DNA of 64,000 nt from Sedimentibacter sp. MB31-C6 (GTDB lineage: Bacteria > Bacillota > Clostridia > Tissierellales > Sedimentibacteraceae), in assembly GCF_035934735.1 (NCBI RefSeq), contig NZ_CP142396.1, forward strand, positions 2,728,001 through 2,792,000. Reading direction: 5' to 3'. A program made the translations under genes and the position numbers. The notes under the pieces were generated by a model. It was given only the letters and a program-made list of their open reading frames with translations, had not been told where the DNA came from and ran no database searches. Of the stretch, positions 1 through 64,000 are shown one piece after another; positions within the stretch are counted from its first letter, which is position 1; the number at the start of each line of letters is the position of its first letter.

Positions 1-10
1 TGTAAAAATG

Positions 11-83
11 GTTGGTAGGTCAACCGCAACGAATTCCCAATTTATGCGACGTAAGGAGCAGAGAAATTGCTGAATGAGACTGC
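11..83 (+). repeat. 5'-truncated copy of the tRNA-cluster hairpin repeat
   Basis: This stretch matches the second half of the 112-nt repeat found at 259-370 and three times at 765-1114. It begins at GTTGGTAGGT and ends in GACTGC, just upstream of the 5S rRNA. The first hairpin of the unit is missing, either because it lies outside the window or because the copy is partial. Confidence 0.75.
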
Positions 84-138
84 GCTTGTTGTTAGGGCAT
101 GGCTTATTAAAAAGTCGGTTCAAAACCTATAAACGAAT

Positions 139-254
<116 letters not shown>

Positions 255-258
255 ATAA

Positions 259-370
259 CCTAACCCAATTTATTCGACCGCAAGGGAGAAAGAAATTGTT
301 GGTAGGTTAACCGCAACGAATTCCCAATTTATGCGACGTAAGGAGCAGAGAAATTGGTGAATGAGACAGC
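259..370 (+). repeat. 112-nt hairpin repeat, copy between 5S rRNA and tRNA-Asn
   Basis: The unit starts CCTAACCCAATTT and ends GAGACAGC. It has two similar halves, each with a CAATTT-type arm, a short loop on a GNRA tetraloop (GCAA in the first half, GTAA in the second) and a partner arm. It differs from the later copies in the centre, with AACCGCAACG in place of ATTCGCAACG. It probably lies inside the rRNA-tRNA transcript. Confidence 0.85.
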
Positions 371-376
371 GCTTGT

Positions 377-451
377 TCCGAGGTAGCTCAATGGTGGAGC
401 AACCGGCTGTTAACCGGTAGGTCGTGGGTTCGAGCCCCACCCTCGGAGCCA
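377..451 (+). tRNA. tRNA-Asn (GTT)
   Basis: The acceptor arms TCCGAGG and CCTCGGA pair, the anticodon loop is CTGTTAA, the discriminator is G and CCA is encoded. It is the first tRNA after the 5S rRNA. Confidence 0.96.
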
Positions 452-483
452 TAAACAAGATGTAAATAATATTTCTAAATTAT

Positions 484-571
484 GCCGAAGTGGCGGAATT
501 GGCAGACGCACAGGACTTAAAATCCTGCGATCCACAAAATCGTACCGGTTCGAGTCCGGTCTTCGGCACCA
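484..571 (+). tRNA. tRNA-Leu (TAA)
   Basis: This is a class II tRNA with a long variable arm. The acceptor arms GCCGAAG and CTTCGGC pair, the anticodon is TAA, the discriminator is A and CCA is encoded. The A discriminator fits the TGGT of the leuS T-box at 47.7 kb. Confidence 0.96.
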
Positions 572-576
572 TTTAT

Positions 577-652
577 CGCGGGATAGAGCAGTTGGTAGCT
601 CGTCGGGCTCATAACCCGGAGGCCGTTGGTTCAAGTCCAGCTCCCGCTACCA
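577..652 (+). tRNA. initiator tRNA-fMet (CAT)
   Basis: The anticodon stem has the three consecutive G-C pairs (CGGG / CCCG) typical of initiators. The first acceptor base does not pair: C1 faces T72, rather than the more usual C1-A72. CCA is encoded. Confidence 0.93.
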
Positions 653-681
653 AATATGCGGTTTACACTGCAAAAAAACAT

Positions 682-758
682 GGCGGCGTAGCTCAGTTGG
701 CTAGAGCATGCGGTTCATACCCGCAGTGTCAGCGGTTCAAATCCGTTCGCCGCTACCA
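682..758 (+). tRNA. elongator tRNA-Met (CAT)
   Basis: The acceptor arms GGCGGCG and CGCCGCT pair fully apart from one G-T pair, the anticodon is CAT and CCA is encoded. A fully paired acceptor and the lack of the GGG anticodon stem separate it from the initiator at 577. Confidence 0.88.
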
Positions 759-764
759 AGATGC

Positions 765-1114
765 CCTAACCCAATTTATTCGACCGCAAGGGAGAAAGAA
801 ATTGTTGGTAGGTCATTCGCAACGAATTCCCAATTTCTGCGACGTAAGGAGCAAAGAAAATGGTGAATGAGACTGCAAGATGCCCTAACCCAATTTATTC
901 GACCGCAAGGGAGAAAGAAATTGTTGGTAGGTCATTCGCAACGAATTCCCAATTTCTGCGACGTAAGGAGCAAAGAAAATGGTGAATGAGACTGCAAGAT
1001 GCCCTAACCCAATTTATTCGACCGTAAGGGAGAAAGAAATTGTTGGTAGGTCATTCGCACCGAATTCCCAATTTCTGCGACATAAGGAGCAAAGAAAATG
1101 GTGAATGAGACTGC
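765..1114 (+). repeat. three tandem copies of the 112-nt hairpin repeat (period 119)
   Basis: Near-identical units start at 765, 884 and 1003, each running from CCTAACCC to GAGACTGC, joined by short AAGATGC linkers. Each unit folds as two stem-loops capped by GCAA (GTAA in the third unit) and GTAA, with a small ATTCG/CGAAT hairpin between them. Next to each tetraloop the stem has facing GA dinucleotides, which suggests a tandem G-A mismatch. The stretch has no credible gene and separates tRNA-Met from tRNA-Glu. Confidence 0.93.
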
Positions 1115-1122
1115 GAGATTAA

Positions 1123-1197
1123 GGCCCTATGGTCAAGCGGTTAAGACATCGCCCTTTCACGGCGGTAACCCGGGTTCGAATCCCGGTAGGGTCACCA
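1123..1197 (+). tRNA. tRNA-Glu (TTC)
   Basis: Acceptor arms GGCCCTA and TAGGGTC pair, the anticodon loop is CTTTCAC and the discriminator A is followed by encoded CCA. Confidence 0.96.
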
Positions 1198-1205
1198 TTA
1201 TATGT

Positions 1206-1281
1206 GGGAGCATAGCTCAGTTGGGAGAGCATCTGCCTTACAAGCAGGGGGTCATAGGTTCGAGCCCTATTGTTCCCACCA
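1206..1281 (+). tRNA. tRNA-Val (TAC)
   Basis: Acceptor arms GGGAGCA and TGTTCCC pair, the anticodon is TAC and CCA is encoded. The 78 bases after it hold no feature I can identify. Confidence 0.95.
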
Positions 1282-1359
1282 TATAGAAGAAAGGGTACCA
1301 CCTCTAATATAAAGATAGTCTTTGTAGCCTGAGGAATGTCCCCAATCTAAAATAATTGC

Positions 1360-1436
1360 GGCCTGGTAGTTCAGTTGGTTAGAATGCCAGCCTGTCACGC
1401 TGGAGGTCGAGGGTTCGAGCCCCTTCCAGGTCGCCA
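1360..1436 (+). tRNA. tRNA-Asp (GTC)
   Basis: Acceptor arms GGCCTGG and CCAGGTC pair, with anticodon GTC, G discriminator and encoded CCA. It is followed after 3 bases by tRNA-Thr. Confidence 0.96.
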
Positions 1437-1439
1437 CAT

Positions 1440-1515
<76 letters not shown>

Positions 1516-1518
1516 TAT

Positions 1519-1603
1519 GGAAGAGTTCCCGAGAGGCTAAAGGGGACGGACTGTAAATCCGTTGGCACTGCCTTCATTGGTTCGAATCCAATCTCTTCCA
1601 CCA
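1519..1603 (+). tRNA. tRNA-Tyr (GTA)
   Basis: This class II tRNA has acceptor arms GGAAGAG and CTCTTCC, anticodon GTA, a long variable arm and encoded CCA. Confidence 0.96.
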
Positions 1604-1616
1604 AATATGACTAGCC

Positions 1617-1648
1617 CAATTTCTTCTACCGTAAGGAAGAAGAAATTG
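1617..1648 (+). repeat. single GTAA-capped hairpin related to the tRNA-cluster repeat
   Basis: CAATTTCTTC pairs perfectly with GAAGAAATTG around a CC-GTAA-GG cap. It is one half of the 112-nt unit, with flanks AGCCC and GATGGTGAGTC that echo the larger copies. It appears to be a diverged single-hairpin version. Confidence 0.75.
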
Positions 1649-1720
1649 ATGGTGAGTCAATAAAGTCAAATTTGCACAAGTTGAATGAAATTAACAAATT
1701 TCATACATGAAACTGTATAT

Positions 1721-1795
1721 GCGGAAATGGCTCAGTGGTAGAGCATCGCCTTGCCAAGGCGAGGGTCGCGAGTTCGAATCTCGTTTTCCGCTCCA
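1721..1795 (+). tRNA. tRNA-Gly (GCC)
   Basis: Acceptor arms GCGGAAA and TTTCCGC pair, the anticodon is GCC and the T discriminator is followed by CCA. Confidence 0.96.
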
Positions 1796-1798
1796 TAT

Positions 1799-1872
1799 GC
1801 GGGTGTAGCTCAGTGGTAGAGCCCCAGCCTTCCAAGCTGGTTGCGAGGGTTCGATCCCCTTCACCCGCTCCA
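1799..1872 (+). tRNA. tRNA-Gly (TCC)
   Basis: Acceptor arms GCGGGTG and CACCCGC pair, the anticodon is TCC and CCA is encoded. It forms a tandem with the GCC isoacceptor, 3 bases apart. Confidence 0.96.
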
Positions 1873-1885
1873 ATAATTACATTGC

Positions 1886-1962
1886 GCACTCATAGCTCAG
1901 TAGGATAGAGCAACGGACTTCTAATCCGTGTGCCGGGGGTTCGAATCCTCCTGGGTGCACCA
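1886..1962 (+). tRNA. tRNA-Arg (TCT)
   Basis: Acceptor arms GCACTCA and TGGGTGC pair with one G-T wobble. The anticodon is TCT and CCA is encoded. Confidence 0.95.
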
Positions 1963-1966
1963 TTAT

Positions 1967-2041
1967 TGGGGTATCGCCAAGCGGTAAGGCACCAGACTCT
2001 GACTCTGGCATTCGTGGGTTCAAATCCTTCTACCCCAGCCA
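1967..2041 (+). tRNA. tRNA-Gln (CTG)
   Basis: Acceptor arms TGGGGTA and TACCCCA pair, and the loop CTCTGAC gives anticodon CTG. CCA is encoded. It closely resembles the TTG isoacceptor that follows, so the two look like a local duplication. Confidence 0.94.
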
Positions 2042-2072
2042 TATAGTAGTCATTAATTAATTTAAAATTCAT

Positions 2073-2147
2073 TGGGATGTCGCCAAGTGGTAAGGCACTA
2101 GACTTTGACTCTAGCATTCGTAGGTTCGAATCCTGCCATCCCAGCCA
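2073..2147 (+). tRNA. tRNA-Gln (TTG)
   Basis: Acceptor arms TGGGATG and CATCCCA pair, the anticodon is TTG and CCA is encoded. Confidence 0.95.
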
Positions 2148-2165
2148 TTTAATTTTTAGTATTTT

Positions 2166-2238
2166 GATCCATTAGCTCAGCAGGCAGAGCACTTGACTTT
2201 TAATCAAGGTGTCCGGCGTTCGAATCGCCGATGGATCA
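2166..2238 (+). tRNA. tRNA-Lys (TTT), CCA not encoded
   Basis: Acceptor arms GATCCAT and ATGGATC pair and the anticodon is TTT. The A discriminator is followed by CTA, so the 3' CCA must be completed by a nucleotidyltransferase. Confidence 0.94.
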
Positions 2239-2243
2239 CTAAT

Positions 2244-2332
2244 GGAGAGGTATCGAAGTGGTCATAACGAGGCGGTCTTGAAAACCGTTTGGGTGTAAGC
2301 CCGCGTGGGTTCGAATCCCACCCTCTCCGCCA
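2244..2332 (+). tRNA. tRNA-Ser (TGA)
   Basis: Class II tRNA with acceptor arms GGAGAGG and CCTCTCC, anticodon TGA, long variable arm and encoded CCA. Confidence 0.95.
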
Positions 2333-2336
2333 TTTT

Positions 2337-2423
2337 GGAGAAGTACTCAAGTGGCCGAAGAGGCTCCCCTGCTAAGGGAGTAGGTCTGATAAGGACGCGA
2401 GGGTTCAAATCCCTCCTTCTCCG
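2337..2423 (+). tRNA. tRNA-Ser (GCT), CCA not encoded
   Basis: Class II tRNA with acceptor arms GGAGAAG and CTTCTCC and anticodon GCT. The G discriminator is followed by TCA instead of CCA. Confidence 0.94.
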
Positions 2424-2510
2424 TCATTTTAATCTTTAGGGCAACTCTATAGGAGTGTAGTTAACAGATAGAATGTCACTTTCTAAATATGTTTATTATG
2501 CATGAAAAAT

Positions 2511-2584
2511 AGGGGATTGGTCAAGTGGCATGACAGTGGTCTCCAAAACCATTAGTGGGGGTTCGATTCCCTCATCCCCTGCCA
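2511..2584 (+). tRNA. tRNA-Trp (CCA)
   Basis: Acceptor arms AGGGGAT and ATCCCCT pair, the anticodon loop is CTCCAAA and the terminal CCA is encoded. Confidence 0.95.
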
Positions 2585-2607
2585 TTTTAGCAGGTGTAAT
2601 TTATTAG

Positions 2608-2684
2608 CGGGGCGTAGCGCAGTTTGGTAGCGCATCTGGTTTGGGACCAGAGGGCCGCGGGTTCAAATCCTGCCGCCCCGACCA
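2608..2684 (+). tRNA. tRNA-Pro (TGG)
   Basis: Acceptor arms CGGGGCG and CGCCCCG pair, the anticodon is TGG and CCA is encoded. Confidence 0.96.
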
Positions 2685-2694
2685 TATTTAATAG

Positions 2695-2771
<77 letters not shown>

Positions 2772-2789
2772 CTAGAAATTAATTTTCTA

Positions 2790-2863
2790 GGGCCTTTAGC
2801 TCAGTTGGTTAGAGCGCCCGGCTCATAACCGGTAGGTCCAAGGTTCGAATCCTTGAAGGCCCA
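2790..2863 (+). tRNA. CAT-anticodon tRNA, probably tRNA-Ile2 (lysidine type), CCA not encoded
   Basis: Acceptor arms GGGCCTT and AAGGCCC pair and the anticodon is CAT. Initiator and elongator Met tRNAs are already present at 577 and 682. This third CAT tRNA resembles the Ile2 species whose C34 is converted to lysidine by TilS. The 3' end reads ACTG, so CCA is not encoded. A second elongator tRNA-Met cannot be excluded. Confidence 0.8.
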
Positions 2864-2869
2864 CTGCAT

Positions 2870-2945
2870 GCCCAGATAGCTCAGTCGGTAGAGCAGAAGA
2901 CTGAAAATCTTCGTGTCCGTGGTTCGATTCCGCGTTTGGGCACCA
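2870..2945 (+). tRNA. tRNA-Phe (GAA)
   Basis: Acceptor arms GCCCAGA and TTTGGGC pair with one G-T wobble, the anticodon is GAA and CCA is encoded. It is the last tRNA of the cluster. Confidence 0.95.
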
Positions 2946-2949
2946 TACT

Positions 2950-2985
2950 AAAAAACTTATATTCTTTGAATATAAGTTTTTTTAT
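2950..2985 (+). terminator. intrinsic terminator of the rRNA-tRNA operon
   Basis: AACTTATATTC pairs with GAATATAAGTT around a TTT loop, followed by a run of T. It lies 5 bases after tRNA-Phe. Confidence 0.9.
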
Positions 2986-3150
2986 TATATAGGAAAGTTC
3001 TCCTTTCCTATATAATAAAAAACGAGGATTGCAAAGGACGGAACGTCCTTGCCGTTAAGGGGGGTGCTCAGTAAAAATGCTTTAATAAAGCATTTTTACG
3101 CCGAAGGGGGACATAGGTCCCCCTAGCGGCGTTGCGAAGCAACTCTTTTT
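2982..3150. other. cluster of five hairpins, noncoding
   Basis: Five inverted repeats follow one another: 16-bp arms at 2982-2997 and 3003-3018; AGGACG/CGTCCT at 3035-3049; a near-perfect palindrome at 3071-3099; CGCCG/CGGCG enclosing GGGGGAC/GTCCCCC at 3099-3131; and GTTGC/GCAAC followed by T residues at 3131-3150. The stretch is richer in G+C than its surroundings. No protein is apparent. It may be a small mobile or REP-like element, or a structured RNA. Confidence 0.7.
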
Positions 3151-3199
3151 ATATCCTTAGATTACATACATTATAGAAAATTATATTGATTAAATAAAA

Positions 3200-4165
3200 T
3201 TAGAATAATGAATCAAGAATTTTTTTTGTGATATTTATTATATTTTGAGTATAGAATTTATCATTGATTTTTATTGGTATGAGATTATTTTTTATTCCTT
3301 TTATAGCAGTATATGTATTTATGTTAAAATCATTATTATCTATATAATAAAATTCCTTGACTTTCTCATCTTTGTAAAAGCCTACCGATATTTGAATATC
3401 TAATATCTGATCTTGTGAGTTCAATTTTAAATCAAAATTCAAAGAAGGATGTATATAATCAGCTTTAAATTTAGATATTATATAGAATTTGCCATACAAT
3501 GTATTTTTTTTAATACTAAAATCTGTATAATTGATTTTCACAATTAAACCATTATAAAATAATGTTTCATCATATAAGCTAAATATATTATTAAATAACA
3601 TACTGAGATTGTAAACATCTTTATAATTATGCTGAAGTATTAAAAAAGAAAATTCTTTTTTAGGATCTATTTTATACGCTTCATATAAAACTGTTACATC
3701 TTGTCCAGAAATGGCATCCTCTCTTTTTATATTAAAATATCTTTCTACAGTTTTTAACTTAAGATTTTCTATTTGAATTTTATTTCTAACATGACGCATA
3801 TCATTATATAAATCAATTTTAATATATTTATTAAAATCAAAAGTGATTTCATTTTGTAAGTATTTGCCAATTAAAAAGGGAATATCAAAGCTGTTTCCAT
3901 TATAAGTAATAACAAAATTTTTGTCATTTATTAAATCTTTTAAATATTTAAGTATTTCTTTTTCATCAGTTTTGTTTTCACAGAATAGTTGATATATTTT
4001 AAAATTATTATCAATGTATAACATTACCGTTATTGAAATTATCATTGAAAATTTGCGAGAAAGTCCTGTTGTTTCAATATCTAAAAAAAAAGAATCTTTA
4101 AGTAATTTATTTATATAAAGATTATCAGATAAGTTGTTGTTTATCTTGTTACAATTTACTATCAT
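3200..4165 (-). CDS. predicted 3'-5' exonuclease, RNase H-like fold (YprB-type)
   Basis: The 321-residue product has a DEDD-type exonuclease core. DIETTGL near residues 29-35 supplies the first two acidic metal ligands, YNGNSFDIPFL near 93-103 is the Exo II region, and NYKDVYNLSML near 185 fits Exo III. This matches the RNase H-like domain of YprB proteins. The family is inferred to act on nucleic acid; the substrate is unknown. The start is ATG with GGAGG 5 bases upstream. It is divergent from comEC. Acidic motifs are intact, so it is probably active. Confidence 0.8.
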   Translation of the reverse strand: MIVNCNKINNNLSDNLYINKLLKDSFFLDIETTGLSRKFSMIISITVMLYIDNNFKIYQLFCENKTDEKEILKYLKDLINDKNFVITYNGNSFDIPFLIGKYLQNEITFDFNKYIKIDLYNDMRHVRNKIQIENLKLKTVERYFNIKREDAISGQDVTVLYEAYKIDPKKEFSFLILQHNYKDVYNLSMLFNNIFSLYDETLFYNGLIVKINYTDFSIKKNTLYGKFYIISKFKADYIHPSLNFDLKLNSQDQILDIQISVGFYKDEKVKEFYYIDNNDFNINTYTAIKGIKNNLIPIKINDKFYTQNIINITKKILDSLF

Positions 4166-4231
4166 TTTTCCTCCAATCTACAATAAATTATAACGAATCA
4201 AATGAGATTCCCGCTATCTTATAAAATTATT

Positions 4232-4259
4232 TTGACTAATTACTAAAATATGGTAATAT
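4232..4259 (+). promoter_or_regulatory. sigma-A-type promoter of comEC
   Basis: TTGACT and TAATAT are separated by 16 bases, 30 bases before the comEC start. Confidence 0.5.
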
Positions 4260-4288
4260 AAGATAAGATCAAATTTGTGGTGATAATT

Positions 4289-6667
4289 ATGTATATTGTA
4301 GTTTCTATTTTTTTAATATATGCTTTAGGTATTATTGCCTTTGAATTAAATATATATTTTCATTTATTCTTAGCTGTTTTTGTTATTCTTTTATATAAGT
4401 CCTTACTAAATAAAAAATATATATACAACATTGTTATTATAACTTTTTTAGCATTATCATTCTTTACATGTTATTATAATGCAAATTCAAATTTAACACA
4501 ATATATTAATGAAGATATTGAGGTAATTGCAGAAATTAAAACTAAGAACAAGATAAATCCAAATTCAAGATATTATAGCTTAAATGCATCGGTTATTAAA
4601 ATAAAGGGTAACAAGATGAATTATAAGGAGAATACAATAATTTATATCAATAAAGATATTGATGTAAAAGAAAATAGTATAATTAAATTTAATGGAAGAG
4701 TAACTGATCCAAGTACTAGTAACAATCATATGCTTTTTAATTATAAAAATTATCTTAGGTCCATGAAAATACAAGCAACAATTTTTGCTAATAGTGATAT
4801 TACAGTTTTAGAAGAAAAATATTCATTTTTAAATAATATTTCAAATAATTTTAGAGATTATACTACAAATTTATTATTTAATAGATTAAATAATAAAAAT
4901 GCAGAGATAATATTGTCTGTAATTTTGGGAGATATTAATTATTTGGATGAAGATTTTTATAATAATGTCAAATCAATAGGACTGGCTCATATATTTGCAG
5001 TATCTGGTACGCATATAGGATTACTATATGCATTTTTTCTATATATTTTTAGATTAATTGGTTTTAATATAAGGATCAGTTGGTTATTAACATGGTCCTT
5101 AATGTGGTTTTACGGCTTTTTAATAGGATTTCCTCTTTCAGTTATAAGAACTTTAATCATGTTTACTTTTTTGTTTGGTTCAGAAATTTTATATCGAAAG
5201 TATAATTCATTAAATTCTATAGCAATGGCTGCATTAATTATGACTATTTATAATCCATTTTGGATTTTTGAAGCAGGATTTTTATTATCATTTTCGTCAG
5301 CTTTAAGTTTCATTATATATGGTAAATATATTCTTAGATATATGAAAACAAAAAAAACTATTTTAAAGTACATAAATAGGTTCATGTTTCTATATATTTT
5401 TACTTTACCAGTAGTAGCTTATTTTTTTAATTATATTCCTTTATTAGGGATATTTTATAATTTGCTTCTATTACCGTTATTTATGGTAATGCTAATAAAA
5501 AGTTTTGTATTAATAATTTTAAATGGCATAGTACCATACTTTATGATAATTCCATTTAAAGTCTTTGATTATTTTTTGTATAGTTTTCGGTATATGATTA
5601 ATTTAACTAACAAAATTCCGTTTAACGGTATTTCGATACCTACATTACCTATTCCTCTCGTTATATTTTTTTACATTTTTATATTTTTTATGTTATACTT
5701 ATATAACAATAAAAATAGCAATTGTAGAAAGTATTTTTTTACTTCTTTTTTCTTATTTTACTTCTTTACATATATAGTAGTTCCTATGTTTGATAGCAGT
5801 ATATATTTTAATTTTATAGATGTGGGACAAGGTTTGTTTTCTACTATATCTTATAAAAATTACAATTTTATAATTGATTGTGGTAGTACTAGTAATAAGG
5901 ATATAGGAAGGTACACAGTTATACCTTATTTGACTAAAAATGGAGTAAACTCAATTGATTGTGTTTTTATTAGTCATTGGGATATGGACCATTATTCAGG
6001 GTTAATTGATTTACTTGAAAGTGACATTGGAGTAGATAAAATATTTTCAACAGAAAGTAATAAGGATATTAATGCAAATATTAAAATTTTAAAAAAAGAT
6101 GACAATTTAATCATTGATGACAAAGTTAAAATTAAAGTAATATGGCCTATAGAAAATTATGTTGCTAATAGCAGAAATAATACATCAATGGTTATACTTT
6201 TTAGATATTATGATAAAAACATATTGATTACTGGTGATATTGAATCTGAGGTTGAATATATGATTCTAAATGATTTAGAACAGTCCGATATAATGACAAT
6301 ACCTCATCATGGAAGTAAAACTTCTTCTACGAAGGATTTAATTGATGCTGTAAGACCTAAATTTGCTGTAGTGAGTTATGGTAAGAATAATTATGGAATA
6401 CCTTCTGAAGAAGCATTAAAAAGATATAAAGAAGTTAATAGTATAATATTATCTACTTTTGAACATGGAGAAATTAATTTTATTTTAAATAAAGACAAAA
6501 TATATTATAGTACATATAGTGGAGAAAAATCAGATAATTATTATGAACTTTATTTTATTTGGATAATACCTAAAGTCATTTTATTTATTTTACTATTAAC
6601 TTGGATAATTGGATATAAGAAAGAGGAGTATTATGAGTTACAAAATTATTTTAGATTTAATCAATAA
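4289..6667 (+). CDS. comEC: ComEC/Rec2 family DNA channel protein
   Basis: The 792-residue membrane protein begins with hydrophobic segments, has an OB-like extracytoplasmic part near residues 60-165, then the multi-spanning competence domain (residues about 210-480, including VSGTHIGLLYAFF). A C-terminal metallo-beta-lactamase-like domain follows, with SHWDMDHYSGL and IPHHGSKTS. In the family this forms the channel for single-stranded DNA during transformation and the C-terminal domain is a likely nuclease. The ATG at 4289 is preferred because GGTGAT sits just upstream; GTG at 4277 is possible. The reading frame overlaps holA by 35 bases. All three domains are intact. Confidence 0.9.
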   Translation: MYIVVSIFLIYALGIIAFELNIYFHLFLAVFVILLYKSLLNKKYIYNIVIITFLALSFFTCYYNANSNLTQYINEDIEVIAEIKTKNKINPNSRYYSLNASVIKIKGNKMNYKENTIIYINKDIDVKENSIIKFNGRVTDPSTSNNHMLFNYKNYLRSMKIQATIFANSDITVLEEKYSFLNNISNNFRDYTTNLLFNRLNNKNAEIILSVILGDINYLDEDFYNNVKSIGLAHIFAVSGTHIGLLYAFFLYIFRLIGFNIRISWLLTWSLMWFYGFLIGFPLSVIRTLIMFTFLFGSEILYRKYNSLNSIAMAALIMTIYNPFWIFEAGFLLSFSSALSFIIYGKYILRYMKTKKTILKYINRFMFLYIFTLPVVAYFFNYIPLLGIFYNLLLLPLFMVMLIKSFVLIILNGIVPYFMIIPFKVFDYFLYSFRYMINLTNKIPFNGISIPTLPIPLVIFFYIFIFFMLYLYNNKNSNCRKYFFTSFFLFYFFTYIVVPMFDSSIYFNFIDVGQGLFSTISYKNYNFIIDCGSTSNKDIGRYTVIPYLTKNGVNSIDCVFISHWDMDHYSGLIDLLESDIGVDKIFSTESNKDINANIKILKKDDNLIIDDKVKIKVIWPIENYVANSRNNTSMVILFRYYDKNILITGDIESEVEYMILNDLEQSDIMTIPHHGSKTSSTKDLIDAVRPKFAVVSYGKNNYGIPSEEALKRYKEVNSIILSTFEHGEINFILNKDKIYYSTYSGEKSDNYYELYFIWIIPKVILFILLLTWIIGYKKEEYYELQNYFRFNQ

Positions 6668-7667
6668 AAGTAAAATGCCTAATTGCGTTCTAATATACGG
6701 AATTGAAGAATTCTTGATAGATAAAATTGTGAAACTAACAAAGAAAATGTATATTGATGAGAACTATGAAGATATGAATTATGAAGAATTTGAAAATTTA
6801 GAAAACAATTTTGATAGTTTTAAACAATTCGTATCAACTTTTCCTTTTATGACAAATAAGAAACTATGTATTATAAAAAATTCATCGTTTTTAACTTCAA
6901 CAGGAAGTCTGAATAAGAAGGAAGAGGAAATAACTTTAGATTTTATTGATAAAGGATATGATTCATATATTATAATTTTTCTTATTAAGGGTGGTAAGCC
7001 GGATTTAAGAAAAAAAGCAGTCAAGAAGTTAAAAAATGGGAATTGTATTTTTGAAATAAATAAACTTAATGAGGCAGAATTATCTAAATATATATTAGAA
7101 GAGTTTAAAAGAAATAAAATTGATATTAGTTTATCTGATGCAGATTACATTGCAAATAATTCAGGCTATTTAGAGTATGAAAGTAATATAAGTTTATATG
7201 AAATAAATAATGAAGTTAACAAGCTTTTATCTTATTCAATGGAAAGTAAAAGGATACAAAGAGAAGATATAGATAATTTAATGGTTAAATCAATTGAAAG
7301 TAATATTTTTAAACTTGTAGACAATATTTGTGAAGGTAATAAAGATAAGGGATTCGAGGTATTAGAGGAAATGCTTCTAAATAATACTTCAGAGCAATAT
7401 ATAATACATATGATTGTAAGGCAATATAGAATGATTTATCAATATGTATTGTTAAAAACTAAAAATTATAACTTTAATGAAATAATGAAAAAAATGAAAA
7501 TTAAAAAATTTGTTGCATCAAAATTAGAAAAACAATCTAAAAAACTTACTTTAAATCAAATAGAAAAATATATGGTAAAATTCATAGAAATAGATAGAAA
7601 AATAAAGGTAGGAGAAATTGATAAAAGAATAGGTATAGAATTAATAACTAATGGTATAATTAAATAA
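6633..7667 (+). CDS. holA: DNA polymerase III subunit delta
   Basis: The 344-residue protein fits the delta clamp-loader family in length and layout. It has an N-terminal AAA-like domain (CVLIYGIEEFLIDKI near residue 14) and a helical C-terminal domain (IIHMIVRQYRMIYQY) typical of HolA. It binds the beta clamp and opens it for loading. The start is ATG with AGAGGAG 6 bases upstream, inside the 3' end of comEC. The comEC-holA-rpsT order is conserved in Firmicutes, although rpsT is on the opposite strand here. Confidence 0.9.
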   Translation: MSYKIILDLINKSKMPNCVLIYGIEEFLIDKIVKLTKKMYIDENYEDMNYEEFENLENNFDSFKQFVSTFPFMTNKKLCIIKNSSFLTSTGSLNKKEEEITLDFIDKGYDSYIIIFLIKGGKPDLRKKAVKKLKNGNCIFEINKLNEAELSKYILEEFKRNKIDISLSDADYIANNSGYLEYESNISLYEINNEVNKLLSYSMESKRIQREDIDNLMVKSIESNIFKLVDNICEGNKDKGFEVLEEMLLNNTSEQYIIHMIVRQYRMIYQYVLLKTKNYNFNEIMKKMKIKKFVASKLEKQSKKLTLNQIEKYMVKFIEIDRKIKVGEIDKRIGIELITNGIIK

Positions 7668-7691
7668 CTAATCAGTTATTAATGAAGAAAT

Positions 7692-7722
7692 AAAAAAAGA
7701 CCAAGATTCGGTCTTTTTTTTA
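7692..7722 (+). terminator. terminator after holA
   Basis: AAAGACC and GGTCTTT pair around an AAGATTC loop and end in eight T residues. Confidence 0.9.
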
Positions 7723-7729
7723 TTTTCAG

Positions 7730-7825
7730 AGATTCATCAACTAACACCACATTTTAGACTATGAGGTTAGTTGATGAATCTTACTGTTAGTTTCAGAGGT
7801 GGGAATCCCACCAACTGAATTTGTT
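7730..7825. repeat. two adjacent inverted repeats between holA and rpsT
   Basis: Sixteen-base arms at 7730-7745 and 7766-7781 are perfect complements around a 20-base loop. A second hairpin follows, with GGTGGG pairing CCCACC inside a TTCAG/CTGAA outer stem. Neither ends in a clear T run on the rpsT strand. The first resembles a small palindromic insertion, but no second copy was found in the window. Confidence 0.65.
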
Positions 7826-7833
7826 ATACTAAA

Positions 7834-8097
7834 TTAAGCAATTTTGTTTAATCTTTGCGTTAATCTACTTACTTTTCTTGAAGCTGCATTTTTATGAATT
7901 GTATTTTTAGCAGCGGCTTGATAAAGTTTTTTCTCGCATATTGTTAAGTATTCTTTAGCTTGCTCATAATTTCCATCAGATACTGCTGCTTCAAATTTCT
8001 TAATATATGTTTTGATTTCAGACTTTCTGCTTCTGTTTACTTCAGTTTTTTTATTTATTACTAATATTCTTTTCTTAGCAGACTTAATATTTGCCAA
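7834..8097 (-). CDS. rpsT: 30S ribosomal protein S20
   Basis: The 87-residue basic protein begins MANIKSAKKRILVINKK, the usual N terminus of S20, and binds 16S rRNA in the small subunit. The start is taken as TTG at 8097, because AAGGAGG lies 8 bases upstream. The in-frame GTG at 8106 overlaps that ribosome binding site and would add three residues not seen in the family. A rare TTG start on rpsT may limit its expression. No promoter was convincingly identified upstream. Confidence 0.93.
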   Translation of the reverse strand: MANIKSAKKRILVINKKTEVNRSRKSEIKTYIKKFEAAVSDGNYEQAKEYLTICEKKLYQAAAKNTIHKNAASRKVSRLTQRLNKIA

Positions 8098-8326
8098 AAT
8101 CTTCACCTCCTTAGAACGATTAATATTTTAACACATTATTTTTATAAAGTGATAATATTTTAGACAGCAAATCAATTATACAGGTAAATTAAACAAAAAT
8201 CAATAGTAAAGAATAAAAAAATAAAAAAATTAAATAATAAACCTATTATGCAAGTAATATGTATTTAAAACAAAAAATATAAGAGTTGTATTTATAAAAT
8301 ATTATTGTAAGTAAATGGAGGTTAAA

Positions 8327-9262
8327 ATGTATAGAACAGATTTAGCTTATGAAGCAAATGAATCATTAGCACAAAAAGTTCAAGGAATTAAATTAGAAAC
8401 AAGAAATTATGAACATGGAGAAGTTGTAGAACTGGAAATTATTGATGAGGATGCAGAAAAGGCTATAGGTAAGAAAATGGGTAAGTATGTTACATATGAA
8501 ACCAAAAGCTTAAAGGATTTAAATAAGAATTCAAGGAATGAAGTTATTGAAATTTTAGCTAAAAGCATTAAGGATATGGTAAATATAAAACATGAAAATG
8601 TTTTAGTAGTAGGGTTAGGAAATAGAAATATTACAGCAGATGCACTAGGGCCAAGAACAACAGATAAAATAAAGGTTACAAGACAGTATTTTAAGGCATA
8701 TAATAAAGAATTTGATGATGATTTCAACGAAGTTTCTATTTTGGAGCCTGGAGTATTAGGAACCACTGGTATTGAAACTATCAATACTATAGTGGGTGTT
8801 GTTGAAAAAATAAAACCTACTGTGATTATAATTATAGATGCTCTTGCATCACGTAAAATGAGAAGACTTTGTTCAGTAGTACAAATAACAGATGCTGGAA
8901 TCGAGCCGGGATCTGGAATAGGTAATATGCAAGGCTCATTAAATAAAGATACTGTAGGAACAAAAGTTATTGCAATAGGTATTCCAACAGTTGTAGATAC
9001 TGCAACTATAGTCAATGATACAATAGAAATGATGGAAGAAACATTGAAAGATAAAACAGATGATGTAGGTCAAATTATGGGAATTTTAAGTGACTTAGAA
9101 TATAATGAAAAACATATGTTTATTAAAGAAATTTTAAGCCCGATGTATGGAGAATCTATAGTTACACCAAGTGGTGTTGATGAGTTAATAGATAATTTAT
9201 CAGATCTTCTTTCTGAATCCATTAATAGGGCTGTCCATCCGGGTTACGAACTGAAATCGTAA
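8327..9262 (+). CDS. gpr: germination protease GPR
   Basis: The 311-residue product begins MYRTDLAYEANES, typical of the GPR zymogen, and includes VVGLGNRNITADALGP and IIDALASRKMRRL. Members of peptidase family A25 are made in the forespore, lose a short propeptide, and cleave small acid-soluble spore proteins on germination. The start is ATG with GGAGG 7 bases upstream. In the family it is transcribed in the forespore; spoIIP follows, as in many spore formers. The preceding 220 bases are very AT-rich and hold no other gene. Confidence 0.95.
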   Translation: MYRTDLAYEANESLAQKVQGIKLETRNYEHGEVVELEIIDEDAEKAIGKKMGKYVTYETKSLKDLNKNSRNEVIEILAKSIKDMVNIKHENVLVVGLGNRNITADALGPRTTDKIKVTRQYFKAYNKEFDDDFNEVSILEPGVLGTTGIETINTIVGVVEKIKPTVIIIIDALASRKMRRLCSVVQITDAGIEPGSGIGNMQGSLNKDTVGTKVIAIGIPTVVDTATIVNDTIEMMEETLKDKTDDVGQIMGILSDLEYNEKHMFIKEILSPMYGESIVTPSGVDELIDNLSDLLSESINRAVHPGYELKS

Positions 9263-9352
9263 TATAATTGTAAAAATTAACAGTGTTATTCCGGAAACAA
9301 TACACATATACATTAATATATTACTTTTGAGAAAATATGTGGAGTTGAAATT

Positions 9353-10468
9353 ATGAGAAGACGTAGAAGGAATAACAGTGGAACAAAATTTTATATGGCA
9401 ATGTCTATTTTATGCTTAACTGTACTTTTTGCAGGATATAGCTATGTGTACAACTTATCCGAGGCTAGAAAGACAGGAAAAGAAGTTACAACCATATCCA
9501 TTAATTATGAAGGAGAGGGGGATGAAGATAAGGAGAATGTTATTACTAAAATAATGTCATATTTCAATATCTTGTTAGAAGAAACATTTAAAGAAACAGA
9601 TGATGCTATTATGATAGAAAATCATGATGCAAAATCAAAAGAGATTTTCAAAACTGTTGACAGAGATAATAATTCAGAAGGTGATTTAAAAATATACGAA
9701 GAAGAATATGATTATAGCGACTTAGCAGAGACTGAAGTATATTTGGCTAATAATCGTAAAGAAAATTTTTTCAAGGTCATAGAATCACCTTCTTCACGAA
9801 GCAGCGTTCCAAGGGATATGTCAATTGACGCTGCTTCTATTAATGATAATTTTAATATTGTATTATATCATACTCATGGAACTGAATCTTATTTGCCTTA
9901 TAATGAATTTAATTATCATACTAAGGATGAAAATTATAATGTGGTTGGTATAGGCAGTAGGGTTGTAGATAATCTTAGAAGTTATGGGTTAAATGTAATG
10001 CATTTAAAGGAATATAATGATTATCCTGATTATAATAAGTCATATGCTAATTCGAATAGTGCTGTGAAGGAAGTTCTTTCAAATAGCAAAAAAAATATAA
10101 TTATTGATTTACATAGAGACGGAGCTGATGAAAATTCAAGTTATGAAGATTTTTTATCAAGAGTAAAAACAATTGATATAAATGGAAAAAAAGCAGCTAC
10201 ATGTACGTTAGTTGTAGGAACTAAAAATGGGAATGTCGAAGAATTGAAAAATACAGCTCAAATAGTATTCGATACAGCAAATGACATGTATCCAGGGCTT
10301 TTTAGAGATATTGTAATTAGAGAAGGTGCTTATTTTAATCAATATCTTTCTGATTTCGCTATGCTTCTAGAAGTAGGCTGTACATTAAATAATATAGAGG
10401 AGGTACAATACACTTCAGAATTACTTTCTGCAATATTATGTAAATCTATCGAGAAAATTAATAAATAA
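9353..10468 (+). CDS. spoIIP: stage II sporulation protein P
   Basis: The 371-residue protein has a basic N terminus and a membrane segment near residues 14-32, then an acidic linker. The SpoIIP amidase/endopeptidase domain follows from about 160, with LYHTHGTESYLPY, IIDLHRDGADE and LLEVGCTLNN carrying the expected His and Glu ligands. It degrades septal peptidoglycan with SpoIID and SpoIIM to drive engulfment. The start is ATG with GGAG upstream. It lies between gpr and lepA, a common arrangement in Firmicutes. Confidence 0.94.
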   Translation: MRRRRRNNSGTKFYMAMSILCLTVLFAGYSYVYNLSEARKTGKEVTTISINYEGEGDEDKENVITKIMSYFNILLEETFKETDDAIMIENHDAKSKEIFKTVDRDNNSEGDLKIYEEEYDYSDLAETEVYLANNRKENFFKVIESPSSRSSVPRDMSIDAASINDNFNIVLYHTHGTESYLPYNEFNYHTKDENYNVVGIGSRVVDNLRSYGLNVMHLKEYNDYPDYNKSYANSNSAVKEVLSNSKKNIIIDLHRDGADENSSYEDFLSRVKTIDINGKKAATCTLVVGTKNGNVEELKNTAQIVFDTANDMYPGLFRDIVIREGAYFNQYLSDFAMLLEVGCTLNNIEEVQYTSELLSAILCKSIEKINK

Positions 10469-10537
10469 TCCTTTTACTATTAAACAATATTTGATATAAT
10501 ACCCTATGATTAGTATTGTTAGGGAGGTTAAAATAAC

Positions 10538-12343
10538 TTGGAAAGAAAAAAATACATAAGAAACTTTTCGATAATCGCTCATATAGATCATGGAAAATCG
10601 ACTTTAGCAGATAGACTAATAGAAAATACAGGACTTCTTACACATCGTGAGATGCAGCAACAGGTATTAGACAATATGGATTTGGAGCGTGAAAGAGGAA
10701 TAACAATAAAGCTTCAATCTATAAGTTTATTATATAAAGCACGAGATGGACATAATTATACTTTGAATTTAATAGATACTCCAGGTCATGTGGATTTTAA
10801 TTACGAAGTTTCCAGAAGTTTAGCAGCATGTGAAGGTGCTGTTTTAGTTGTAGATGCAGCTCAGGGAATAGAGGCTCAAACTCTTGCTAATGTATATTTA
10901 GCATTAGATCAGAATCTTGAGATAGTTCCTGTAATAAATAAAATTGATTTACCAAGTGCGAGACCTGATGAAATAAAACAAGAAATTGAAGATGTAATTG
11001 GTTTAGACAGCGAAAATATACCATTAATATCTGCAAAGGATAATTTAAATATAGACCATGTATTAGAAGCAATAGTAAAACTTGTACCACCACCGTCAGG
11101 AGATGAAAATGCACCATTGAAAGCTCTTGTTTTTGATTCATATTATGATAGCTACAGAGGAGTAGTAGCTTTTATAAGAATTAAGGAAGGACAAGTGAAA
11201 AAAGGTGATAAAATAAAGATGATGGCCACAGGAAAAACCTTTGATGTAACAGAAGTTGGGATAGTTTCTCCCACAAAAAAGCCAGTATCTGCACTTTATT
11301 CAGGTGATGTGGGATATTTGTGTGCAAGTATGAAAGAGGTTAGAAGCTGTCAAGTTGGAGATACTATAACAAATTTATCTAATCCTGCTAAAGAACCATT
11401 ACCAGGATATAAGAAGGTTACTTCAATGGTATATTGCGGTGTTTATCCTGCAGAAGGAGAAGATTTTAATAGTGTCAGGGACGCTTTAGAAAAACTTCAG
11501 GTAAATGACGCTTCTCTTACATTTGAACCTGAAACATCAGTTGCCCTAGGATTTGGATTTAGATGCGGATTCTTGGGTCTTTTACATATGGAAATAATTC
11601 AGGAAAGATTAGAAAGGGAATTTGACTTAAATATAATTGCTACAACTCCAAGTGTAATTTATAAGATATATAAAACTGATAATGAAATGATGATTTTGCA
11701 AAATCCAACTAATATGCCTTTAGTTCAAGAAATTGAATATATGGAGGAACCAGTTGTCGATGCATCGATAATGACCCCATCTGATTACGTTGGGGCAATA
11801 ATGGAACTTTGTCAAAATCGTCGAGGAACCATGGTTAATATGGAGTACTTAGAAGCAACTAGGGTTATATTACATTATAAAATGCCATTAAATGAAGTTA
11901 TTTATGATTTCTTTGATGCATTAAAATCTAAAACAAGAGGATATGCATCCTTAGATTATGAATTAAGTGGTTATCAGCGTTCCGAACTTGTTAAATTGGA
12001 TATATTAATTAATGGTGAATTAGTTGATGCCTTTTCCATAATAGTACATGAAGAAAAAGCTTATGAAAGAGGTAGAAGTATTGTAGAAAAACTAAAAGAT
12101 GTCATACCAAGACATTTATTTGCTGTTCCAATACAAGCTACTATAGGTAATAAAATAATTGCAAGAGAGACTGTTAAAGCTCTTAGAAAAGATGTATTAG
12201 CTAAATGTTATGGTGGAGATATTTCAAGAAAGAAAAAATTACTGGAAAAGCAAAAAGAAGGAAAAAAACGCATGAGACAAATAGGTAATGTAGAAGTGCC
12301 ACAGGAGGCATTTTTAGCAGTACTAAAATTTAATGAAGATTAG
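10538..12343 (+). CDS. lepA: elongation factor 4 (LepA)
   Basis: The 601-residue GTPase shows [14 protein letters not shown] (G1), DTPGHVDF (G3) and NKID (G4), the EF-G-like domains, and the LepA-specific C-terminal domain with [16 protein letters not shown]. It acts on the ribosome as a translation or assembly factor. The start is TTG with GGGAGG 12 bases upstream, and no earlier in-frame start fits. Length is as usual for the family. Confidence 0.96.
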
Positions 12344-12364
12344 AAAATTAAAAGAGGTGAAAAA

Positions 12365-12931
12365 GTGAAAAAAGGAACAATTATATTAATAGCAGTTATA
12401 GTTATAATAGGAATTTTCATTATATCTATATTTTCAAGCTACAATACATTGGTAGCTTTAGATGAAGGTGTAAATACACAATGGGCAAATGTAGAAAGTA
12501 AATTACAACGAAGATTTGATTTAATTCCAAACTTAGTTGAGTCTGTAAAGGGTGCAATGGCTCAAGAACAAGAGGTTTTTACAGCAATAGCTGATGCAAG
12601 AGCAAAACTTGCAGGTGCAACAAGCACATCAGAAAGTGTTGAAGCATCTAATCAATTAGAAAGTGCATTAAGTAGATTGTTAGTTGTAGTTGAAAATTAT
12701 CCCGAACTAAAATCTAATCAAAATGTTACTGGATTAATGGATGAATTAGCAGGTACGGAAAATAGAATATCTACAGAAAGAGATAGATATAATGAAATAG
12801 TGGGGGAATACAATTCAACAATAAGAAGTTTTCCCAAAAACATTTTGGCTGGCATGTTCGGGTTTGATGAAAGACCATTTTTTGAAGCAACAGAAGGTGC
12901 AGAAGTGGCCCCAGAAGTAAATTTTGATTAA
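12365..12931 (+). CDS. LemA family membrane protein
   Basis: The 188-residue protein has an N-terminal membrane helix (residues 4-24), then the LemA helical core with NTLVALDEGVNTQWANVESK, LQRRFDLIPNLVESVKG and ENRISTERDRYNEIV. The start is GTG with AAAGAGG upstream. It is followed by a TPM-domain gene, a very common pairing in bacteria. The molecular role is not established; envelope stress has been suggested for relatives. Confidence 0.9.
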   Translation: MKKGTIILIAVIVIIGIFIISIFSSYNTLVALDEGVNTQWANVESKLQRRFDLIPNLVESVKGAMAQEQEVFTAIADARAKLAGATSTSESVEASNQLESALSRLLVVVENYPELKSNQNVTGLMDELAGTENRISTERDRYNEIVGEYNSTIRSFPKNILAGMFGFDERPFFEATEGAEVAPEVNFD

Positions 12932-12950
12932 ATTTGGAAGTGAGGCAAAA

Positions 12951-13727
12951 ATGAAGAAAACAATGCTGCCAATTATATTATTCATTATGATTGTATTGAC
13001 AAATATAAGTGCTTATGGGCAAGATATAATTCCAGAGCATACAACTGAATTCTATGTTAATGATTTTGGTGATGTAATAGACGAATTAGTTGAAGAAAAA
13101 ATTATTAATGTAAATAGAAATTATGAAAATACAGAGGAGAAACCTCAAATAGTCATAGCAACAATACCTAATTTGGCAGGAATGGATGAAAATTTATACG
13201 CAGTCAAACTTTTTGAAAAATGGAAAATAGGTAATAAAGGATTTGACAATGGTATTCTTGTTCTTCTTTCAATAGAGGAAAGAAGAATTAAAATTGAAGT
13301 AGGATATGGATTAGAAGGTGCAATAACAGATGCAGAAGCAGGTAGAATACTAGATACCTCGTTGAATATGCTTTCAGAAGGTAATTATTCAGAGGGATTA
13401 GAAAATATTTTTTTTCAAATTGCTATAAAAGTTAATGAAGAATATGGTTATGATGATGAAGAAATATTTAGTGGTATAGATGTAAATATTCAAGAAAACA
13501 CAAATAATTCTGCTTCAGGAAGAAGCATTGTCAGAATTGTAGTAATGATTATTCTGTTAATTATTATAAATGGTGGTTTTGGAGGACCTGGTCGAAGAAA
13601 AGGACGAAGAAACATAATTCCATTTATTTTACCAAGACTTGGTGGATTCGGTAGTGGTGGTTTTGGAGGCGGAAGCTTTGGAGGCGGTGGTCGTTCAGGC
13701 GGAGCCGGAGCCGGAAGAGGCTTCTAA
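12951..13727 (+). CDS. TPM-domain (YgcG-type) membrane protein
   Basis: The 258-residue product has a signal peptide (residues 1-24), an extracytoplasmic TPM domain with NRGNYEN-like N part, FEKWKIGNKGFDNGILVLLS and RIKIEVGYGLEGAITD, a membrane helix near 195-208 and a glycine-rich tail ending SGGAGAGRGF. Such proteins accompany LemA. The ATG at 12951 is chosen because GTGAGG precedes it by 6 bases; a TTG at 12924 overlaps lemA without a good ribosome binding site. The Gly-rich tail is family-typical. Function is unknown; phosphatase activity is reported only for distant relatives. Confidence 0.87.
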   Translation: MKKTMLPIILFIMIVLTNISAYGQDIIPEHTTEFYVNDFGDVIDELVEEKIINVNRNYENTEEKPQIVIATIPNLAGMDENLYAVKLFEKWKIGNKGFDNGILVLLSIEERRIKIEVGYGLEGAITDAEAGRILDTSLNMLSEGNYSEGLENIFFQIAIKVNEEYGYDDEEIFSGIDVNIQENTNNSASGRSIVRIVVMIILLIIINGGFGGPGRRKGRRNIIPFILPRLGGFGSGGFGGGSFGGGGRSGGAGAGRGF

Positions 13728-13762
13728 TAAATTATTTGCAGAAATGAATGATTTAGTATTGA

Positions 13763-13802
13763 AAAAAGGATTTATACTTTAAGCAGTATAAATCCTTTTT
13801 AT
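13763..13802 (+). terminator. terminator of the spoIIP-lepA-lemA region
   Basis: AAAGGATTTATACT pairs with AGTATAAATCCTTT around TTAAGC and ends in T residues. Confidence 0.9.
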
Positions 13803-13898
13803 ATTTGATATTATAGGAGTTTTGTATACGTTTTTTCAAAAATCTCATAAAAGTAAAAATAGTTTTCAACCGTTGATTTTAAATTCTGCAATTTTTGA

Positions 13899-14381
13899 TT
13901 AAGATATTTTTCCTGAAAATATAATTTCTTCAGTTTCTGCATTTGTAATTAATAAACCTTTATCTTCCCAATGTGAAGATCCAAGATATCCGATTCTAGT
14001 ATCCCATGCATCATCATATTCATCCTTTGTTACCTTTTCACCATCTACATAGTATTCAATTTCCGAAGTAATCATTTTGAATCCTTCTTGAGAATCATAA
14101 TCATAGCCATATTCATATTCATTATAGTCATCGTCTTCAAAGTCATCAAAATCGTCATAATCAAAGACATCATATCCAATGTCAGAGTACAAGTATCCAT
14201 AATTAATTAAATTATAAAGGCATTCATACATTTCTTCTATATTTTTTTCATATATGTAAGAGTCACCTAATCTTACAAAAAAATCAATAAATTCTTGGTT
14301 TTTAACTTCATATGTTACTTTATCCTTAGTAAAAAGCATTTCTTTCCAGTCTCCGCTTTCATTTGTTATAATTACTTTCAT
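13899..14381 (-). CDS. acidic protein of unknown function
   Basis: I do not recognise this 160-residue protein. It has no signal peptide or membrane helix. Residues about 75-100 are almost entirely Asp, Glu, Tyr and Phe (for example DYDDFDDFEDDDYNEYEYGY), giving a very acidic centre. The start is ATG with a GGGGG-type ribosome binding site (AAGGGGG) upstream. It stands alone, convergent with the TPM gene, and marks the start of the accessory region. A cytoplasmic metal- or protein-binding role is possible but there is no motif to support it. Confidence 0.7.
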   Translation of the reverse strand: MKVIITNESGDWKEMLFTKDKVTYEVKNQEFIDFFVRLGDSYIYEKNIEEMYECLYNLINYGYLYSDIGYDVFDYDDFDDFEDDDYNEYEYGYDYDSQEGFKMITSEIEYYVDGEKVTKDEYDDAWDTRIGYLGSSHWEDKGLLITNAETEEIIFSGKIS

Positions 14382-14610
14382 ACTTCAAACCCCCTTGTTA
14401 TCATAAACATTGTTTGTAAAATATATTAAGTCCTTTTAAAATTTATAATATGTTTTTAAAAATTATTTAAAATTAAATTGATAAACAAAACAGAATTGTT
14501 AATCTCATAAAAAAAATGTCGCTATGTGTATGCGGTATTCGTACCACTGACAAACCCTATTTTTGCCATTCTGAGTGACATTATCTCTTCTTGTTCAAAA
14601 TTTGATTTGC

Positions 14611-14639
14611 TTGTTAACACCCGAAAAACATTGTATAAT
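14611..14639 (+). promoter_or_regulatory. sigma-A-type promoter of the sigma/anti-sigma operon
   Basis: TTGTTA and TATAAT are exactly 17 bases apart, 75 bases before the sigma gene. The same promoter, with the same spacing, occurs in the collapsed copy at 18880-18908. Between 14382 and 14610 I see no gene, only AT-rich sequence. Confidence 0.8.
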
Positions 14640-14713
14640 AAATATAAAAACTTAGGCTGTATGGTCGCACATGAAAACATTTTACTTCTTAAAAACAAGG
14701 GGAAGGTGGGAAT

Positions 14714-15253
14714 ATGATTTTTATGTTACTGGGAGACGAAGAAAAAGGTTCTAAGCTTGAACGTCTTTATGATAAATATAGGGACATGATGTTTTATGTT
14801 GCCTATAATGTTCTCCATGATGGATTTTTGGCAGAAGATGCCGTTCATCAATCATTTGTGCAGGTTTATAATCACCTACATAAAATAGATGAAAACAATT
14901 GTCGGAAAACAAGAAACTTATTTGTTACTATATGTAAGAATGTTTCGATAAATATGTACAATCAAAGAAAAAAACAGACAACAGATGAAATTAATGAAAA
15001 TATAACATCAGATGATATAAGCATAACAGAAATTGTTATTAGCAACGAAAGCTATGAACGGTTGAACAAGATTATTGAGGAGTTAAAACCCATTTATCAG
15101 GAGGCTATTTTTCTCAAATACTCACATGGTTTTTCCGTGGCGGAAATAGCGGAAATGAAAAATATCAAGCCTGATACCGTGCAGAAAAGAATTGAGAGAG
15201 CAAAAAAACAGCTTTTAATATTATTGAATAAAGAAGGTGAGCTGAATGGATAA
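14714..15253 (+). CDS. ECF-type RNA polymerase sigma factor
   Basis: The 179-residue protein has region 2 (LERLYDKYRDMMFYVAYNVL and AEDAVHQSFVQVY, residues 15-55) and region 4 (YQEAIFLKYSHGFSVAEIAE followed by a helix-turn-helix, residues 125-175). There is no region 1 or 3, as in ECF sigma factors. The start is ATG preceded by AAGGGG and GGTGGG. Its last codons overlap the start of the membrane anti-sigma gene. The upstream promoter looks sigma-A dependent rather than self-activated. Target genes are not proven; the exported proteins downstream are the obvious candidates. Confidence 0.88.
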   Translation: MIFMLLGDEEKGSKLERLYDKYRDMMFYVAYNVLHDGFLAEDAVHQSFVQVYNHLHKIDENNCRKTRNLFVTICKNVSINMYNQRKKQTTDEINENITSDDISITEIVISNESYERLNKIIEELKPIYQEAIFLKYSHGFSVAEIAEMKNIKPDTVQKRIERAKKQLLILLNKEGELNG

Positions 15254-15941
15254 AAAAGTATATGTGACTGATAAGACTATGGATGCGATGCTTCAGGCAG
15301 CAGCTTCTGATATCGAAGATAAGGCAGTGGACATCTTACTGGATGGATATGAAGGTCAAAATCATAAGTTTTCAGAAAAACACAGAGAAGATATGCAAAA
15401 ACTGTTTAAAAAAGAACGGAAATTCCAGTCTGCTCGCAGAATAAGAACCTATTCAAAACGTGCCGCAGTGATTTTCATTGCTGTTATTGCTATAAGCGCA
15501 ATAACGATAAGCAGCGTAAGTGCATGGAGAGTTAGATTTATGAATTTTATCCTGGAAAGGACACAATACGATACAAATATTAAATTTACAGATGATGCTT
15601 CAAAAGCAGAAAACTATAAATTCGGTGAGATTAAACTGGAATATGTCCCGGAAGGCTTTAAGCTTGAAAAATATGATACTATGAAAAATCATATATACCT
15701 GGTATTCAGAAAAGATAAGGAATATTTTAATTTTAGTACAATGGATATTGGAGGCTCATTATCAATTGATACGGAAGACGCTGTTGTAACGGAATTTACG
15801 ATAAATGGAAGAAAAGCCCTCTACAGTAAGAATGACAATATTAGGATTCTTGTCTGGAATGATGACAAAACCGCATATATCCTGACAGGAAACATAAGCG
15901 AAAGCGAATTTTTAAAAATAGCAGAGAATACAAAAAAATAA
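15246..15941 (+). CDS. membrane-anchored anti-sigma factor with DUF4367-like domain
   Basis: The 231-residue protein has a cytoplasmic N-terminal part (residues 1-72), one membrane helix (73-94) and an extracytoplasmic domain (about 125-231) resembling DUF4367, with LEYVPEGFKLEKYD and ILTGNISESEFLKIAENTKK. It overlaps the sigma gene by 8 bases, the usual arrangement for a sigma factor and its inhibitor. It presumably holds the sigma factor at the membrane until an outside signal arrives. The last 50 residues recur in the gene remnant at 18983-19171. Confidence 0.8.
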   Translation: MDKKVYVTDKTMDAMLQAAASDIEDKAVDILLDGYEGQNHKFSEKHREDMQKLFKKERKFQSARRIRTYSKRAAVIFIAVIAISAITISSVSAWRVRFMNFILERTQYDTNIKFTDDASKAENYKFGEIKLEYVPEGFKLEKYDTMKNHIYLVFRKDKEYFNFSTMDIGGSLSIDTEDAVVTEFTINGRKALYSKNDNIRILVWNDDKTAYILTGNISESEFLKIAENTKK

Positions 15942-16050
15942 AATTTATAAATTTTACGGTTTTTTAACAAATTTTTATCTGAAAAGCTGTCGGAAAATCC
16001 TCTTTAATTTTGTCATTATTAATGAGACTAAATTTAAGGAGGGTTTTTTA

Positions 16051-16473
16051 ATGAAAAAGAAAGTGATGTCGGTTTTAGCTCTTGTTTTTATTGTATTTTT
16101 AATACAAACAAATGTATATGCCGAAACTGTTGATTCTAAAAATAGTTCGGAAATAACACCGAATTATGTTGCAATTGTATTATGTTATAATAATTTAACC
16201 TTGAATTCCGGAGGTAAATTGAGCTGTGAAGGAAGAACAAATGTACAAATGGGATACACCGCAGAAGTAAAAATGGAATTACAGAAGCTATCCGAAGACT
16301 GGACAACCATCAAAACATGGGAAGATACCAGTGATGATGAGGAAATGTATTTATACAAGGATTGGTATGTTGAAAAAGGTTCCTACCGCCTGAAAACAAC
16401 CCATACCGCACTGGACAGCTCCGGCGATGTTATTGAAACTGTTACAAAGTATAGCGAAACGGTTGATTATTGA
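16051..16473 (+). CDS. small secreted protein of unknown function
   Basis: The 140-residue product has a signal peptide with likely cleavage after VYA (residue 24) and a mature part rich in beta-prone sequence (KLSCEGRTNVQMGYTAEVKM). It contains two Cys residues at about 51 and 61. It resembles small secreted beta-sandwich proteins of Firmicutes, but I cannot name the family with confidence. The start is ATG with AAGGAGGG upstream. The 80 bases upstream are repeated almost exactly at 19165-19243. Base composition is richer in G+C than its flanks, as for its neighbours. Confidence 0.75.
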   Translation: MKKKVMSVLALVFIVFLIQTNVYAETVDSKNSSEITPNYVAIVLCYNNLTLNSGGKLSCEGRTNVQMGYTAEVKMELQKLSEDWTTIKTWEDTSDDEEMYLYKDWYVEKGSYRLKTTHTALDSSGDVIETVTKYSETVDY

Positions 16474-16598
16474 AATTAAAGCTACTTGATTATAAAATCG
16501 GCATCTTGTGAAAATAGGCTACATTATAACAATTTTTAAGCATAAAGAAATAAAATAATGCTATGGTGCAATTAACCAGAAAGGAGTTGAATAATATG

Positions 16599-16678
16599 AA
16601 ACATATAAGGTCACCAAATAAATAAAAGCCTTTCCTATACTCATCTTATTAATAGCAGCCAAGCTTGAAAAGAGTATT
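16599..16678 (+). pseudogene. possible decayed short ORF
   Basis: AAAGGAG precedes an ATG that opens a nine-codon frame (MKHIRSPNK) ending at a TAA. In another frame the sequence continues directly as KAFPILILLIAAKLEKSI, then stops. A small insertion or deletion in the run AAATAAATAAAA could have split one short membrane peptide gene. The remaining gap up to 16787 is AT-rich with no other gene seen. Confidence 0.35.
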
Positions 16679-16787
16679 TAAGAAAGAGCCTATATAAATT
16701 ATATACCATTAAAAGGATATTTACAATATTCTTTTATAAGAAGTTTAAAAACAACCAAAAACCAAAATTTAAAAACAGGAGGAAAAA

Positions 16788-17462
16788 ATGTTTAAATTAA
16801 AAAAAGTATATTCATTAATTTTAATCATAATGTTAACTTTATCTGCGAATACACTGGCATTTGCGGCAAATATCACATCAAATTCTTTAGACTATATTGA
16901 TATAAATGAAGATGATTATAAAGAAGCTAATGAGGCATTAATCAAAAAAGGAAATGCCTTAACGAGGTTGAGATCTTCAAAAACGTTAAGTTTAACACAT
17001 TACTATCAGGATGACGACCGTTGGGGAGATGACATAATGGAGACTTGCGGCTCAACCATTGCCTCAGCAGGATGCTGCCTTACAAGTTTTACAATGATAC
17101 AAAGATATTTAGGAGGTTCAGACGATCCGGGAGAAGTCAATGAAGCATTAGGAGATTATGCATGTCCGTTTTATTATTATCAGGCTGCAGATGAATATGA
17201 TTACACTGTACAATACTTTTCCAGCTCCACTCAAACAGATAGTGACGCCATAGATTTTATAGCGGGCTCCATAGATGAAGATAATCCCGTTCTTGTAGGG
17301 ATGGTACACAGTTCAGGCGAGACACACTTTGTTGCGGCTAACGGATATAACGGCGATACAATTTATATAAAAGACCCATCATCATATTATGACCGTTCGA
17401 CCTTGGATGAATATTTAGACAACAATTGGACTGTTAACAGGCTTTGTGTTTATGTTGATTAG
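16788..17462 (+). CDS. secreted C39-like cysteine peptidase
   Basis: The 224-residue protein has a signal peptide (cleavage near AFA, residue 26) and a papain-like C39 domain from residue 70. It begins LTHYYQDDDRWG, places the probable catalytic Cys at 96 (SAGCCLTSFTMI), His at 180 (GETHFVAANGY) and Asp at 196 (YIKDPSS). This fits the Peptidase_C39_2 family of exported proteins, which either cut peptides or bind peptidoglycan. The start is ATG with CAGGAGG upstream. It is the second of three exported-protein genes after the sigma/anti-sigma pair. Confidence 0.82.
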   Translation: MFKLKKVYSLILIIMLTLSANTLAFAANITSNSLDYIDINEDDYKEANEALIKKGNALTRLRSSKTLSLTHYYQDDDRWGDDIMETCGSTIASAGCCLTSFTMIQRYLGGSDDPGEVNEALGDYACPFYYYQAADEYDYTVQYFSSSTQTDSDAIDFIAGSIDEDNPVLVGMVHSSGETHFVAANGYNGDTIYIKDPSSYYDRSTLDEYLDNNWTVNRLCVYVD

Positions 17463-17541
17463 TTGAGTGCATTATTGTGCTATTTAGCTACAATATAGTT
17501 AAGGCCGCTATATGTGATAGCGTCCTATTTTGGAGGAGTAT

Positions 17542-18114
17542 ATGAAAAAAAGGTTATATAATTTAATTTTTATTATAACAATATTATGTTCTTTAACAGG
17601 CTGCCCGGAAAATTCCGAAAACGCAGGTGTAAAACTGAATGCGGCAACAGATGTAATAAATGAAATTCTTCCCATGTATGTTGAAGCAAATAAAATTCTT
17701 AACGGCTATATTGAAACAGAAGGTAAAGTAGTAGAAGATGAGAGTGGGAAAGCATATAAAAAAGTTGTCAGCGATAAATATAAGTCGGTAGACGATATTA
17801 AAAACTTGTTAAATTCTGTGTTTGCTGCCGAGTATATAGATAAAAAATATAATAAGATTTTTGAAAGAGATTACCCTGCTTTTAAAGAGATAGAAGGACA
17901 GCTATATGTAGCGGTAATGTCGGGAATGATAAAGCCACTTTCAAGCAATCCGATAGAAGAAATCAACAATATTGAAAAAGATTCTTTTTCCGTAGTTGTA
18001 AAATTTGGCGGAGGAGAAAGTGGTCCGGAATCAAAAAGTACCTTTTATTTTATAAATCAGAATAACAAGTGGCTAATAAACAACATTGAAAATTATAATG
18101 AACCTATAAATTAA
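17542..18114 (+). CDS. lipoprotein, possibly IseA-like (DL-endopeptidase inhibitor)
   Basis: The 190-residue product has a lipobox LTGC with the lipidated Cys at residue 21. The mature part carries ILPMYVEANKILNGYIE and YKSVDDIKNLLNSVFAAEYI, which resembles the IseA inhibitor of cell-wall DL-endopeptidases. The match is from memory of the fold pattern, so the assignment is tentative. The start is ATG with GGAGGAG upstream; TTG at 17530 lies inside that site. An inhibitor next to a C39-like hydrolase would make a coherent cell-wall module. Confidence 0.6.
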   Translation: MKKRLYNLIFIITILCSLTGCPENSENAGVKLNAATDVINEILPMYVEANKILNGYIETEGKVVEDESGKAYKKVVSDKYKSVDDIKNLLNSVFAAEYIDKKYNKIFERDYPAFKEIEGQLYVAVMSGMIKPLSSNPIEEINNIEKDSFSVVVKFGGGESGPESKSTFYFINQNNKWLINNIENYNEPIN

Positions 18115-18253
18115 GGCAAAAAACATTTATTTTTAAGTTAGATTTTTCCGATTCACGTGCAGGGTATGTTTTAGGACCAGTGAAAAAGTTAAACTTTCGA
18201 CTCTGTTACTTCTGAGGTATAGCCGTGAAATACAGGGAATGGTCACAGGGGAC

Positions 18254-18286
18254 GAGGTTGCGCAAATATGCAACCTTTTTCACCCA
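18254..18286 (+). terminator. hairpin with T run after the lipoprotein gene
   Basis: AGGTTGC pairs with GCAACCT around GCAAATAT and is followed by TTTTT. The 140 bases before it hold no gene. Confidence 0.65.
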
Positions 18287-18308
18287 TAAATTTTAGTTTA
18301 TACAAATT

Positions 18309-18845
18309 TTAGATTGATTTTATTAAAATCAAAAACAAACGCAAAATTAATGAGTTAAAGAAGGTCATAAGTTCCTTAACTCCTTTTATATTTATTACTC
18401 TCTTTAAATTGTAAATTAAAAAGTGTATAAAGGACTCAGCCTTTACGCTTTCATTATCTCTAATAAGGAAGTATGTATAGCCTAATGCTCTTTTTATAGT
18501 TCCAAATGGATGTTCAACTATTTGTTGCCTAAGTTTATAAATGTCTTTGTTTTCATCCATTGTTTCACTTACTTTTTCATATATATCATTTTTTTCACTT
18601 CTTTTAATAATTCTACCATTAGCATTTGTAGTGCATTGGTCTTTTTGCAAACATTCCATACATGCAGTTTTATTTTTGTATGCGTATTCATTGGAAGTTT
18701 TTTTACTTATATTTTTTAATATTTTGTTTTCAGGACATATGTATATATCATTGTCCCTATCATATATAAAGTTATCTATTATATATTTTTTATTTCCTGT
18801 TTTGGTACTATAGGTAATATTTCAGATTCTAAACATTTTTTTAAA
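18309..18845 (-). pseudogene. IS1182-type transposase remnant, frameshifted
   Basis: The minus strand encodes the C-terminal part of a DDE transposase. It includes YDRDNDIYICPENKIL, TACMECLQKDQCTTN and RQQIVEHPFGTIKRALGY, the last with the final catalytic Glu. The last 116 codons are open from 18659, and the frame extends upstream to about 18795. There a frameshift leads to a fragment, LESEILPIVPKQE, in another frame. The first half, including the first two catalytic Asp, is absent. The element ends abruptly against the duplicated sigma promoter region at about 18855. Confidence 0.85.
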
Positions 18846-18879
18846 TCTTCATATTGTTAATGTTCAAAATTTGATTTTC

Positions 18880-18908
18880 TTGTTAATACCAAAAAAACAT
18901 TATATAAT
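18880..18908 (+). promoter_or_regulatory. duplicated sigma-A-type promoter
   Basis: TTGTTA and TATAAT with 17-base spacing are kept from the copy at 14611-14639, so the remnant may still be transcribed. Confidence 0.7.
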
Positions 18909-18982
18909 AAATATAAAGAGTTAGGCTGTACAGTAACACATGAAAGTATTTTATTTCTTAAAAACAAGGGGCAGATGGAAAT

Positions 18983-19171
18983 ATGATTCTTATGTTAATG
19001 TTAGATGAAGAAAAATGTAAAGAGCTTACTATAAATGGAAGAGAAGCCCTCTACAGTGAGAGTGACAATATTAGGATTCTTGTCTGGAATTATGATGAAA
19101 TGGCATATATCTTGACAGGAAACATCAGCGAAAGCGAGCTTGTGAAAATAGCGAAGAGTGTAAAAAAATAA
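18983..19171 (+). pseudogene. fused remnant: start of sigma gene joined to end of anti-sigma gene
   Basis: The 62-codon frame begins MILMLMLDEEKC, which corresponds to MIFMLLGDEEKG of the sigma factor at 14714. It continues as LTINGREALYSESDNIRILV, matching the last 50 residues of the anti-sigma factor at 15246. The deletion kept the frame open, so a short hybrid peptide could still be made, with the ribosome binding site in place. A function is unlikely because it lacks both DNA-binding and membrane parts. Confidence 0.85.
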
Positions 19172-19243
19172 AATTTTACAATTTTTTAACAAATTTTTAT
19201 CTGAAAAGCTGTCGGAAAATCCTCTTTAATTTTGTTATTATTA

Positions 19244-19864
19244 ATGAAAACAATCTACGATAAATCCAGGCAGAATGGTGGTAGTTTTTCAAGCAAGATA
19301 TACTTTGGTGATTTTTATGGGGACACCAACGGAGACCTGAGAGTTAAATTATATGAATATACAATCGGAAAGCAGCAGCTTATTCCGTTGCTTGAAGATG
19401 CCCAGAACCCAATGGTTTATAACGAGGAGATTGCATCTTTCAGGAAGAACAGTGAAGGTAAATTCAAAGATATCGTTTCAGTAGATAATAATTTAATATT
19501 GAAGAATACTAAGCATCTTAAACAAATTACGGCAAATGGAAACGGATTTTTTTGCATTGAAAACAATTCTACCAATGACAAAACAAAAATCACAACCTTT
19601 CAGATTACGGATATGTTAAAAAATAAGCCTGTTTTATCAACAGATTCTTCTATTGCCAATCTTGATTCCAATAGCCGGTTTGTGACATGGAGAAATTATT
19701 ACGAGGAAAAACCATATATGTACGACACCGATAAAGAACAATTATTATTGTTCAGCGATATTCCTGCGGGTATAAATAATTTTTTCTTTTCAGGTAAATT
19801 AGGATTATTGATGAATACTACTGCTGATGGCAGCAAAAGCAGGGTATTTATGTTTGTACCGTAA
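19244..19864 (+). pseudogene. 5'-truncated gene, beta-propeller-like fragment
   Basis: About 206 codons are open from an ATG that lies exactly at the end of the duplicated segment, so this start and its upstream region belong to another gene. The product has no signal peptide. It has repeated short motifs (IYFGDFYGDTNGDLRVKLYE, KPYMYDTDKEQLLLFSDIPA, SKSRVFMFVP) like the blades of an extracytoplasmic propeller. It is best read as the C-terminal part of a longer exported protein. Confidence 0.65.
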
Positions 19865-19918
19865 TGACGAAACTTGAATAAATTTGGAATCCGGATCACC
19901 CCATAGGAGGTTAAGATT

Positions 19919-20389
19919 ATGAAAAAGAAATGGACAATTTTAATTTCGCTTGTAATTCTTGTTATAGCTGTTTTGGCAGTGCAGATTCTTTCAAACTCAG
20001 GCAGCAATGACAAATCAACAATTGCGATTCCTAAAAATGCTGTTGTTTATACAGATGAAGAGTCCGTTGCCATGCTTAGAGATGAGGGACAGTATGCTAT
20101 GACTGATTTAGTCCGACAGGAAGTTTATCTGGTTGACGGAGAATTAAATGCTGATTTTTGGTTTGATGAGGGTGTAAAACAAAACCAGATTGACAGTGCG
20201 CGGAGCTTTGTCATTACCAGATTTGTGCTCAGAAGCGGAGAAGGAGCTTTCTTGGGTGCCGGACCTTATATAGATATCATAAAAAATAAAGAAATAACCT
20301 GGGAAACCGTAAGCTGCAGGATATATGCAGGAGATGAGCAGGCATCATACGAAGTCTACAATGATAAAGGTCAATTAATTAATCCGTAG
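19919..20389 (+). CDS. membrane-anchored protein of unknown function
   Basis: The 156-residue protein has an N-terminal hydrophobic helix (residues 5-25) and an extracytoplasmic domain with no motif I recognise (for example AMLRDEGQYAMTDLVRQEVY and GAFLGAGPYIDII). The start is ATG with AGGAGG upstream. It follows the truncated gene by 55 bases and may once have been in an operon with it. The composition matches the accessory genes rather than the core ones. Confidence 0.7.
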   Translation: MKKKWTILISLVILVIAVLAVQILSNSGSNDKSTIAIPKNAVVYTDEESVAMLRDEGQYAMTDLVRQEVYLVDGELNADFWFDEGVKQNQIDSARSFVITRFVLRSGEGAFLGAGPYIDIIKNKEITWETVSCRIYAGDEQASYEVYNDKGQLINP

Positions 20390-20396
20390 TACAAGA

Positions 20397-20434
20397 AAAT
20401 CCGGCTTAGCTGCGAGGCTAAGGCCGGATTTTTT
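20397..20434 (+). terminator. terminator after the 156-residue gene
   Basis: AATCCGGC and GCCGGATT pair, with an inner TTAGC/GCTAA stem and TGCGAG loop, followed by TTTTTT. Confidence 0.9.
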
Positions 20435-20479
20435 ATGCAGATATGCTATATTGAAATTAATAATATGCCGGTAATTTCA

Positions 20480-21202
20480 TTACTGTATAATAATTTGATT
20501 GTTATGCTGCAGTTCAATAATGTTAGTTGTTGTGGTAGCCTGAGATTTTTTAAAGAGACTTGTTATATTGAAGTTATCCCAAAAGTGCATTGGAACAAAT
20601 ATTCTTGGTTTAATTACTTCTATAAAATATTGTCCGCCGCAAAAATAATTTTCTTTAAGTCTTCCGTCAACAGGGAAAAAGGCAATATCAATAGCGACGT
20701 CTTTGATTAAAATGTCTTTAATTATACCTTTAAAGGCAGTTTCCATTTCCTTTTCTTCCTCGGGGGTGTCATCCGACCATTTCCACCAGTTCAGATCTCC
20801 TGCGTGAAATATTGTGTGCCCATCTATTTCTACTAAAAAGCTTACCCCTTTATCAGTGGAACCAAAGGTAGATATTTTCAGGTTGTTTATTTCCGTTATT
20901 TCATCTTTTCCTACGGTATATATGTTTTTTACTTCGGTGTAAAGCTTAATATCATTGCTTAATATATAATATGTTTCTTTTTTATAACTGCTCCATGAGA
21001 GAATCGATCTGTTAAAATGATCATGATGGCTGTGCGATGAAAAAACGTACAGATGCTTATTGCTTTTAAATATATCTTTAAGAACTTCTTTGAAATTAAA
21101 ATCATCTTCAGGCGTTCTCTTATCATCAAAATAGTCAAATATTAAAAATGAGTTTTCTGTTTCTACTACAAAACAGCTGTGATAAATATAATATGCTTTC
21201 AT
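20480..21202 (-). CDS. MBL-fold metallohydrolase
   Basis: The 240-residue protein begins with a beta-lactamase-like strand (KAYYIYHSCFVVET). It has the metal-binding SHSHHDHF near residues 56-63, IFHAGDLNWWKW near 130-142 with the next Asp, and VPMHFWDNF near 210 with a further His. It resembles the UlaG/Lactamase_B_3 type of hydrolase. Substrate is unknown. The start is ATG with CGGAG upstream. It faces the terminator of the previous gene. Confidence 0.82.
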   Translation of the reverse strand: MKAYYIYHSCFVVETENSFLIFDYFDDKRTPEDDFNFKEVLKDIFKSNKHLYVFSSHSHHDHFNRSILSWSSYKKETYYILSNDIKLYTEVKNIYTVGKDEITEINNLKISTFGSTDKGVSFLVEIDGHTIFHAGDLNWWKWSDDTPEEEKEMETAFKGIIKDILIKDVAIDIAFFPVDGRLKENYFCGGQYFIEVIKPRIFVPMHFWDNFNITSLFKKSQATTTTNIIELQHNNQIIIQ

Positions 21203-21361
21203 TTATTTTCTCCGCTATAGTTTTTACAATATAATACCATAAAAAGATATAGTTTAAAACATCTGAAAAGAGAATAAAACAATGTAAGTAGTTAAAAATA
21301 ATTTATGAGATAAGGAAAAAATATATAAAAAATAATATTAATAAAAATTTACAAAAATTAT

Positions 21362-21390
21362 TTGTAATTATTAGGTATGCATAGTATAAT
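21362..21390 (+). promoter_or_regulatory. sigma-A-type promoter of the RNA helicase gene
   Basis: TTGTAA and TATAAT are 17 bases apart, 38 bases before the start. The remaining gap back to 21203 is AT-rich with nothing else seen. Confidence 0.75.
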
Positions 21391-21428
21391 GAGAAGTTAA
21401 TAAAAATAGAACGAGGATGATAAAATTA

Positions 21429-23102
21429 ATGAGAATTGAAAATGTAAATTTGAATGACAACATTCAAAGAGCCTTAGATGAAATGGGATTTGAAGAAGGA
21501 ACCCAAATTCAAAAAGAGGCAATACCAGTAATACTAGAAGGAAAAGATATAATTGGGCAATCAAATACTGGAACCGGTAAAACTGCAGCCTTCGGAATAC
21601 CTATTTTAGAGAAAATAGACATTGATATAAGATTTCCACAAGCTTTAGTACTTTTGCCTACAAGAGAATTAGCTGTACAGGTAGCTAATGAATTCAGGAA
21701 AATTGGAAAATATATGGATGGTGTAAAAACAGTAACTGTGTACGGTGGAGCAGATATTAGAGATCAAATAAAGAAATTAAAGGCAGGAGCTCAAATAATA
21801 GTAGGAACTCCTGGTAGGGTTATAGATTTAATTGATAGACGTGTTATTAAGCTAGGTGAGTTAAAGATTACAGTATTAGATGAAGCTGATGAAATGTTAA
21901 AGATGGGCTTTAGAGAAGATATAGAACTTATATTAAGTAAGGTGGATCATACAACACAAACACTTTTATTTTCTGCGACTATTCCAAAAGATATGACTAA
22001 ATTAATTAAGAAGTTTCAGAATAATCCTGTAAATATTTCGGTTTTAAGAGAAGGAATAACAGCTAAAGAAGTAAAGCAAAGTTATTTTTTAGTAAAGCAT
22101 TCGGATAAAATAGAAGCTCTTACAAGAATTATAGAAACTTATACTCCTAAGCTGACATTGGTATTTTGTAATACAAAAAGAGCTGTAGATGAATTATATG
22201 ATACTTTAACAGTTAAGGGCTATAACTGTGATAAAATTCATGGAGATATAAAGCAGTCTCAAAGAATAGATACATTAAATAGATTTAATAATGGGTTAGT
22301 TGATATTTTAATAGCTACAGATGTTGCAGCAAGAGGTTTAGATATAAAAGAAGTTGAAGCAGTAATTAACTTTGAAGTACCGATTAAAGAAGATTATTAT
22401 GTACATCGTATAGGTAGAACAGGAAGAGCAGGAAGAGAAGGTTCATCTTTCACCCTAGCATCAGCAAAAGAAATAAAAAAAATTGAAAATATCGAAAAAT
22501 ATACAAAAAAATCTATTAGAAAAAGAAGTGTTCCTACAGTTGATAAAGTTAATGAAGTTAAGCAAGATAAATTTATCAGAGGAATAGTTGATGTTATTGA
22601 AAAAGGTGATTTAGGAGAAAATCGTGAGCTAGCAGTTAAACTTATAGAAAAAGGATATGATATAGAAACCTTAATTGCAGCTATGATTAAAAAACTTGTT
22701 AAGTTCGATAAATCAGATGATAGAGACTTAAATGATTTAATACCTGAAAGAAGAAAGTCTTTAAGAAAAGGCCAGCGAAATTTGGGTAGAACTGTTAGAT
22801 TTCATGTTAGCGTCGGGAAAAATCAAGGAATTAGACCTGGAGATATTTTAGGTGCAGTGGCTGGAGAGTGTAACATTCCAGGAACGGATATTGGTGAAAT
22901 TGAAGTTTTAAAAAATTACTCATTTTTTAATGTTGCTGAAGAGCACCGTGATCGAATTGTTAATGGCATGCAAGGTTCTCAGATAAAAGGAAAAGATGTA
23001 ATTGTTGAACTTTCAAAGGAAAAGAAATCAAAAAAATCTAGAGAAAAATATTATGATAACGATAAAAAGAACAACAGAAAAAAGCAGTTCAGAAAAAAAT
23101 AA
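21429..23102 (+). CDS. DEAD-box RNA helicase with DbpA-type RNA-binding domain
   Basis: The 557-residue protein carries all helicase motifs: SNTGTGKTAAFGIP (I), PTRELAVQ (Ia), GTPGRVIDL (Ib), DEADEM (II), FSATIP (III), ATDVAARGLDIKEV (V) and HRIGRTGRAGR (VI). A DbpA-type RNA-binding domain lies near residues 455-535 (RFHVSVGKNQGIRPGDILGA), followed by a Lys/Arg-rich tail. It unwinds RNA, probably in ribosome assembly or cold adaptation. The ATG at 21429 is preferred; another at 21417 directly abuts the GAGG site. The name deaD or cshA would suit. Confidence 0.92.
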   Translation: MRIENVNLNDNIQRALDEMGFEEGTQIQKEAIPVILEGKDIIGQSNTGTGKTAAFGIPILEKIDIDIRFPQALVLLPTRELAVQVANEFRKIGKYMDGVKTVTVYGGADIRDQIKKLKAGAQIIVGTPGRVIDLIDRRVIKLGELKITVLDEADEMLKMGFREDIELILSKVDHTTQTLLFSATIPKDMTKLIKKFQNNPVNISVLREGITAKEVKQSYFLVKHSDKIEALTRIIETYTPKLTLVFCNTKRAVDELYDTLTVKGYNCDKIHGDIKQSQRIDTLNRFNNGLVDILIATDVAARGLDIKEVEAVINFEVPIKEDYYVHRIGRTGRAGREGSSFTLASAKEIKKIENIEKYTKKSIRKRSVPTVDKVNEVKQDKFIRGIVDVIEKGDLGENRELAVKLIEKGYDIETLIAAMIKKLVKFDKSDDRDLNDLIPERRKSLRKGQRNLGRTVRFHVSVGKNQGIRPGDILGAVAGECNIPGTDIGEIEVLKNYSFFNVAEEHRDRIVNGMQGSQIKGKDVIVELSKEKKSKKSREKYYDNDKKNNRKKQFRKK

Positions 23103-23112
23103 TAAAAAGATA

Positions 23113-23142
23113 TTGACAAAGATAAGAATTGAGTAATATAAT
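23113..23142 (+). promoter_or_regulatory. sigma-A-type promoter of thrS leader
   Basis: TTGACA and TATAAT lie 18 bases apart, just upstream of the T-box leader. Confidence 0.75.
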
Positions 23143-23154
23143 ATTAAAAATAAG

Positions 23155-23385
23155 TAACTATGATGGAAACAGTAGAATAGATACAATATCTCAGAGAGGA
23201 ATGTCTTTGGCTGTGAGCATTCTGATATATGACTGTTTGAAAACTACTCCGGAGTTAAACCTGATCGTCTAACGACCTAAGGGTTTGGTATGGATGCCTT
23301 AAATCCTTTGAGAAGCAAATAAGGTGGAACCACGAATTGAAATCTCGTCCTTAAACATTAGTTTAAGAACGAGATTTTTGTGTTT
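23155..23385 (+). promoter_or_regulatory. T-box leader controlling thrS (tRNA-Thr sensing)
   Basis: The conserved T-box AAGGTGGAACCACG is at 23321-23334. A terminator follows at 23341-23381, with AATCTCGT and ACGAGATT as outer arms, then TTTTT. The TGGA of the T-box can pair with TCCA, matching the T discriminator of the tRNA-Thr at 1440-1515. ACT triplets at 23243-23248 lie where the threonine specifier is expected. Uncharged tRNA-Thr would stabilise the antiterminator and allow thrS to be read. Confidence 0.92.
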
Positions 23386-23465
23386 TTCTGAAAGATTGCG
23401 GTTAATCAACTGCAACGATTATGATTCGCATTTACATTAGAATATCAAATTATTTGGAGGCTATT

Positions 23466-25391
23466 ATGATTAAACTAACACTGCCTGATGGAAGTATCAG
23501 GGAATATGAAAGCGGTATAAAGGCTTTAGATGTAGCAAAAAGTATAAGTGAAGGATTAGGAAGAATTGTTGTTGGTGCAAGTTTTAACGGTACAACTATA
23601 GGTCTTTTAAATGAAATTAACGAAGATGGAAATATTAGATTTCTAAAGTTTGAAGATAAGGAAGGAAAGTCAGTCTTCTGGCATACTTCATCTCATATAA
23701 TGGCTCATGCTATAAAAAAAATATGGCCTGAAGCTAAATTAGCTATTGGTCCTGCAATAGAAAATGGATTTTATTATGATATTGACATGGAGCATAGACT
23801 AGTTGAAGAAGATTTTGAGAAAATTGAAGCAGAAATGAAAAAAATTGTTAAGGAAGGATTACAACTTGAAAGATTTGAACTTCCAAGGGAAGAAGCAATT
23901 AAACTTATGGAAGAAAAAAATGAATCTTATAAGGTTGAATTAATCCAAGATTTACCTGAAGATTCTATAATATCATTTTATAAACAAGGAGACTTTGTTG
24001 ATTTATGCGCAGGGCCTCACCTTGACACTACAAAAAAACCAAAAGCAATTAAATTATTAAGTATAGCTGGAGCATACTGGAGAGGAAATGAAAACAATAA
24101 GATGCTTCAAAGAATTTACGGTATTACATTTCCTAAGGCTAAAGAATTGGAAGAATATATTAATTTGTTAGAAGAAGCAAAAAAGCGTGACCATAGGAAG
24201 CTTGGTAAAGAGTTAGAACTATTTTTTATGTCTGAAGAAGGACCAGGATTTCCTTTCTTCCTACCTAAAGGTGTAGAAGTTAAAAATGAATTAATGAAAT
24301 ATTGGAGGGAAATTCATAAAAAAGCTGGTTATGTAGAAATTGAATCACCAATAATATTAAACAGACATTTATGGGAAACATCCGGTCATTGGTATAACTA
24401 TAAAGAAAATATGTATACTGTTTTAATAGATGAAGAGGATTATGCTATAAAACCTATGAATTGCCCTGGAGGAATATTAGTATATAAAAATAAAATGCAT
24501 TCTTATAAGGATTTTCCTTTAAGGTTAGCGGAAGTTGGTAGAGTTCATAGACATGAATTATCTGGAGCTTTACATGGACTAATGCGTGTAAGAGCATTTA
24601 CTCAGGATGATTCTCATATATTTATGCTTCCTGAGCAAATAAAAGATGAAATAAAAGGCGTTGCAAAACTAATTGACGAAATGTATTCAACATTTGGATT
24701 TAATTATCATGTTGAACTTTCAACAAGGCCAGAGAAGTTTATGGGAGAAATTAAGGATTGGGATATGGCTGAAGCATCTTTAAAAGCAGCATTAGAAGAA
24801 ATAAATGTAGATTTTGTAATAAATGAAGGCGATGGAGCTTTCTATGGACCTAAAATAGATTTTCATTTAACAGATTGTATAGGAAGAACATGGCAGTGTG
24901 GAACTATACAATTAGACTATCAAGAGCCACAGCGTTTTGAGCTTGAATATATTGGTGCAGATGGACAAAAACATCAACCAATAATGATTCATAGAGTTGC
25001 ATTTGGAAGCATTGAAAGATTCTTTGGTATTCTTATAGAGCAATATGCAGGTGCATTTCCTACTTGGCTTGCTCCTGTACAGGTAAAAGTATTGCCAATT
25101 TCTGATAAATTTAATGATTATGCAGAAAAAGTTAAATCAGAGTTAGAAGCAATGAATATTAGAGTTGAAATAGATGACAGAGCAGAAAAAATAGGTTATA
25201 AAATAAGAGAAGCTCAAATGGAAAAAATACCATACATGTTTATAGTAGGAGAAAAAGAAGCTGATAATAATACTGTATCAGTTAGGGAAAGACAAAAAGG
25301 TGATATTGGAACTATGGGTATTAAAGAAATTTCAGATGTTATAATAAATAAGGTTAAAATAAGAGAAAATGACTCACCTCAGTTGATATAA
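23466..25391 (+). CDS. thrS: threonyl-tRNA synthetase
   Basis: The 641-residue class II synthetase has an N-terminal TGS domain (residues 1-60), the editing-type domain with HTSSHIMAHAIKKIWP and CAGPHL, a catalytic core (MNCPGGILVY, RVHRHELSGALHGLMRVRAF, HRVAFGSIERFFGILIE) and an anticodon-binding C-terminal domain. It charges tRNA-Thr in the cytoplasm. The start is ATG with GGAGG 7 bases upstream; the longer frame from 23421 adds residues unlike the family. Control is by the T-box leader directly upstream. Confidence 0.97.
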   Translation: MIKLTLPDGSIREYESGIKALDVAKSISEGLGRIVVGASFNGTTIGLLNEINEDGNIRFLKFEDKEGKSVFWHTSSHIMAHAIKKIWPEAKLAIGPAIENGFYYDIDMEHRLVEEDFEKIEAEMKKIVKEGLQLERFELPREEAIKLMEEKNESYKVELIQDLPEDSIISFYKQGDFVDLCAGPHLDTTKKPKAIKLLSIAGAYWRGNENNKMLQRIYGITFPKAKELEEYINLLEEAKKRDHRKLGKELELFFMSEEGPGFPFFLPKGVEVKNELMKYWREIHKKAGYVEIESPIILNRHLWETSGHWYNYKENMYTVLIDEEDYAIKPMNCPGGILVYKNKMHSYKDFPLRLAEVGRVHRHELSGALHGLMRVRAFTQDDSHIFMLPEQIKDEIKGVAKLIDEMYSTFGFNYHVELSTRPEKFMGEIKDWDMAEASLKAALEEINVDFVINEGDGAFYGPKIDFHLTDCIGRTWQCGTIQLDYQEPQRFELEYIGADGQKHQPIMIHRVAFGSIERFFGILIEQYAGAFPTWLAPVQVKVLPISDKFNDYAEKVKSELEAMNIRVEIDDRAEKIGYKIREAQMEKIPYMFIVGEKEADNNTVSVRERQKGDIGTMGIKEISDVIINKVKIRENDSPQLI

Positions 25392-25415
25392 GTAAATAAT
25401 AATTAGGAGGCCATG

Positions 25416-26195
25416 ATGAGTAAAGCATATTCAGGAGATATTCAATATCATATTAATATGAAAGAAGGAGATGTGGGCAAATACGTTATTTTGCCTGGAG
25501 ACCCAAAAAGGTGTAAGAAAATTGCAGAACATTTTGATAATCCTATATTAGTTTCTGATCACAGAGAGTATGTAACATATACAGGTTATATTGACGGCGA
25601 AAAAGTAAGTGTAACATCAACAGGAATAGGTGGACCTTCTGCAGCAATAGCCTTAGAAGAACTTTCTAATATTGGAGCAGATACTTTTATACGAGTAGGA
25701 ACAAGTGGTGGAATGAAAATTGATGTTAAGGGTGGAGATATAGTGATTGCTTCAGGGGCAATTCGTATGGATGGGACAGCCAGAGAATATGCACCTGTCG
25801 AATTTCCAGCAGTAGCTAATTATGAGATAATGAATGCTTTAGTAAAAGCATCTAAAAAATTAGGTAAAAGAACTCACGTAGGAGTTGTACAGTGCAAAGA
25901 CTCTTATTATGGACAACATGAACCAGAAACAAAACCGGTAGGATATGAACTAATTAACAAATGGGATGCATGGTTAAAGTTAGGAACTTTAGTCTCAGAA
26001 ATGGAATCAGCGACATTGTTTATTGTAGGAGCATATCGGAAAGTTCGTGTTGGCTCAGTTTTAAATGTTGTTGCTAATCAGGAAAGGCGAAAATTGGGTA
26101 TGGATGATCCTATGAATCATGATACTGAAGGTGGAATAAAGGTTGCTATTGAAGCAATTAGGAATTTAATAAAAGAAGACAAGAATAAAATTTAA
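25416..26195 (+). CDS. uridine phosphorylase-like nucleoside phosphorylase
   Basis: The 259-residue protein has the phosphorylase core: [17 protein letters not shown] near the N terminus (phosphate binding), [25 protein letters not shown] and [12 protein letters not shown]. It cleaves nucleosides with phosphate and salvages bases. Uridine is the most likely substrate by resemblance to Udp, though another pyrimidine or purine nucleoside is possible. The ATG at 25416 is chosen over 25413 because it lies 5 bases from GGAGG. It follows thrS by 24 bases and may be co-transcribed. Confidence 0.85.
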
Positions 26196-26210
26196 AATTA
26201 TGAGACTAAG

Positions 26211-26266
26211 CTGTAGGGGACGCATTTCATGCGTCCCGCGGTTTGCATGCAATGCAAACCCTACAG
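26211..26266. repeat. small palindromic MITE- or REP-like element
   Basis: CTGTAGGG and CCCTACAG form 8-base terminal inverted repeats. Inside are two hairpins, GGGACGCA/TGCGTCCC and GGTTTGCAT/ATGCAAACC, joined by GC. The whole folds as a three-way junction. The G+C content is well above the surroundings. It sits between convergent genes. Confidence 0.8.
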
Positions 26267-26283
26267 TGGATTTAGAGTTATAA

Positions 26284-26306
26284 AAAAGTCGTATTTTATA
26301 CGACTT
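26284..26306. terminator. bidirectional terminator between the phosphorylase and deacetylase genes
   Basis: AAAGTCGTA and TACGACTTT pair around TTTTA, with an A run on one side and T on the other, so it may serve both convergent genes. Confidence 0.8.
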
Positions 26307-26310
26307 TAAG

Positions 26311-27231
26311 TTATTCTAAAATTGCAAACTCATATTCTTGAGATTTTAAGTAATCTATTATACTAGGAAGAGCCTCAACTGTAGTTTGTTTAGTAGCTGA
26401 GTCATGAAGTAGTAATATAACATGATTTTTCCCTTTAATTGTAGCTTTTAATATTTTTAGTTGTTCCTCAGGTAATAAATTTATTCTTTCTCCATCTCCA
26501 GTAATTACATTCCAATCGATACTAATGTAACCTTCTTCATATAAAATATCTTTATATTTGCTTTTATAATCTTCGAAAGAGCCTCCAGGGAATCTAAATA
26601 ATCTTGTTTTGTATTCTTCACCTAAGATTTCCTTTAAAATATTTTCTGTCAGTATTAATTCATTTTTAAATTCTTCTTTATTTGCAAATAGTTTTTTATA
26701 ATTATGTGAATAAGAATGAATTCCAATAGAATTTCCTCTACTAACAATATCTTTCAATATGTTACCATTTTTATCACAAAGAACTCCGAGAACAAAAAAT
26801 GTGGCTTTGATATTGTACTCATCAAGAATATCAAGGATAAGAGGAGTTACATTTTTTGATGGACCATCATCAAAGGTTAGAAAAGCTATTTTCCTCTCTT
26901 TGTAATCAGTGACTTTATCAATAGGAATACTTAAAAATTTTTCTTCATTATTATTTTTTGAGGTGTCTTCATGGATTTGGTTAATATTGAAATCAACCTT
27001 AGGCATTTTGATAATTCGCATGTCATCTATATTTGCTTTTATGTCTTTAGTAGAGTAATATATGTTTGACTTTATAGTATGATTAGTTTCTATTGAGGAT
27101 TTATTATTTAAATTATCATTATCACTTGCAATAACAATTGGCCTTAAACTATATGTGCTAATTATTGAAAATAAAATAATAAACATAGTTAAAACAATTT
27201 TTCCACGTTTAGTAAGTCTGTAACCATGCAT
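26311..27231 (-). CDS. polysaccharide deacetylase (NodB family)
   Basis: The 306-residue protein has an N-terminal membrane anchor (residues 11-35), a linker and a NodB domain from about 112. LTFDDGPSKN (Asp121, Asp122) and HSYSH (His172, His176) supply the catalytic base and metal ligands, and TRLFRFPGGS and VILLLHDS complete the motifs. It probably removes acetyl groups from peptidoglycan or another extracellular glycan. The start is ATG with AAGGTGAT upstream. It lies 17 bases after a coiled-coil gene on the same strand and is likely co-transcribed with it. Confidence 0.9.
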   Translation of the reverse strand: MHGYRLTKRGKIVLTMFIILFSIISTYSLRPIVIASDNDNLNNKSSIETNHTIKSNIYYSTKDIKANIDDMRIIKMPKVDFNINQIHEDTSKNNNEEKFLSIPIDKVTDYKERKIAFLTFDDGPSKNVTPLILDILDEYNIKATFFVLGVLCDKNGNILKDIVSRGNSIGIHSYSHNYKKLFANKEEFKNELILTENILKEILGEEYKTRLFRFPGGSFEDYKSKYKDILYEEGYISIDWNVITGDGERINLLPEEQLKILKATIKGKNHVILLLHDSATKQTTVEALPSIIDYLKSQEYEFAILE

Positions 27232-27248
27232 TCTATCACCTTCACTGA

Positions 27249-27875
27249 TTATGAATTTGTTTTATCATTGTTTAAAAACTGCATTATATTATTAATTTTG
27301 TCAATTTCATATTTAACCATAAAGTTTTGCTCATTATGTAAGTTTTTCATATTTTCGATAGCTATTTTATAATTATTTATTTTTTTATTAAGAATTTCAA
27401 TTTCATTTTCGAATTTTGTTATCATATCAGTAGAATCATTGGTAAATAATTGAGAAAATTCATTTAAACATTTTAATTTGTCATTTCCATCTTTAACCAA
27501 GTTTTCAACTTTGACATTTGAAGATATGATAATGTTTAAAATGGATTGTCTTTTTACTTCTGCAGGCAAATAATCTGGTAATGCTTTTTGGAAACTTTCT
27601 ACAATAGACAATGAATTTATCCCTTGAGAATCTATATCATAATTTTTATATATTTCTTCGATTTGCAATAATTTCTTATTTTTAACTTTAGCTATAGGAT
27701 CATCAGATTCACTTATAAAGTTAATTTCTTCTTTTGATTCAACCTTGCTTTTAGTAGTAACTTTATCTAGTTCAGTATTTAACTTCTTTTCAGCATCATT
27801 AACAATTTCTTCATCAACAATATCATCGACTTTCTCAACAAGTCCGAATTTCTCAAGAATAGATTTCTTCTCCAT
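27249..27875 (-). CDS. coiled-coil protein of unknown function
   Basis: I do not recognise this 208-residue protein. It is soluble and highly charged, with no signal peptide. Residues 1-65 are Lys/Glu-rich; a helical region around 80-145 includes IVESFQKALPDYLPAEVKRQ; residues 150-205 form a probable coiled coil (FENEIEILNKKINNYKIAIE). The start is ATG with AGGGAGAG upstream. It precedes the deacetylase gene and might regulate or localise an envelope process, but this is only positional inference. Confidence 0.72.
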   Translation of the reverse strand: MEKKSILEKFGLVEKVDDIVDEEIVNDAEKKLNTELDKVTTKSKVESKEEINFISESDDPIAKVKNKKLLQIEEIYKNYDIDSQGINSLSIVESFQKALPDYLPAEVKRQSILNIIISSNVKVENLVKDGNDKLKCLNEFSQLFTNDSTDMITKFENEIEILNKKINNYKIAIENMKNLHNEQNFMVKYEIDKINNIMQFLNNDKTNS

Positions 27876-27936
27876 AGCGATTATCTCTCCCTTAAATTAT
27901 ATAAAGTAAGTCAAGTTTTATTCAAATTATCAATCT

Positions 27937-27965
27937 ATATTACCACGAATGTCTCAATTTGTCAA
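27937..27965 (-). promoter_or_regulatory. sigma-A-type promoter of the coiled-coil/deacetylase genes
   Basis: On the minus strand TTGACA and TAATAT are 17 bases apart. A second TTGACAAATT lies 20 bases further upstream, a direct repeat of the -35 region. The rest of the gap to 28156 is AT-rich with no gene seen. Confidence 0.65.
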
Positions 27966-28156
27966 TAAATATGATAATTTGTCAAATTTGGAATTCATAT
28001 CTGTTTATTTGCTGTTTAATACTAAAGTTTATTTCAAATTTGTGTTATAAAAAATATTCTAAATTCTAATCTTGTTTTAATATTAAACTAAATCAGGATT
28101 AATTTTTAAAGGGTATATTATATCTAATAGATAAATAATTTTAATTGGAGGAAGAG

Positions 28157-28663
28157 ATGAAAATTACATTAGAACAAATTGATGAGTTGAGGAGTAGAGT
28201 TAATGTAAGTTATGAAGAAGCAAAAAAAGCTTTGGAAAAAAATGATGGAGACTTAATTAAATCAATAATTGAACTTGAAAAGAAAAAAGGTAAAAAAAAT
28301 AATAATAAGGAAGGCGTTACAGGTTTTGCGAACAAACTTTTGGAACTTAAATTATTAGTAAAAAACAAAAATGGTAATACATTAGTTAATCTTCCACTTG
28401 TAATTATATTGTTAACATTCATAATGGCCTTTTGGATTGTAATATTTGGGCTGCTATTGGCAGTAGCCACATCATGTAAAATTAAAATTTATAGAGATAA
28501 GAATTCAATAAATGTTAGCGGTTTAAAGAAAAATATGCAAGAAACAGTAGAAAAGATTAAAGAAAAATCAGAAATTATCATTGATAACGAAGATGATTTA
28601 GATTCTAATAATGATTCAAATGTCAATAATGACTCTGATGAAAATGAAATAATTATAGAATAG
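28157..28663 (+). CDS. DUF4342-like membrane protein with UBA-like N terminus
   Basis: The 168-residue product starts with a UBA-like segment (ELRSRVNVSYEEAKKALEKN, residues 9-30), then a basic linker, a hydrophobic helix near 78-102 and an acidic Asn/Asp-rich tail. This combination fits DUF4342 proteins, whose role is unknown. The start is ATG with GGAGG 6 bases upstream. It has its own terminator and stands alone. Confidence 0.75.
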   Translation: MKITLEQIDELRSRVNVSYEEAKKALEKNDGDLIKSIIELEKKKGKKNNNKEGVTGFANKLLELKLLVKNKNGNTLVNLPLVIILLTFIMAFWIVIFGLLLAVATSCKIKIYRDKNSINVSGLKKNMQETVEKIKEKSEIIIDNEDDLDSNNDSNVNNDSDENEIIIE

Positions 28664-28666
28664 TAT

Positions 28667-28700
28667 AAAAGTATCAGGGAACTAACCTGATACTTTTATT
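28667..28700 (+). terminator. terminator after the DUF4342-like gene
   Basis: AAAAGTATCAGG and CCTGATACTTTT pair around GAACTAA. Confidence 0.88.
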
Positions 28701-28713
28701 AATATGTTATTAA

Positions 28714-28742
28714 TTGATATTTTTGTTTATTAATAGTATAAT
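28714..28742 (+). promoter_or_regulatory. sigma-A-type promoter of the two-component operon
   Basis: TTGATA and TATAAT are 17 bases apart, 27 bases before the response regulator start. Confidence 0.75.
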
Positions 28743-28768
28743 AATAAAAAATCCTCAGGGAGTTAATT

Positions 28769-29455
28769 ATGGATAAGAAGAAAATTTTAATTGTGGAAGA
28801 TGAACATAAAATAGCACGATTTTTAGAATTGGAGTTTAATTATGAAGGTTACGATGTAGAAATTGCTAATAATGGTAGAGAAGGATTAGAAAAAGGTAAA
28901 GAAAGTGATATAGATTTAATTATACTAGATTTAATGCTTCCTAGATTAAGTGGTATAGAAGTATGCAGGAGAATAAGACAGACATCAGATGTTCCTATAA
29001 TTATGCTTACAGCTAAAGATGATATATCAGACAAAGTTACTGGTCTTGATATTGGAGCGGATGATTATATGACAAAACCCTTTGCAGTAGAGGAACTATT
29101 GGCCCGTATGAGAGTCTTGCTTAAAAGAAAATATATAAAAAGAAATAATGATGATGAAGATATTTTAAAAATAGATAAGTTAAAACTTTTTAAAAATAGT
29201 TATAAAGTTGAATATAATAATATTAATATAGAATTAACGAAGAAGGAATTTGAACTTTTAGAATATATGATGTTAAATAAAAATATTGTTTTAACTAGGG
29301 AAAAAATTCTTGATAAGGTTTGGGGATATGATTATTTTGGTGATACAAATATAATTGATGTTTATATAAGGTATTTAAGAAGTAAAATAGATCAAAAATA
29401 CAAGATTAGTCTTATTGAGACAGTCAGAGGTGTAGGCTACATAATAAGAGATTGA
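28769..29455 (+). CDS. OmpR/PhoB-family response regulator
   Basis: The 228-residue protein has a receiver domain (residues 5-118) with acidic pocket DE, phospho-acceptor Asp54 (IILDLMLPR) and the conserved Lys in MTKPFA. A winged-helix DNA-binding domain follows (about 135-226, ending RGVGYIIRD). It is the partner of the histidine kinase that follows. The start is ATG with AGGGAG upstream. The signal and targets cannot be read from the sequence. Confidence 0.93.
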   Translation: MDKKKILIVEDEHKIARFLELEFNYEGYDVEIANNGREGLEKGKESDIDLIILDLMLPRLSGIEVCRRIRQTSDVPIIMLTAKDDISDKVTGLDIGADDYMTKPFAVEELLARMRVLLKRKYIKRNNDDEDILKIDKLKLFKNSYKVEYNNINIELTKKEFELLEYMMLNKNIVLTREKILDKVWGYDYFGDTNIIDVYIRYLRSKIDQKYKISLIETVRGVGYIIRD

Positions 29456-29463
29456 AGGATAGT

Positions 29464-30933
29464 ATGAAAAAAGTTAAAAAGAAAAATAATATTTTAAAAT
29501 TGATTAAGATATTAATGAAGACATTAATAAGTATAATTCTTTATCCAATTAAACTATTTGTTAAATTCATATTTGGCCTATTGAAAAGGCTTAAGTTTTC
29601 TATAGCCTTTAAAATATCTACCACTTATTTCATTCTTTATATTGTTGTTATACTAATAGTAGCTTTTATAACTTCTAATGGATATTTTATTTTTGAGATG
29701 AATAAATTTAATGATGAAATAATTATTGAAGACATTACTAAATTACAAGATTATTACCCAGATAAGAAAAAAGTTGAAAATATGCTTGTAAAAGGGAAAT
29801 TGAAATCGGTTAGTATGTATGACAGAAATTTAAATTTAATTTATTCTACAGATAAAGAAACAAGGTATTCTGACAATATTATTGTAATTTTAGAAAATTT
29901 AATTTATAATAAAGAATACGTTTTTTCTTCACCTATAGAAATCGAAAACTCGCGATATTATATTAATTTCCACTACTCTGTTGAAGACTTAATATATGAT
30001 GCAATACGTATAAATGCTCTAGTCTTAATATCAGGTGCATTTGGGTTAATTTTGTTTTTACCTATTGTTTCAAGAACAAGCTATAAACTAATTGGTCCAA
30101 TAAAGAATATGACAGAAATAACAAAAACTATAACAGTTAATAATATTAATACTCGATTGGACATTAAAGGAACACAAGATGAATTAAAAGATTTATCTCA
30201 AACGTTTAATGAAATGATGGATAGAATTGAGGATGGATATAAATCCCAACAACAATTTGTTTCAGATGCTTCTCATGAATTAAGAACTCCCATAGCTGTA
30301 ATTAAAGGATATGTAAATATGCTGGACCGTTGGGGGAAAAATGATAAGGATGTATTAGAAGAATCCATCGGTGCTATTAAAAATGAAACTGAAAATATGC
30401 AGGATCTAATAGAAAAGCTTTTATTTATTGCGAGAAGTGATAAACAAACTCTTACATATACTAAAGAAGATTTTAAAATAAGTGAAATTCTTTTAGAAAT
30501 TGAAAAAGAAACGAAAATGATAGATAACAAACATAAATTTTATTTTAAATTTTATAATGATGCTAGTATATACGCTGATAAAAACAGAATTAAGCAGGCT
30601 GTTAGGATATTTATAGATAATGCTATGAAGTTTACTCCCGAAAAGGGATATATCATGGTATCAGGTTATACCCAAAATGATTATTATATAATAAAAGTAG
30701 AAGATACAGGAATTGGTATAGAAAAAAAAGATTTAAGTAAAATTTTTGACAGGCTGTATCGTGCAGAACAATCTAGAAGCAAAGAAGTAGGAGGACATGG
30801 ATTAGGTCTTTCAATTGCTAAAATAATTATATTAGGTCATAAAGGAAAAATCAAAGTAAAGAGTACTGTAGGAAAAGGATCTGAATTTTCTATTATGATA
30901 CCATATTTAGAGAAAAATTCACTACAAATTTAA
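29464..30933 (+). CDS. membrane sensor histidine kinase
   Basis: The 489-residue kinase has a basic, hydrophobic N-terminal stretch, two membrane helices (about 55-80 and 180-200) enclosing a small extracytoplasmic sensor of about 100 residues, a HAMP domain, and a HisKA domain with the phospho-His in SDASHELRTPIAVIKGY. The ATPase domain has N, G1 and G2 boxes (FIDNAMKFTPEKG, VEDTGIGI, GGHGLGLSIAK). The ATG at 29464 follows AAGGAT; the regulator gene stops 9 bases before it. Confidence 0.92.
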   Translation: MKKVKKKNNILKLIKILMKTLISIILYPIKLFVKFIFGLLKRLKFSIAFKISTTYFILYIVVILIVAFITSNGYFIFEMNKFNDEIIIEDITKLQDYYPDKKKVENMLVKGKLKSVSMYDRNLNLIYSTDKETRYSDNIIVILENLIYNKEYVFSSPIEIENSRYYINFHYSVEDLIYDAIRINALVLISGAFGLILFLPIVSRTSYKLIGPIKNMTEITKTITVNNINTRLDIKGTQDELKDLSQTFNEMMDRIEDGYKSQQQFVSDASHELRTPIAVIKGYVNMLDRWGKNDKDVLEESIGAIKNETENMQDLIEKLLFIARSDKQTLTYTKEDFKISEILLEIEKETKMIDNKHKFYFKFYNDASIYADKNRIKQAVRIFIDNAMKFTPEKGYIMVSGYTQNDYYIIKVEDTGIGIEKKDLSKIFDRLYRAEQSRSKEVGGHGLGLSIAKIIILGHKGKIKVKSTVGKGSEFSIMIPYLEKNSLQI

Positions 30934-31046
30934 ATGTCATCATTTATCTTCAATAATCGACAAAACCTTTCAAAACAAGTCAGAGAAAATTAACTTATAT
31001 AGAAGTATAATAGCTTGTACATTATATAGAAAGGATTGAGTTTATT

Positions 31047-31352
31047 GTGAATATAGAATTTATTGAGATAGGACATGAATTGTTTATTAAGCTTAATGGT
31101 GATTTAGATCATCACAGTTCGGAATCCATAAGAGACATAATTGATGAAAAGATTAAAGATGAAAAATATAAAAAGATAGTAATAGATTTAAAAAAGCTAG
31201 ATTTTATTGACAGCTCAGGTATTGGGTTTGTAATAGGCCGTTATAAAGTAATAAGGAAGCGTAATGGAGTAATAGAAATTATAAATGCTAGCAAAAAGGT
31301 AAGAAAAATACTTGATATGAGCGGCATTGGAAAAATAATAAATATAAAATAG
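31047..31352 (+). CDS. spoIIAA: anti-sigma F factor antagonist SpoIIAA
   Basis: The 101-residue STAS protein contains DFIDSSGIGFVIGRY, with the phosphorylated Ser at about residue 57. It releases sigma F from SpoIIAB in the forespore. The start is GTG with AAAGGATTGAG upstream. An upstream stretch, AGAGAAAAT then GAAGTATAAT, may be a sigma-H promoter, though this is weak. It is followed after 9 bases by spoIIAB. Confidence 0.92.
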   Translation: MNIEFIEIGHELFIKLNGDLDHHSSESIRDIIDEKIKDEKYKKIVIDLKKLDFIDSSGIGFVIGRYKVIRKRNGVIEIINASKKVRKILDMSGIGKIINIK

Positions 31353-31361
31353 GGGGACAAA

Positions 31362-31790
31362 ATGCATAATAACTATGTATATATTAAAATACCAAGCCTT
31401 TCAACAAATGAATCCTTTGCCAGAGCGGCAGTTGCAGCATTCTGTTCAAGTTTAGATCCAACAATTGAAGAATTATCAGACATCAAAACGGCTGTATCAG
31501 AAGCAGTTACAAATGCAATTATTCATGGCTATGAAGATGCTGTTGGGAATGTAGAAATCCAATGTAGAATAAAGGGGCAGATGGTAGAAATAATAGTTGA
31601 AGACTTTGGGTTAGGTATCGTAAATGTAGACATGGCCAGAGAACCGTTGTATACAACCAAGCCAGAACTAGAACGTTCAGGTATGGGTTTCGCTGTGATG
31701 GAGACATTTATGGACGAGCTGGTAGTATTATCTGAAAAAGATGTTGGAACTAAAGTTATAATGAGAAAAACAATTGGTTCTAAAAAGTAG
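31362..31790 (+). CDS. spoIIAB: anti-sigma F factor SpoIIAB
   Basis: The 142-residue GHKL kinase has an N box ([14 protein letters not shown]), G1 (DFGLGI) and G2 ([12 protein letters not shown]). It binds sigma F and phosphorylates SpoIIAA. The start is ATG with AGGGGGA upstream. Unusually, sigF does not follow: the next 135 bases are AT-rich and end in a terminator, then spoVAC follows. Confidence 0.94.
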
Positions 31791-31925
31791 TACTAAATGT
31801 AAAGTTTAAATATTTAAATAATAGTAATATATTAATTAAAATTAAATGATTTTATAAAAAGTTGAATTTAAAGGATTTGTTTAATATGATATTAAATATA
31901 ATAAGAAATATTTTACATAATTTTT

Positions 31926-31956
31926 AAAAAAAGGCACATTTAGTGCTTTTTTTTTG
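31926..31956 (+). terminator. terminator after spoIIAB
   Basis: AAAGGCAC and GTGCTTTT pair, with one G-T wobble, around ATTTA, followed by T residues. It closes the spoIIA operon after its second gene. Confidence 0.85.
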
Positions 31957-32001
31957 TATTCAAAATATTTTTTTGTAAATAATAGTTATGAGGTGATTAG
32001 T

Positions 32002-32121
32002 TTGAAAAAAAAGATTTTTTTATTAGTAATAATTTTAGCCATAAGCTTAACCGCAATAGTTTTTGGAAATAGTATCGATAAATCCCTAAAAGAAATTCCT
32101 GAAAGTGCCATATTATTATAG
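32002..32121 (+). CDS. 39-residue hydrophobic peptide upstream of spoVAC
   Basis: A TTG start preceded by GAGGTGAT opens 39 codons giving a single hydrophobic helix (IFLLVIILAISLTAIVFGNS) after a Lys-rich start, then a short polar tail. It ends 12 bases before spoVAC and lies downstream of the spoIIAB terminator. It is likely the first gene of the spoVA operon. I know no named homologue. It could be a secreted or membrane sporulation peptide. Confidence 0.6.
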   Translation: MKKKIFLLVIILAISLTAIVFGNSIDKSLKEIPESAILL

Positions 32122-32133
32122 TGGAGGAAATAT

Positions 32134-32574
32134 ATGAAATATAATAAGAATAATTATAAGGAGTTAGTAGATGAATTTACTCCCAAGAATAATATGATTA
32201 GAAATTGTATTATGGCATTTATTTTTGGAGGTGCAATATGTACTTTAGGAGAAATATTTAAAAATTTATATATGTCAGGGCTAAGTATACCAGAGGAAGA
32301 AGCTAGTTCAATATCATTAGTTACATTAATAGGACTATCAGCTTTATTAACAGGACTTGGATGGTATGATAATTTAGGTAAAATTGGTGGAGCAGGAACT
32401 GTTGTTCCAATAACAGGTTTTGCAAATTCTGTAGTTTCACCAGCACTTGAATATAAAAAAGAAGGATTTGTTCTTGGAACAGCATCAAATATATTTAAAC
32501 TAGCAGGTCCTGTTTTAGTATATGGATATTTTGCATCCTTTATAGCAGGTTTATTAAGCCTAGTATTAAAATAA
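32134..32574 (+). CDS. spoVAC: stage V sporulation protein AC
   Basis: The 146-residue membrane protein shows the SpoVAC pattern: FIFGGAICTLGEIF, then GTVVPITGFANSVVSPALE and a C-terminal membrane segment. It sits in the spore inner membrane and helps move dipicolinic acid; it acts as a mechanosensitive channel in relatives. The start is ATG with GGAGG upstream. The core trio spoVAC-AD-AE is complete. Confidence 0.94.
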   Translation: MKYNKNNYKELVDEFTPKNNMIRNCIMAFIFGGAICTLGEIFKNLYMSGLSIPEEEASSISLVTLIGLSALLTGLGWYDNLGKIGGAGTVVPITGFANSVVSPALEYKKEGFVLGTASNIFKLAGPVLVYGYFASFIAGLLSLVLK

Positions 32575-32614
32575 TTAACATGTATAATAATTTGTAATAA
32601 GAGAGGGATTTAAC

Positions 32615-33607
32615 TTGAAAAAATTAGGTAAACAAACATTTCATATGAAAGATAATGTATTTATTAGAGATGTATACACAATAGTAGGCTCAAAAGAAGG
32701 AGAAGGGCCATTAAAAAATAACTTTGATATGATTATTGAAGATAGTTTATGGGGAGAAGATAGCTGGGAAAAAAGCGAACTTAAATTTCAAAAAACAGCA
32801 GCAGAAAAATTATTAAATAAAAATCATATGCAAAGCAAAATTGATCTTTTAATATCAGGAGATTTATTAAATCAAATAACATCTTCCTCCTTTTCTGCAA
32901 GAGACTTACAAATTCCTTATATAGGAGTTTATGGAGCATGTTCAACTATGGCTTTGACAATGGGACTAGGTGCTATGCTCATAGATGGAGGCTTTGCAAA
33001 TAATATACTATGTGTAACTTCTAGTCATTTTTGTAGCGCAGAAAGACAGTATCGCTTACCTCTTGAAATGGGAGGACAAAGGCATATGTCAGCACAATGG
33101 ACTGTTACAGGTTCAGGAGCAGTATTACTATCTAATATTGGTACAGGTCCGACAATTAAGAATGTAACCTTTGGTAAAATCGAGGACTTGGGAATAAAAG
33201 ATGCTAATAACATGGGAGCAGCGATGGCACCAGCTGCATATAGTTCTTTAAAGCAACATATTATTGATACTGGTATTGATTATGATTTAATTGTAACGGG
33301 AGATTTAGGTACAGTAGGCAAAGGAATAGTAAATAAAATGTTCAATGAAGATAAAATGAGTATTGAGAAAAAATATGATGACTGCGGTACTATAATTTAT
33401 GACTTAGAAAAACAAGATGTTCATGCTGGTGGGAGTGGCTGTGGGTGTTCAGCAGTTGTATTTGGTGCTTTTTTATACAAAAAGCTATTAAAAAAAGAAA
33501 TTAAAAATCTTCTGTTTACTTCAACAGGAGCACTTCACTCTCCTACAGCAACATTACAGGGAGAAAGTATACCTGGTATAGCCCATTGTATAGGAATTGA
33601 AGGATAA
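32615..33607 (+). CDS. spoVAD: stage V sporulation protein AD
   Basis: The 330-residue thiolase-like protein has YGACSTMALTMGLGAMLIDG, CVTSSHFCSAERQYR and TSTGALHSPT, as expected for SpoVAD, which binds dipicolinic acid. The start is TTG with AGAGAGGG upstream. It lies 40 bases after spoVAC and 11 bases before spoVAE. Confidence 0.94.
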   Translation: MKKLGKQTFHMKDNVFIRDVYTIVGSKEGEGPLKNNFDMIIEDSLWGEDSWEKSELKFQKTAAEKLLNKNHMQSKIDLLISGDLLNQITSSSFSARDLQIPYIGVYGACSTMALTMGLGAMLIDGGFANNILCVTSSHFCSAERQYRLPLEMGGQRHMSAQWTVTGSGAVLLSNIGTGPTIKNVTFGKIEDLGIKDANNMGAAMAPAAYSSLKQHIIDTGIDYDLIVTGDLGTVGKGIVNKMFNEDKMSIEKKYDDCGTIIYDLEKQDVHAGGSGCGCSAVVFGAFLYKKLLKKEIKNLLFTSTGALHSPTATLQGESIPGIAHCIGIEG

Positions 33608-33618
33608 AGGAGAATATT

Positions 33619-33975
33619 ATGAATTATGTAATGAGCTTTATTGTTGGCGGAATCATTTGTATGATTTGTCAGATATTTATAGACGTTTTTAAGAAAAACA
33701 ATGCTTACTTATTAGTTATGTTAGTTGTTATAGGTGCTATTTTAGGGTTTTTAGGAATATATGACAAAATTATAGAGGTTGGATATTCTGGAGCTTCTAT
33801 TCCATTATTAGGATTTGGAAATTCACTTGCAAAGGGAGCTATGGAAGAGGCTTCTAGCAAAGGTTTTATGGGTGCTTTAAGCGGAGGAGTAATTAAAACT
33901 GCACCGGGCGTAGCTGCGGCACTGTTATTTGGCTACATAGTTGCAGTAGTTTTCAATCCTAAAAATAAATCGTAA
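33619..33975 (+). CDS. spoVAE: stage V sporulation protein AE (AEb type)
   Basis: The 118-residue membrane protein has three or four helices and the SpoVAE signature SGASIPLLGFGNSLAKGAME. It matches the short AEb form. Start is ATG with AAAGGAG upstream. Confidence 0.93.
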   Translation: MNYVMSFIVGGIICMICQIFIDVFKKNNAYLLVMLVVIGAILGFLGIYDKIIEVGYSGASIPLLGFGNSLAKGAMEEASSKGFMGALSGGVIKTAPGVAAALLFGYIVAVVFNPKNKS

Positions 33976-34023
33976 TATTTAATTAGTTTTGAATTTTGTG
34001 TAATTATATTTTATCTATATAAT

Positions 34024-34060
34024 AAGGAGTTTAACATATTAGTTAAACTCCTTATATTTG
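34024..34060. terminator. bidirectional terminator between spoVAE and the PBP gene
   Basis: AAGGAGTTTAAC and GTTAAACTCCTT pair around ATATTA. It lies between convergent genes, with AT-rich sequence on both sides. Confidence 0.8.
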
Positions 34061-34073
34061 TACTATTATGTTT

Positions 34074-37000
34074 TTAATTTGTTATTGAATCTAAAATTGA
34101 ATCAATTATATCTTCTACTTCTTCATCTGAATTATCAATGTTATTATCATTTAAATCACCATGATTATCATGACCATTGTTATCATTGTTATCATTGTTA
34201 TTGTTATTACCATCGTTTCCGTTGTTTTCATTGTTAGAATCATCATCATGGTTATCGTCACCATTGAGCCATTGATCATAATGCCATTTTGTATGATAGT
34301 AACATGTTTGAGTAGGTATTTGATATTGATAATCTTCAGTTAAATAACCAGAAGAACCTAGTTTTTCTATTTCTATTCCTAGAACATGAGTTAATTGATT
34401 GTTTTCATCAAAAGTAGCTTGCCCAGAATAAATTTGTTTCAATTCATCTGCTGAAAAAATTATTCTATCTTCAAGTATTTGCTTATATAATTTTTTAGCA
34501 TCATAATTTTGTGTCTTTGCATCTGGATCATAAAGTGGATCTCTTGTAACAAAGACTTTTTCTTCAATTAAGTTTCCAGGACAGTATTGAGATGCTAACA
34601 AATTAGAGCTTGTGCAAACTGGAATTTTTACATGTGTATCACAAGTTGTCGTTGGTTGAGTTCCAGGAATAAAGTATTCTGTTATAACCTGACTTCCACG
34701 TTGATCTTGAGAACAAAGTTCTGTAGGCAATTTACCAGATTGACTACAAACTTTTACTGGTATTAAATTTGGATTTAACTCAAATTTAGCAGGCGATAAA
34801 CCCTGGTGAATAGGAGTCATAATTCCGCTCCATAATCTTGCAGTAACACCACTATCACCTGAAAGCTTCATTTGAACATTATCATTTCCAACCCAAACTC
34901 CACCTACATAATAAGGTGAAAATCCTACAAACCAAAAGTCACCATTTGCTTGTGTTGTTCCAGTTTTGCCTGCTACATCAATACCCAACTCTGCTGGTAG
35001 TTTAGCTCTATATGACAGACCTGGATTGACAGTAGTTCTCAAAATATCTTTCATCAAAGAAGCAACTTCAGGGCTAACTACAACATGTGTTTCAGGTACT
35101 TTATCAAGTATAGTTTCGCCTTTCGTATTTACAACTTTAGTATATGCAAAAGGTTCAATATAAACACCATCATTAGCAATAGCACCATAGGCAGCAGTCA
35201 TATCCAGAGGCGAAAATCCTTTAGTTAAACCACCTAAAGCAAGTGATGCTAAATTAACATCATTATAGGCGTTATTTTCACCTGGAGTAATAAAAGTATC
35301 ATTTTCAGGGTTTAGTGCATTTATCAACCCTAGTTTTGTTAATGAATCTATAGCTGCATCTGTACCAATAGTTTCTAACATTTTAACTGCGTTTGTGTTG
35401 ATAGATTGCTCAATTGATTTTCGAAGAGTTGTTTTACCCCAATATTTTATATTTCTGTGTTCATACCAGTTTTTTGGCCATCTATCACCTTTTTCATTAT
35501 ATCTAGGCAAATCATCTAGTATATATGCTGCTGAGTAGCCTAAGTCTAGAGCAGGAAGATACACTGAAAGTGGTTTAATTGTTGAACCTGGCTGTCTTGC
35601 AGCATCAGAAGCACGATTGAAAGTTTTGCTTCCCTCAACATTTCTTCCGCCAATCATAGCTTTTATTTTACCTGTTTTGTAATCTAAAATTACTGTTGCA
35701 GACTGAGGCTGAACAATTCCTGTATCTTGATAGAAGAAATAACCTTCGGGTATTCTCAATATATTATCTTCACCTACTGAAAACATTTCAGGGTTCTTTT
35801 CTAAGTAACTTTTAGGAATTGAGAAAACTCCCTTAGTACCTTTTTGTTCAAGTATTTCAAAATTATTGCCTATATTTAAGGCTCCTATATTATGAGATAC
35901 AAAGTTAAACTTTTCATCTACAGTATAACAATTAACAATATCTATTGATGTAGAATAAAGGTCAAATTTTTTGGAATTTATAATTAAGTTACCTGTTTCA
36001 TCGTAATAGTATTCATCTGGATTTAAATATATACTATTATTAGAATCCAGAATATTATCTTTTGCAAAATAAATAAGCTGACCATTTTCGTTTAGAATAT
36101 TTAGCGCGGAATCAAGAGTACCAGTACCTGAGCCTCCTAACCACTTGAAGTATCTCCAATCCTGAGCAATTGGTTTATCACCAGAAGGCTCAGCTCCAAG
36201 TAGCAACACAGCGAAATTATTATAGGATTCTTCAAGGGATTTTTGCATATTAACATCAATTGTTGTAGTTATTGTCAAACCGCCTCTGTAAATGTAGCTT
36301 TCTGCTTCTTCATAGGATAAGTCTTGCGTAATCATCAAATCTTCAATGACCTTTTCTTTTACATAATCCATTGGAGTTGACGAAATTCCTTCGATTTTTG
36401 TCTGTCCAGGATTTAATGCAATACGCATATCCTCTGACATTGCATTATCATATTCTTCTTGATTTATAAATCCTAGATCAAGCATTCTATTTAATATGAC
36501 ATGTTGTCTATCAATAGCATTTTGGTTATAAACGCATGCATATTGAACAGAACCAATAAATACATATCCAACAATATCATCTTCTGGAATATCATTAGTA
36601 TCTTCTAAATTATATCGATTAAATGGTGCATAAGAAACTGTACTTTTTGCAGAACCAGCTAAAAGAGCGCTTTCAGCTAGTGTAAGATCCTTAGCGTCTT
36701 TAGAAAAATAAGTATATGCTGCAGTTTCAACTCCATAAGAACTTTGGCCTAAAGGTATAGTATTTAAATAATACTCAAGTATTTGATCTTTAGAAAGCTT
36801 TCTTTCCATCTGAATTGATAAATATGCTTCCTTAATTTTTCGTTCCAATGATTTTTCATTTGTAAGGTAAAGATTCTTAACTAACTGTTGTGTGATTGTG
36901 CTAGCACCTTGTGCTGTTGGGTCACCTACTTTAACATTATGTAATAGAGAGCCTAAAATTCTTCGTACATCAATACCTGGATGATCCTCAAATCGATGAT

Positions 37001-37367
37001 CTTCGATTGCTATAAAAGCATTTTGCAAATATTCTGGTATTTCTTCTAATGGAATTATTTCCCTGTTTTCATTTGGATCATGTATTTGCTCTATTATAGA
37101 TCCATTTTCATCTACAATTACTGAACTTTCTGTTAATGTTGTGAGTACATTAGTAGTATCAATTTCAGGGGCACTTTTCATTATGCCAATGACCATACCA
37201 GCAACTGCTCCACCTGCAATGATTATAGCTGTTAATATTAATAATAATGATACTCTTAATATCACATTTTTTTTCTTTTTTCTTTTTTTCTTTTTAGATT
37301 TTTTTACTACATTATTTTCTACTATTTCAATATCTTTTTCATTATTTTTCTTATTTTCTTTTGACAT
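34074..37367 (-). CDS. class A penicillin-binding protein (PBP1A type)
   Basis: The 1097-residue protein has a Lys-rich cytoplasmic start, a membrane helix near residues 36-62 and a GT51 glycosyltransferase domain (EDHRFEDHPGIDVRR, GASTITQQLVKNLYL). A transpeptidase domain follows with the Ser in RQPGSTIKPL, SINTNAVK and GKTGTTQANGDFW. The tail of about 50 residues is rich in Asn, Asp and Gly. It polymerises and cross-links peptidoglycan. It is longer than average because of an insert between the domains and the polar tail. The start is ATG with GGAGG upstream. Sequence gives no hint of a sporulation-specific role. Confidence 0.93.
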   Translation of the reverse strand: MSKENKKNNEKDIEIVENNVVKKSKKKKRKKKKNVILRVSLLLILTAIIIAGGAVAGMVIGIMKSAPEIDTTNVLTTLTESSVIVDENGSIIEQIHDPNENREIIPLEEIPEYLQNAFIAIEDHRFEDHPGIDVRRILGSLLHNVKVGDPTAQGASTITQQLVKNLYLTNEKSLERKIKEAYLSIQMERKLSKDQILEYYLNTIPLGQSSYGVETAAYTYFSKDAKDLTLAESALLAGSAKSTVSYAPFNRYNLEDTNDIPEDDIVGYVFIGSVQYACVYNQNAIDRQHVILNRMLDLGFINQEEYDNAMSEDMRIALNPGQTKIEGISSTPMDYVKEKVIEDLMITQDLSYEEAESYIYRGGLTITTTIDVNMQKSLEESYNNFAVLLLGAEPSGDKPIAQDWRYFKWLGGSGTGTLDSALNILNENGQLIYFAKDNILDSNNSIYLNPDEYYYDETGNLIINSKKFDLYSTSIDIVNCYTVDEKFNFVSHNIGALNIGNNFEILEQKGTKGVFSIPKSYLEKNPEMFSVGEDNILRIPEGYFFYQDTGIVQPQSATVILDYKTGKIKAMIGGRNVEGSKTFNRASDAARQPGSTIKPLSVYLPALDLGYSAAYILDDLPRYNEKGDRWPKNWYEHRNIKYWGKTTLRKSIEQSINTNAVKMLETIGTDAAIDSLTKLGLINALNPENDTFITPGENNAYNDVNLASLALGGLTKGFSPLDMTAAYGAIANDGVYIEPFAYTKVVNTKGETILDKVPETHVVVSPEVASLMKDILRTTVNPGLSYRAKLPAELGIDVAGKTGTTQANGDFWFVGFSPYYVGGVWVGNDNVQMKLSGDSGVTARLWSGIMTPIHQGLSPAKFELNPNLIPVKVCSQSGKLPTELCSQDQRGSQVITEYFIPGTQPTTTCDTHVKIPVCTSSNLLASQYCPGNLIEEKVFVTRDPLYDPDAKTQNYDAKKLYKQILEDRIIFSADELKQIYSGQATFDENNQLTHVLGIEIEKLGSSGYLTEDYQYQIPTQTCYYHTKWHYDQWLNGDDNHDDDSNNENNGNDGNNNNNDNNDNNGHDNHGDLNDNNIDNSDEEVEDIIDSILDSITN

Positions 37368-37393
37368 ATTAACCTCCGTATAACTACGTAATT

Positions 37394-37424
37394 AGTATAT
37401 CACAAAATATACTAATGTTGTCAA
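37394..37424 (-). promoter_or_regulatory. candidate promoter of the PBP gene
   Basis: On the minus strand TTGACA and TATACT are 19 bases apart, a slightly long spacer. Confidence 0.5.
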
Positions 37425-37475
37425 AGTTTTTAATTTTCATCATATTATATAATAGAAGGGAGGGGAAATCAATAG

Positions 37476-38114
37476 GTGAAAAAATACAAGAGAACTTATA
37501 TTCAAATAATTGCCATGTTTTTAGTAATTTTTTCTATAATTTCATATTATTATATAGAAGTAAGTATTAAACCTACTTTAAAATCAATATGTGAAGTAAA
37601 CGCTAAAGTTATTGCTACACAAATAATTAACAGTACAGTAAGAGAAGAAATAGAAAAAGATGAATTAAAAGAACAAATTTTAATACCAACTTATGACAAT
37701 GATGGAAAAATAAATATGATTCGCACAGATGCATTGGTAATGAATAAAATATCTTCCAATATTGCCAAGAGTGTTCAGGATAAAATTGTTAATCTTGAGA
37801 ATCAATCTTTTAAAATTCCACTTTTTTCAGCACTAGACAATCAGCTTCTTTCAAATAGAGGTCCTGATTTAAAATTTACAATATTTCATCAAGGTAGTGT
37901 TATAGTAGACTTTATTACTGAGTTTGAAGAATCAGGAATAAATCAAACCAGATATAAAATTTATATTACTGTTAGTGTTGATATGAGAATTATAAGTCCT
38001 GCTACAACAAGTAGTATTACAGTGAGCAATAATTTATTAATTGCTGAAATTGTAATAGTTGGAGAAGTTCCAGATTCGTATATGAGTTTTCCTTCATTAA
38101 GGGAGGCAAATTAA
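37476..38114 (+). CDS. yunB: sporulation protein YunB
   Basis: The 212-residue protein has an N-terminal membrane helix (residues 10-30), then the YunB domain with CEVNAKVIATQIIN, NQLLSNRGPDLKF and PATTSSITVSNNLLIAEIVI. YunB is made under sigma E in relatives and contributes to the spore envelope. The start is GTG with GGAGGGG 10 bases upstream. It is divergent from the PBP gene. Confidence 0.86.
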   Translation: MKKYKRTYIQIIAMFLVIFSIISYYYIEVSIKPTLKSICEVNAKVIATQIINSTVREEIEKDELKEQILIPTYDNDGKINMIRTDALVMNKISSNIAKSVQDKIVNLENQSFKIPLFSALDNQLLSNRGPDLKFTIFHQGSVIVDFITEFEESGINQTRYKIYITVSVDMRIISPATTSSITVSNNLLIAEIVIVGEVPDSYMSFPSLREAN

Positions 38115-38257
38115 GTAAAAATAAAAAATATGTACATAATAATATTAAATGTGGTAAAATATGATTAACGTAAAAATGATTCCATATATTAAGAATATAT
38201 ATGGAATTATTAAAATTAGAAACTATAAACATAAACATATGTATATATGGAGGTAAC

Positions 38258-39535
38258 ATGGGAGAAAAAGAAAGATGTTTATTAATTGCTGTGCAATTGC
38301 AAAATACTGAAGAAAATGATATGGATGAACTAGAGCAGCTAGTTGAAGCTGCAGGAGGTGAAGTTATATCAAGTGTAATACAAAATAGACATGGTATAGA
38401 TAATAAGTATTATGTCGGTCAAGGAAAAATAGAAGAAATAGCTGCTTATGTTAAAGAGCTTGATATAGATACAGTAATTATTAATGATGAATTAACTGGG
38501 TCTCAAATAAGAAATATTGAAGAAGTTATAGATGTTAAGATAATAGATAGAACAAACTTAATACTTGATATTTTTGCTAAGAGAGCATTGACTAAAGAAG
38601 GTCAATTACAAGTAGCATTAGCTCAATTAAAATATAGTTTACCTAGACTTATCGGTCTGAATAAGAATCTATCAAGATTGGGAGGCGGAATTGGTACTAG
38701 AGGACCTGGCGAGCAAAAGTTAGAATTGGATAGAAGACGTATAAAAGATAAAATTAATGATATTCAGAGCCAGTTAGAAGAATTAAGTAAAGCTAGGGAA
38801 ACTAAAAGAAAAAAACGAATGAAGGATGAAGTACCAGTTATATCAATAGTAGGCTATACTAATGCAGGTAAATCAACACTTATGAATGCTTTGTTAGAAA
38901 GCGAATGGTGTGATGACGAACTTGAAAATAAAAAAGTTTTTTCTCATGACATGCTTTTTGCTACTTTAGATACAGAGTTGAGGAGAGTTAGATTACCAGG
39001 TGGAAAACTATCAATTTTTTCAGATACAGTAGGATTTATCAAGAAACTTCCAACTCAAATAATAGAAGCCTTTAAGGGTACATTAGAAGAAATTAAATTT
39101 GCAGATTTAATAATACATTTAATAGATATTAATGACGAAAATCTAGTGGAACATAAAGAAACAACTATAAACTTAATTGAAAAGATTACTAATAAAGAAA
39201 TACCTATATTGACAGTTTATAATAAGGTAGATAAAATTATGAATGAAAAGATAACTACTATATCAAATAGTGATATTATATATATTTCTGCATTAAATAA
39301 ATATAATTTAGATATGTTGTTAGATACAGTTGATTATAAAGTAAATGGTAAAAAACTAAAATGCAAATTAAAAATACCTAATACTGATTTAAAAGAATAC
39401 TATTATTTATATGAAAATAGAAATACTGATTCTACTGAATTTGATGGAGATGGCGTAAATTTTAATGTTTTTTTATATGAAAGTGAATTGAAAAAATACC
39501 AAAAATATATAATAGGTGAATTAAATGATGAGTAA
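38258..39535 (+). CDS. hflX: ribosome-associated GTPase HflX
   Basis: The 425-residue protein has the HflX N-terminal domain (YYVGQGKIEEI, RLGGGIGTRGPGEQKLE), a G domain with GYTNAGKSTLMNAL, DTVGFI and NKVD, and a C-terminal part. It splits or rescues ribosomes under stress in relatives. The ATG at 38258 follows GGAGG; an upstream frame from 38201 lacks a site. It overlaps the following YigZ-type gene by 11 bases. Confidence 0.93.
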   Translation: MGEKERCLLIAVQLQNTEENDMDELEQLVEAAGGEVISSVIQNRHGIDNKYYVGQGKIEEIAAYVKELDIDTVIINDELTGSQIRNIEEVIDVKIIDRTNLILDIFAKRALTKEGQLQVALAQLKYSLPRLIGLNKNLSRLGGGIGTRGPGEQKLELDRRRIKDKINDIQSQLEELSKARETKRKKRMKDEVPVISIVGYTNAGKSTLMNALLESEWCDDELENKKVFSHDMLFATLDTELRRVRLPGGKLSIFSDTVGFIKKLPTQIIEAFKGTLEEIKFADLIIHLIDINDENLVEHKETTINLIEKITNKEIPILTVYNKVDKIMNEKITTISNSDIIYISALNKYNLDMLLDTVDYKVNGKKLKCKLKIPNTDLKEYYYLYENRNTDSTEFDGDGVNFNVFLYESELKKYQKYIIGELNDE

Positions 39536-40172
39536 TTATAAATCAATACATCAATATGGTAGAGATGAAATAATTATAAATAAGTCAAAATTTATTGGAA
39601 CGGCAATACCTATAAATTCAGAAGAAGAAGCATTAGAATTTATTAATGAAATTAAAAAAGAATATAAGGATGCTACTCATAATGTATATGCTTATACTTT
39701 AGAAGAAAACATGAATATTCAAAGATTTTCTGATGATGGAGAACCTTCCGGAACTGCAGGAATGCCCGCTTTAAATGTTATAACGCAAGAGAACTTAAGA
39801 AATGTAGTAGTTGTTGTTACAAGATATTTTGGAGGCGTAATGCTAGGAGCTGGAGGATTAATACGCGCTTATACAAAAGGTGCTAAAATTGCCTTGAATA
39901 GTGGTATAATAGTTGATAAAAATTTATTTTACGAAGTATCTTTTAAAATTGACTATACATTACTTGGGAAAATAGATAATGAATTAACTACAAATAATTT
40001 TTTAATTATAGATAAAATATATGAAGAATCTGTTATTTTAAAATTAATAGTAAAAGATGATGATATCGTAAGATTAAAAAATCTGTTAATGGAACTTACA
40101 AGTGGACAGGCAGAGATTAATATTGGAAAGGCAGACTATTTTTCAATTAAAGATGGCAAAGTTTTAAAATAA
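39525..40172 (+). CDS. YigZ/IMPACT family protein
   Basis: The 215-residue protein has the UPF0029 domain with ATHNVYAYTLEE, SDDGEPSGTAGMPALNVI and VVVTRYFGGVMLGAGGLIRA, then a C-terminal alpha-beta domain. The family is related to IMPACT, linked to translation control in eukaryotes; the bacterial role is unclear. AGGTGA lies before the ATG, and the ATG at 39528 is also possible. It probably shares a transcript with hflX. Confidence 0.88.
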   Translation: MMSNYKSIHQYGRDEIIINKSKFIGTAIPINSEEEALEFINEIKKEYKDATHNVYAYTLEENMNIQRFSDDGEPSGTAGMPALNVITQENLRNVVVVVTRYFGGVMLGAGGLIRAYTKGAKIALNSGIIVDKNLFYEVSFKIDYTLLGKIDNELTTNNFLIIDKIYEESVILKLIVKDDDIVRLKNLLMELTSGQAEINIGKADYFSIKDGKVLK

Positions 40173-40189
40173 AGTAAAAAAAATATGAT

Positions 40190-40218
40190 TTGTAAAGTTA
40201 AAAATTATATGATAAAAT
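40190..40218 (+). promoter_or_regulatory. candidate promoter of the YebC gene
   Basis: TTGTAA and TAAAAT are 17 bases apart, 31 bases before the start. Confidence 0.6.
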
Positions 40219-40248
40219 ATCTCGGTTATTAACTGTAAGGAGGCAAAT

Positions 40249-40995
40249 ATGTCTGGACATTCAAAATGGTCAAATATAAAAAATCGAAAAGGTAAACAAG
40301 ATGCTTTAAAAGGTAAAATTTTTACAAAGTTAGCAAGAGCCATAACTGTTGCAGTAAGAGAGGGTGGCGCTGATTCAGATTATAATTCATCATTAGCAAC
40401 AGCAATAGAAAAAGCAAAGGCACAAAATATGCCTAATGACAATATAGACAGAGCAATTAAAGCAGGTATGGGTGCAGCTGAAGGACAGCACTTTGATACT
40501 ATTACTTACGAAGGTTATGGTCCAAGTGGAACAGCTTTCATGGTTCAATGCTTAACAGACAACAAAAATAGGACAGCAGCAGACGTTAGACATTATTTTT
40601 CAAAGTATAACGGAAACTTAGGAACAACTGGTTGTGTTGGCTATTTATTCGATAGAAAAGGTGTTATATCTATTGATAAAGATGATAAAACTGATGAAGA
40701 AACTGTTATGATGGCAGCCTTAGAAGCTGGTGCGGAAGATTTTGAGGTAGAAGATGATAGCTACGAAATTACTACAGTTCCTGAAGAATTTATATCAGTT
40801 TTAAACAGTTTAAAAGAAGCAGGATATGATAATATTAAAGGTGATATAATGTTTCTTCCTCAAACAACTGTAAAAGTAGAAGATGAAGAAAACTTAAAAA
40901 TGCTAGATAAATTAATTGAAGCATTAGAAGATAATGACGATGTTCAGGAAATTTATCACAACTGGGACGAACCAGAAGAAGATGAAGAAGAATAG
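40249..40995 (+). CDS. YebC/PmpR family regulatory protein
   Basis: The 248-residue protein begins MSGHSKWSNIKNRKGKQDAL and has the family core with NMPNDNIDRAIKAGMG, YEGYGPSGTAFMVQCLTDN and NLGTTGCVGYLF. YebC-type proteins act as transcription regulators or translation factors aiding proline-rich stretches. The start is ATG with AAGGAGG upstream. It forms its own unit, closed by a long-loop terminator. Confidence 0.93.
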   Translation: MSGHSKWSNIKNRKGKQDALKGKIFTKLARAITVAVREGGADSDYNSSLATAIEKAKAQNMPNDNIDRAIKAGMGAAEGQHFDTITYEGYGPSGTAFMVQCLTDNKNRTAADVRHYFSKYNGNLGTTGCVGYLFDRKGVISIDKDDKTDEETVMMAALEAGAEDFEVEDDSYEITTVPEEFISVLNSLKEAGYDNIKGDIMFLPQTTVKVEDEENLKMLDKLIEALEDNDDVQEIYHNWDEPEEDEEE

Positions 40996-41010
40996 AGATT
41001 AAATTATTAT

Positions 41011-41060
41011 ATGCCTCCACTATGAATTGTGTGTTTACACTATATATGTGGAGGTATTTT
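41011..41060 (+). terminator. terminator after the YebC gene
   Basis: ATGCCTCCAC and GTGGAGGTAT pair (one G-T wobble) around a 27-base loop with an inner GTGT/ACAC stem, then TTTT. Confidence 0.75.
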
Positions 41061-41186
41061 TATGAAATTGAAAGAAAAGATGTATTTTGTCAGAATTTGT
41101 TTGCTATTTAGTAACCAAGTTTTTTATGAAACATAATATATATCAATACCTTTTATAGTTTGTATTAAAGGAGCATGATTAATATT

Positions 41187-42017
41187 ATGATAAAACAAAT
41201 ATTGCAACAAGCATGTGAAAATATAGCTGATTACACTGAAACGAGTATACCTGTTACAGTTGAACTAGATTTAGTAAACTCGATTTTAACACCTGGACCA
41301 GGTGAGTTTCAAAGATTTTGTTATATTGTAACTCAAGTAGAAGAACCAATTGCTTTAAGTCATTGGCTGTTAGGTATATGTCCTGATATAACTGAGGAAG
41401 ATCTTGGAGAAGTTACTGTATTTATTAATAACGTAGAACAAGATGTAGTTATAGGGGAAAATGTTCAGATTAGAACAGAAGAAAATCCAGACCCGCCTAC
41501 AGGTTGTGTAGGTTTAAAATTTGATTTTGCTTTAGAAGAAGAAAATGATGTTATGACGGTATGTTTTGAGTTAACTACAACATATCAAATTGGTCCAAAT
41601 AATGTATGTCTATCTGGCGGAGGAGAAACAGAAACCGGATTAAATGTATGTGGTCCTGTATGTGGTACTGTTGAACTATGCGAAACTACAGTTTTTCAAA
41701 CAATAGGAACTTGCGTTCCAGTAACGGTTACTCCATTTGCAGAAGTAGGCGATATCGACGTTACTTGTCTAGGAGATGCAACTGTATCTAATACACCTTG
41801 TATAGACACAGGTGTTACTTCTTGTACTTTCTATGTATCGCAAAATCTCTGTGTGGAAGTTCCAGTATCTTTTGGGGCGTTAGGAGAACCTGGTGAAACA
41901 ATAGTTACCTGTGGAGAACCTAACCAAGAGGGTTGTGTAATCAATGGTAATGATGAAGAATCTACTACTGAGCTAAAAAGTAGATTACAACCAAAAATAA
42001 AAATCAACAGAATCTAA
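41187..42017 (+). CDS. cysteine-rich protein of unknown function, two-domain
   Basis: I do not recognise this 276-residue protein. It has no signal peptide. Residues about 1-140 form a beta-rich domain with VPVTVELDLVNSILTPGPGE. Residues about 160-255 form a cysteine-rich domain with 11 or more Cys and the repeated shape C-E-T-x-V-F-Q and C-V-P-V (for example CETTVFQTIGTCVPVTVTPF). The same domain makes up most of the next protein. The ATG at 41187 is chosen; ATG 41175 directly abuts GGAG. Disulfide cross-linking in a spore coat or exosporium is a plausible guess, not shown. Confidence 0.7.
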   Translation: MIKQILQQACENIADYTETSIPVTVELDLVNSILTPGPGEFQRFCYIVTQVEEPIALSHWLLGICPDITEEDLGEVTVFINNVEQDVVIGENVQIRTEENPDPPTGCVGLKFDFALEEENDVMTVCFELTTTYQIGPNNVCLSGGGETETGLNVCGPVCGTVELCETTVFQTIGTCVPVTVTPFAEVGDIDVTCLGDATVSNTPCIDTGVTSCTFYVSQNLCVEVPVSFGALGEPGETIVTCGEPNQEGCVINGNDEESTTELKSRLQPKIKINRI

Positions 42018-42091
42018 TTTTACGTTATTAAGGGACTGTTATTATAGACAGCCCCTTAAATATCTATAATTGTTATTAGGAGGATGTTAAA

Positions 42092-42478
42092 ATGTTTAGA
42101 GATAAATTTCAAAATGAAGATATAGATAAGTGTAATCCATCATGTGAGAAAGAATCTTGTGAAACAGATGTTTTTCAAGAAATGGATGTTTGTGTGCCTA
42201 TTTCAATCGAACCTTATGTAGATTTAGGTGAAGCTGAAGTGGAATGTATTGAAGATCCTTATATAGATTCTTTACATTTTTGTAAGTGTAATAAAAATGA
42301 AACTTGTAAATTTACTATATATCAAAAAATTTGTGTAATGATACCAGTTGAATTTAAGGCAATTGCAAGAAGTGGATCAACTTCTGTTATTTGTGGAGAT
42401 ATATCAGATGAAGATTGTCCTACACATATTTGTGATGAAGAAGGTTATTTTTATATTAAAGGGAAGATGGTAGAGTAG
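42092..42478 (+). CDS. cysteine-rich protein, paralogue of the preceding gene
   Basis: The 128-residue protein lacks the N-terminal domain of its neighbour but shares the cysteine-rich domain: CETDVFQEMDVCVPISIEPY aligns with CETTVFQTIGTCVPVTVTPF, and KICVMIPVEFKAIARSGSTS aligns with NLCVEVPVSFGALGEPGETI. It has about 14 Cys. Start is ATG with AGGAGG upstream. The two genes are 74 bases apart and probably co-transcribed. Function is unknown; a structural surface role is inferred from the Cys content only. Confidence 0.72.
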   Translation: MFRDKFQNEDIDKCNPSCEKESCETDVFQEMDVCVPISIEPYVDLGEAEVECIEDPYIDSLHFCKCNKNETCKFTIYQKICVMIPVEFKAIARSGSTSVICGDISDEDCPTHICDEEGYFYIKGKMVE

Positions 42479-42500
42479 TTTACTAAGTAGAAATTGTTCC

Positions 42501-42533
42501 TGCCTCGTTGAAACGGTGTGTTATAACGAGGCA
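42501..42533. terminator. inverted repeat between convergent genes
   Basis: TGCCTCGTT and AACGAGGCA pair around a 15-base loop. The T run is weak on both strands. Confidence 0.55.
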
Positions 42534-42538
42534 ATAAA

Positions 42539-43111
42539 TTATAATATTGTATGTTCAAGAAATATTTTAACTCCAATTATAATTAATATTGTACCACCAA
42601 GGATTTCTGCTTTTTGTTTAAATTTTTCACCAAATCTTTTGCCAAGATTTGAGCCTATTACTGAATTAAAAAATGTTATAATACCGATTGACAAGGCAGC
42701 AATAATAATATCAACTTTCATTATGGAAAAACTTATACCTACTGCTAAGGCATCTATACTTGTTGCAATAGCTTGTAATATTAAAGTTTTAAAAGTTAGT
42801 ATTTTGGTACTTGTTAGGCATGCTTCTGGGTACTTAAGCTCTTTTATTGCTTCACATATCATTTTTCCGCCAATTATTCCTAATAATATAAGTGCAATCC
42901 AATGATCTAAAAAGGTTATAAAATCACTGAAGGTTGAACCAATTTGATAACCGATAATTGGCATTAAGGCTTGAAAAAAACCAAAAATAAAAGCAGTCAC
43001 TAAAACCTGTTTTTTCTGAATATTGTTGTAACACATACCATTAGTTATTGATACTGCACATGCATCCATTGATAAGCCTAAAGACGTAAAAAGCAATGTA
43101 ATTAAACCCAT
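42539..43111 (-). CDS. mntP: MntP-family manganese efflux pump
   Basis: The 190-residue membrane protein has six predicted helices and two internal repeats with the metal-site motifs GLSMDACAVS and ATSIDALAVG. MntP exports manganese; some spore formers carry a related YtaF sporulation protein, which cannot be excluded. The start is ATG with GGAGG upstream. No yybP-ykoY riboswitch is visible in the leader. Confidence 0.85.
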   Translation of the reverse strand: MGLITLLFTSLGLSMDACAVSITNGMCYNNIQKKQVLVTAFIFGFFQALMPIIGYQIGSTFSDFITFLDHWIALILLGIIGGKMICEAIKELKYPEACLTSTKILTFKTLILQAIATSIDALAVGISFSIMKVDIIIAALSIGIITFFNSVIGSNLGKRFGEKFKQKAEILGGTILIIIGVKIFLEHTIL

Positions 43112-43128
43112 TATGCCTCCAATAATTA

Positions 43129-43158
43129 AGACTCATAATTGAATGAGTCTGTTTTTTT
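43129..43158 (+). terminator. plus-strand terminator-like hairpin in the mntP leader
   Basis: AGACTCAT and ATGAGTCT pair around AATTGA, followed by GTTTTTTT on the plus strand. No plus-strand gene ends here. On the minus strand it forms a hairpin just before the mntP ribosome binding site. Confidence 0.6.
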
Positions 43159-43232
43159 AATGTAGTAGTATTTTATAGTTTATATGATTTACTAGTCTAC
43201 AACTATTTATATTTATTTGTAATTTTAGAAAA

Positions 43233-43261
43233 ATTATATCATGCAAAAGTATTTATTTCAA
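43233..43261 (-). promoter_or_regulatory. sigma-A-type promoter of mntP
   Basis: On the minus strand TTGAAA and TATAAT are 17 bases apart, about 120 bases before the start, so the mRNA has a leader of about 115 bases with the hairpin at 43129-43150. Confidence 0.75.
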
Positions 43262-43316
43262 TATTATTATGTGGAATTTTGCAAATTCATGTAGACTATG
43301 TTATTTCATGCTTATA

Positions 43317-45683
43317 TTAATTTTCAAATATTTTTTTAGCTATATTTACTGCTTCTCTAGCATCCTTAGAATAATAGTCAGCTCCAATTTTAGAAGCGTA
43401 ATCAGGAGTCAGCACTGCACCTCCTACCATAATTTTTATTTGTGGTGAGTTTTCCTTTATAGCTTTTATGGTGTATTCCATATTTTTAACTGTAGTAGTC
43501 ATTAGAGCACTTAAACCTACTAAATGTATGTTTTCATTATGGATAGTTTCAACGATTTTTTCTATATCGACATCCTTGCCTAAATCTATAATTTTGTAAC
43601 CGTAATTTTCAAGGATAAGTTTTACTATATTTTTTCCTATATCATGTATATCTCCCTTTACAGTCGCCAGCAATATCTTTTTATTATCAACAAAGTCATT
43701 ACCTTCATTTGCTAATTTTTCTTTAATAGATTCAAATACTACTTTTGAGGTCTCGGCACTTCTAATTAGCTGTGGTAGAAAAATTTCCTGTTGTTCATAT
43801 TTTCCACCCACGATATCTAAGGCAGGTATCATGTATTTATTTATTATTTCAATAGAATTATATTTCTTAAGAAGTTCGAGAGAAACTTTTTTCGCCTCAT
43901 CTTTTAGACCTCTAATAATTATTTCCTTTAAGTCACTGTTAGAAGTAACAAAAGTGTTTTCAGTAGTTACATTGCCGTAAGTTCGTATATAATCTTTGCT
44001 GTCAATATCTTGATTAGCCAATACTTTATAGGACCTAATAACATCTAATAAAGCTTCATTAGTGGAATCCGTAATAGGAGCATCTAAACCAAGACTTAAA
44101 GCCATTGCCAAGTAAGTGGTATTTAATAATTTCCTGTTAGGCAAACCAAAAGATACATTGCTGGTTCCTAATACTATTTTTACATTATATTTCTTTTTTA
44201 TTAAGGGAATTGCTTTAAGGGTTTCCATTACATTTTCTTGTTCTGCAGAAGCAGTTAGCACAAGAGGATCTATAAGTATATTTTCTTCTGATATACCATA
44301 AGATTTAGCTGTATTAATAATATTTGATGCTATTTCCAATCTTTTTTTAGCTGTCTTTGGTATGCCTTCCTCATTTAGTGTTAAAGCCACTACTAAGGTG
44401 CCATATTTTTTTACAATAGGAAGTATTTGTTCAAGACTTTCTTTTTTCCCGTTAACAGAATTTATTATTGGTTTTCCGTTATATATTCTTGCGGCAGTTT
44501 CAATAACCTCAACATTAGAGCTGTCAATTTGCAGAGGCAGAGATACAACGCTTTGTACTTCAGATATTACTTTTTTCATCATTTCTTTTTCGTCAATATC
44601 AGGAAGACCTACGTTTATATCCAATATATCAGATCCAGTATCCTGTTGCGCTATGGCTTCTCTAATAACATAATCCAAATTGTTTTCTCTTAAAGCTTCT
44701 TTTAATCTTTTTTTTCCTGTAGGGTTTATTCTTTCACCAATTATCTTAACTTCATCTCCTAAAAAAACTGTTTTTGAAGATGAAGTAGTGGTTGTAAAAT
44801 GTTTTTTTGTAAGTTCTAATGGCTTCAATTCATCTAGTGTAGCAATTATACTTTTGATATATTCAGGAGTAGTGCCACAACATCCACCAAATATTGATAC
44901 ACCTTTATTAGCCATTTTATTTATTTCATGACTGTATTCTTCAGGGCTTATATCATAATATGTAATATTGTTATTATATTTAGGGAGACCTGCATTTGCT
45001 TGCACCATTATTGGAGTAGAGCTGTATTTTATCAGTTCATCAACTATAGACTGCAGTTGTTTAGGCCCTAGAGAACAGTTAACTCCAATAACATCAACTC
45101 CTAAACCCTCAGCAACTGAAACAAAAGCAGCTATATCTGTACCTGTAAAAGTACGTCCATTATCCTGAAAAGACATGGTACAAAAAACAGGAAGGTTTGA
45201 ATTTTCCTTAGCTGCTAGGACTGCGGCTTTTAGCTCATATAAATCGGTCATGGTTTCTATAAGAATTATATCAGCTCTAGCTTTTACTCCAGCTATTACT
45301 TGCTCTTTGAATATGTCGTAAGCATCTTCAAAGCTAAGTGTACCTAAAGGGGACAGAAGAGTTCCTGTGGGGCCTATATCTAATGCTACATACTTATTTT
45401 CAAGTCCATCTATTGATTTTTTTGCTACTTCAATGCCAGCAATTATTATTTCTTCAACTGTATATGATGAATTATTCAATTTCAGCTTATTGGCACCGAA
45501 TGTATTTGCAGATATAATATTTGCACCAGCATTTAAATACTCTTTGTGAATATTATATATAACTTCAGGTTTTAATATGTTTAATTCTTCTGGTAGTTCG
45601 CCTATATTCAAACCTGATTTTTGAAGCATGGTACCCATTGCTCCATCAAAGTATAGAAATTTTTCCTTTAATTTATTTATCAT
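43317..45683 (-). CDS. metH: cobalamin-dependent methionine synthase, without activation domain
   Basis: The 788-residue protein has a homocysteine-binding domain (FDGAMGTMLQ, zinc ligands in GVNCSLGP and GGCCGTT), a pterin-binding domain (IIGERINPTGKK, DINVGLPDIDE) and a cobalamin domain with GDIHDIGKNIV, whose His ligates cobalt. It makes methionine from homocysteine and methyltetrahydrofolate. The C-terminal S-adenosylmethionine-binding activation domain of E. coli MetH is absent and is supplied by the preceding gene. The start is ATG with AAAGGAGAG upstream, overlapping that gene by 11 bases. Confidence 0.95.
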   Translation of the reverse strand: MINKLKEKFLYFDGAMGTMLQKSGLNIGELPEELNILKPEVIYNIHKEYLNAGANIISANTFGANKLKLNNSSYTVEEIIIAGIEVAKKSIDGLENKYVALDIGPTGTLLSPLGTLSFEDAYDIFKEQVIAGVKARADIILIETMTDLYELKAAVLAAKENSNLPVFCTMSFQDNGRTFTGTDIAAFVSVAEGLGVDVIGVNCSLGPKQLQSIVDELIKYSSTPIMVQANAGLPKYNNNITYYDISPEEYSHEINKMANKGVSIFGGCCGTTPEYIKSIIATLDELKPLELTKKHFTTTTSSSKTVFLGDEVKIIGERINPTGKKRLKEALRENNLDYVIREAIAQQDTGSDILDINVGLPDIDEKEMMKKVISEVQSVVSLPLQIDSSNVEVIETAARIYNGKPIINSVNGKKESLEQILPIVKKYGTLVVALTLNEEGIPKTAKKRLEIASNIINTAKSYGISEENILIDPLVLTASAEQENVMETLKAIPLIKKKYNVKIVLGTSNVSFGLPNRKLLNTTYLAMALSLGLDAPITDSTNEALLDVIRSYKVLANQDIDSKDYIRTYGNVTTENTFVTSNSDLKEIIIRGLKDEAKKVSLELLKKYNSIEIINKYMIPALDIVGGKYEQQEIFLPQLIRSAETSKVVFESIKEKLANEGNDFVDNKKILLATVKGDIHDIGKNIVKLILENYGYKIIDLGKDVDIEKIVETIHNENIHLVGLSALMTTTVKNMEYTIKAIKENSPQIKIMVGGAVLTPDYASKIGADYYSKDAREAVNIAKKIFEN

Positions 45684-46368
45684 AAGAATTCTCTCCTTTC
45701 TTAGTAAAACTACAATTGTTATAAAGATTACAATTTAAGCAAGATTTATTATTCGTTTCATTTCCTTTGTTAAAACCAATAAAAGCCGTCACCGATTTTC
45801 TTGGAACTAATATTGATGAATCTAAAGATGATAGACCTATATATTTCTGTGCATTTAAGGCATTTAATATTTCTTTTTGATGAGAAATAGGCACATCTCC
45901 ATAACCTGGACTGTATCTAAAGGTAGTATTATAGTCTTCTTGCGCTGCAATCTCCATTATTTCAGATTCTACATAGTCACAAAGGGCCTCAATGTAAGCT
46001 GATGCGCATGCATCAAATATAACAGCCTTGGTTAAATTAGTCGAGTTGAAATATTTAATTCTTTTTTCAACTTCAAATCCAATAGTTGCGGCAATGACAG
46101 CTGATTTTTTACAGTCTTTAAATAGTTTAGCTAGGTCATTTGACGTTATTTTTATAAAATTTTCAAAGTTAATAATATTATTTTCATTTTTAACTTCAAA
46201 GATTCTATACACATATTTAAACTCGCATATATTTTGTAATTCGATTATAGATTCATTAAGTAATTTATAAGTTTCTACATCAACGTTATTGTTTCTATAT
46301 CCTAAGTATCTTAAAGCTTCATTTATGTTTATTTTGATAAGGTTACTATTGATATGATTTACTTTCAT
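45673..46368 (-). CDS. methionine synthase activation-domain protein
   Basis: The 231-residue protein contains YRYSPGYGD-like RYSPGYGDVPISHQKEI near residue 155, the reductive-activation motif of the MetH C-terminal domain that binds S-adenosylmethionine. The C-terminal CLNCNLYNNC adds a Cys cluster. It would reactivate oxidised cobalamin on the separate MetH. It lies between metF and metH with overlaps of 23 and 11 bases, so the three are translationally coupled. Confidence 0.9.
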   Translation of the reverse strand: MKVNHINSNLIKININEALRYLGYRNNNVDVETYKLLNESIIELQNICEFKYVYRIFEVKNENNIINFENFIKITSNDLAKLFKDCKKSAVIAATIGFEVEKRIKYFNSTNLTKAVIFDACASAYIEALCDYVESEIMEIAAQEDYNTTFRYSPGYGDVPISHQKEILNALNAQKYIGLSSLDSSILVPRKSVTAFIGFNKGNETNNKSCLNCNLYNNCSFTKKGENSYDK

Positions 46369-47248
46369 TTGTTAGTACACTCCTAATAGCAGAAATACTG
46401 CCTAAAATCTTTTTAGCGGTGGAAGGTTTATTCATTGTATAAATATGGATGCCATCAACACCCCAGGATAATAGGTCTATTATCTGACCTATTGCATAGG
46501 ACATTCCTGCTTCTTTTAAAGCTTCAGGATTGTTTGCATATTTATCTAATATCCTTCTGAATTTTTCAGGAATTGTATTACCTGTAAGATTTACTATAGT
46601 GTTAATTTGATTTTTATTAAGTAAGGGCATAATTCCGGTAATTATAGGTAAATCAATGCCCTTCTTATGTGCTTTATCATAAAAATTATAAAATGCTTCA
46701 TTATCAAAAAACATTTGAGTTACCAAGAAATCAGCACCTGCATCCATTTTTCTTTTTAGAAATTTAATATCAGCATCTAAATCTTTTGCATCTGGATGCT
46801 TTTCAGGATAGCATGCAGCTCCAACACACAAATTTGAATTTCTTTTGAAATATTTTATCAGTTCCACTGAATTTTTAAATCCATTGGTTGGAAAATTATC
46901 TGATACAGAGTCTTTTGGATAATCTCCCCTTAAAGCCAAAACATTTTGTACATTATTTTCATTTAGGGAAGTTAATATATTATATATTTCATTTTTTGCT
47001 GAAGAAATGCAAGTAACATGAGCAATAGATGTTAAATTGTACTTGTTTTGTATATATGAAGAAATTTCAACTGTTTTGTCTTTTGTACTTCCACCTGCTC
47101 CATAGGTAACACTCATAAAATCAGGTTCTAACTTATATAGTTCGTCGATTGAATCATATATTGTATTAACCGGATAATTTGCTTTTGGTGGAAATATTTC
47201 AAAGGATATCAAAGGTTTTTTTTCAGTAAAGTTATCTACTATTTTCAT
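46346..47248 (-). CDS. metF: methylenetetrahydrofolate reductase
   Basis: The 300-residue protein fits MetF: SFEIFPPKANYP at the start, SVTYGAGGSTKDKTVE, LALRGDYPKD, ADFLVTQMFFDNEAFY and GIMPLLN. It makes 5-methyltetrahydrofolate for the MetH step. The start is ATG with AGGAGG upstream. It is the first gene of a three-gene unit controlled by the S-box leader at 47262-47409. Confidence 0.95.
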   Translation of the reverse strand: MKIVDNFTEKKPLISFEIFPPKANYPVNTIYDSIDELYKLEPDFMSVTYGAGGSTKDKTVEISSYIQNKYNLTSIAHVTCISSAKNEIYNILTSLNENNVQNVLALRGDYPKDSVSDNFPTNGFKNSVELIKYFKRNSNLCVGAACYPEKHPDAKDLDADIKFLKRKMDAGADFLVTQMFFDNEAFYNFYDKAHKKGIDLPIITGIMPLLNKNQINTIVNLTGNTIPEKFRRILDKYANNPEALKEAGMSYAIGQIIDLLSWGVDGIHIYTMNKPSTAKKILGSISAIRSVLTNESKSYQ

Positions 47249-47261
47249 TTAATCCTCCTAA

Positions 47262-47409
47262 AATAAAAAATCTCTCCCGACATTGGGAAAGATATTATCC
47301 ATATGCATTCTCATCTGCCGGTTAAAAACCGCTGGAATTAGCACCGTATACATAGATTGGTTGCCGGACTTCATAGGGCCAGATCCCTCCGTCGCTCTTG
47401 ATGAATTTA
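47262..47409 (-). promoter_or_regulatory. SAM-I (S-box) riboswitch of the metF operon
   Basis: On the minus strand the leader reads AAGAGCGACGGAGGGATCTG, then GGCCC, TGAAGTCCGGCAACC and GGTGCTAATTCCAGC, the S-box core. The P1 arms are TTCATC and GATGAGAA. A terminator follows with ATCTTTCCC and GGGAGAGAT and T residues. High S-adenosylmethionine would turn off metF, the activation gene and metH. Confidence 0.96.
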
Positions 47410-47423
47410 TTTAATTTTCAATT

Positions 47424-47453
47424 AGTATATAACTAATAATATCTATATGTCAA
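47424..47453 (-). promoter_or_regulatory. sigma-A-type promoter of the metF operon
   Basis: On the minus strand TTGACA and TATACT are 18 bases apart, just before the S-box leader. Confidence 0.8.
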
Positions 47454-47471
47454 GTAAATATTTTATTTGAT

Positions 47472-47497
47472 ATTGTAAAAGGAGGAAAGTTTTACAA
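47472..47497. other. inverted repeat between divergent met and leuS promoters
   Basis: ATTGTAAAA and TTTTACAAT form perfect 9-base arms around GGAGGAAAG. It lies between the metF and leuS promoters. It could be an operator or just an intergenic hairpin. Confidence 0.5.
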
Positions 47498-47504
47498 TTA
47501 GCTC

Positions 47505-47533
47505 TTGCAATTAATTTTTTGTTTTGATATAAT
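47505..47533 (+). promoter_or_regulatory. sigma-A-type promoter of leuS
   Basis: TTGCAA and TATAAT are 17 bases apart. Confidence 0.8.
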
Positions 47534-47544
47534 TAAACACAAAG

Positions 47545-47775
47545 TTAATATAATACTGTGATTGGAAGCAGTAGGTTTGTTCACAATTTAAGAGAGCCGT
47601 CGGACGGTGTGAGACGGTATTGTAAAAGCTGAACTCGTCCATGAGTATTTGAAGCGAAATAAAGTAGTTTCAAACGGTTATACCGTTATAATATTTAAGT
47701 GAGGCTTAATGTCTAATTTGGGTGGTACCGCGGAATCTTCGTCCCAGCAGGGATGAAGATTTTTTGTATTCACTA
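47545..47775 (+). promoter_or_regulatory. T-box leader controlling leuS (tRNA-Leu sensing)
   Basis: The T-box GGGTGGTACCGCGG lies near 47719-47733 and a terminator with AATCTTCGTCCC and GGGATGAAGATT follows. The specifier CTC (Leu) is at 47634-47636 after GAA. The TGGT of the T-box can pair with ACCA, matching the A discriminator of tRNA-Leu. Uncharged tRNA-Leu would switch leuS on. Confidence 0.93.
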
Positions 47776-47823
47776 ACACAATTAAATAATAATTAAGAAA
47801 ATAGATTAATATGGAGGCTAAAC

Positions 47824-50235
47824 ATGAAAACATATAATCCGCAAGTTATTGAAAAAAAGTGGCAGGAAATATGGGATAAAAATGAAACTTTTAAAGCGAA
47901 AGACAATAAAGAGCAAAAGAAATTTTACGGTCTTGTGGAATTTCCATATCCATCGGGAGTAGGATTGCATGTAGGACACATACGTGCATATACTTCTCTT
48001 GAAGTAATATCAAGAAAAAGAAGATTAGAAGGATACAATGTATTGTTTCCTATTGGATGGGATGCCTTTGGGTTACCTACAGAAAATTATGCAATTCAAA
48101 CTGGAATACATCCTAGAGAAGTAACAGACAGAAATATTAAGGTGTTTACTCAACAATTAAAGACAGCAGGATATTCCTTTGACTGGTCAAGAACTGTAGA
48201 TACTACAAATCCAGATTATTTCAAATGGACTCAATGGATTTTTGTTCAATTGTTTAAGCATGGATTGGCTTATAAAGATAAAACTTATGTAAATTTCTGC
48301 AATAGCTGTAAAGTTGTACTTGCAAATGAAGAATCACAAAATGGAGTTTGTGATAGATGTGGTAGTGATGTTATACAACTAGAGAAAGATGTTTGGTTTT
48401 TGAAAATAAGAGAATATGCTGATAAACTTTTGGATGGGTTAAACGAAGTTGACTTTTTGCCAAGAATTAAACTTGAGCAAGAAAATTGGATTGGTAGATC
48501 ATATGGAGCAGAAGTTGATTTTAAAATTAAGGATATAGATGAATCATTGAGAGTATTTACAACAAGACCTGATACGTTATATGGAGTTACATTTATGGTT
48601 ATAGCTCCAGAACATCCATTATTAAATAAATATGCTTCAAAAATCACAAATATGGATGAAATACATGAATATCAGGAAGAATCTAAAAAGAAAACTGAAT
48701 TTGAAAGAGTTCAACTTGCTAAAGATAAAACAGGTGTTGAAATAAAAGGTTTGACAGCAATCAATCCTGTTTCTGGAGAAAAAATTCCAGTGTGGGTTGC
48801 TGATTATGTTATGATGGGTTATGGAACAGGAGCTATAATGGCTGTTCCAGGACATGATACAAGAGACTGGGAATTTGCTAAGAAATTTAATATACCTATA
48901 GTTGAAGTTATAGCAGGTGGAAATATAGAAGAAGAGGCATTTACTGATGTTGAAGATGGAGTTATGGTCAATTCTGGAGTTTTAAATGGATTGCGAGTAA
49001 AGGATGCCATTGATAAAATTATAGAATATCTTAAAGAAAAAAATTTAGGTGAAAGAAAAACGAATTATAAAATGAAAGATTGGGCATTTAATAGACAAAG
49101 ATATTGGGGAGAACCAATTCCAATTATTCATTGTCATAAATGTGGCATGGTACCAGTTCCAGAAGAACAATTACCAGTGAAATTACCAGATGTTGAAAAC
49201 TATCAACCTACTGAAACTGGAGAATCACCACTTGCGAATATAGAAGAATGGGTTAATGTTAAATGTCCAGTATGTGGTGAAGATGCAAAAAGAGAAACTG
49301 ATACAATGCCACAATGGGCAGGATCATCTTGGTATTTCTTAAGATATATGGATACCCAAAATAATGAAGCTATTGCGTCTAAAGATAACTTTGATTATTG
49401 GGGACCTATTGATTGGTATAATGGAGGCATGGAGCATGTTACAAGGCATTTAATTTATTCTAGATTCTGGCATAGATTCCTTTATGATATTGGTGTAGTT
49501 CCATTTAAAGAACCATATGCAAAAAGAACAGCTCAAGGTTTGATTCTTGGTTCTGATGGAGAGAAAATGTCTAAATCAAGAGGAAATGTTGTAAATCCTA
49601 ATGAAATTGTAGATGAAATGGGAGCGGACACTCTTAGAACATATACTATGTTTATTGGTGATTATGAAAAGTATGCAATATGGTCTGATAGTAGTGTTAA
49701 AGGTTGTAAGAGATTTTTAGATAGGGTTTGGAAACTTCAAGAATTAGTTACTGATGAAACATCATACTCTAAGAAACATGTTACATTAATGCATAAGACT
49801 ATAAAAAAGGTTAGTGAAGATTTTGAATCTATGAAATTCAACACTGCAATTGCAGCTATGATGAGCTTTGTTAATGAAATTAATAGTGATAATTATATTA
49901 CAAAAGATGAACTAAAGGACTTTATTATTTTGTTAAATCCAGTAGCCCCTCATATTACAGAAGAAATTTGGGAAAACCAAGGATTTAACGGTATGCTTAA
50001 TGAAGCCAATTGGCCTAACTGGGACGAAGAAAAGACAGTTGATGACGTAATTGAACTTCCTGTACAAGTAAATGGTAAAGTAAGAGGAAAAATAGTTTTA
50101 TCTAGAGATGTAGATGTAAATACTGCTAGACAAATAGCAAAAAAAGATGAAAATATAAATAAATATTTAGAAGGAAAAACTATAATTAAAGAAATATATG
50201 TACCAGGTAAAATATTTAATATAGTTGTTAAATAA
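47824..50235 (+). CDS. leuS: leucyl-tRNA synthetase
   Basis: The 803-residue class I synthetase has the HIGH-type HVGHIRAY near residue 48, the zinc-type Cys pairs (CNSCK, CDRCG), a CP1 editing domain ([12 protein letters not shown]), KMSKS ([10 protein letters not shown]) and a C-terminal anticodon-binding part with [12 protein letters not shown]. It charges tRNA-Leu. Start is ATG with TGGAGG upstream, after the T-box leader. Confidence 0.97.
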
Positions 50236-50300
50236 TATAACGAATCATTAGGACGTATTTAGGAATTTCGACATAAATTAAACTACTATAAGGAGCAATT

Positions 50301-50804
50301 GTGAAAAATATAGAGAAGATAAATTTTGATTCAAAAAGTAAATTTTACAATTATTTAAATTTAAAACTAACAGGCTTAATATGTGAAGAGCCAGATTGGC
50401 TTGCTAACCTTTCTAATGCATCAGCTTTATTATGGATGATGATGGAGAATATTAATTGGGCAGGATTTTATTTGTATAAAAATGATGAATTAGTTCTTGG
50501 GCCCTTTCAAGGTAAACCAGCATGCACACATATTGAAATAGGTAAAGGAGTATGTGGAACTGCAGCTAAAACTAGAGAAATTCAATTGGTTAAAAATATA
50601 CATGAATTTCCAGGACACATAGCTTGCGACTCTGCTTCTAAATCTGAAATTGTTTTACCAATTGTAAAAAATGATAATTTGATTTGTGTTCTAGATATTG
50701 ATAGTCCTATAATTAACAGATTTGATGATGAAGACAAATTATATCTAGAAAAATTTGCAGGGATATTGTTAAAATATATAAAATTCCCTCAAAAATTCAT
50801 TTAA
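50301..50804 (+). CDS. msrC: free methionine-R-sulfoxide reductase
   Basis: The 167-residue GAF-type protein has Cys at residues 75, 85 and 109 (GKPACTHIEIGKGVCGTA and HIACDSASKSE). The spacings of 10 and 24 equal those of the catalytic Cys of fRMsr. It reduces free methionine-R-sulfoxide. The start is GTG with AAGGAG upstream. It is downstream of leuS by 65 bases. Confidence 0.9.
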   Translation: MKNIEKINFDSKSKFYNYLNLKLTGLICEEPDWLANLSNASALLWMMMENINWAGFYLYKNDELVLGPFQGKPACTHIEIGKGVCGTAAKTREIQLVKNIHEFPGHIACDSASKSEIVLPIVKNDNLICVLDIDSPIINRFDDEDKLYLEKFAGILLKYIKFPQKFI

Positions 50805-50867
50805 TATTAAAGCTGAACATTTGAATCCCCTTTTCATATAATAATCATAACGGAAAGGGGTGTATTT

Positions 50868-51560
50868 ATGTATAATTTTAATTACAATTACGAATATCCA
50901 AATTTAAATTATAATATAAAAACCATTAATAATTGTAAATGTACAAAATCTTATTTTAGAATTTTTAATTCAATTTTTGACTCGCCTAATTTAGATGTTT
51001 ATGTTAATGAAATGATAATGGCATCAAATTTAAAATACGGTGAATTTACAAAACATGTCTTATTTGCACCAGGAAATTATCGTGTTACATTATATCCATC
51101 AGGCAGTCAAAATGGTGCAATTTTTGAGGGGGATATAGTCATTGACAGAAATTTGACATATACTGGTGCATTATCTGGTTACATATCTGATTTATCAGAA
51201 ATAAGTATATATATGATACCAGAAGCTAAAGAGACTGCAGATATGAAACAAATGTCTTCCTTGAGATTAATTAATTTAGGATTAGATTCACCATCGCTTG
51301 AATTAGTTGTAGAAGATGGAACAATTTTATTTTCAAATTTAAATTATGGTGATATTTCAAGTAATATCGCAATTCCATCTACAAGATATACATTACATTT
51401 AAGAGCTAATAGTAAAAATGAAAATATTTTAACTGCACCTAATGTTGATTTCGCTCCTAAGATGCATTACACTTTATTTGTTATAGGAAACTATGGTGAA
51501 AATCCCAAAATGGAATTGATTATTCCTGAAGATGGTGTTAATTATTTGGATATATGTTAG
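50868..51560 (+). CDS. DUF4397 protein with two repeats
   Basis: The 230-residue protein has two DUF4397-type beta domains. The first (residues 25-120) includes FRIFNSIFDSPNLDVYVNEM; the second (about 130-225) includes LRLINLGLDSPSLELVVEDG. The two share the pattern of aligned Asn/Ser-Pro-xx-Leu. There is no signal peptide, and a Cys pair (CKC) sits near residue 24. In relatives such domains occur on surfaces or in spores; function unknown. Start is ATG with AAAGGGG upstream. Confidence 0.82.
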   Translation: MYNFNYNYEYPNLNYNIKTINNCKCTKSYFRIFNSIFDSPNLDVYVNEMIMASNLKYGEFTKHVLFAPGNYRVTLYPSGSQNGAIFEGDIVIDRNLTYTGALSGYISDLSEISIYMIPEAKETADMKQMSSLRLINLGLDSPSLELVVEDGTILFSNLNYGDISSNIAIPSTRYTLHLRANSKNENILTAPNVDFAPKMHYTLFVIGNYGENPKMELIIPEDGVNYLDIC

Positions 51561-51605
51561 TGAATATCAATAGATATAACGAAGAGAAAAAATGTTAATT
51601 AATGT

Positions 51606-51638
51606 AACCCCATATGGAAAGTAAGGGGTTATTTTTTA
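51606..51638 (+). terminator. terminator after the DUF4397 gene
   Basis: AACCCC and GGGGTT pair, followed by ATTTTTT. Confidence 0.8.
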
Positions 51639-51674
51639 TAAACTTTAAATATTGAATATTTGAATATATTGATA

Positions 51675-51703
51675 TTGTTAGAGTCTTTTCTATGTGATAT
51701 AAT
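51675..51703 (+). promoter_or_regulatory. sigma-A-type promoter of the racemase gene
   Basis: TTGTTA and TATAAT are 17 bases apart, 39 bases before the start. Confidence 0.75.
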
Positions 51704-51742
51704 ACGAATAGTTATTTAAGAATATAAAAACAGAGGTGTAAA

Positions 51743-52438
51743 TTGAAAACAATAGGAATTATAGGAGGTATGGGTCCTTTAGCAACAGTTCATTTATATG
51801 AGCGAATTGTTTTTAGAACTAAAGCAAGCAAAGATCAAGAACATATACATGTGCTTATAGACAGTAATACAAACATACCTGATAGAACAAAGGCAATTCT
51901 TGGACAAGGTTTAGATCCTACAGTAGAACTATTAAAATCAGCAAAAAATTTAGAAAGCATAGGGGCGGATTTTTTAATAATGCCTTGTAATACAGCTCAT
52001 TATTTTATAGATGAAGTATCTAAAGATATTAGTATTCCATTTATAAATATGTTAGATGAAACAGTTAAATATACGTATAATAAATATGGGAAAGATACTG
52101 TTGTTGGAATTTTGGCTACAGATGGAACTATAAAGTCTAAAATATATGAAGATTATTATTCAAAAGTAGGAATAAAGACTGTAATACCACAAAAAAATCA
52201 AGATAGAATTATGAAATTTATATATGATGTAATTAAAAGGGGAAATTTTGAATTAGGTACAGACATTTTTTTTGAAGTAGTAAATGAACTTAAAGAATTA
52301 GGAGCAAATGCTTTTTTATTAGGGTGTACAGAGTTGTCTTCTGCACAATATTTATTTAAATTTGAAGGTGATTATATTAATCCTATGGAGGTGTTGGCAG
52401 AAAAATCAATAATTTTTGCTGGTGGAATTTTAAATTAA
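51743..52438 (+). CDS. aspartate/glutamate racemase family protein
   Basis: The 231-residue protein has the cofactor-free racemase fold with its two catalytic Cys in MPCNTAH (Cys82) and LGCTEL (Cys195). The N terminus IGIIGGMGPLATVHLYERIV fits aspartate racemase. It interconverts L- and D-aspartate; glutamate is possible. The start is TTG with AGAGGTG upstream. Confidence 0.88.
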   Translation: MKTIGIIGGMGPLATVHLYERIVFRTKASKDQEHIHVLIDSNTNIPDRTKAILGQGLDPTVELLKSAKNLESIGADFLIMPCNTAHYFIDEVSKDISIPFINMLDETVKYTYNKYGKDTVVGILATDGTIKSKIYEDYYSKVGIKTVIPQKNQDRIMKFIYDVIKRGNFELGTDIFFEVVNELKELGANAFLLGCTELSSAQYLFKFEGDYINPMEVLAEKSIIFAGGILN

Positions 52439-52548
52439 TTTTATAGGATGTAATCTAAAAAGATTACTAAAAATAATACATATTTTATGACGAATATCAT
52501 TATATGTTTGTAATAATTATAATTTTGAGAAGTGAAAGAGGAGAAAAT

Positions 52549-53451
52549 ATGAGAGCTTTAACATCTAAGCAAGCTGATTTAATGTTATTTTTTGTTGCAT
52601 TTTTTTGGGGTACAGGATTTGCTGTTACTAAAATAGCCTTAGATATATATTCAACAGTACAACTTTTGTTTATTAGGTTTATAATAGCAAGTATAGTATC
52701 ATTAATTATTTTTAATAAAAATATAAGAAATATGAATAGGTCTGATTTAAAGTCAGGAGTAATAATGGGAGTGTTTTTAGCAGCTGGGTATATTTTTCAG
52801 ACTTTTGGTTTAGAGGGAACAACTGCAGGAAATTCAGCGTTTTTAACGGGTACAAATGTAGTTATGGTTCCTTTCTTTTATTGGATTATTACAAAGAAAA
52901 AGCCAGTGTTTAATAATTTAATAGCTGCAATTTTAATGTTTATAGGAATTATTCTTTTAACAGTAGATTTTAAAAATTTTGGAAAATTCAATTTATCAGA
53001 TATGTTAACATTTTTTTGTGCCATATCTTTTGCATGGCATGTAGTAGTAACCGGTATATTTGCATCAGACAAAAATCCTTATACAATTTCAACAATTCAA
53101 ATGACAACATGTGCAGTGATTTTTCTTATTATGATGATTTTAGAAGGTAAACCTATAACATATAACTTCAAAGGAGCATTGAGTATGGGATATTTAAGTT
53201 TAATAACTACAATGCTTTGTTTTATGATGCAGACAATTGGACAAAAATATACTTCAACAACTCACGCTGCTATTGTACTTAGTTTAGAATCAGTTATAGG
53301 AAGTATTTTTGGCGTTTTATTTCTTAAAGAAAATTATACGATTATTACAATACTAGCCTTTGTGATTATCTTTATTTCTATATTATTTGCTGAGGTAGGA
53401 TATGATTGGTTATTTAGAACTAAAAAAAACAGATTACCTGATAAAAAATGA
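52549..53451 (+). CDS. EamA family transporter
   Basis: The 300-residue membrane protein has ten helices in two EamA repeats: FVAFFWGTGFAVTKIALDIY at the start of the first, and ITTMLCFMMQTIGQKYTSTT in the second. These carriers export or import small metabolites; the substrate is unknown. The ATG at 52549 follows AGAGGAG. A stand-alone gene with no obvious partner. Confidence 0.86.
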   Translation: MRALTSKQADLMLFFVAFFWGTGFAVTKIALDIYSTVQLLFIRFIIASIVSLIIFNKNIRNMNRSDLKSGVIMGVFLAAGYIFQTFGLEGTTAGNSAFLTGTNVVMVPFFYWIITKKKPVFNNLIAAILMFIGIILLTVDFKNFGKFNLSDMLTFFCAISFAWHVVVTGIFASDKNPYTISTIQMTTCAVIFLIMMILEGKPITYNFKGALSMGYLSLITTMLCFMMQTIGQKYTSTTHAAIVLSLESVIGSIFGVLFLKENYTIITILAFVIIFISILFAEVGYDWLFRTKKNRLPDKK

Positions 53452-53500
53452 TTCATTAAGTATTAAAGTTAACAAAACTGGAAAGTTAATTTTAATAATC

Positions 53501-53529
53501 TTGTAATAAGAAAGTATTTATTATATAAT
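53501..53529 (+). promoter_or_regulatory. sigma-A-type promoter of purR
   Basis: TTGTAA and TATAAT are 17 bases apart, 27 bases before the start. Confidence 0.7.
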
Positions 53530-53556
53530 TTTATAAAAACTACCAACGGAGAATAT

Positions 53557-54381
53557 ATGGTGAAAAAATATAAAAGAAATCAAAGAATAGGTGCGTTAAT
53601 GAAAATATTTGCTGAAAAACCAAATTATGTGTTCTCATATAATTATTTTTCAGAAATTTTCAATGCAGCTAAATCAACGATTAGTGAAGATATATCAATA
53701 GTAAAAAAACTTGTAGAAGAACTTGATTTCGGAAAAATAGAAACAATTGCAGGAGCTTCTGGTGGAGTAATTTATATTCCAGTATTAGGAGAAAAAGAAA
53801 AGAATTCTATTTTATCAGATCTTTGTAATCTCTTTGCTCAAAAGAATAGAATTATTGCCGGCGGATTTATATATTTAACAGACTTATTTAATAATCCAAG
53901 TGTAGTTTCGAATATAGCAAAAATAATTTCATCAGAATTTAGTCAAGAAGATATTGATCATATAGTTACAGTTGAAACCAAAGGTATTCCTGTTGCCGTA
54001 ATGACAGCTAAATACCTTAATGTGCCAGTTGCAGTAATCAGACGTAATAATAAAGTTACAGAAGGAGCTACTGTAAGTATAAACTATGTTTCGGGTTCAT
54101 CTAACAATATTCAAACTATGTCTTTATCACGTCGATCCTTAAATGAAAATGCTAAAGTTCTAATAGTAGATGATTTTATGAAAGGTGGAGGTACTGCTAA
54201 AGGCATGGCTGACATGATGAGGGAATTTAATGTGCAAGTAGTTGGAACAGCTGTTGTAATAGAAACAAAGAAACCTGATAAAAAATTAGTTGATAATTAT
54301 TTGTCACTTTTAGTTCTTAATAATATTAACGAAAAGGATGGAACTATTGAAATTGAGCCAAATTGGAATTTGTTAAAATAA
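53557..54381 (+). CDS. purR: pur operon repressor
   Basis: The 274-residue protein has an N-terminal winged helix (residues 1-75, with FNAAKSTISEDISIVKKL) and a phosphoribosyltransferase-like domain with the PRPP-binding VLIVDDFMKGGGTAKGM. It represses purine genes and releases with PRPP. Start is ATG with GGAGA upstream. It opens the purR-spoVG-glmU-pth-mfd-spoVT run known from Firmicutes. Confidence 0.94.
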   Translation: MVKKYKRNQRIGALMKIFAEKPNYVFSYNYFSEIFNAAKSTISEDISIVKKLVEELDFGKIETIAGASGGVIYIPVLGEKEKNSILSDLCNLFAQKNRIIAGGFIYLTDLFNNPSVVSNIAKIISSEFSQEDIDHIVTVETKGIPVAVMTAKYLNVPVAVIRRNNKVTEGATVSINYVSGSSNNIQTMSLSRRSLNENAKVLIVDDFMKGGGTAKGMADMMREFNVQVVGTAVVIETKKPDKKLVDNYLSLLVLNNINEKDGTIEIEPNWNLLK

Positions 54382-54406
54382 TTTCATATTTTTATGAAAA
54401 TGTTTT

Positions 54407-54435
54407 TTGCAATTATTTGGTAAATGTAGTATAAT
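54407..54435 (+). promoter_or_regulatory. promoter of spoVG
   Basis: TTGCAA and TATAAT are 17 bases apart, 44 bases before the start. In B. subtilis spoVG uses sigma H; here the match is to sigma A. Confidence 0.75.
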
Positions 54436-54479
54436 ATAATGAATTGGACATATCTTTTTTGGGGGAAGGTGGTGACAAC

Positions 54480-54767
54480 ATGAAAATATCAGATGTTAGA
54501 GTAAGAAAAATAAATTCAGAGGGTAAAATGAAGGCAATCGTTTCTGTAACCTTTGATGATTGTTTTGTAGTTCATGATATAAAAATCATAGAAGGACAAA
54601 ATGGATTATTCATTGCAATGCCAAGCAGAAAAATGCCAGATGGTGAGTTTAAGGATATAGCTCATCCAATTAATTCTGAAACAAGAAATATTGTTGCAGA
54701 AGCTGTATTTAGAGCATATGAAGAAAAGCGCTCAGAAGAAAGTGAAGAAGAAGTGGCTCTTCTGTAG
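54480..54767 (+). CDS. spoVG: SpoVG RNA-binding regulator
   Basis: The 95-residue protein matches SpoVG in length: [49 protein letters not shown]. It binds nucleic acid and influences septation and other genes. The ATG at 54480 follows AAGGTGGTGA and gives the family N terminus; the longer frame from 54444 does not. Confidence 0.96.
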
Positions 54768-54802
54768 CGCAATGTTGATGATTATTTAATCAACTATTTT
54801 TG

Positions 54803-54830
54803 GGGTCTTTATCAAAGACCCTTTTATTTT
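54803..54830 (+). terminator. terminator after spoVG
   Basis: GGGTCTTT and AAAGACCC pair around ATC, then TTTTATTTT. Confidence 0.9.
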
Positions 54831-54845
54831 GCTATGGTAAAGTGA

Positions 54846-54874
54846 TTGAAACTTTTTTTGACTTAATGTATAAT
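54846..54874 (+). promoter_or_regulatory. sigma-A-type promoter of glmU
   Basis: TTGAAA and TATAAT are 17 bases apart, 48 bases before the start. Confidence 0.75.
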
Positions 54875-54922
54875 ATGATATATAATATCAAAATATTACA
54901 TAAAAATGAGGAGAAATATAAT

Positions 54923-56293
54923 ATGAATATGTCAATTATTTTGGCAGCTGGTGAAGGTACTAGAATGAAGTCAGATATCCCCAAGACATTGCATAAAATT
55001 TGTGGAAAAGAAATGATTAATTATATTGTTGAAGCTGCTCAAAATTCAGGGATAGATAAAAATGTAGTTGTTTTAGGACATTGTAAAGAAACTATAGAAA
55101 AACATATAAAACAATTTGGAGTTATAACGGTAGAACAACCTATTGGTAAAGATGCTCCCTATGGGACAGGATATGCGGTAATGGCAGCACAGGAAAGAAT
55201 AAATGATGATGACACAGTTTTAATATTATGTGCAGATGGTCCTTTGATAACAAAGGAAACAATAATGAATTTTATGGATTATCATAAGAATAATAGTTAT
55301 ATAGCTTCTGTACTGACAGCTTCACTTAACAATCCTAAAGGATATGGAAGAATAATAAGGAACGAAGATATGTCAATTAGGAATATAATAGAAGAGAAAG
55401 AAGCTTCAAATGAAATTAAAAAAATCAAGGAAATAAATACCGGTATATATTGTTTTAATGGTAAAATGTTAAAAGAATCACTTAAGAAAATAGATACTAA
55501 CAACTCACAAAATGAGTATTATTTAACTGATACGGTTAAAATATTAAGTAAAGAAGGCTATAAGATAGGTGGTTGGGTAATAGAGGACGAGTCAGATGTA
55601 AAAGCAGTTAACGATAGAATTCAACTTGCGGAAGTAAATAAGATTATGCAACAAAGAATTAACAAGAGACATATGTTGGAAGGTGTTACAATTATAAACC
55701 CTGATAATACATATATTGAGAATAGCGTTTCAATAGGGTATGATACAGTTATATATCCAGGAACAATAATAGAAAAAGGAACTTCTATAGGTAATCATTG
55801 TACGATAGGACCAAATACTAGAATAATTGATTCCATAATAAAAGATAATGTAACAATAGATAGTTCTAAGGTTATTGAATCATATATTGATGATGAATCG
55901 AAAATTGGACCTTTTGCGTATTTAAGACCAGGTAGTAAATTAGGGAAAAATGTAAAAATAGGCGATTTTGTAGAAGTTAAACAATCTTCTATTGGAGATA
56001 ATTCAAAATCTTCTCATTTATCCTACATAGGAGATGCAGAAGTTGGTAAGAATGTCAATGTTGGATGTGGAGTTGTTTTTGTAAATTATGATGGAAAAAC
56101 AAAACATAAAACTACAGTAGGAGATGGAGCTTTTATTGGGAGTAATTCTAATTTAGTAGCGCCTGTTAAGGTTGAAGAATGTGGATATGTAGCCTGTGGT
56201 TCAACTATTACTAATGATGTAGAAAAAGATGATTTAGCAATTGCTCGAGCTCGACAGGTAAATAAAAAAGGATTAGGTAAAAATAGATATTAA
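54923..56293 (+). CDS. glmU: bifunctional GlmU (UDP-GlcNAc synthesis)
   Basis: The 456-residue protein has an N-terminal uridyltransferase domain (LAAGEGTRMKSDIPKTLHK) and a C-terminal left-handed beta helix acetyltransferase (residues about 255-440, GDFVEVKQSSIGDNSKSSHL, YDGKTKHKT). It makes UDP-N-acetylglucosamine for the cell wall. The ATG at 54923 has GAGGAG 9 bases upstream; a longer frame from 54800 runs through the spoVG terminator and is rejected. Confidence 0.96.
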   Translation: MNMSIILAAGEGTRMKSDIPKTLHKICGKEMINYIVEAAQNSGIDKNVVVLGHCKETIEKHIKQFGVITVEQPIGKDAPYGTGYAVMAAQERINDDDTVLILCADGPLITKETIMNFMDYHKNNSYIASVLTASLNNPKGYGRIIRNEDMSIRNIIEEKEASNEIKKIKEINTGIYCFNGKMLKESLKKIDTNNSQNEYYLTDTVKILSKEGYKIGGWVIEDESDVKAVNDRIQLAEVNKIMQQRINKRHMLEGVTIINPDNTYIENSVSIGYDTVIYPGTIIEKGTSIGNHCTIGPNTRIIDSIIKDNVTIDSSKVIESYIDDESKIGPFAYLRPGSKLGKNVKIGDFVEVKQSSIGDNSKSSHLSYIGDAEVGKNVNVGCGVVFVNYDGKTKHKTTVGDGAFIGSNSNLVAPVKVEECGYVACGSTITNDVEKDDLAIARARQVNKKGLGKNRY

Positions 56294-56303
56294 AGAGGTA
56301 AAT

Positions 56304-56873
56304 ATGTACATTATTGCAGGACTTGGCAATCCAGGTAAGGAATATTCAGGAACTAGACATAATGTTGGATTTGACACAATTGATAGTCTGGCAGATGAGT
56401 TAAACATAAATTTAAATAAGCTTAAATTTAACTCCCTTTATGGTGAAATTAATATAAAGGGAGAAAAAGTAATGCTTGTGAAACCTGTGACATATATGAA
56501 CAGAAGTGGACTTGCTATAGCAGAAATTGTTAGGTTTTACAAAGTTCCAATTGAAAATTTAATAGTAATTTATGATGATATAGATATACCATTAGGAACA
56601 TTGCGTATACGTCCTCATGGAAGTTCTGGAACTCATAATGGTATGAAGTCAATAATTAGCTTAATAGGAAGTGACAAGTTTCCTCGTATAAGAATTGGAA
56701 TAGGAAGAAATCCAGATATGGATTTAGCAGATTATGTATTGCAAAAATTCAGTCTTAAAGAAAGAGAAGTAATAAATCCTATTATTGATGCTGCAGGAAA
56801 AGGAGTAGTTGAAATTGTTGAAAACAGTTTAGATTATGCAATGCAAAAGTATAATGTTAAAACAGTTGAATAA
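56304..56873 (+). CDS. pth: peptidyl-tRNA hydrolase
   Basis: The 189-residue protein has the family motifs GLGNPGKEYSGTRHNVGFD (with catalytic His), KPVTYMNRSG, YDDIDIPLG and GSSGTHNGMKSI. It recycles peptidyl-tRNA. The start is ATG with AGAGGT upstream, 10 bases after glmU. The prs gene usually between glmU and pth is not here. Confidence 0.96.
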   Translation: MYIIAGLGNPGKEYSGTRHNVGFDTIDSLADELNINLNKLKFNSLYGEINIKGEKVMLVKPVTYMNRSGLAIAEIVRFYKVPIENLIVIYDDIDIPLGTLRIRPHGSSGTHNGMKSIISLIGSDKFPRIRIGIGRNPDMDLADYVLQKFSLKEREVINPIIDAAGKGVVEIVENSLDYAMQKYNVKTVE

Positions 56874-56958
56874 CAATAAATAAAATAGTTAAGTATTAAA
56901 AAGTATTATTATATATTCAGATATGCAAAATGAAGAATGCAGAATTAAAGGAAAAAAG

Positions 56959-59900
56959 ATGGATAAAGTTTTATTAACTCAATTTCAAAAAACAAAGAAA
57001 TTTAATTTAATTTCTGAGAATATAAAAAAAGGCAAGCGCCAGCTTCTTCAAGGTGTTAATGAAGAAGGTCTGGCTTATTTATCATGTAATTTATTAGATA
57101 ATGATGTTAGCAAAATATTGATATTAACAAGTGATGAAGCTAAGTCTAAAAAATATGAAGAAAATATTAAATCTTATACTAAAAATGTTGATAGACTTCA
57201 ACCAAAAGAATTTATATTATACAATGTTGATGCATTAAGCAAGGATATAGACCATAAAAGGGTTAATATTTTTGATAAGGTTATTAATTCGAAAAAAGTA
57301 ATAATTACAGCTTCAATCAGTTCTATTTTATCTAGAGTTGTATCTAAAGATAGATTTAAGAAAAACATAGTAGAATTAAAATATGGTAAGAGCTATGAAT
57401 TAAGCATTCTTAAAACACAATTGGCCCATCTAAAATATGAAAGAGTCGATGCTGTTGAAGGTATCGGACAATATTCCGTTCGTGGTGGAATAGTTGATGT
57501 ATTCTCACCTTCGGAAACAAATCCATATAGAATAGAATTTTTTGATGATGAAGTTGATTCAATAAGACTAGTAGATTTAAAAACACAACGCTCAGTAAAA
57601 AATCTTAAATCTGCCAGAATAGTCCCTTGTAGTGATATAATTTTTGAAAAAGATGAAATTCATAAAATTTTAGTTGAGTTAGATAAGGATTTCAATAAAC
57701 AGATGGGCAAAATTTCTAGTATGCCAAATTCTAAAGAATCTGTGAAAACTCTTAACAACTTATACAATAGTTACAAAGAAAAACTAAATGAAGGTTTGAG
57801 TGTTGAAAATGCCGATCTTTTAGTTCCATTTATTAAGAAAGAATTTGCAAATGTTTTAGATTACTTTGATGAAGACTTTCTTCTTTTAATAGACGAACCA
57901 GAAAGAATATTTGAAGAGATTAAAACATTAAATGAAAGTTTTGATATAAAATACAGGGAGCTATTTGAGAAGGGTGAAATATTTGTTAAACAAAGTAAGG
58001 TTTATTTTAGTGAACAAGAAATTAAGTCTATAATAGCAGAAAAAAATTATATATCTGTTAATGGAAAACTGAATAAAAATATTGAGACAGATGAATCGGT
58101 ACAATTGTTTTTTAAAGAAGCTCCTTTTTATTATGGAAAACTTGACGACTTATCAAAAGATTTAAATAGGTTAAAATATAAAGGATATAAAATCACTGTA
58201 GTATTAAGTAGTAGGGAAGGTTGTTTAAAACTTCATAATTTGCTAAACGATTATGAATGCAGCACAATATTATCAGAAAATAAAGATATTGTTGTAGAAA
58301 GCGGACAAGTGATAATAGTACCTGGAGATTTAAAAAAGGGTTTTGAATTCTTTGAAAATAAAATACTTATTCTAACTGAAAATGAAATATTCGGAACATT
58401 AAGAAAAAAGAAACGAAAAACTAAAAAACGCAAAGGTAAGAAAATCGATGTTTTTGCCGACTTAAAAGTTGGGGATTATGTAGTACACGAACATCATGGT
58501 ATAGGTAAGTATGTAGGTATTGAAAAAATAGAAGTGCAAAATATTAAAAAAGATTACTTATGTATTAAATATAAGGGTGAGGATAAACTGTATGTTCCTG
58601 TTGATCAGATGTCTCTTATACAAAAATACATTGGCGCAGACTCTGAGAAGCCTAAGCTTAATAAGATGGGCGGAACAGAATGGATAAAGACTAAAGAACG
58701 TTCAAAAGCTGCTATAGAAAATATGGCTGGTGAATTAGTCAAATTATATGCTCAGAGAAAAGTAGTAAAGGGATATGCATTTACATCAGATGCAGAGTGG
58801 CAAAAAGAATTTGAATATAAATTCCCTTTTGAAGAAACTAATGATCAATTACGTTGTATTAAAGAAATAAAAAAAGATATGGAAAAACCCGTATGCATGG
58901 ATAGACTTCTTTGTGGAGATGTTGGATTTGGTAAGACAGAAGTTGCAATGAGAGCTGCTTTCAAAGCTGTCATGGATTCGAAGCAGGTAGTCATACTTGT
59001 ACCTACAACAATTTTAGCACAACAGCATTATACAAATCTTATAGACAGGTTTAGAGGTTATCCAATTAAAATTGAAATGTTGAGTAGATTTAGAACTCCT
59101 TATCAGCAAAATAAAATAATTAATGATTTAAATAAAGGACTATTAGATATTGTTGTTGGAACACATAAATTATTGGCAAAAGATTTAAAATTCAAAGACT
59201 TAGGCCTTTTAATAATAGATGAAGAGCAAAGATTTGGTGTAAAACATAAAGAAACCATTAAAAAACTAAAAACGAATATAGACGTATTAACTTTATCAGC
59301 TACACCAATACCTAGAACTCTTCATATGTCAATGATAGGTGTCAGAGACATGAGCGTTATAACAGAACCACCAGGCGATAGATTTCCTATACAAACTTAT
59401 GTAATAGAATATAACGAAGGCATAATAAAAGATTCGATTGAAAAGGAGTTGTCTAGGGGAGGTCAGGTATATTATGTTCACAATAGAGTTGTAGATATAG
59501 ATAGCGTTGCATCAAAACTGCAAAATCTGTTACCAGAAGCACGAATAGCTGTAGCTCATGGACAAATGAGTGAAAGACATTTAGAAAATGTAATGTTGAA
59601 TTTCGTAGAGAAGGAATATGATATTCTTGTATGTACAACAATTATTGAAACAGGTATGGATATTCCAAATGTTAATACTTTAATAATTGATAATGCAGAT
59701 CATCTTGGGCTGTCTCAATTATATCAACTACGTGGAAGAATAGGTAGATCAAATAAAATATCCTATGCATATTTAACTTATGAAAAGGATAAAATGCTCT
59801 CTGAAGTTGCTGATAAACGACTTAAAGCTATAAGAGAGTTCACTGAATTCGGCTCAGGCTTTAAGATTGCTATGAAGGATTTAGAAATAAGAGGATGTGG

Positions 59901-60510
59901 AAATATACTTGGAGCAGAGCAACATGGTCATATGCTTGCTATTGGATATGACTTATATGTTAAATTCTTAGAAAAAGCAGTAAAAGAGATTCAAGGATCA
60001 AATAATGTAAATGATGAAGATTTCGAAACAGGCGTTGAGTTAAGTGTAGATGGATATATACCATCTACATATATAGAAAATGAAGAGCAAAAAATAGAAA
60101 TATATAAAAAAATAGCTGTAGCAGCAAACAAAGAAGATATTTTAGATATAACAGAAGAAATAATCGATAGATTTGGTAATTCACCAAAACAAGTGGATAA
60201 TTTACTTGAAATATCATATATAAAGTCACTTTGTAAAAGAATTCGCGTCAAATCGATTACACAAATTGGAAATAAAGTTAATATTGAACTTAATACAAAA
60301 GATGATTTGAATCAGGAAATGATAAACTTTTTAATTGACAATTATAAAAATAAAATTAAATTTGATGTTTCAAAAGAGCCTATAATAAAATATCATTTAG
60401 ATTCTTTAGAACAAAAATATATACTTATGGATTTAAAACAATTTTTTGAAAAACTAAATAATTATAAGACAGAGTTGAAGAAACCTGTCAAGGAGGAGAA
60501 ATATGTCTAA
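56959..60510 (+). CDS. mfd: transcription-repair coupling factor
   Basis: The 1183-residue protein has the UvrB-like N-terminal domain (EGIGQYSVRGGIVDVFSP), the RNA polymerase-binding domain (GDYVVHEHHGIGKYVGIE), a RecG-type helicase core (CGDVGFGKTEVAMRAAF, DEEQRFGVKHKE, LSATPIPRTLHMSM) and the C-terminal TRCF domain. It removes stalled RNA polymerase and recruits repair. The ATG at 56959 has AAAGG upstream; the extended frame from 56923 has no site. Its end overlaps the next start by 8 bases. Confidence 0.96.
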   Translation: MDKVLLTQFQKTKKFNLISENIKKGKRQLLQGVNEEGLAYLSCNLLDNDVSKILILTSDEAKSKKYEENIKSYTKNVDRLQPKEFILYNVDALSKDIDHKRVNIFDKVINSKKVIITASISSILSRVVSKDRFKKNIVELKYGKSYELSILKTQLAHLKYERVDAVEGIGQYSVRGGIVDVFSPSETNPYRIEFFDDEVDSIRLVDLKTQRSVKNLKSARIVPCSDIIFEKDEIHKILVELDKDFNKQMGKISSMPNSKESVKTLNNLYNSYKEKLNEGLSVENADLLVPFIKKEFANVLDYFDEDFLLLIDEPERIFEEIKTLNESFDIKYRELFEKGEIFVKQSKVYFSEQEIKSIIAEKNYISVNGKLNKNIETDESVQLFFKEAPFYYGKLDDLSKDLNRLKYKGYKITVVLSSREGCLKLHNLLNDYECSTILSENKDIVVESGQVIIVPGDLKKGFEFFENKILILTENEIFGTLRKKKRKTKKRKGKKIDVFADLKVGDYVVHEHHGIGKYVGIEKIEVQNIKKDYLCIKYKGEDKLYVPVDQMSLIQKYIGADSEKPKLNKMGGTEWIKTKERSKAAIENMAGELVKLYAQRKVVKGYAFTSDAEWQKEFEYKFPFEETNDQLRCIKEIKKDMEKPVCMDRLLCGDVGFGKTEVAMRAAFKAVMDSKQVVILVPTTILAQQHYTNLIDRFRGYPIKIEMLSRFRTPYQQNKIINDLNKGLLDIVVGTHKLLAKDLKFKDLGLLIIDEEQRFGVKHKETIKKLKTNIDVLTLSATPIPRTLHMSMIGVRDMSVITEPPGDRFPIQTYVIEYNEGIIKDSIEKELSRGGQVYYVHNRVVDIDSVASKLQNLLPEARIAVAHGQMSERHLENVMLNFVEKEYDILVCTTIIETGMDIPNVNTLIIDNADHLGLSQLYQLRGRIGRSNKISYAYLTYEKDKMLSEVADKRLKAIREFTEFGSGFKIAMKDLEIRGCGNILGAEQHGHMLAIGYDLYVKFLEKAVKEIQGSNNVNDEDFETGVELSVDGYIPSTYIENEEQKIEIYKKIAVAANKEDILDITEEIIDRFGNSPKQVDNLLEISYIKSLCKRIRVKSITQIGNKVNIELNTKDDLNQEMINFLIDNYKNKIKFDVSKEPIIKYHLDSLEQKYILMDLKQFFEKLNNYKTELKKPVKEEKYV

Positions 60511-61450
60511 AATAAGAAGAATTATAAGCTTAGTAGTAGTAGCAAGTATGGCTTTAGGAGCAACAGCTTGTTCAAGTACAAACAATGAAAATGGTAATAT
60601 TAATGAAGAAGAAATTGCAGCAAAAGTAAATGACCAAGTAATTACTCAAAAAGAATTTGATACTGCTGTTGAGTATTATAAAGAGTATGTTGAATACAAT
60701 AGCGGTGAAGGTGCATGGGATACTGAAGTACAAGAAGGAGTTACTTTAGGAGATTTTTACAGTGATTATATAATTGAAAATTTAATAAGTACTTTATTGT
60801 TAGTAGATGCATCTGAAAAAGAAGGTATAACTGTTAGTGATGAAGAATTACAAACACAATTTGAAAATTATAAGGCTAATTTCGCTTCCGAAGAAGAATA
60901 CAATACTTATTTAGAAACTAGTGATATGACAGAAGAATATTTATTAGATGAATTGAAAAAAGAACAAATGATTACTAAGTATTTAGAAGTAAAAATAGAA
61001 AATTTAGAGCCAACAGATAAAGAGCTAAGTGTTATATTTGATGATTTAAAATTAGGTGAAAAAGTAAGAGCAAGTCATATTCTTGTAGAAACTGAAGAAG
61101 AAGCAAATACTGTATTAGATAGATTAGATGGTGGAGAAATCTTTGAAGACCTAGCCAAAGAAATATCAGTAGACGGTAGTGCGGCAAATGGTGGAGATTT
61201 GGATTACTTTGCATATACAGACATGGTTCAACCCTTTTCAGATAAAGCCTTTTCTATGGAAATAGGGGATGTTAGTGAGCCTGTTAAATCAGAATTTGGA
61301 TATCATATAATAAAATTAACAGATAAAACAAAAGATGAAACAGTTACTTTAGAAAGTCAAAAAAGCTTATTGACAGAATATTATAAATCATTTAAATATG
61401 AAGAACTTTTAGAGAAATTAAAAGATGAAGCAATTATAGAGATAAAATAA
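60503..61450 (+). CDS. PrsA/SurA-like lipoprotein peptidyl-prolyl isomerase
   Basis: The 315-residue protein has a signal sequence and a lipobox near GATAC (Cys23), a SurA-like N-terminal helical domain (KVNDQVITQKEFDTAVEYYK) and a parvulin domain (RASHILVETEEEANTVLDRL, GYHIIKLTDK). It folds exported proteins at the outer face of the membrane. The start is ATG with AAGGAGGAG upstream, overlapping mfd. It may be the PrsA of this organism. Confidence 0.9.
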   Translation: MSKIRRIISLVVVASMALGATACSSTNNENGNINEEEIAAKVNDQVITQKEFDTAVEYYKEYVEYNSGEGAWDTEVQEGVTLGDFYSDYIIENLISTLLLVDASEKEGITVSDEELQTQFENYKANFASEEEYNTYLETSDMTEEYLLDELKKEQMITKYLEVKIENLEPTDKELSVIFDDLKLGEKVRASHILVETEEEANTVLDRLDGGEIFEDLAKEISVDGSAANGGDLDYFAYTDMVQPFSDKAFSMEIGDVSEPVKSEFGYHIIKLTDKTKDETVTLESQKSLLTEYYKSFKYEELLEKLKDEAIIEIK

Positions 61451-61640
61451 GTGAATAAATAAATTTTAAAAATAGTAAAATATTGTTGCTATTGGTAAAA
61501 TTGTAGTATATAATAATAATGATATTTCCATTAATATCCTATAACATTTAAGGATAAATTCTATTAAAGTGCAAATAATAGAAAATATAAAAAGAAATGT
61601 CATATAAAGATAAAATTATGCAATTGGAGGAACGATAGTA

Positions 61641-62192
61641 ATGAAAGCAACAGGAATAGTCAGAAGAATAGATGATTTAGGTAGAGTTGTTATCCCAAAA
61701 GAAATTAGAAGAACTTTGAGAATAAGAGAAGGTGATCCTCTAGAAATCTTTACTGATAGAGAGGGTGAGATAATATTAAAAAAATATTCACCAATTGGTG
61801 AGTTAACTGAATTCGCAGGACTTTATGTAGATTCACTTTTTGAAACAACTAGACATATTGCAATAATTACTGATAGGGATGGAGTAATAGCTGTATCAGG
61901 TAATTCAAAAAAGGATTATTCTGAAAAAAGGTTAAGTCCTGAATTGGAAAAAATTATTGAAAGTAGAGAAATGTATGTAGCTTCAGGAGATACAAAACCA
62001 GTAAGAGTTACTGCTAATGAATTTAATCCAGATAATTATACTAGTCAAGTAATTGTCCCAATATTAGCAAATGGAGATCCAATTGGATCAGTATTGTTAT
62101 TATCTAAGGAAAAGTCTTCTAAAATGGGTGAAATTGAAGAAAAACTTGTTAAGACAGCAAGTGTATTTTTATCAAGACAAATGGAAAGCTAA
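61641..62192 (+). CDS. spoVT: stage V sporulation protein T
   Basis: The 183-residue regulator begins with an AbrB-type DNA-binding domain (MKATGIVRRIDDLGRVVIPK, residues 1-50) and has a C-terminal GAF-like domain. It tunes sigma-G genes in the forespore. Start is ATG with TTGGAGG upstream. The upstream 190 bases may hold a forespore promoter, which I could not pin down. Confidence 0.96.
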   Translation: MKATGIVRRIDDLGRVVIPKEIRRTLRIREGDPLEIFTDREGEIILKKYSPIGELTEFAGLYVDSLFETTRHIAIITDRDGVIAVSGNSKKDYSEKRLSPELEKIIESREMYVASGDTKPVRVTANEFNPDNYTSQVIVPILANGDPIGSVLLLSKEKSSKMGEIEEKLVKTASVFLSRQMES

Positions 62193-62202
62193 TATATTGT
62201 AA

Positions 62203-62242
62203 TAAAAAAAGATGATTTCTTTAAGAAGAATTCATCTTTTTT
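62203..62242 (+). terminator. terminator after spoVT
   Basis: AAAAAAGATGA and TTCATCTTTTTT pair with an inner TTCTT/AAGAA stem, ending in T residues. Confidence 0.85.
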
Positions 62243-62363
62243 TAATGATAGATTTTTTATTATTTATAGGTTTATTTTTTATACATTAATTTAAATTTTT
62301 TAGATAAACTTATGGATATTATGGTATAATGATAATAATTATTATGAGAAGTGAGGAGATTAT

Positions 62364-64000
62364 ATGAATATAAGATTTTTAGGTGCAGTTAAAGGTGTAA
62401 CAGGCTCGAGTCATTTGATAAAATTTAAGGACAAGCTTATAATGCTAGATTGTGGTATGTTCCAAGGAAAAGATGAAGACTTAAATTATGAAGAGCTAGA
62501 TGTAAATCCTGCTGATATTGATTATTTATTTTTAAGTCATAGTCATATTGATCATAGTGGGCGTATTCCATTGCTTGTTAAAAAAGGTTTTAAAGGAACT
62601 ATATATTGTTCTAAGCCAACCTATGATTTATGTGAAATAATGTTAATAGATAGCGCTCATATTCAGGAAACTGAAGCAGAATGGAAAAACAGAAAAGCAA
62701 AACGTTCAGGAAAACCTTTAGTAGAACCTATGTATACTCAAGATGATGCGCAATCCAGTTTTAAATTCTTTAATCCTGTTTTATATGAACAAATTATTAA
62801 AATAGATGATTATATAACTGTTAAATTTAACGATGCTGGTCATATTTTAGGTTCATCAATAATAGAAATGTGGTTTAAAGAAGATAATGAAAATATTAAG
62901 ATGGTATATTCCGGTGATATTGGTATGAATGAAAAGCCAATACTAAAAGATCCTACAAGTATTGAAAGTGCAGATTATATTATAATGGAATCTACTTATG
63001 GAAACAGATTACATGAGAGTATAGAAAAAAGAACAGAAGAATTAATTAATATGATTTTAAAAACAATAAGAAGAGGAGGTACTGTTGTTATACCTTCCTT
63101 TGCAGTAGGAAGAACTCAAGAGATAATTTATGAATTAAATAAATATTACGATAGTAAATTAAGTTCTAAAAGTTCTGAAATTAACGAGCTTAAAAAAATA
63201 CCTGTATATATTGACAGTCCCTTAGCCACAAAGGCAACTGAAGTATTTAAACGAAATGCTCATGTTTTTGATAAAGAAGCTACAAAATATTTAATGAGTG
63301 GAGATAATCCATTAGAATTTGAAAATCTTCATTTTACTCAAAGTGCAGAAGAATCAAAGCAATTAAATTTTTCAGATGAGCCTAAAATAATCATTTCTGC
63401 AAGTGGAATGTGTGATGCAGGTAGAATTAAGCATCATTTAAAACATAATCTTTGGAAAAAGGAAAGTAGTGTTATCTTTGTTGGTTATCAAGCAGAAGGA
63501 ACATTAGGTAGAAGAATTGTTGATGGTGTGAAAGACGTTAAATTATTTGGTGAGCAAATTCATATAAATGCAGAAATTTTTAATATTGAAGGTTTTTCTG
63601 GGCACGCAGATAAAAATGGATTATTGAATTGGCTAAAGAATTTTAAAGAAAAACCAAAGAAAGTTTTTATAGTACATGGAGAGCCAGAATCTAAAACTGA
63701 GTTTGCAGAGGAAGTAGAAAAAACTTTAGGCTTTGATTGTATTATTCCTAAATATAATATTAGTTATGAAATAAAAACTAAAACAAAAATAGAAGAAATA
63801 CCTGTAAAGAATGAAGAACCTTCTGAAAGACCAATAATAGAGTTAGATGAATCACATATTAAAGAACTAAAGAAAGATATACAAAATCTAAAAAAACTAT
63901 TTGAAAATGCTTTGAATTTAACGGAAGGTTATTTAACTGAAGATGAGATTAAAATTGATAAATATAAAAAAATAAACAACAATATATTAGACTTAGAAAA
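62364..64000 (+). CDS. beta-CASP MBL-fold RNase, 3' end beyond the window
   Basis: At least 545 codons are open up to the window edge. The protein has the MBL motif SHSHIDHSGRIP near residue 57, AGHILGSS, YSGDIGMNEKP, and the beta-CASP motifs (PSFAVGRTQEIIYELNKY, SASGMCDAGRIKHHL, GFSGHADKNGLL, VHGEPESK). It resembles bacterial CPSF-like RNA hydrolases with an RMMBL region. A C-terminal helical extension starts near residue 480. Substrate unknown. The start is ATG with GTGAGGAG upstream and a TGGTATAAT extended -10 before it. Confidence 0.93.
   Translation, partial: MNIRFLGAVKGVTGSSHLIKFKDKLIMLDCGMFQGKDEDLNYEELDVNPADIDYLFLSHSHIDHSGRIPLLVKKGFKGTIYCSKPTYDLCEIMLIDSAHIQETEAEWKNRKAKRSGKPLVEPMYTQDDAQSSFKFFNPVLYEQIIKIDDYITVKFNDAGHILGSSIIEMWFKEDNENIKMVYSGDIGMNEKPILKDPTSIESADYIIMESTYGNRLHESIEKRTEELINMILKTIRRGGTVVIPSFAVGRTQEIIYELNKYYDSKLSSKSSEINELKKIPVYIDSPLATKATEVFKRNAHVFDKEATKYLMSGDNPLEFENLHFTQSAEESKQLNFSDEPKIIISASGMCDAGRIKHHLKHNLWKKESSVIFVGYQAEGTLGRRIVDGVKDVKLFGEQIHINAEIFNIEGFSGHADKNGLLNWLKNFKEKPKKVFIVHGEPESKTEFAEEVEKTLGFDCIIPKYNISYEIKTKTKIEEIPVKNEEPSERPIIELDESHIKELKKDIQNLKKLFENALNLTEGYLTEDEIKIDKYKKINNNILDLE

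Follow-up and report, generated by a model that had tools for sequence, protein, structure and literature searches.

A spoIIAA-spoIIAB switch without sigF in the Sedimentibacter family, with SigG as the probable client of SpoIIAB

Sedimentibacter sp. MB31-C6 carries intact spoIIAA and spoIIAB genes, but lacks the sigF gene that accompanies them in the spoIIA operon. Genome comparisons indicate that the ancestor of the Sedimentibacter family lost sigF from a spoIIAA-spoIIAB-sigF arrangement. The control system of SigF has been retained and is probably now directed at a closely related sigma factor. We propose, with a probability of roughly 0.65, that SpoIIAB binds and holds SigG, which would be the sole forespore sigma factor in this family. 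From sequence data we infer all three of the identity of this client, the making of spores and the order of events.

The window, which is the whole 64-kb stretch of DNA that was analyzed, includes the spoIIA locus and the spoVA genes behind it. The spoIIAA gene (31047-31352, plus strand) encodes an anti-anti-sigma factor that scores 113.7 bits with TIGR02886, 1 bit under the cut-off of 114.75, and that matches the Pfam STAS domain. The conserved serine of its DSSG motif is present in the translation (LDFIDSSGIG). Upstream lies a TCGACA element (30957-30962, plus strand), which we presume to be a Spo0A box; the pattern is common to 21 of the 24 family genomes examined, and was not found in G017, G025 and G026. 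The spoIIAB gene (31362-31790, plus strand) encodes the anti-sigma factor and kinase, and scores 196.2 bits with TIGR01925 (cut-off 135).

The spoIIAB stop codon ends at 31790, and a 39-codon membrane-peptide gene starts at 32002, which leaves exactly 211 bases (31791-32001) at the site occupied by sigF in relatives. This space has a GC content of 13.7%, compared with 30% for the window, and has neither SigF similarity nor a visible sigF remnant. When nine SigF proteins were compared with the window by tblastn, no convincing match was found, and the best (E 0.037) is at 17349, far from spoIIA. These data confirm the first-pass annotation, which had reported spoIIAA-spoIIAB without an adjacent sigF, an AT-rich gap with a terminator but no sigF fragment, and then a peptide gene and spoVAC. 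The terminator corresponds to a hairpin with a T tail (31926-31954, plus strand) that resembles intrinsic terminators and closes the spoIIA unit. Its 12-pair stem has a folding energy of -11.6 kcal/mol (z -4.3), and 0 of 200 shuffled sequences were equally good, but the hairpin is absent from the list produced by a simple terminator scan of the window. Similar hairpins were recognized by eye at the other spoIIAB loci of the family.

A putative forespore promoter (GTATT-N17-AATAATA, 31956-31984, plus strand) precedes the peptide-spoVA unit, and its sequence suggests that it is of the SigG type. A loose pattern for forespore-type promoters occurs at 20 of the 21 peptide-bearing family loci. The peptide gene (32002-32121, plus strand) is the first gene of the spoVA transcription unit and occupies the site vacated by sigF, and the peptide matches no NCBIfam or Pfam model. 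Of 24 spoIIAB loci in the family, 21 have this gene; it was not found in G018 and G024, in which spoVAC is apart from spoIIAB, or in G012, in which the contig ends. It is followed on the plus strand by spoVAC (32134-32574; TIGR02838, 182.7 bits, cut-off 164), spoVAD (32615-33607; TIGR02845, 426.6 bits, cut-off 411.8) and spoVAE (33619-33975; TIGR02839, 130.7 bits, 0.4 under the cut-off). In the SigF-containing relatives G032, G056 and G057 (L163, L166 and L167), about 1.3 kb separates sigF from spoVAC, which is room for spoVAA and spoVAB. Neither gene was seen at the spoIIA locus in the Sedimentibacter family, from which both are probably gone, and sigF, spoVAA and spoVAB may all have gone in one deletion event. 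Elsewhere in the window, a SAM riboswitch (47308-47407, minus strand) and a T-box leader (47549-47749, plus strand) are situated back to back and point apart, and a dense run of tRNA genes lies behind a 5S rRNA gene (377-2863).

The remaining switch components appear to be in use. SpoIIAB is full length in the family rows, with intact ATPase boxes, and the motifs NESFAR (NESFTR in one genome) and ELERSGMGF are kept; the arginine of NESFAR presumably contacts sigma. Median dN/dS values, calculated over pairs with 0.1<dS<1.5, are 0.071 for spoIIAB (90 pairs), 0.088 for spoIIAA (88 pairs), 0.13 for spoVAC (40 pairs) and 0.135 for the peptide gene (106 pairs). By this measure, spoIIAB is under purifying selection.

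It is conceivable that the family is losing sporulation, that sigF went first, and that the spo genes still present are vestigial or have been reused. The low dN/dS values of spoIIAA, spoIIAB and spoVAC, which persist after a loss common to three genera, argue against such decay, whereas the state of SpoIIE could reflect it, as could the disappearance of sigF, and probably of spoVAA and spoVAB, from the locus. The SpoIIE of MB31-C6 is a protein of 510 amino acids (L218:1415-2947; G000:C1:2511914-2513446) with an intact PP2C phosphatase domain (PF07228, 106.1 bits, cut-off 25), but much of the membrane and central region is missing or unrecognizable, and the protein is below the cut-off of the full-length model TIGR02865. 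Frames of 514-566 amino acids, likewise shortened in the N-terminal and central part and with matches that start at model positions 381-463, occur in 21 of the 25 genomes of the genus, and some have a weak extra match at model positions of about 1-145. Only weak PP2C-type matches were found in G004 and G019, and only fragments in G011 and G012. The frames in the sister-genus genomes G025 and G026 have 769 and 776 amino acids and score 321 and 402 bits, and all ten genomes over the SpoIIE model cut-off are outside the Sedimentibacter family. SpoIIR, in contrast, has a match in 36 of the 39 genomes that were searched for it (over the cut-off in 34), and the three without a match are a 70%-complete draft and two controls that have no sporulation genes. 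Four drafts that are 82-88% complete (G011, G015, G017 and G019) retain SpoIIAB and have no detectable sigE or sigG, but the family genomes with the least fragmentation, namely MB31-C6, G024 and G025, contain both genes, and the drafts likely lack the contig that carries sigE and sigG. No report or test of sporulation in MB31-C6 was found in the open-licence literature, but the genus is described as spore-forming (PMC13064008). Taken together, these observations make a loss of sporulation unlikely.

SigE, SigG, SigK, SpoIIE and SpoIIR are all present in MB31-C6. A whole-genome search with the SigF model ranks SigG first, at 297.9 bits (cut-off 321.45), and a SigB-like sigma factor second, at 188.9 bits; the next frames reach at most 114.7 bits. 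SigG scores 444 bits with NF006071, over the cut-off of 372, and 435.5 bits with TIGR02850, under the cut-off of 457. Its gene is part of the order spoIIGA-sigE-sigG (L002). The genes for SigK and the SigB-like factor are at other loci, with rsbV- and rsbW-like genes in front of the SigB-like gene. A tree built from 64 sigma factor rows places all 16 family SigG rows in one SigG clade (100/99), apart from SigF and SigB and together with the SigG rows of f48, a distant family of small-genome Clostridia. The SigF rows are found in three places outside the SigG clade, and the tree program warns of long branches. A second SigG-like sigma factor on contig C177 of G010 was treated as a contaminant and left out of the family counts, because it clusters with the SigG proteins of other families and lacks a neighboring sigE, and because the genome is 7% contaminated.

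The first-pass annotation had also stated that the sigma factor controlled by SpoIIAB must be elsewhere, or that sporulation must be altered. The altered control is upheld by the missing sigF. The client is probably elsewhere, as SigG, behind spoIIGA and sigE about 145 kb away, but it is not a displaced sigF: the genome-wide searches with the SigF model and for sigma region 2 rule out a relocated gene, and no SigF over the cut-off was found in any other family genome searched, which also speaks against an unassembled copy.

Perhaps SpoIIAB instead controls the SigB-like sigma factor encoded behind the rsbV- and rsbW-like genes, which would then replace SigF in the forespore. This factor is present in MB31-C6, is widespread in the order, and is second only to SigG with the SigF model; moreover, a SigB-type sigma might read the GG motif of the promoter before sigG. 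Its RsbW-like partner lacks the N-box asparagine in 8 of 8 aligned family rows, which have SEICxFFI compared with AEACxNAI in several relatives (L007, L131-L137). However, the asparagine is missing also in the relatives G033, G036, G056 and G029, three of which have SigF. SigB-like genes are not tied to sporulation, because they are present in G029 and G046, in which SpoIIAB, SpoIIE and SpoIIR have no match. Also, SpoIIAA and SpoIIAB occur in f48 genomes (G277, G417 and G491) in which no SigB-like gene was found. A role for the SigB-like factor as the client thus appears improbable.

A different or strongly diverged sigma factor, such as one of ECF size or an unrecognizable SigF, is a very unlikely client. 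The sigma region-2 search gave 15 matches in the MB31-C6 genome, of which six were inspected as open frames. However, no other frame comes near SigF, SigG or SigB with the SigF model, and the conserved motifs of SpoIIAB argue for a conserved type of client.

An assembly error or a deletion in a single strain, which the first-pass annotation had raised, has a negligible chance of being correct, since SigF over the cut-off is found in 0 of 25 genomes of the genus and 0 of 2 sister-genus genomes (G025 and G026), including the single-contig genomes G024 and G025, and since the MB31-C6 assembly is a circularized PacBio HiFi assembly at 111.7x, with a chromosome of 3,009,901 bases and a plasmid of 13,652 bases (PMC13064008). 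The same conclusion follows from the order, in which 249 genomes were scanned and matches over the model cut-offs were counted. SpoIIAB is present in 90 and SigF in 65. Outside the family, the 65 genomes with SpoIIAB are identical with the 65 that have SigF, whereas all 25 SpoIIAB-containing genomes inside the family lack SigF over the cut-off, which is why the absence is not attributed to an assembly gap. No SpoIIAB match was obtained in G005 and G021, which complete the set of 27 family genomes. SigG is present with neither SigF nor SpoIIAB in G027, a 96%-complete draft from a neighboring family, and in G214, a 78%-complete draft. Among 80 SpoIIAB loci compared, six are Sedimentibacter-like (L028-L033). 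In the four that reach far enough, spoIIAB is followed by spoVAC with no sigma gene, and L029 and L033 end too early to show what follows. A sigma gene follows spoIIAB at all 74 remaining loci, although in L063 it is cut by the contig end.

The same arrangement is found in a second lineage. In a sample of 293 genomes of the class, each at least 95% complete, SpoIIAB occurs in 209, of which 189 have two SigF/SigG-type genes at E <= 1e-62. The single SigF/SigG match in G264 and G391 is over the SigF cut-off. Another 17 class genomes, like MB31-C6, contain SpoIIAB and one SigF/SigG match that is below the SigF cut-off. A sigma gene is directly behind spoIIAB in 14 of these 17, but not in the remaining three, which are the f48 genomes (L214, L215 and L216; 1.2-1.3 Mb). 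These three keep spoIIAA-spoIIAB with other genes next to it and no sigF, and the only sigma factor of the SigF/G/B type found in them is SigG, encoded behind sigE (the operon was read in G417). Seven class genomes have one SigF/SigG match and no SpoIIAB (G307, G318, G319, G322, G364, G394 and G408); among them, G322 belongs to f48, and its sigma factor is SigG. Because the Sedimentibacter family and f48 both keep spoIIAA-spoIIAB without sigF, it is most simply supposed that sigF has been lost at least twice with SpoIIAB retained.

SigG is the best candidate for the client of SpoIIAB. It is the only factor of the SigF/G/B type found in f48. SpoIIAB of B. subtilis binds SigG, whose E156K variant is refractory to it (PMC3174212). 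The position that corresponds to E156 is acidic (E or D) in all SigG rows inspected: 16 of 16 in the family, 4 of 4 in f48 and 9 of 9 in relatives. This acidic residue is no sign of a new role, because the relatives that have SigF keep it too. SigG of the family was also compared with ten SigG rows of relatives (nine with SigF, and G027). It has 30 fixed changes, 11 of which are to the residue that is commonest in SigF. In columns 148-166, around E156, 4 of 5 changes are toward SigF, compared with 7 of 25 elsewhere (Fisher p=0.047, uncorrected and post hoc), and the helix around E156 has changed from LPKEEVVFALDA to VDKEEIIFALES, which resembles SigF of the relatives. As a control, the relatives were taken one row at a time: 9 of 50 changes in their SigG lead to the SigF residue, as do 2 of 7 within columns 148-166; the overall proportion in the family, 11 of 30, is not a significant excess over 9 of 50 (p=0.11). 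The SpoIIAB-contact helix of the family SigG looks SigF-like, although the statistics are weak. SigG of f48 has no SigF-like drift, with 8 of 33 changes overall and 1 of 3 in the contact helix. Counting against SigG as the client are this lack of drift, the lack of a SigF-type promoter pattern before sigG in f48, the presence of SigG without a SpoIIAB match in G322, and the four drafts that keep SpoIIAB although no sigG was found in them.

The promoter and operon layout fits a scheme in which SigG alone could do both the early and the late forespore work under SpoIIAB. The gap between sigE and sigG is 59-68 nucleotides in 16 family genomes, compared with 75-307 in nine SigF-containing relatives and 131 in G027. 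A SigF-type promoter before sigG was read as GTATA-N14/15-GG..ATAAT, and its -35 element is on the sigE stop codon. This pattern is found in 16 of 16 family rows, whereas mononucleotide shuffles give an expectation of 0.23 rows; it is also found in 6 of 9 relatives and in 0 of 4 f48 rows. In C. difficile, sigG is controlled by SigG and not SigF despite a SigF-type promoter, an additional SigA promoter is found before spoIIGA, and a sigF mutant keeps some spoIIR transcription (PMC7438776). Because sigG of C. difficile is under SigG there, the SigF-type promoter of the family was not accepted as proof of a surviving SigF-like sigma factor.

The spoIIR gene is 8-36 nucleotides behind gerAC, a gene of a germination-receptor operon, in 15 of the 18 family genomes that have the pair (63, 67 and 84 in the other three), compared with 63-248 in 9 of 9 relatives (eight with SigF, and G027). 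No gerAC is beside spoIIR in the family genomes G026, G005 and G017, or in the relative G056. This suggests that spoIIR has lost its own promoter in the family, a reading that depends on the gap and on inspection by eye, because the strict SigF-type pattern finds a match at spoIIR in just 1 of 9 relatives. In the family, the strict pattern is matched in G001, and three more matches are within coding sequence. At the start of the ger operon, SigG-like promoters were recognized by eye, as GTATA-N18-AATATTA in MB31-C6 and GAATA-N18-AATATTA in G024. Ger operons are under SigG control.

In the proposed mechanism, SigG would be produced no later than septation, by transcription that reads through from spoIIGA-sigE, and SpoIIAB would bind and hold it. 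In the forespore, SpoIIE would dephosphorylate SpoIIAA, and SpoIIAB would then release SigG. The released SigG could amplify its own synthesis through the SigF-type promoter that persists behind sigE, and could drive both the early signal, spoIIR, and late genes such as spoVA and ger.

In textbooks, SigF followed by SigG forms the core of forespore development. PMC3533761 includes sigF in its list of genes that occur in every spore-forming bacillus and clostridium, and searches of open-licence PMC papers yielded no description of a spore former that lacks sigF. A lineage described as spore-forming in which the SigF switch persists without SigF would demonstrate that collapse of the cascade is possible. 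Because this lineage lost sigF and kept its switch, a step thought to be universal may be dispensable. The chances seem about even that at least two unrelated lineages of Clostridia form endospores with a single forespore sigma factor, in which SigG, under the control of SpoIIAB, covers the tasks of both factors and the two-step cascade of SigF and SigG is not required. The Sedimentibacter case allows a direct test of why two near-identical forespore sigma factors exist, and of how an anti-sigma factor changes its client.

MB31-C6 shares SpoIIAA, SpoIIAB, the SpoIIE phosphatase domain and the place before the spoVA genes with the spoIIA operons of B. subtilis and C. difficile. It differs from them by lacking sigF and by having the 39-codon peptide gene in the gap, and the terminator-like hairpin and separate forespore-type promoter split spoIIAB from the spoVA unit. 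The rsbV-rsbW-sigB system has a related partner-switching logic, but its copy in MB31-C6 is a separate locus with antagonist genes of its own and a degenerate RsbW-like partner. The SpoIIAB-SigG interaction of B. subtilis involves the same two protein families, and the acidic position corresponding to E156 is shared. PMC3174212, however, assigns this interaction a minor braking role in non-sporulating cells, alongside CsfB and LonA, whereas in the Sedimentibacter family it would be the main switch.
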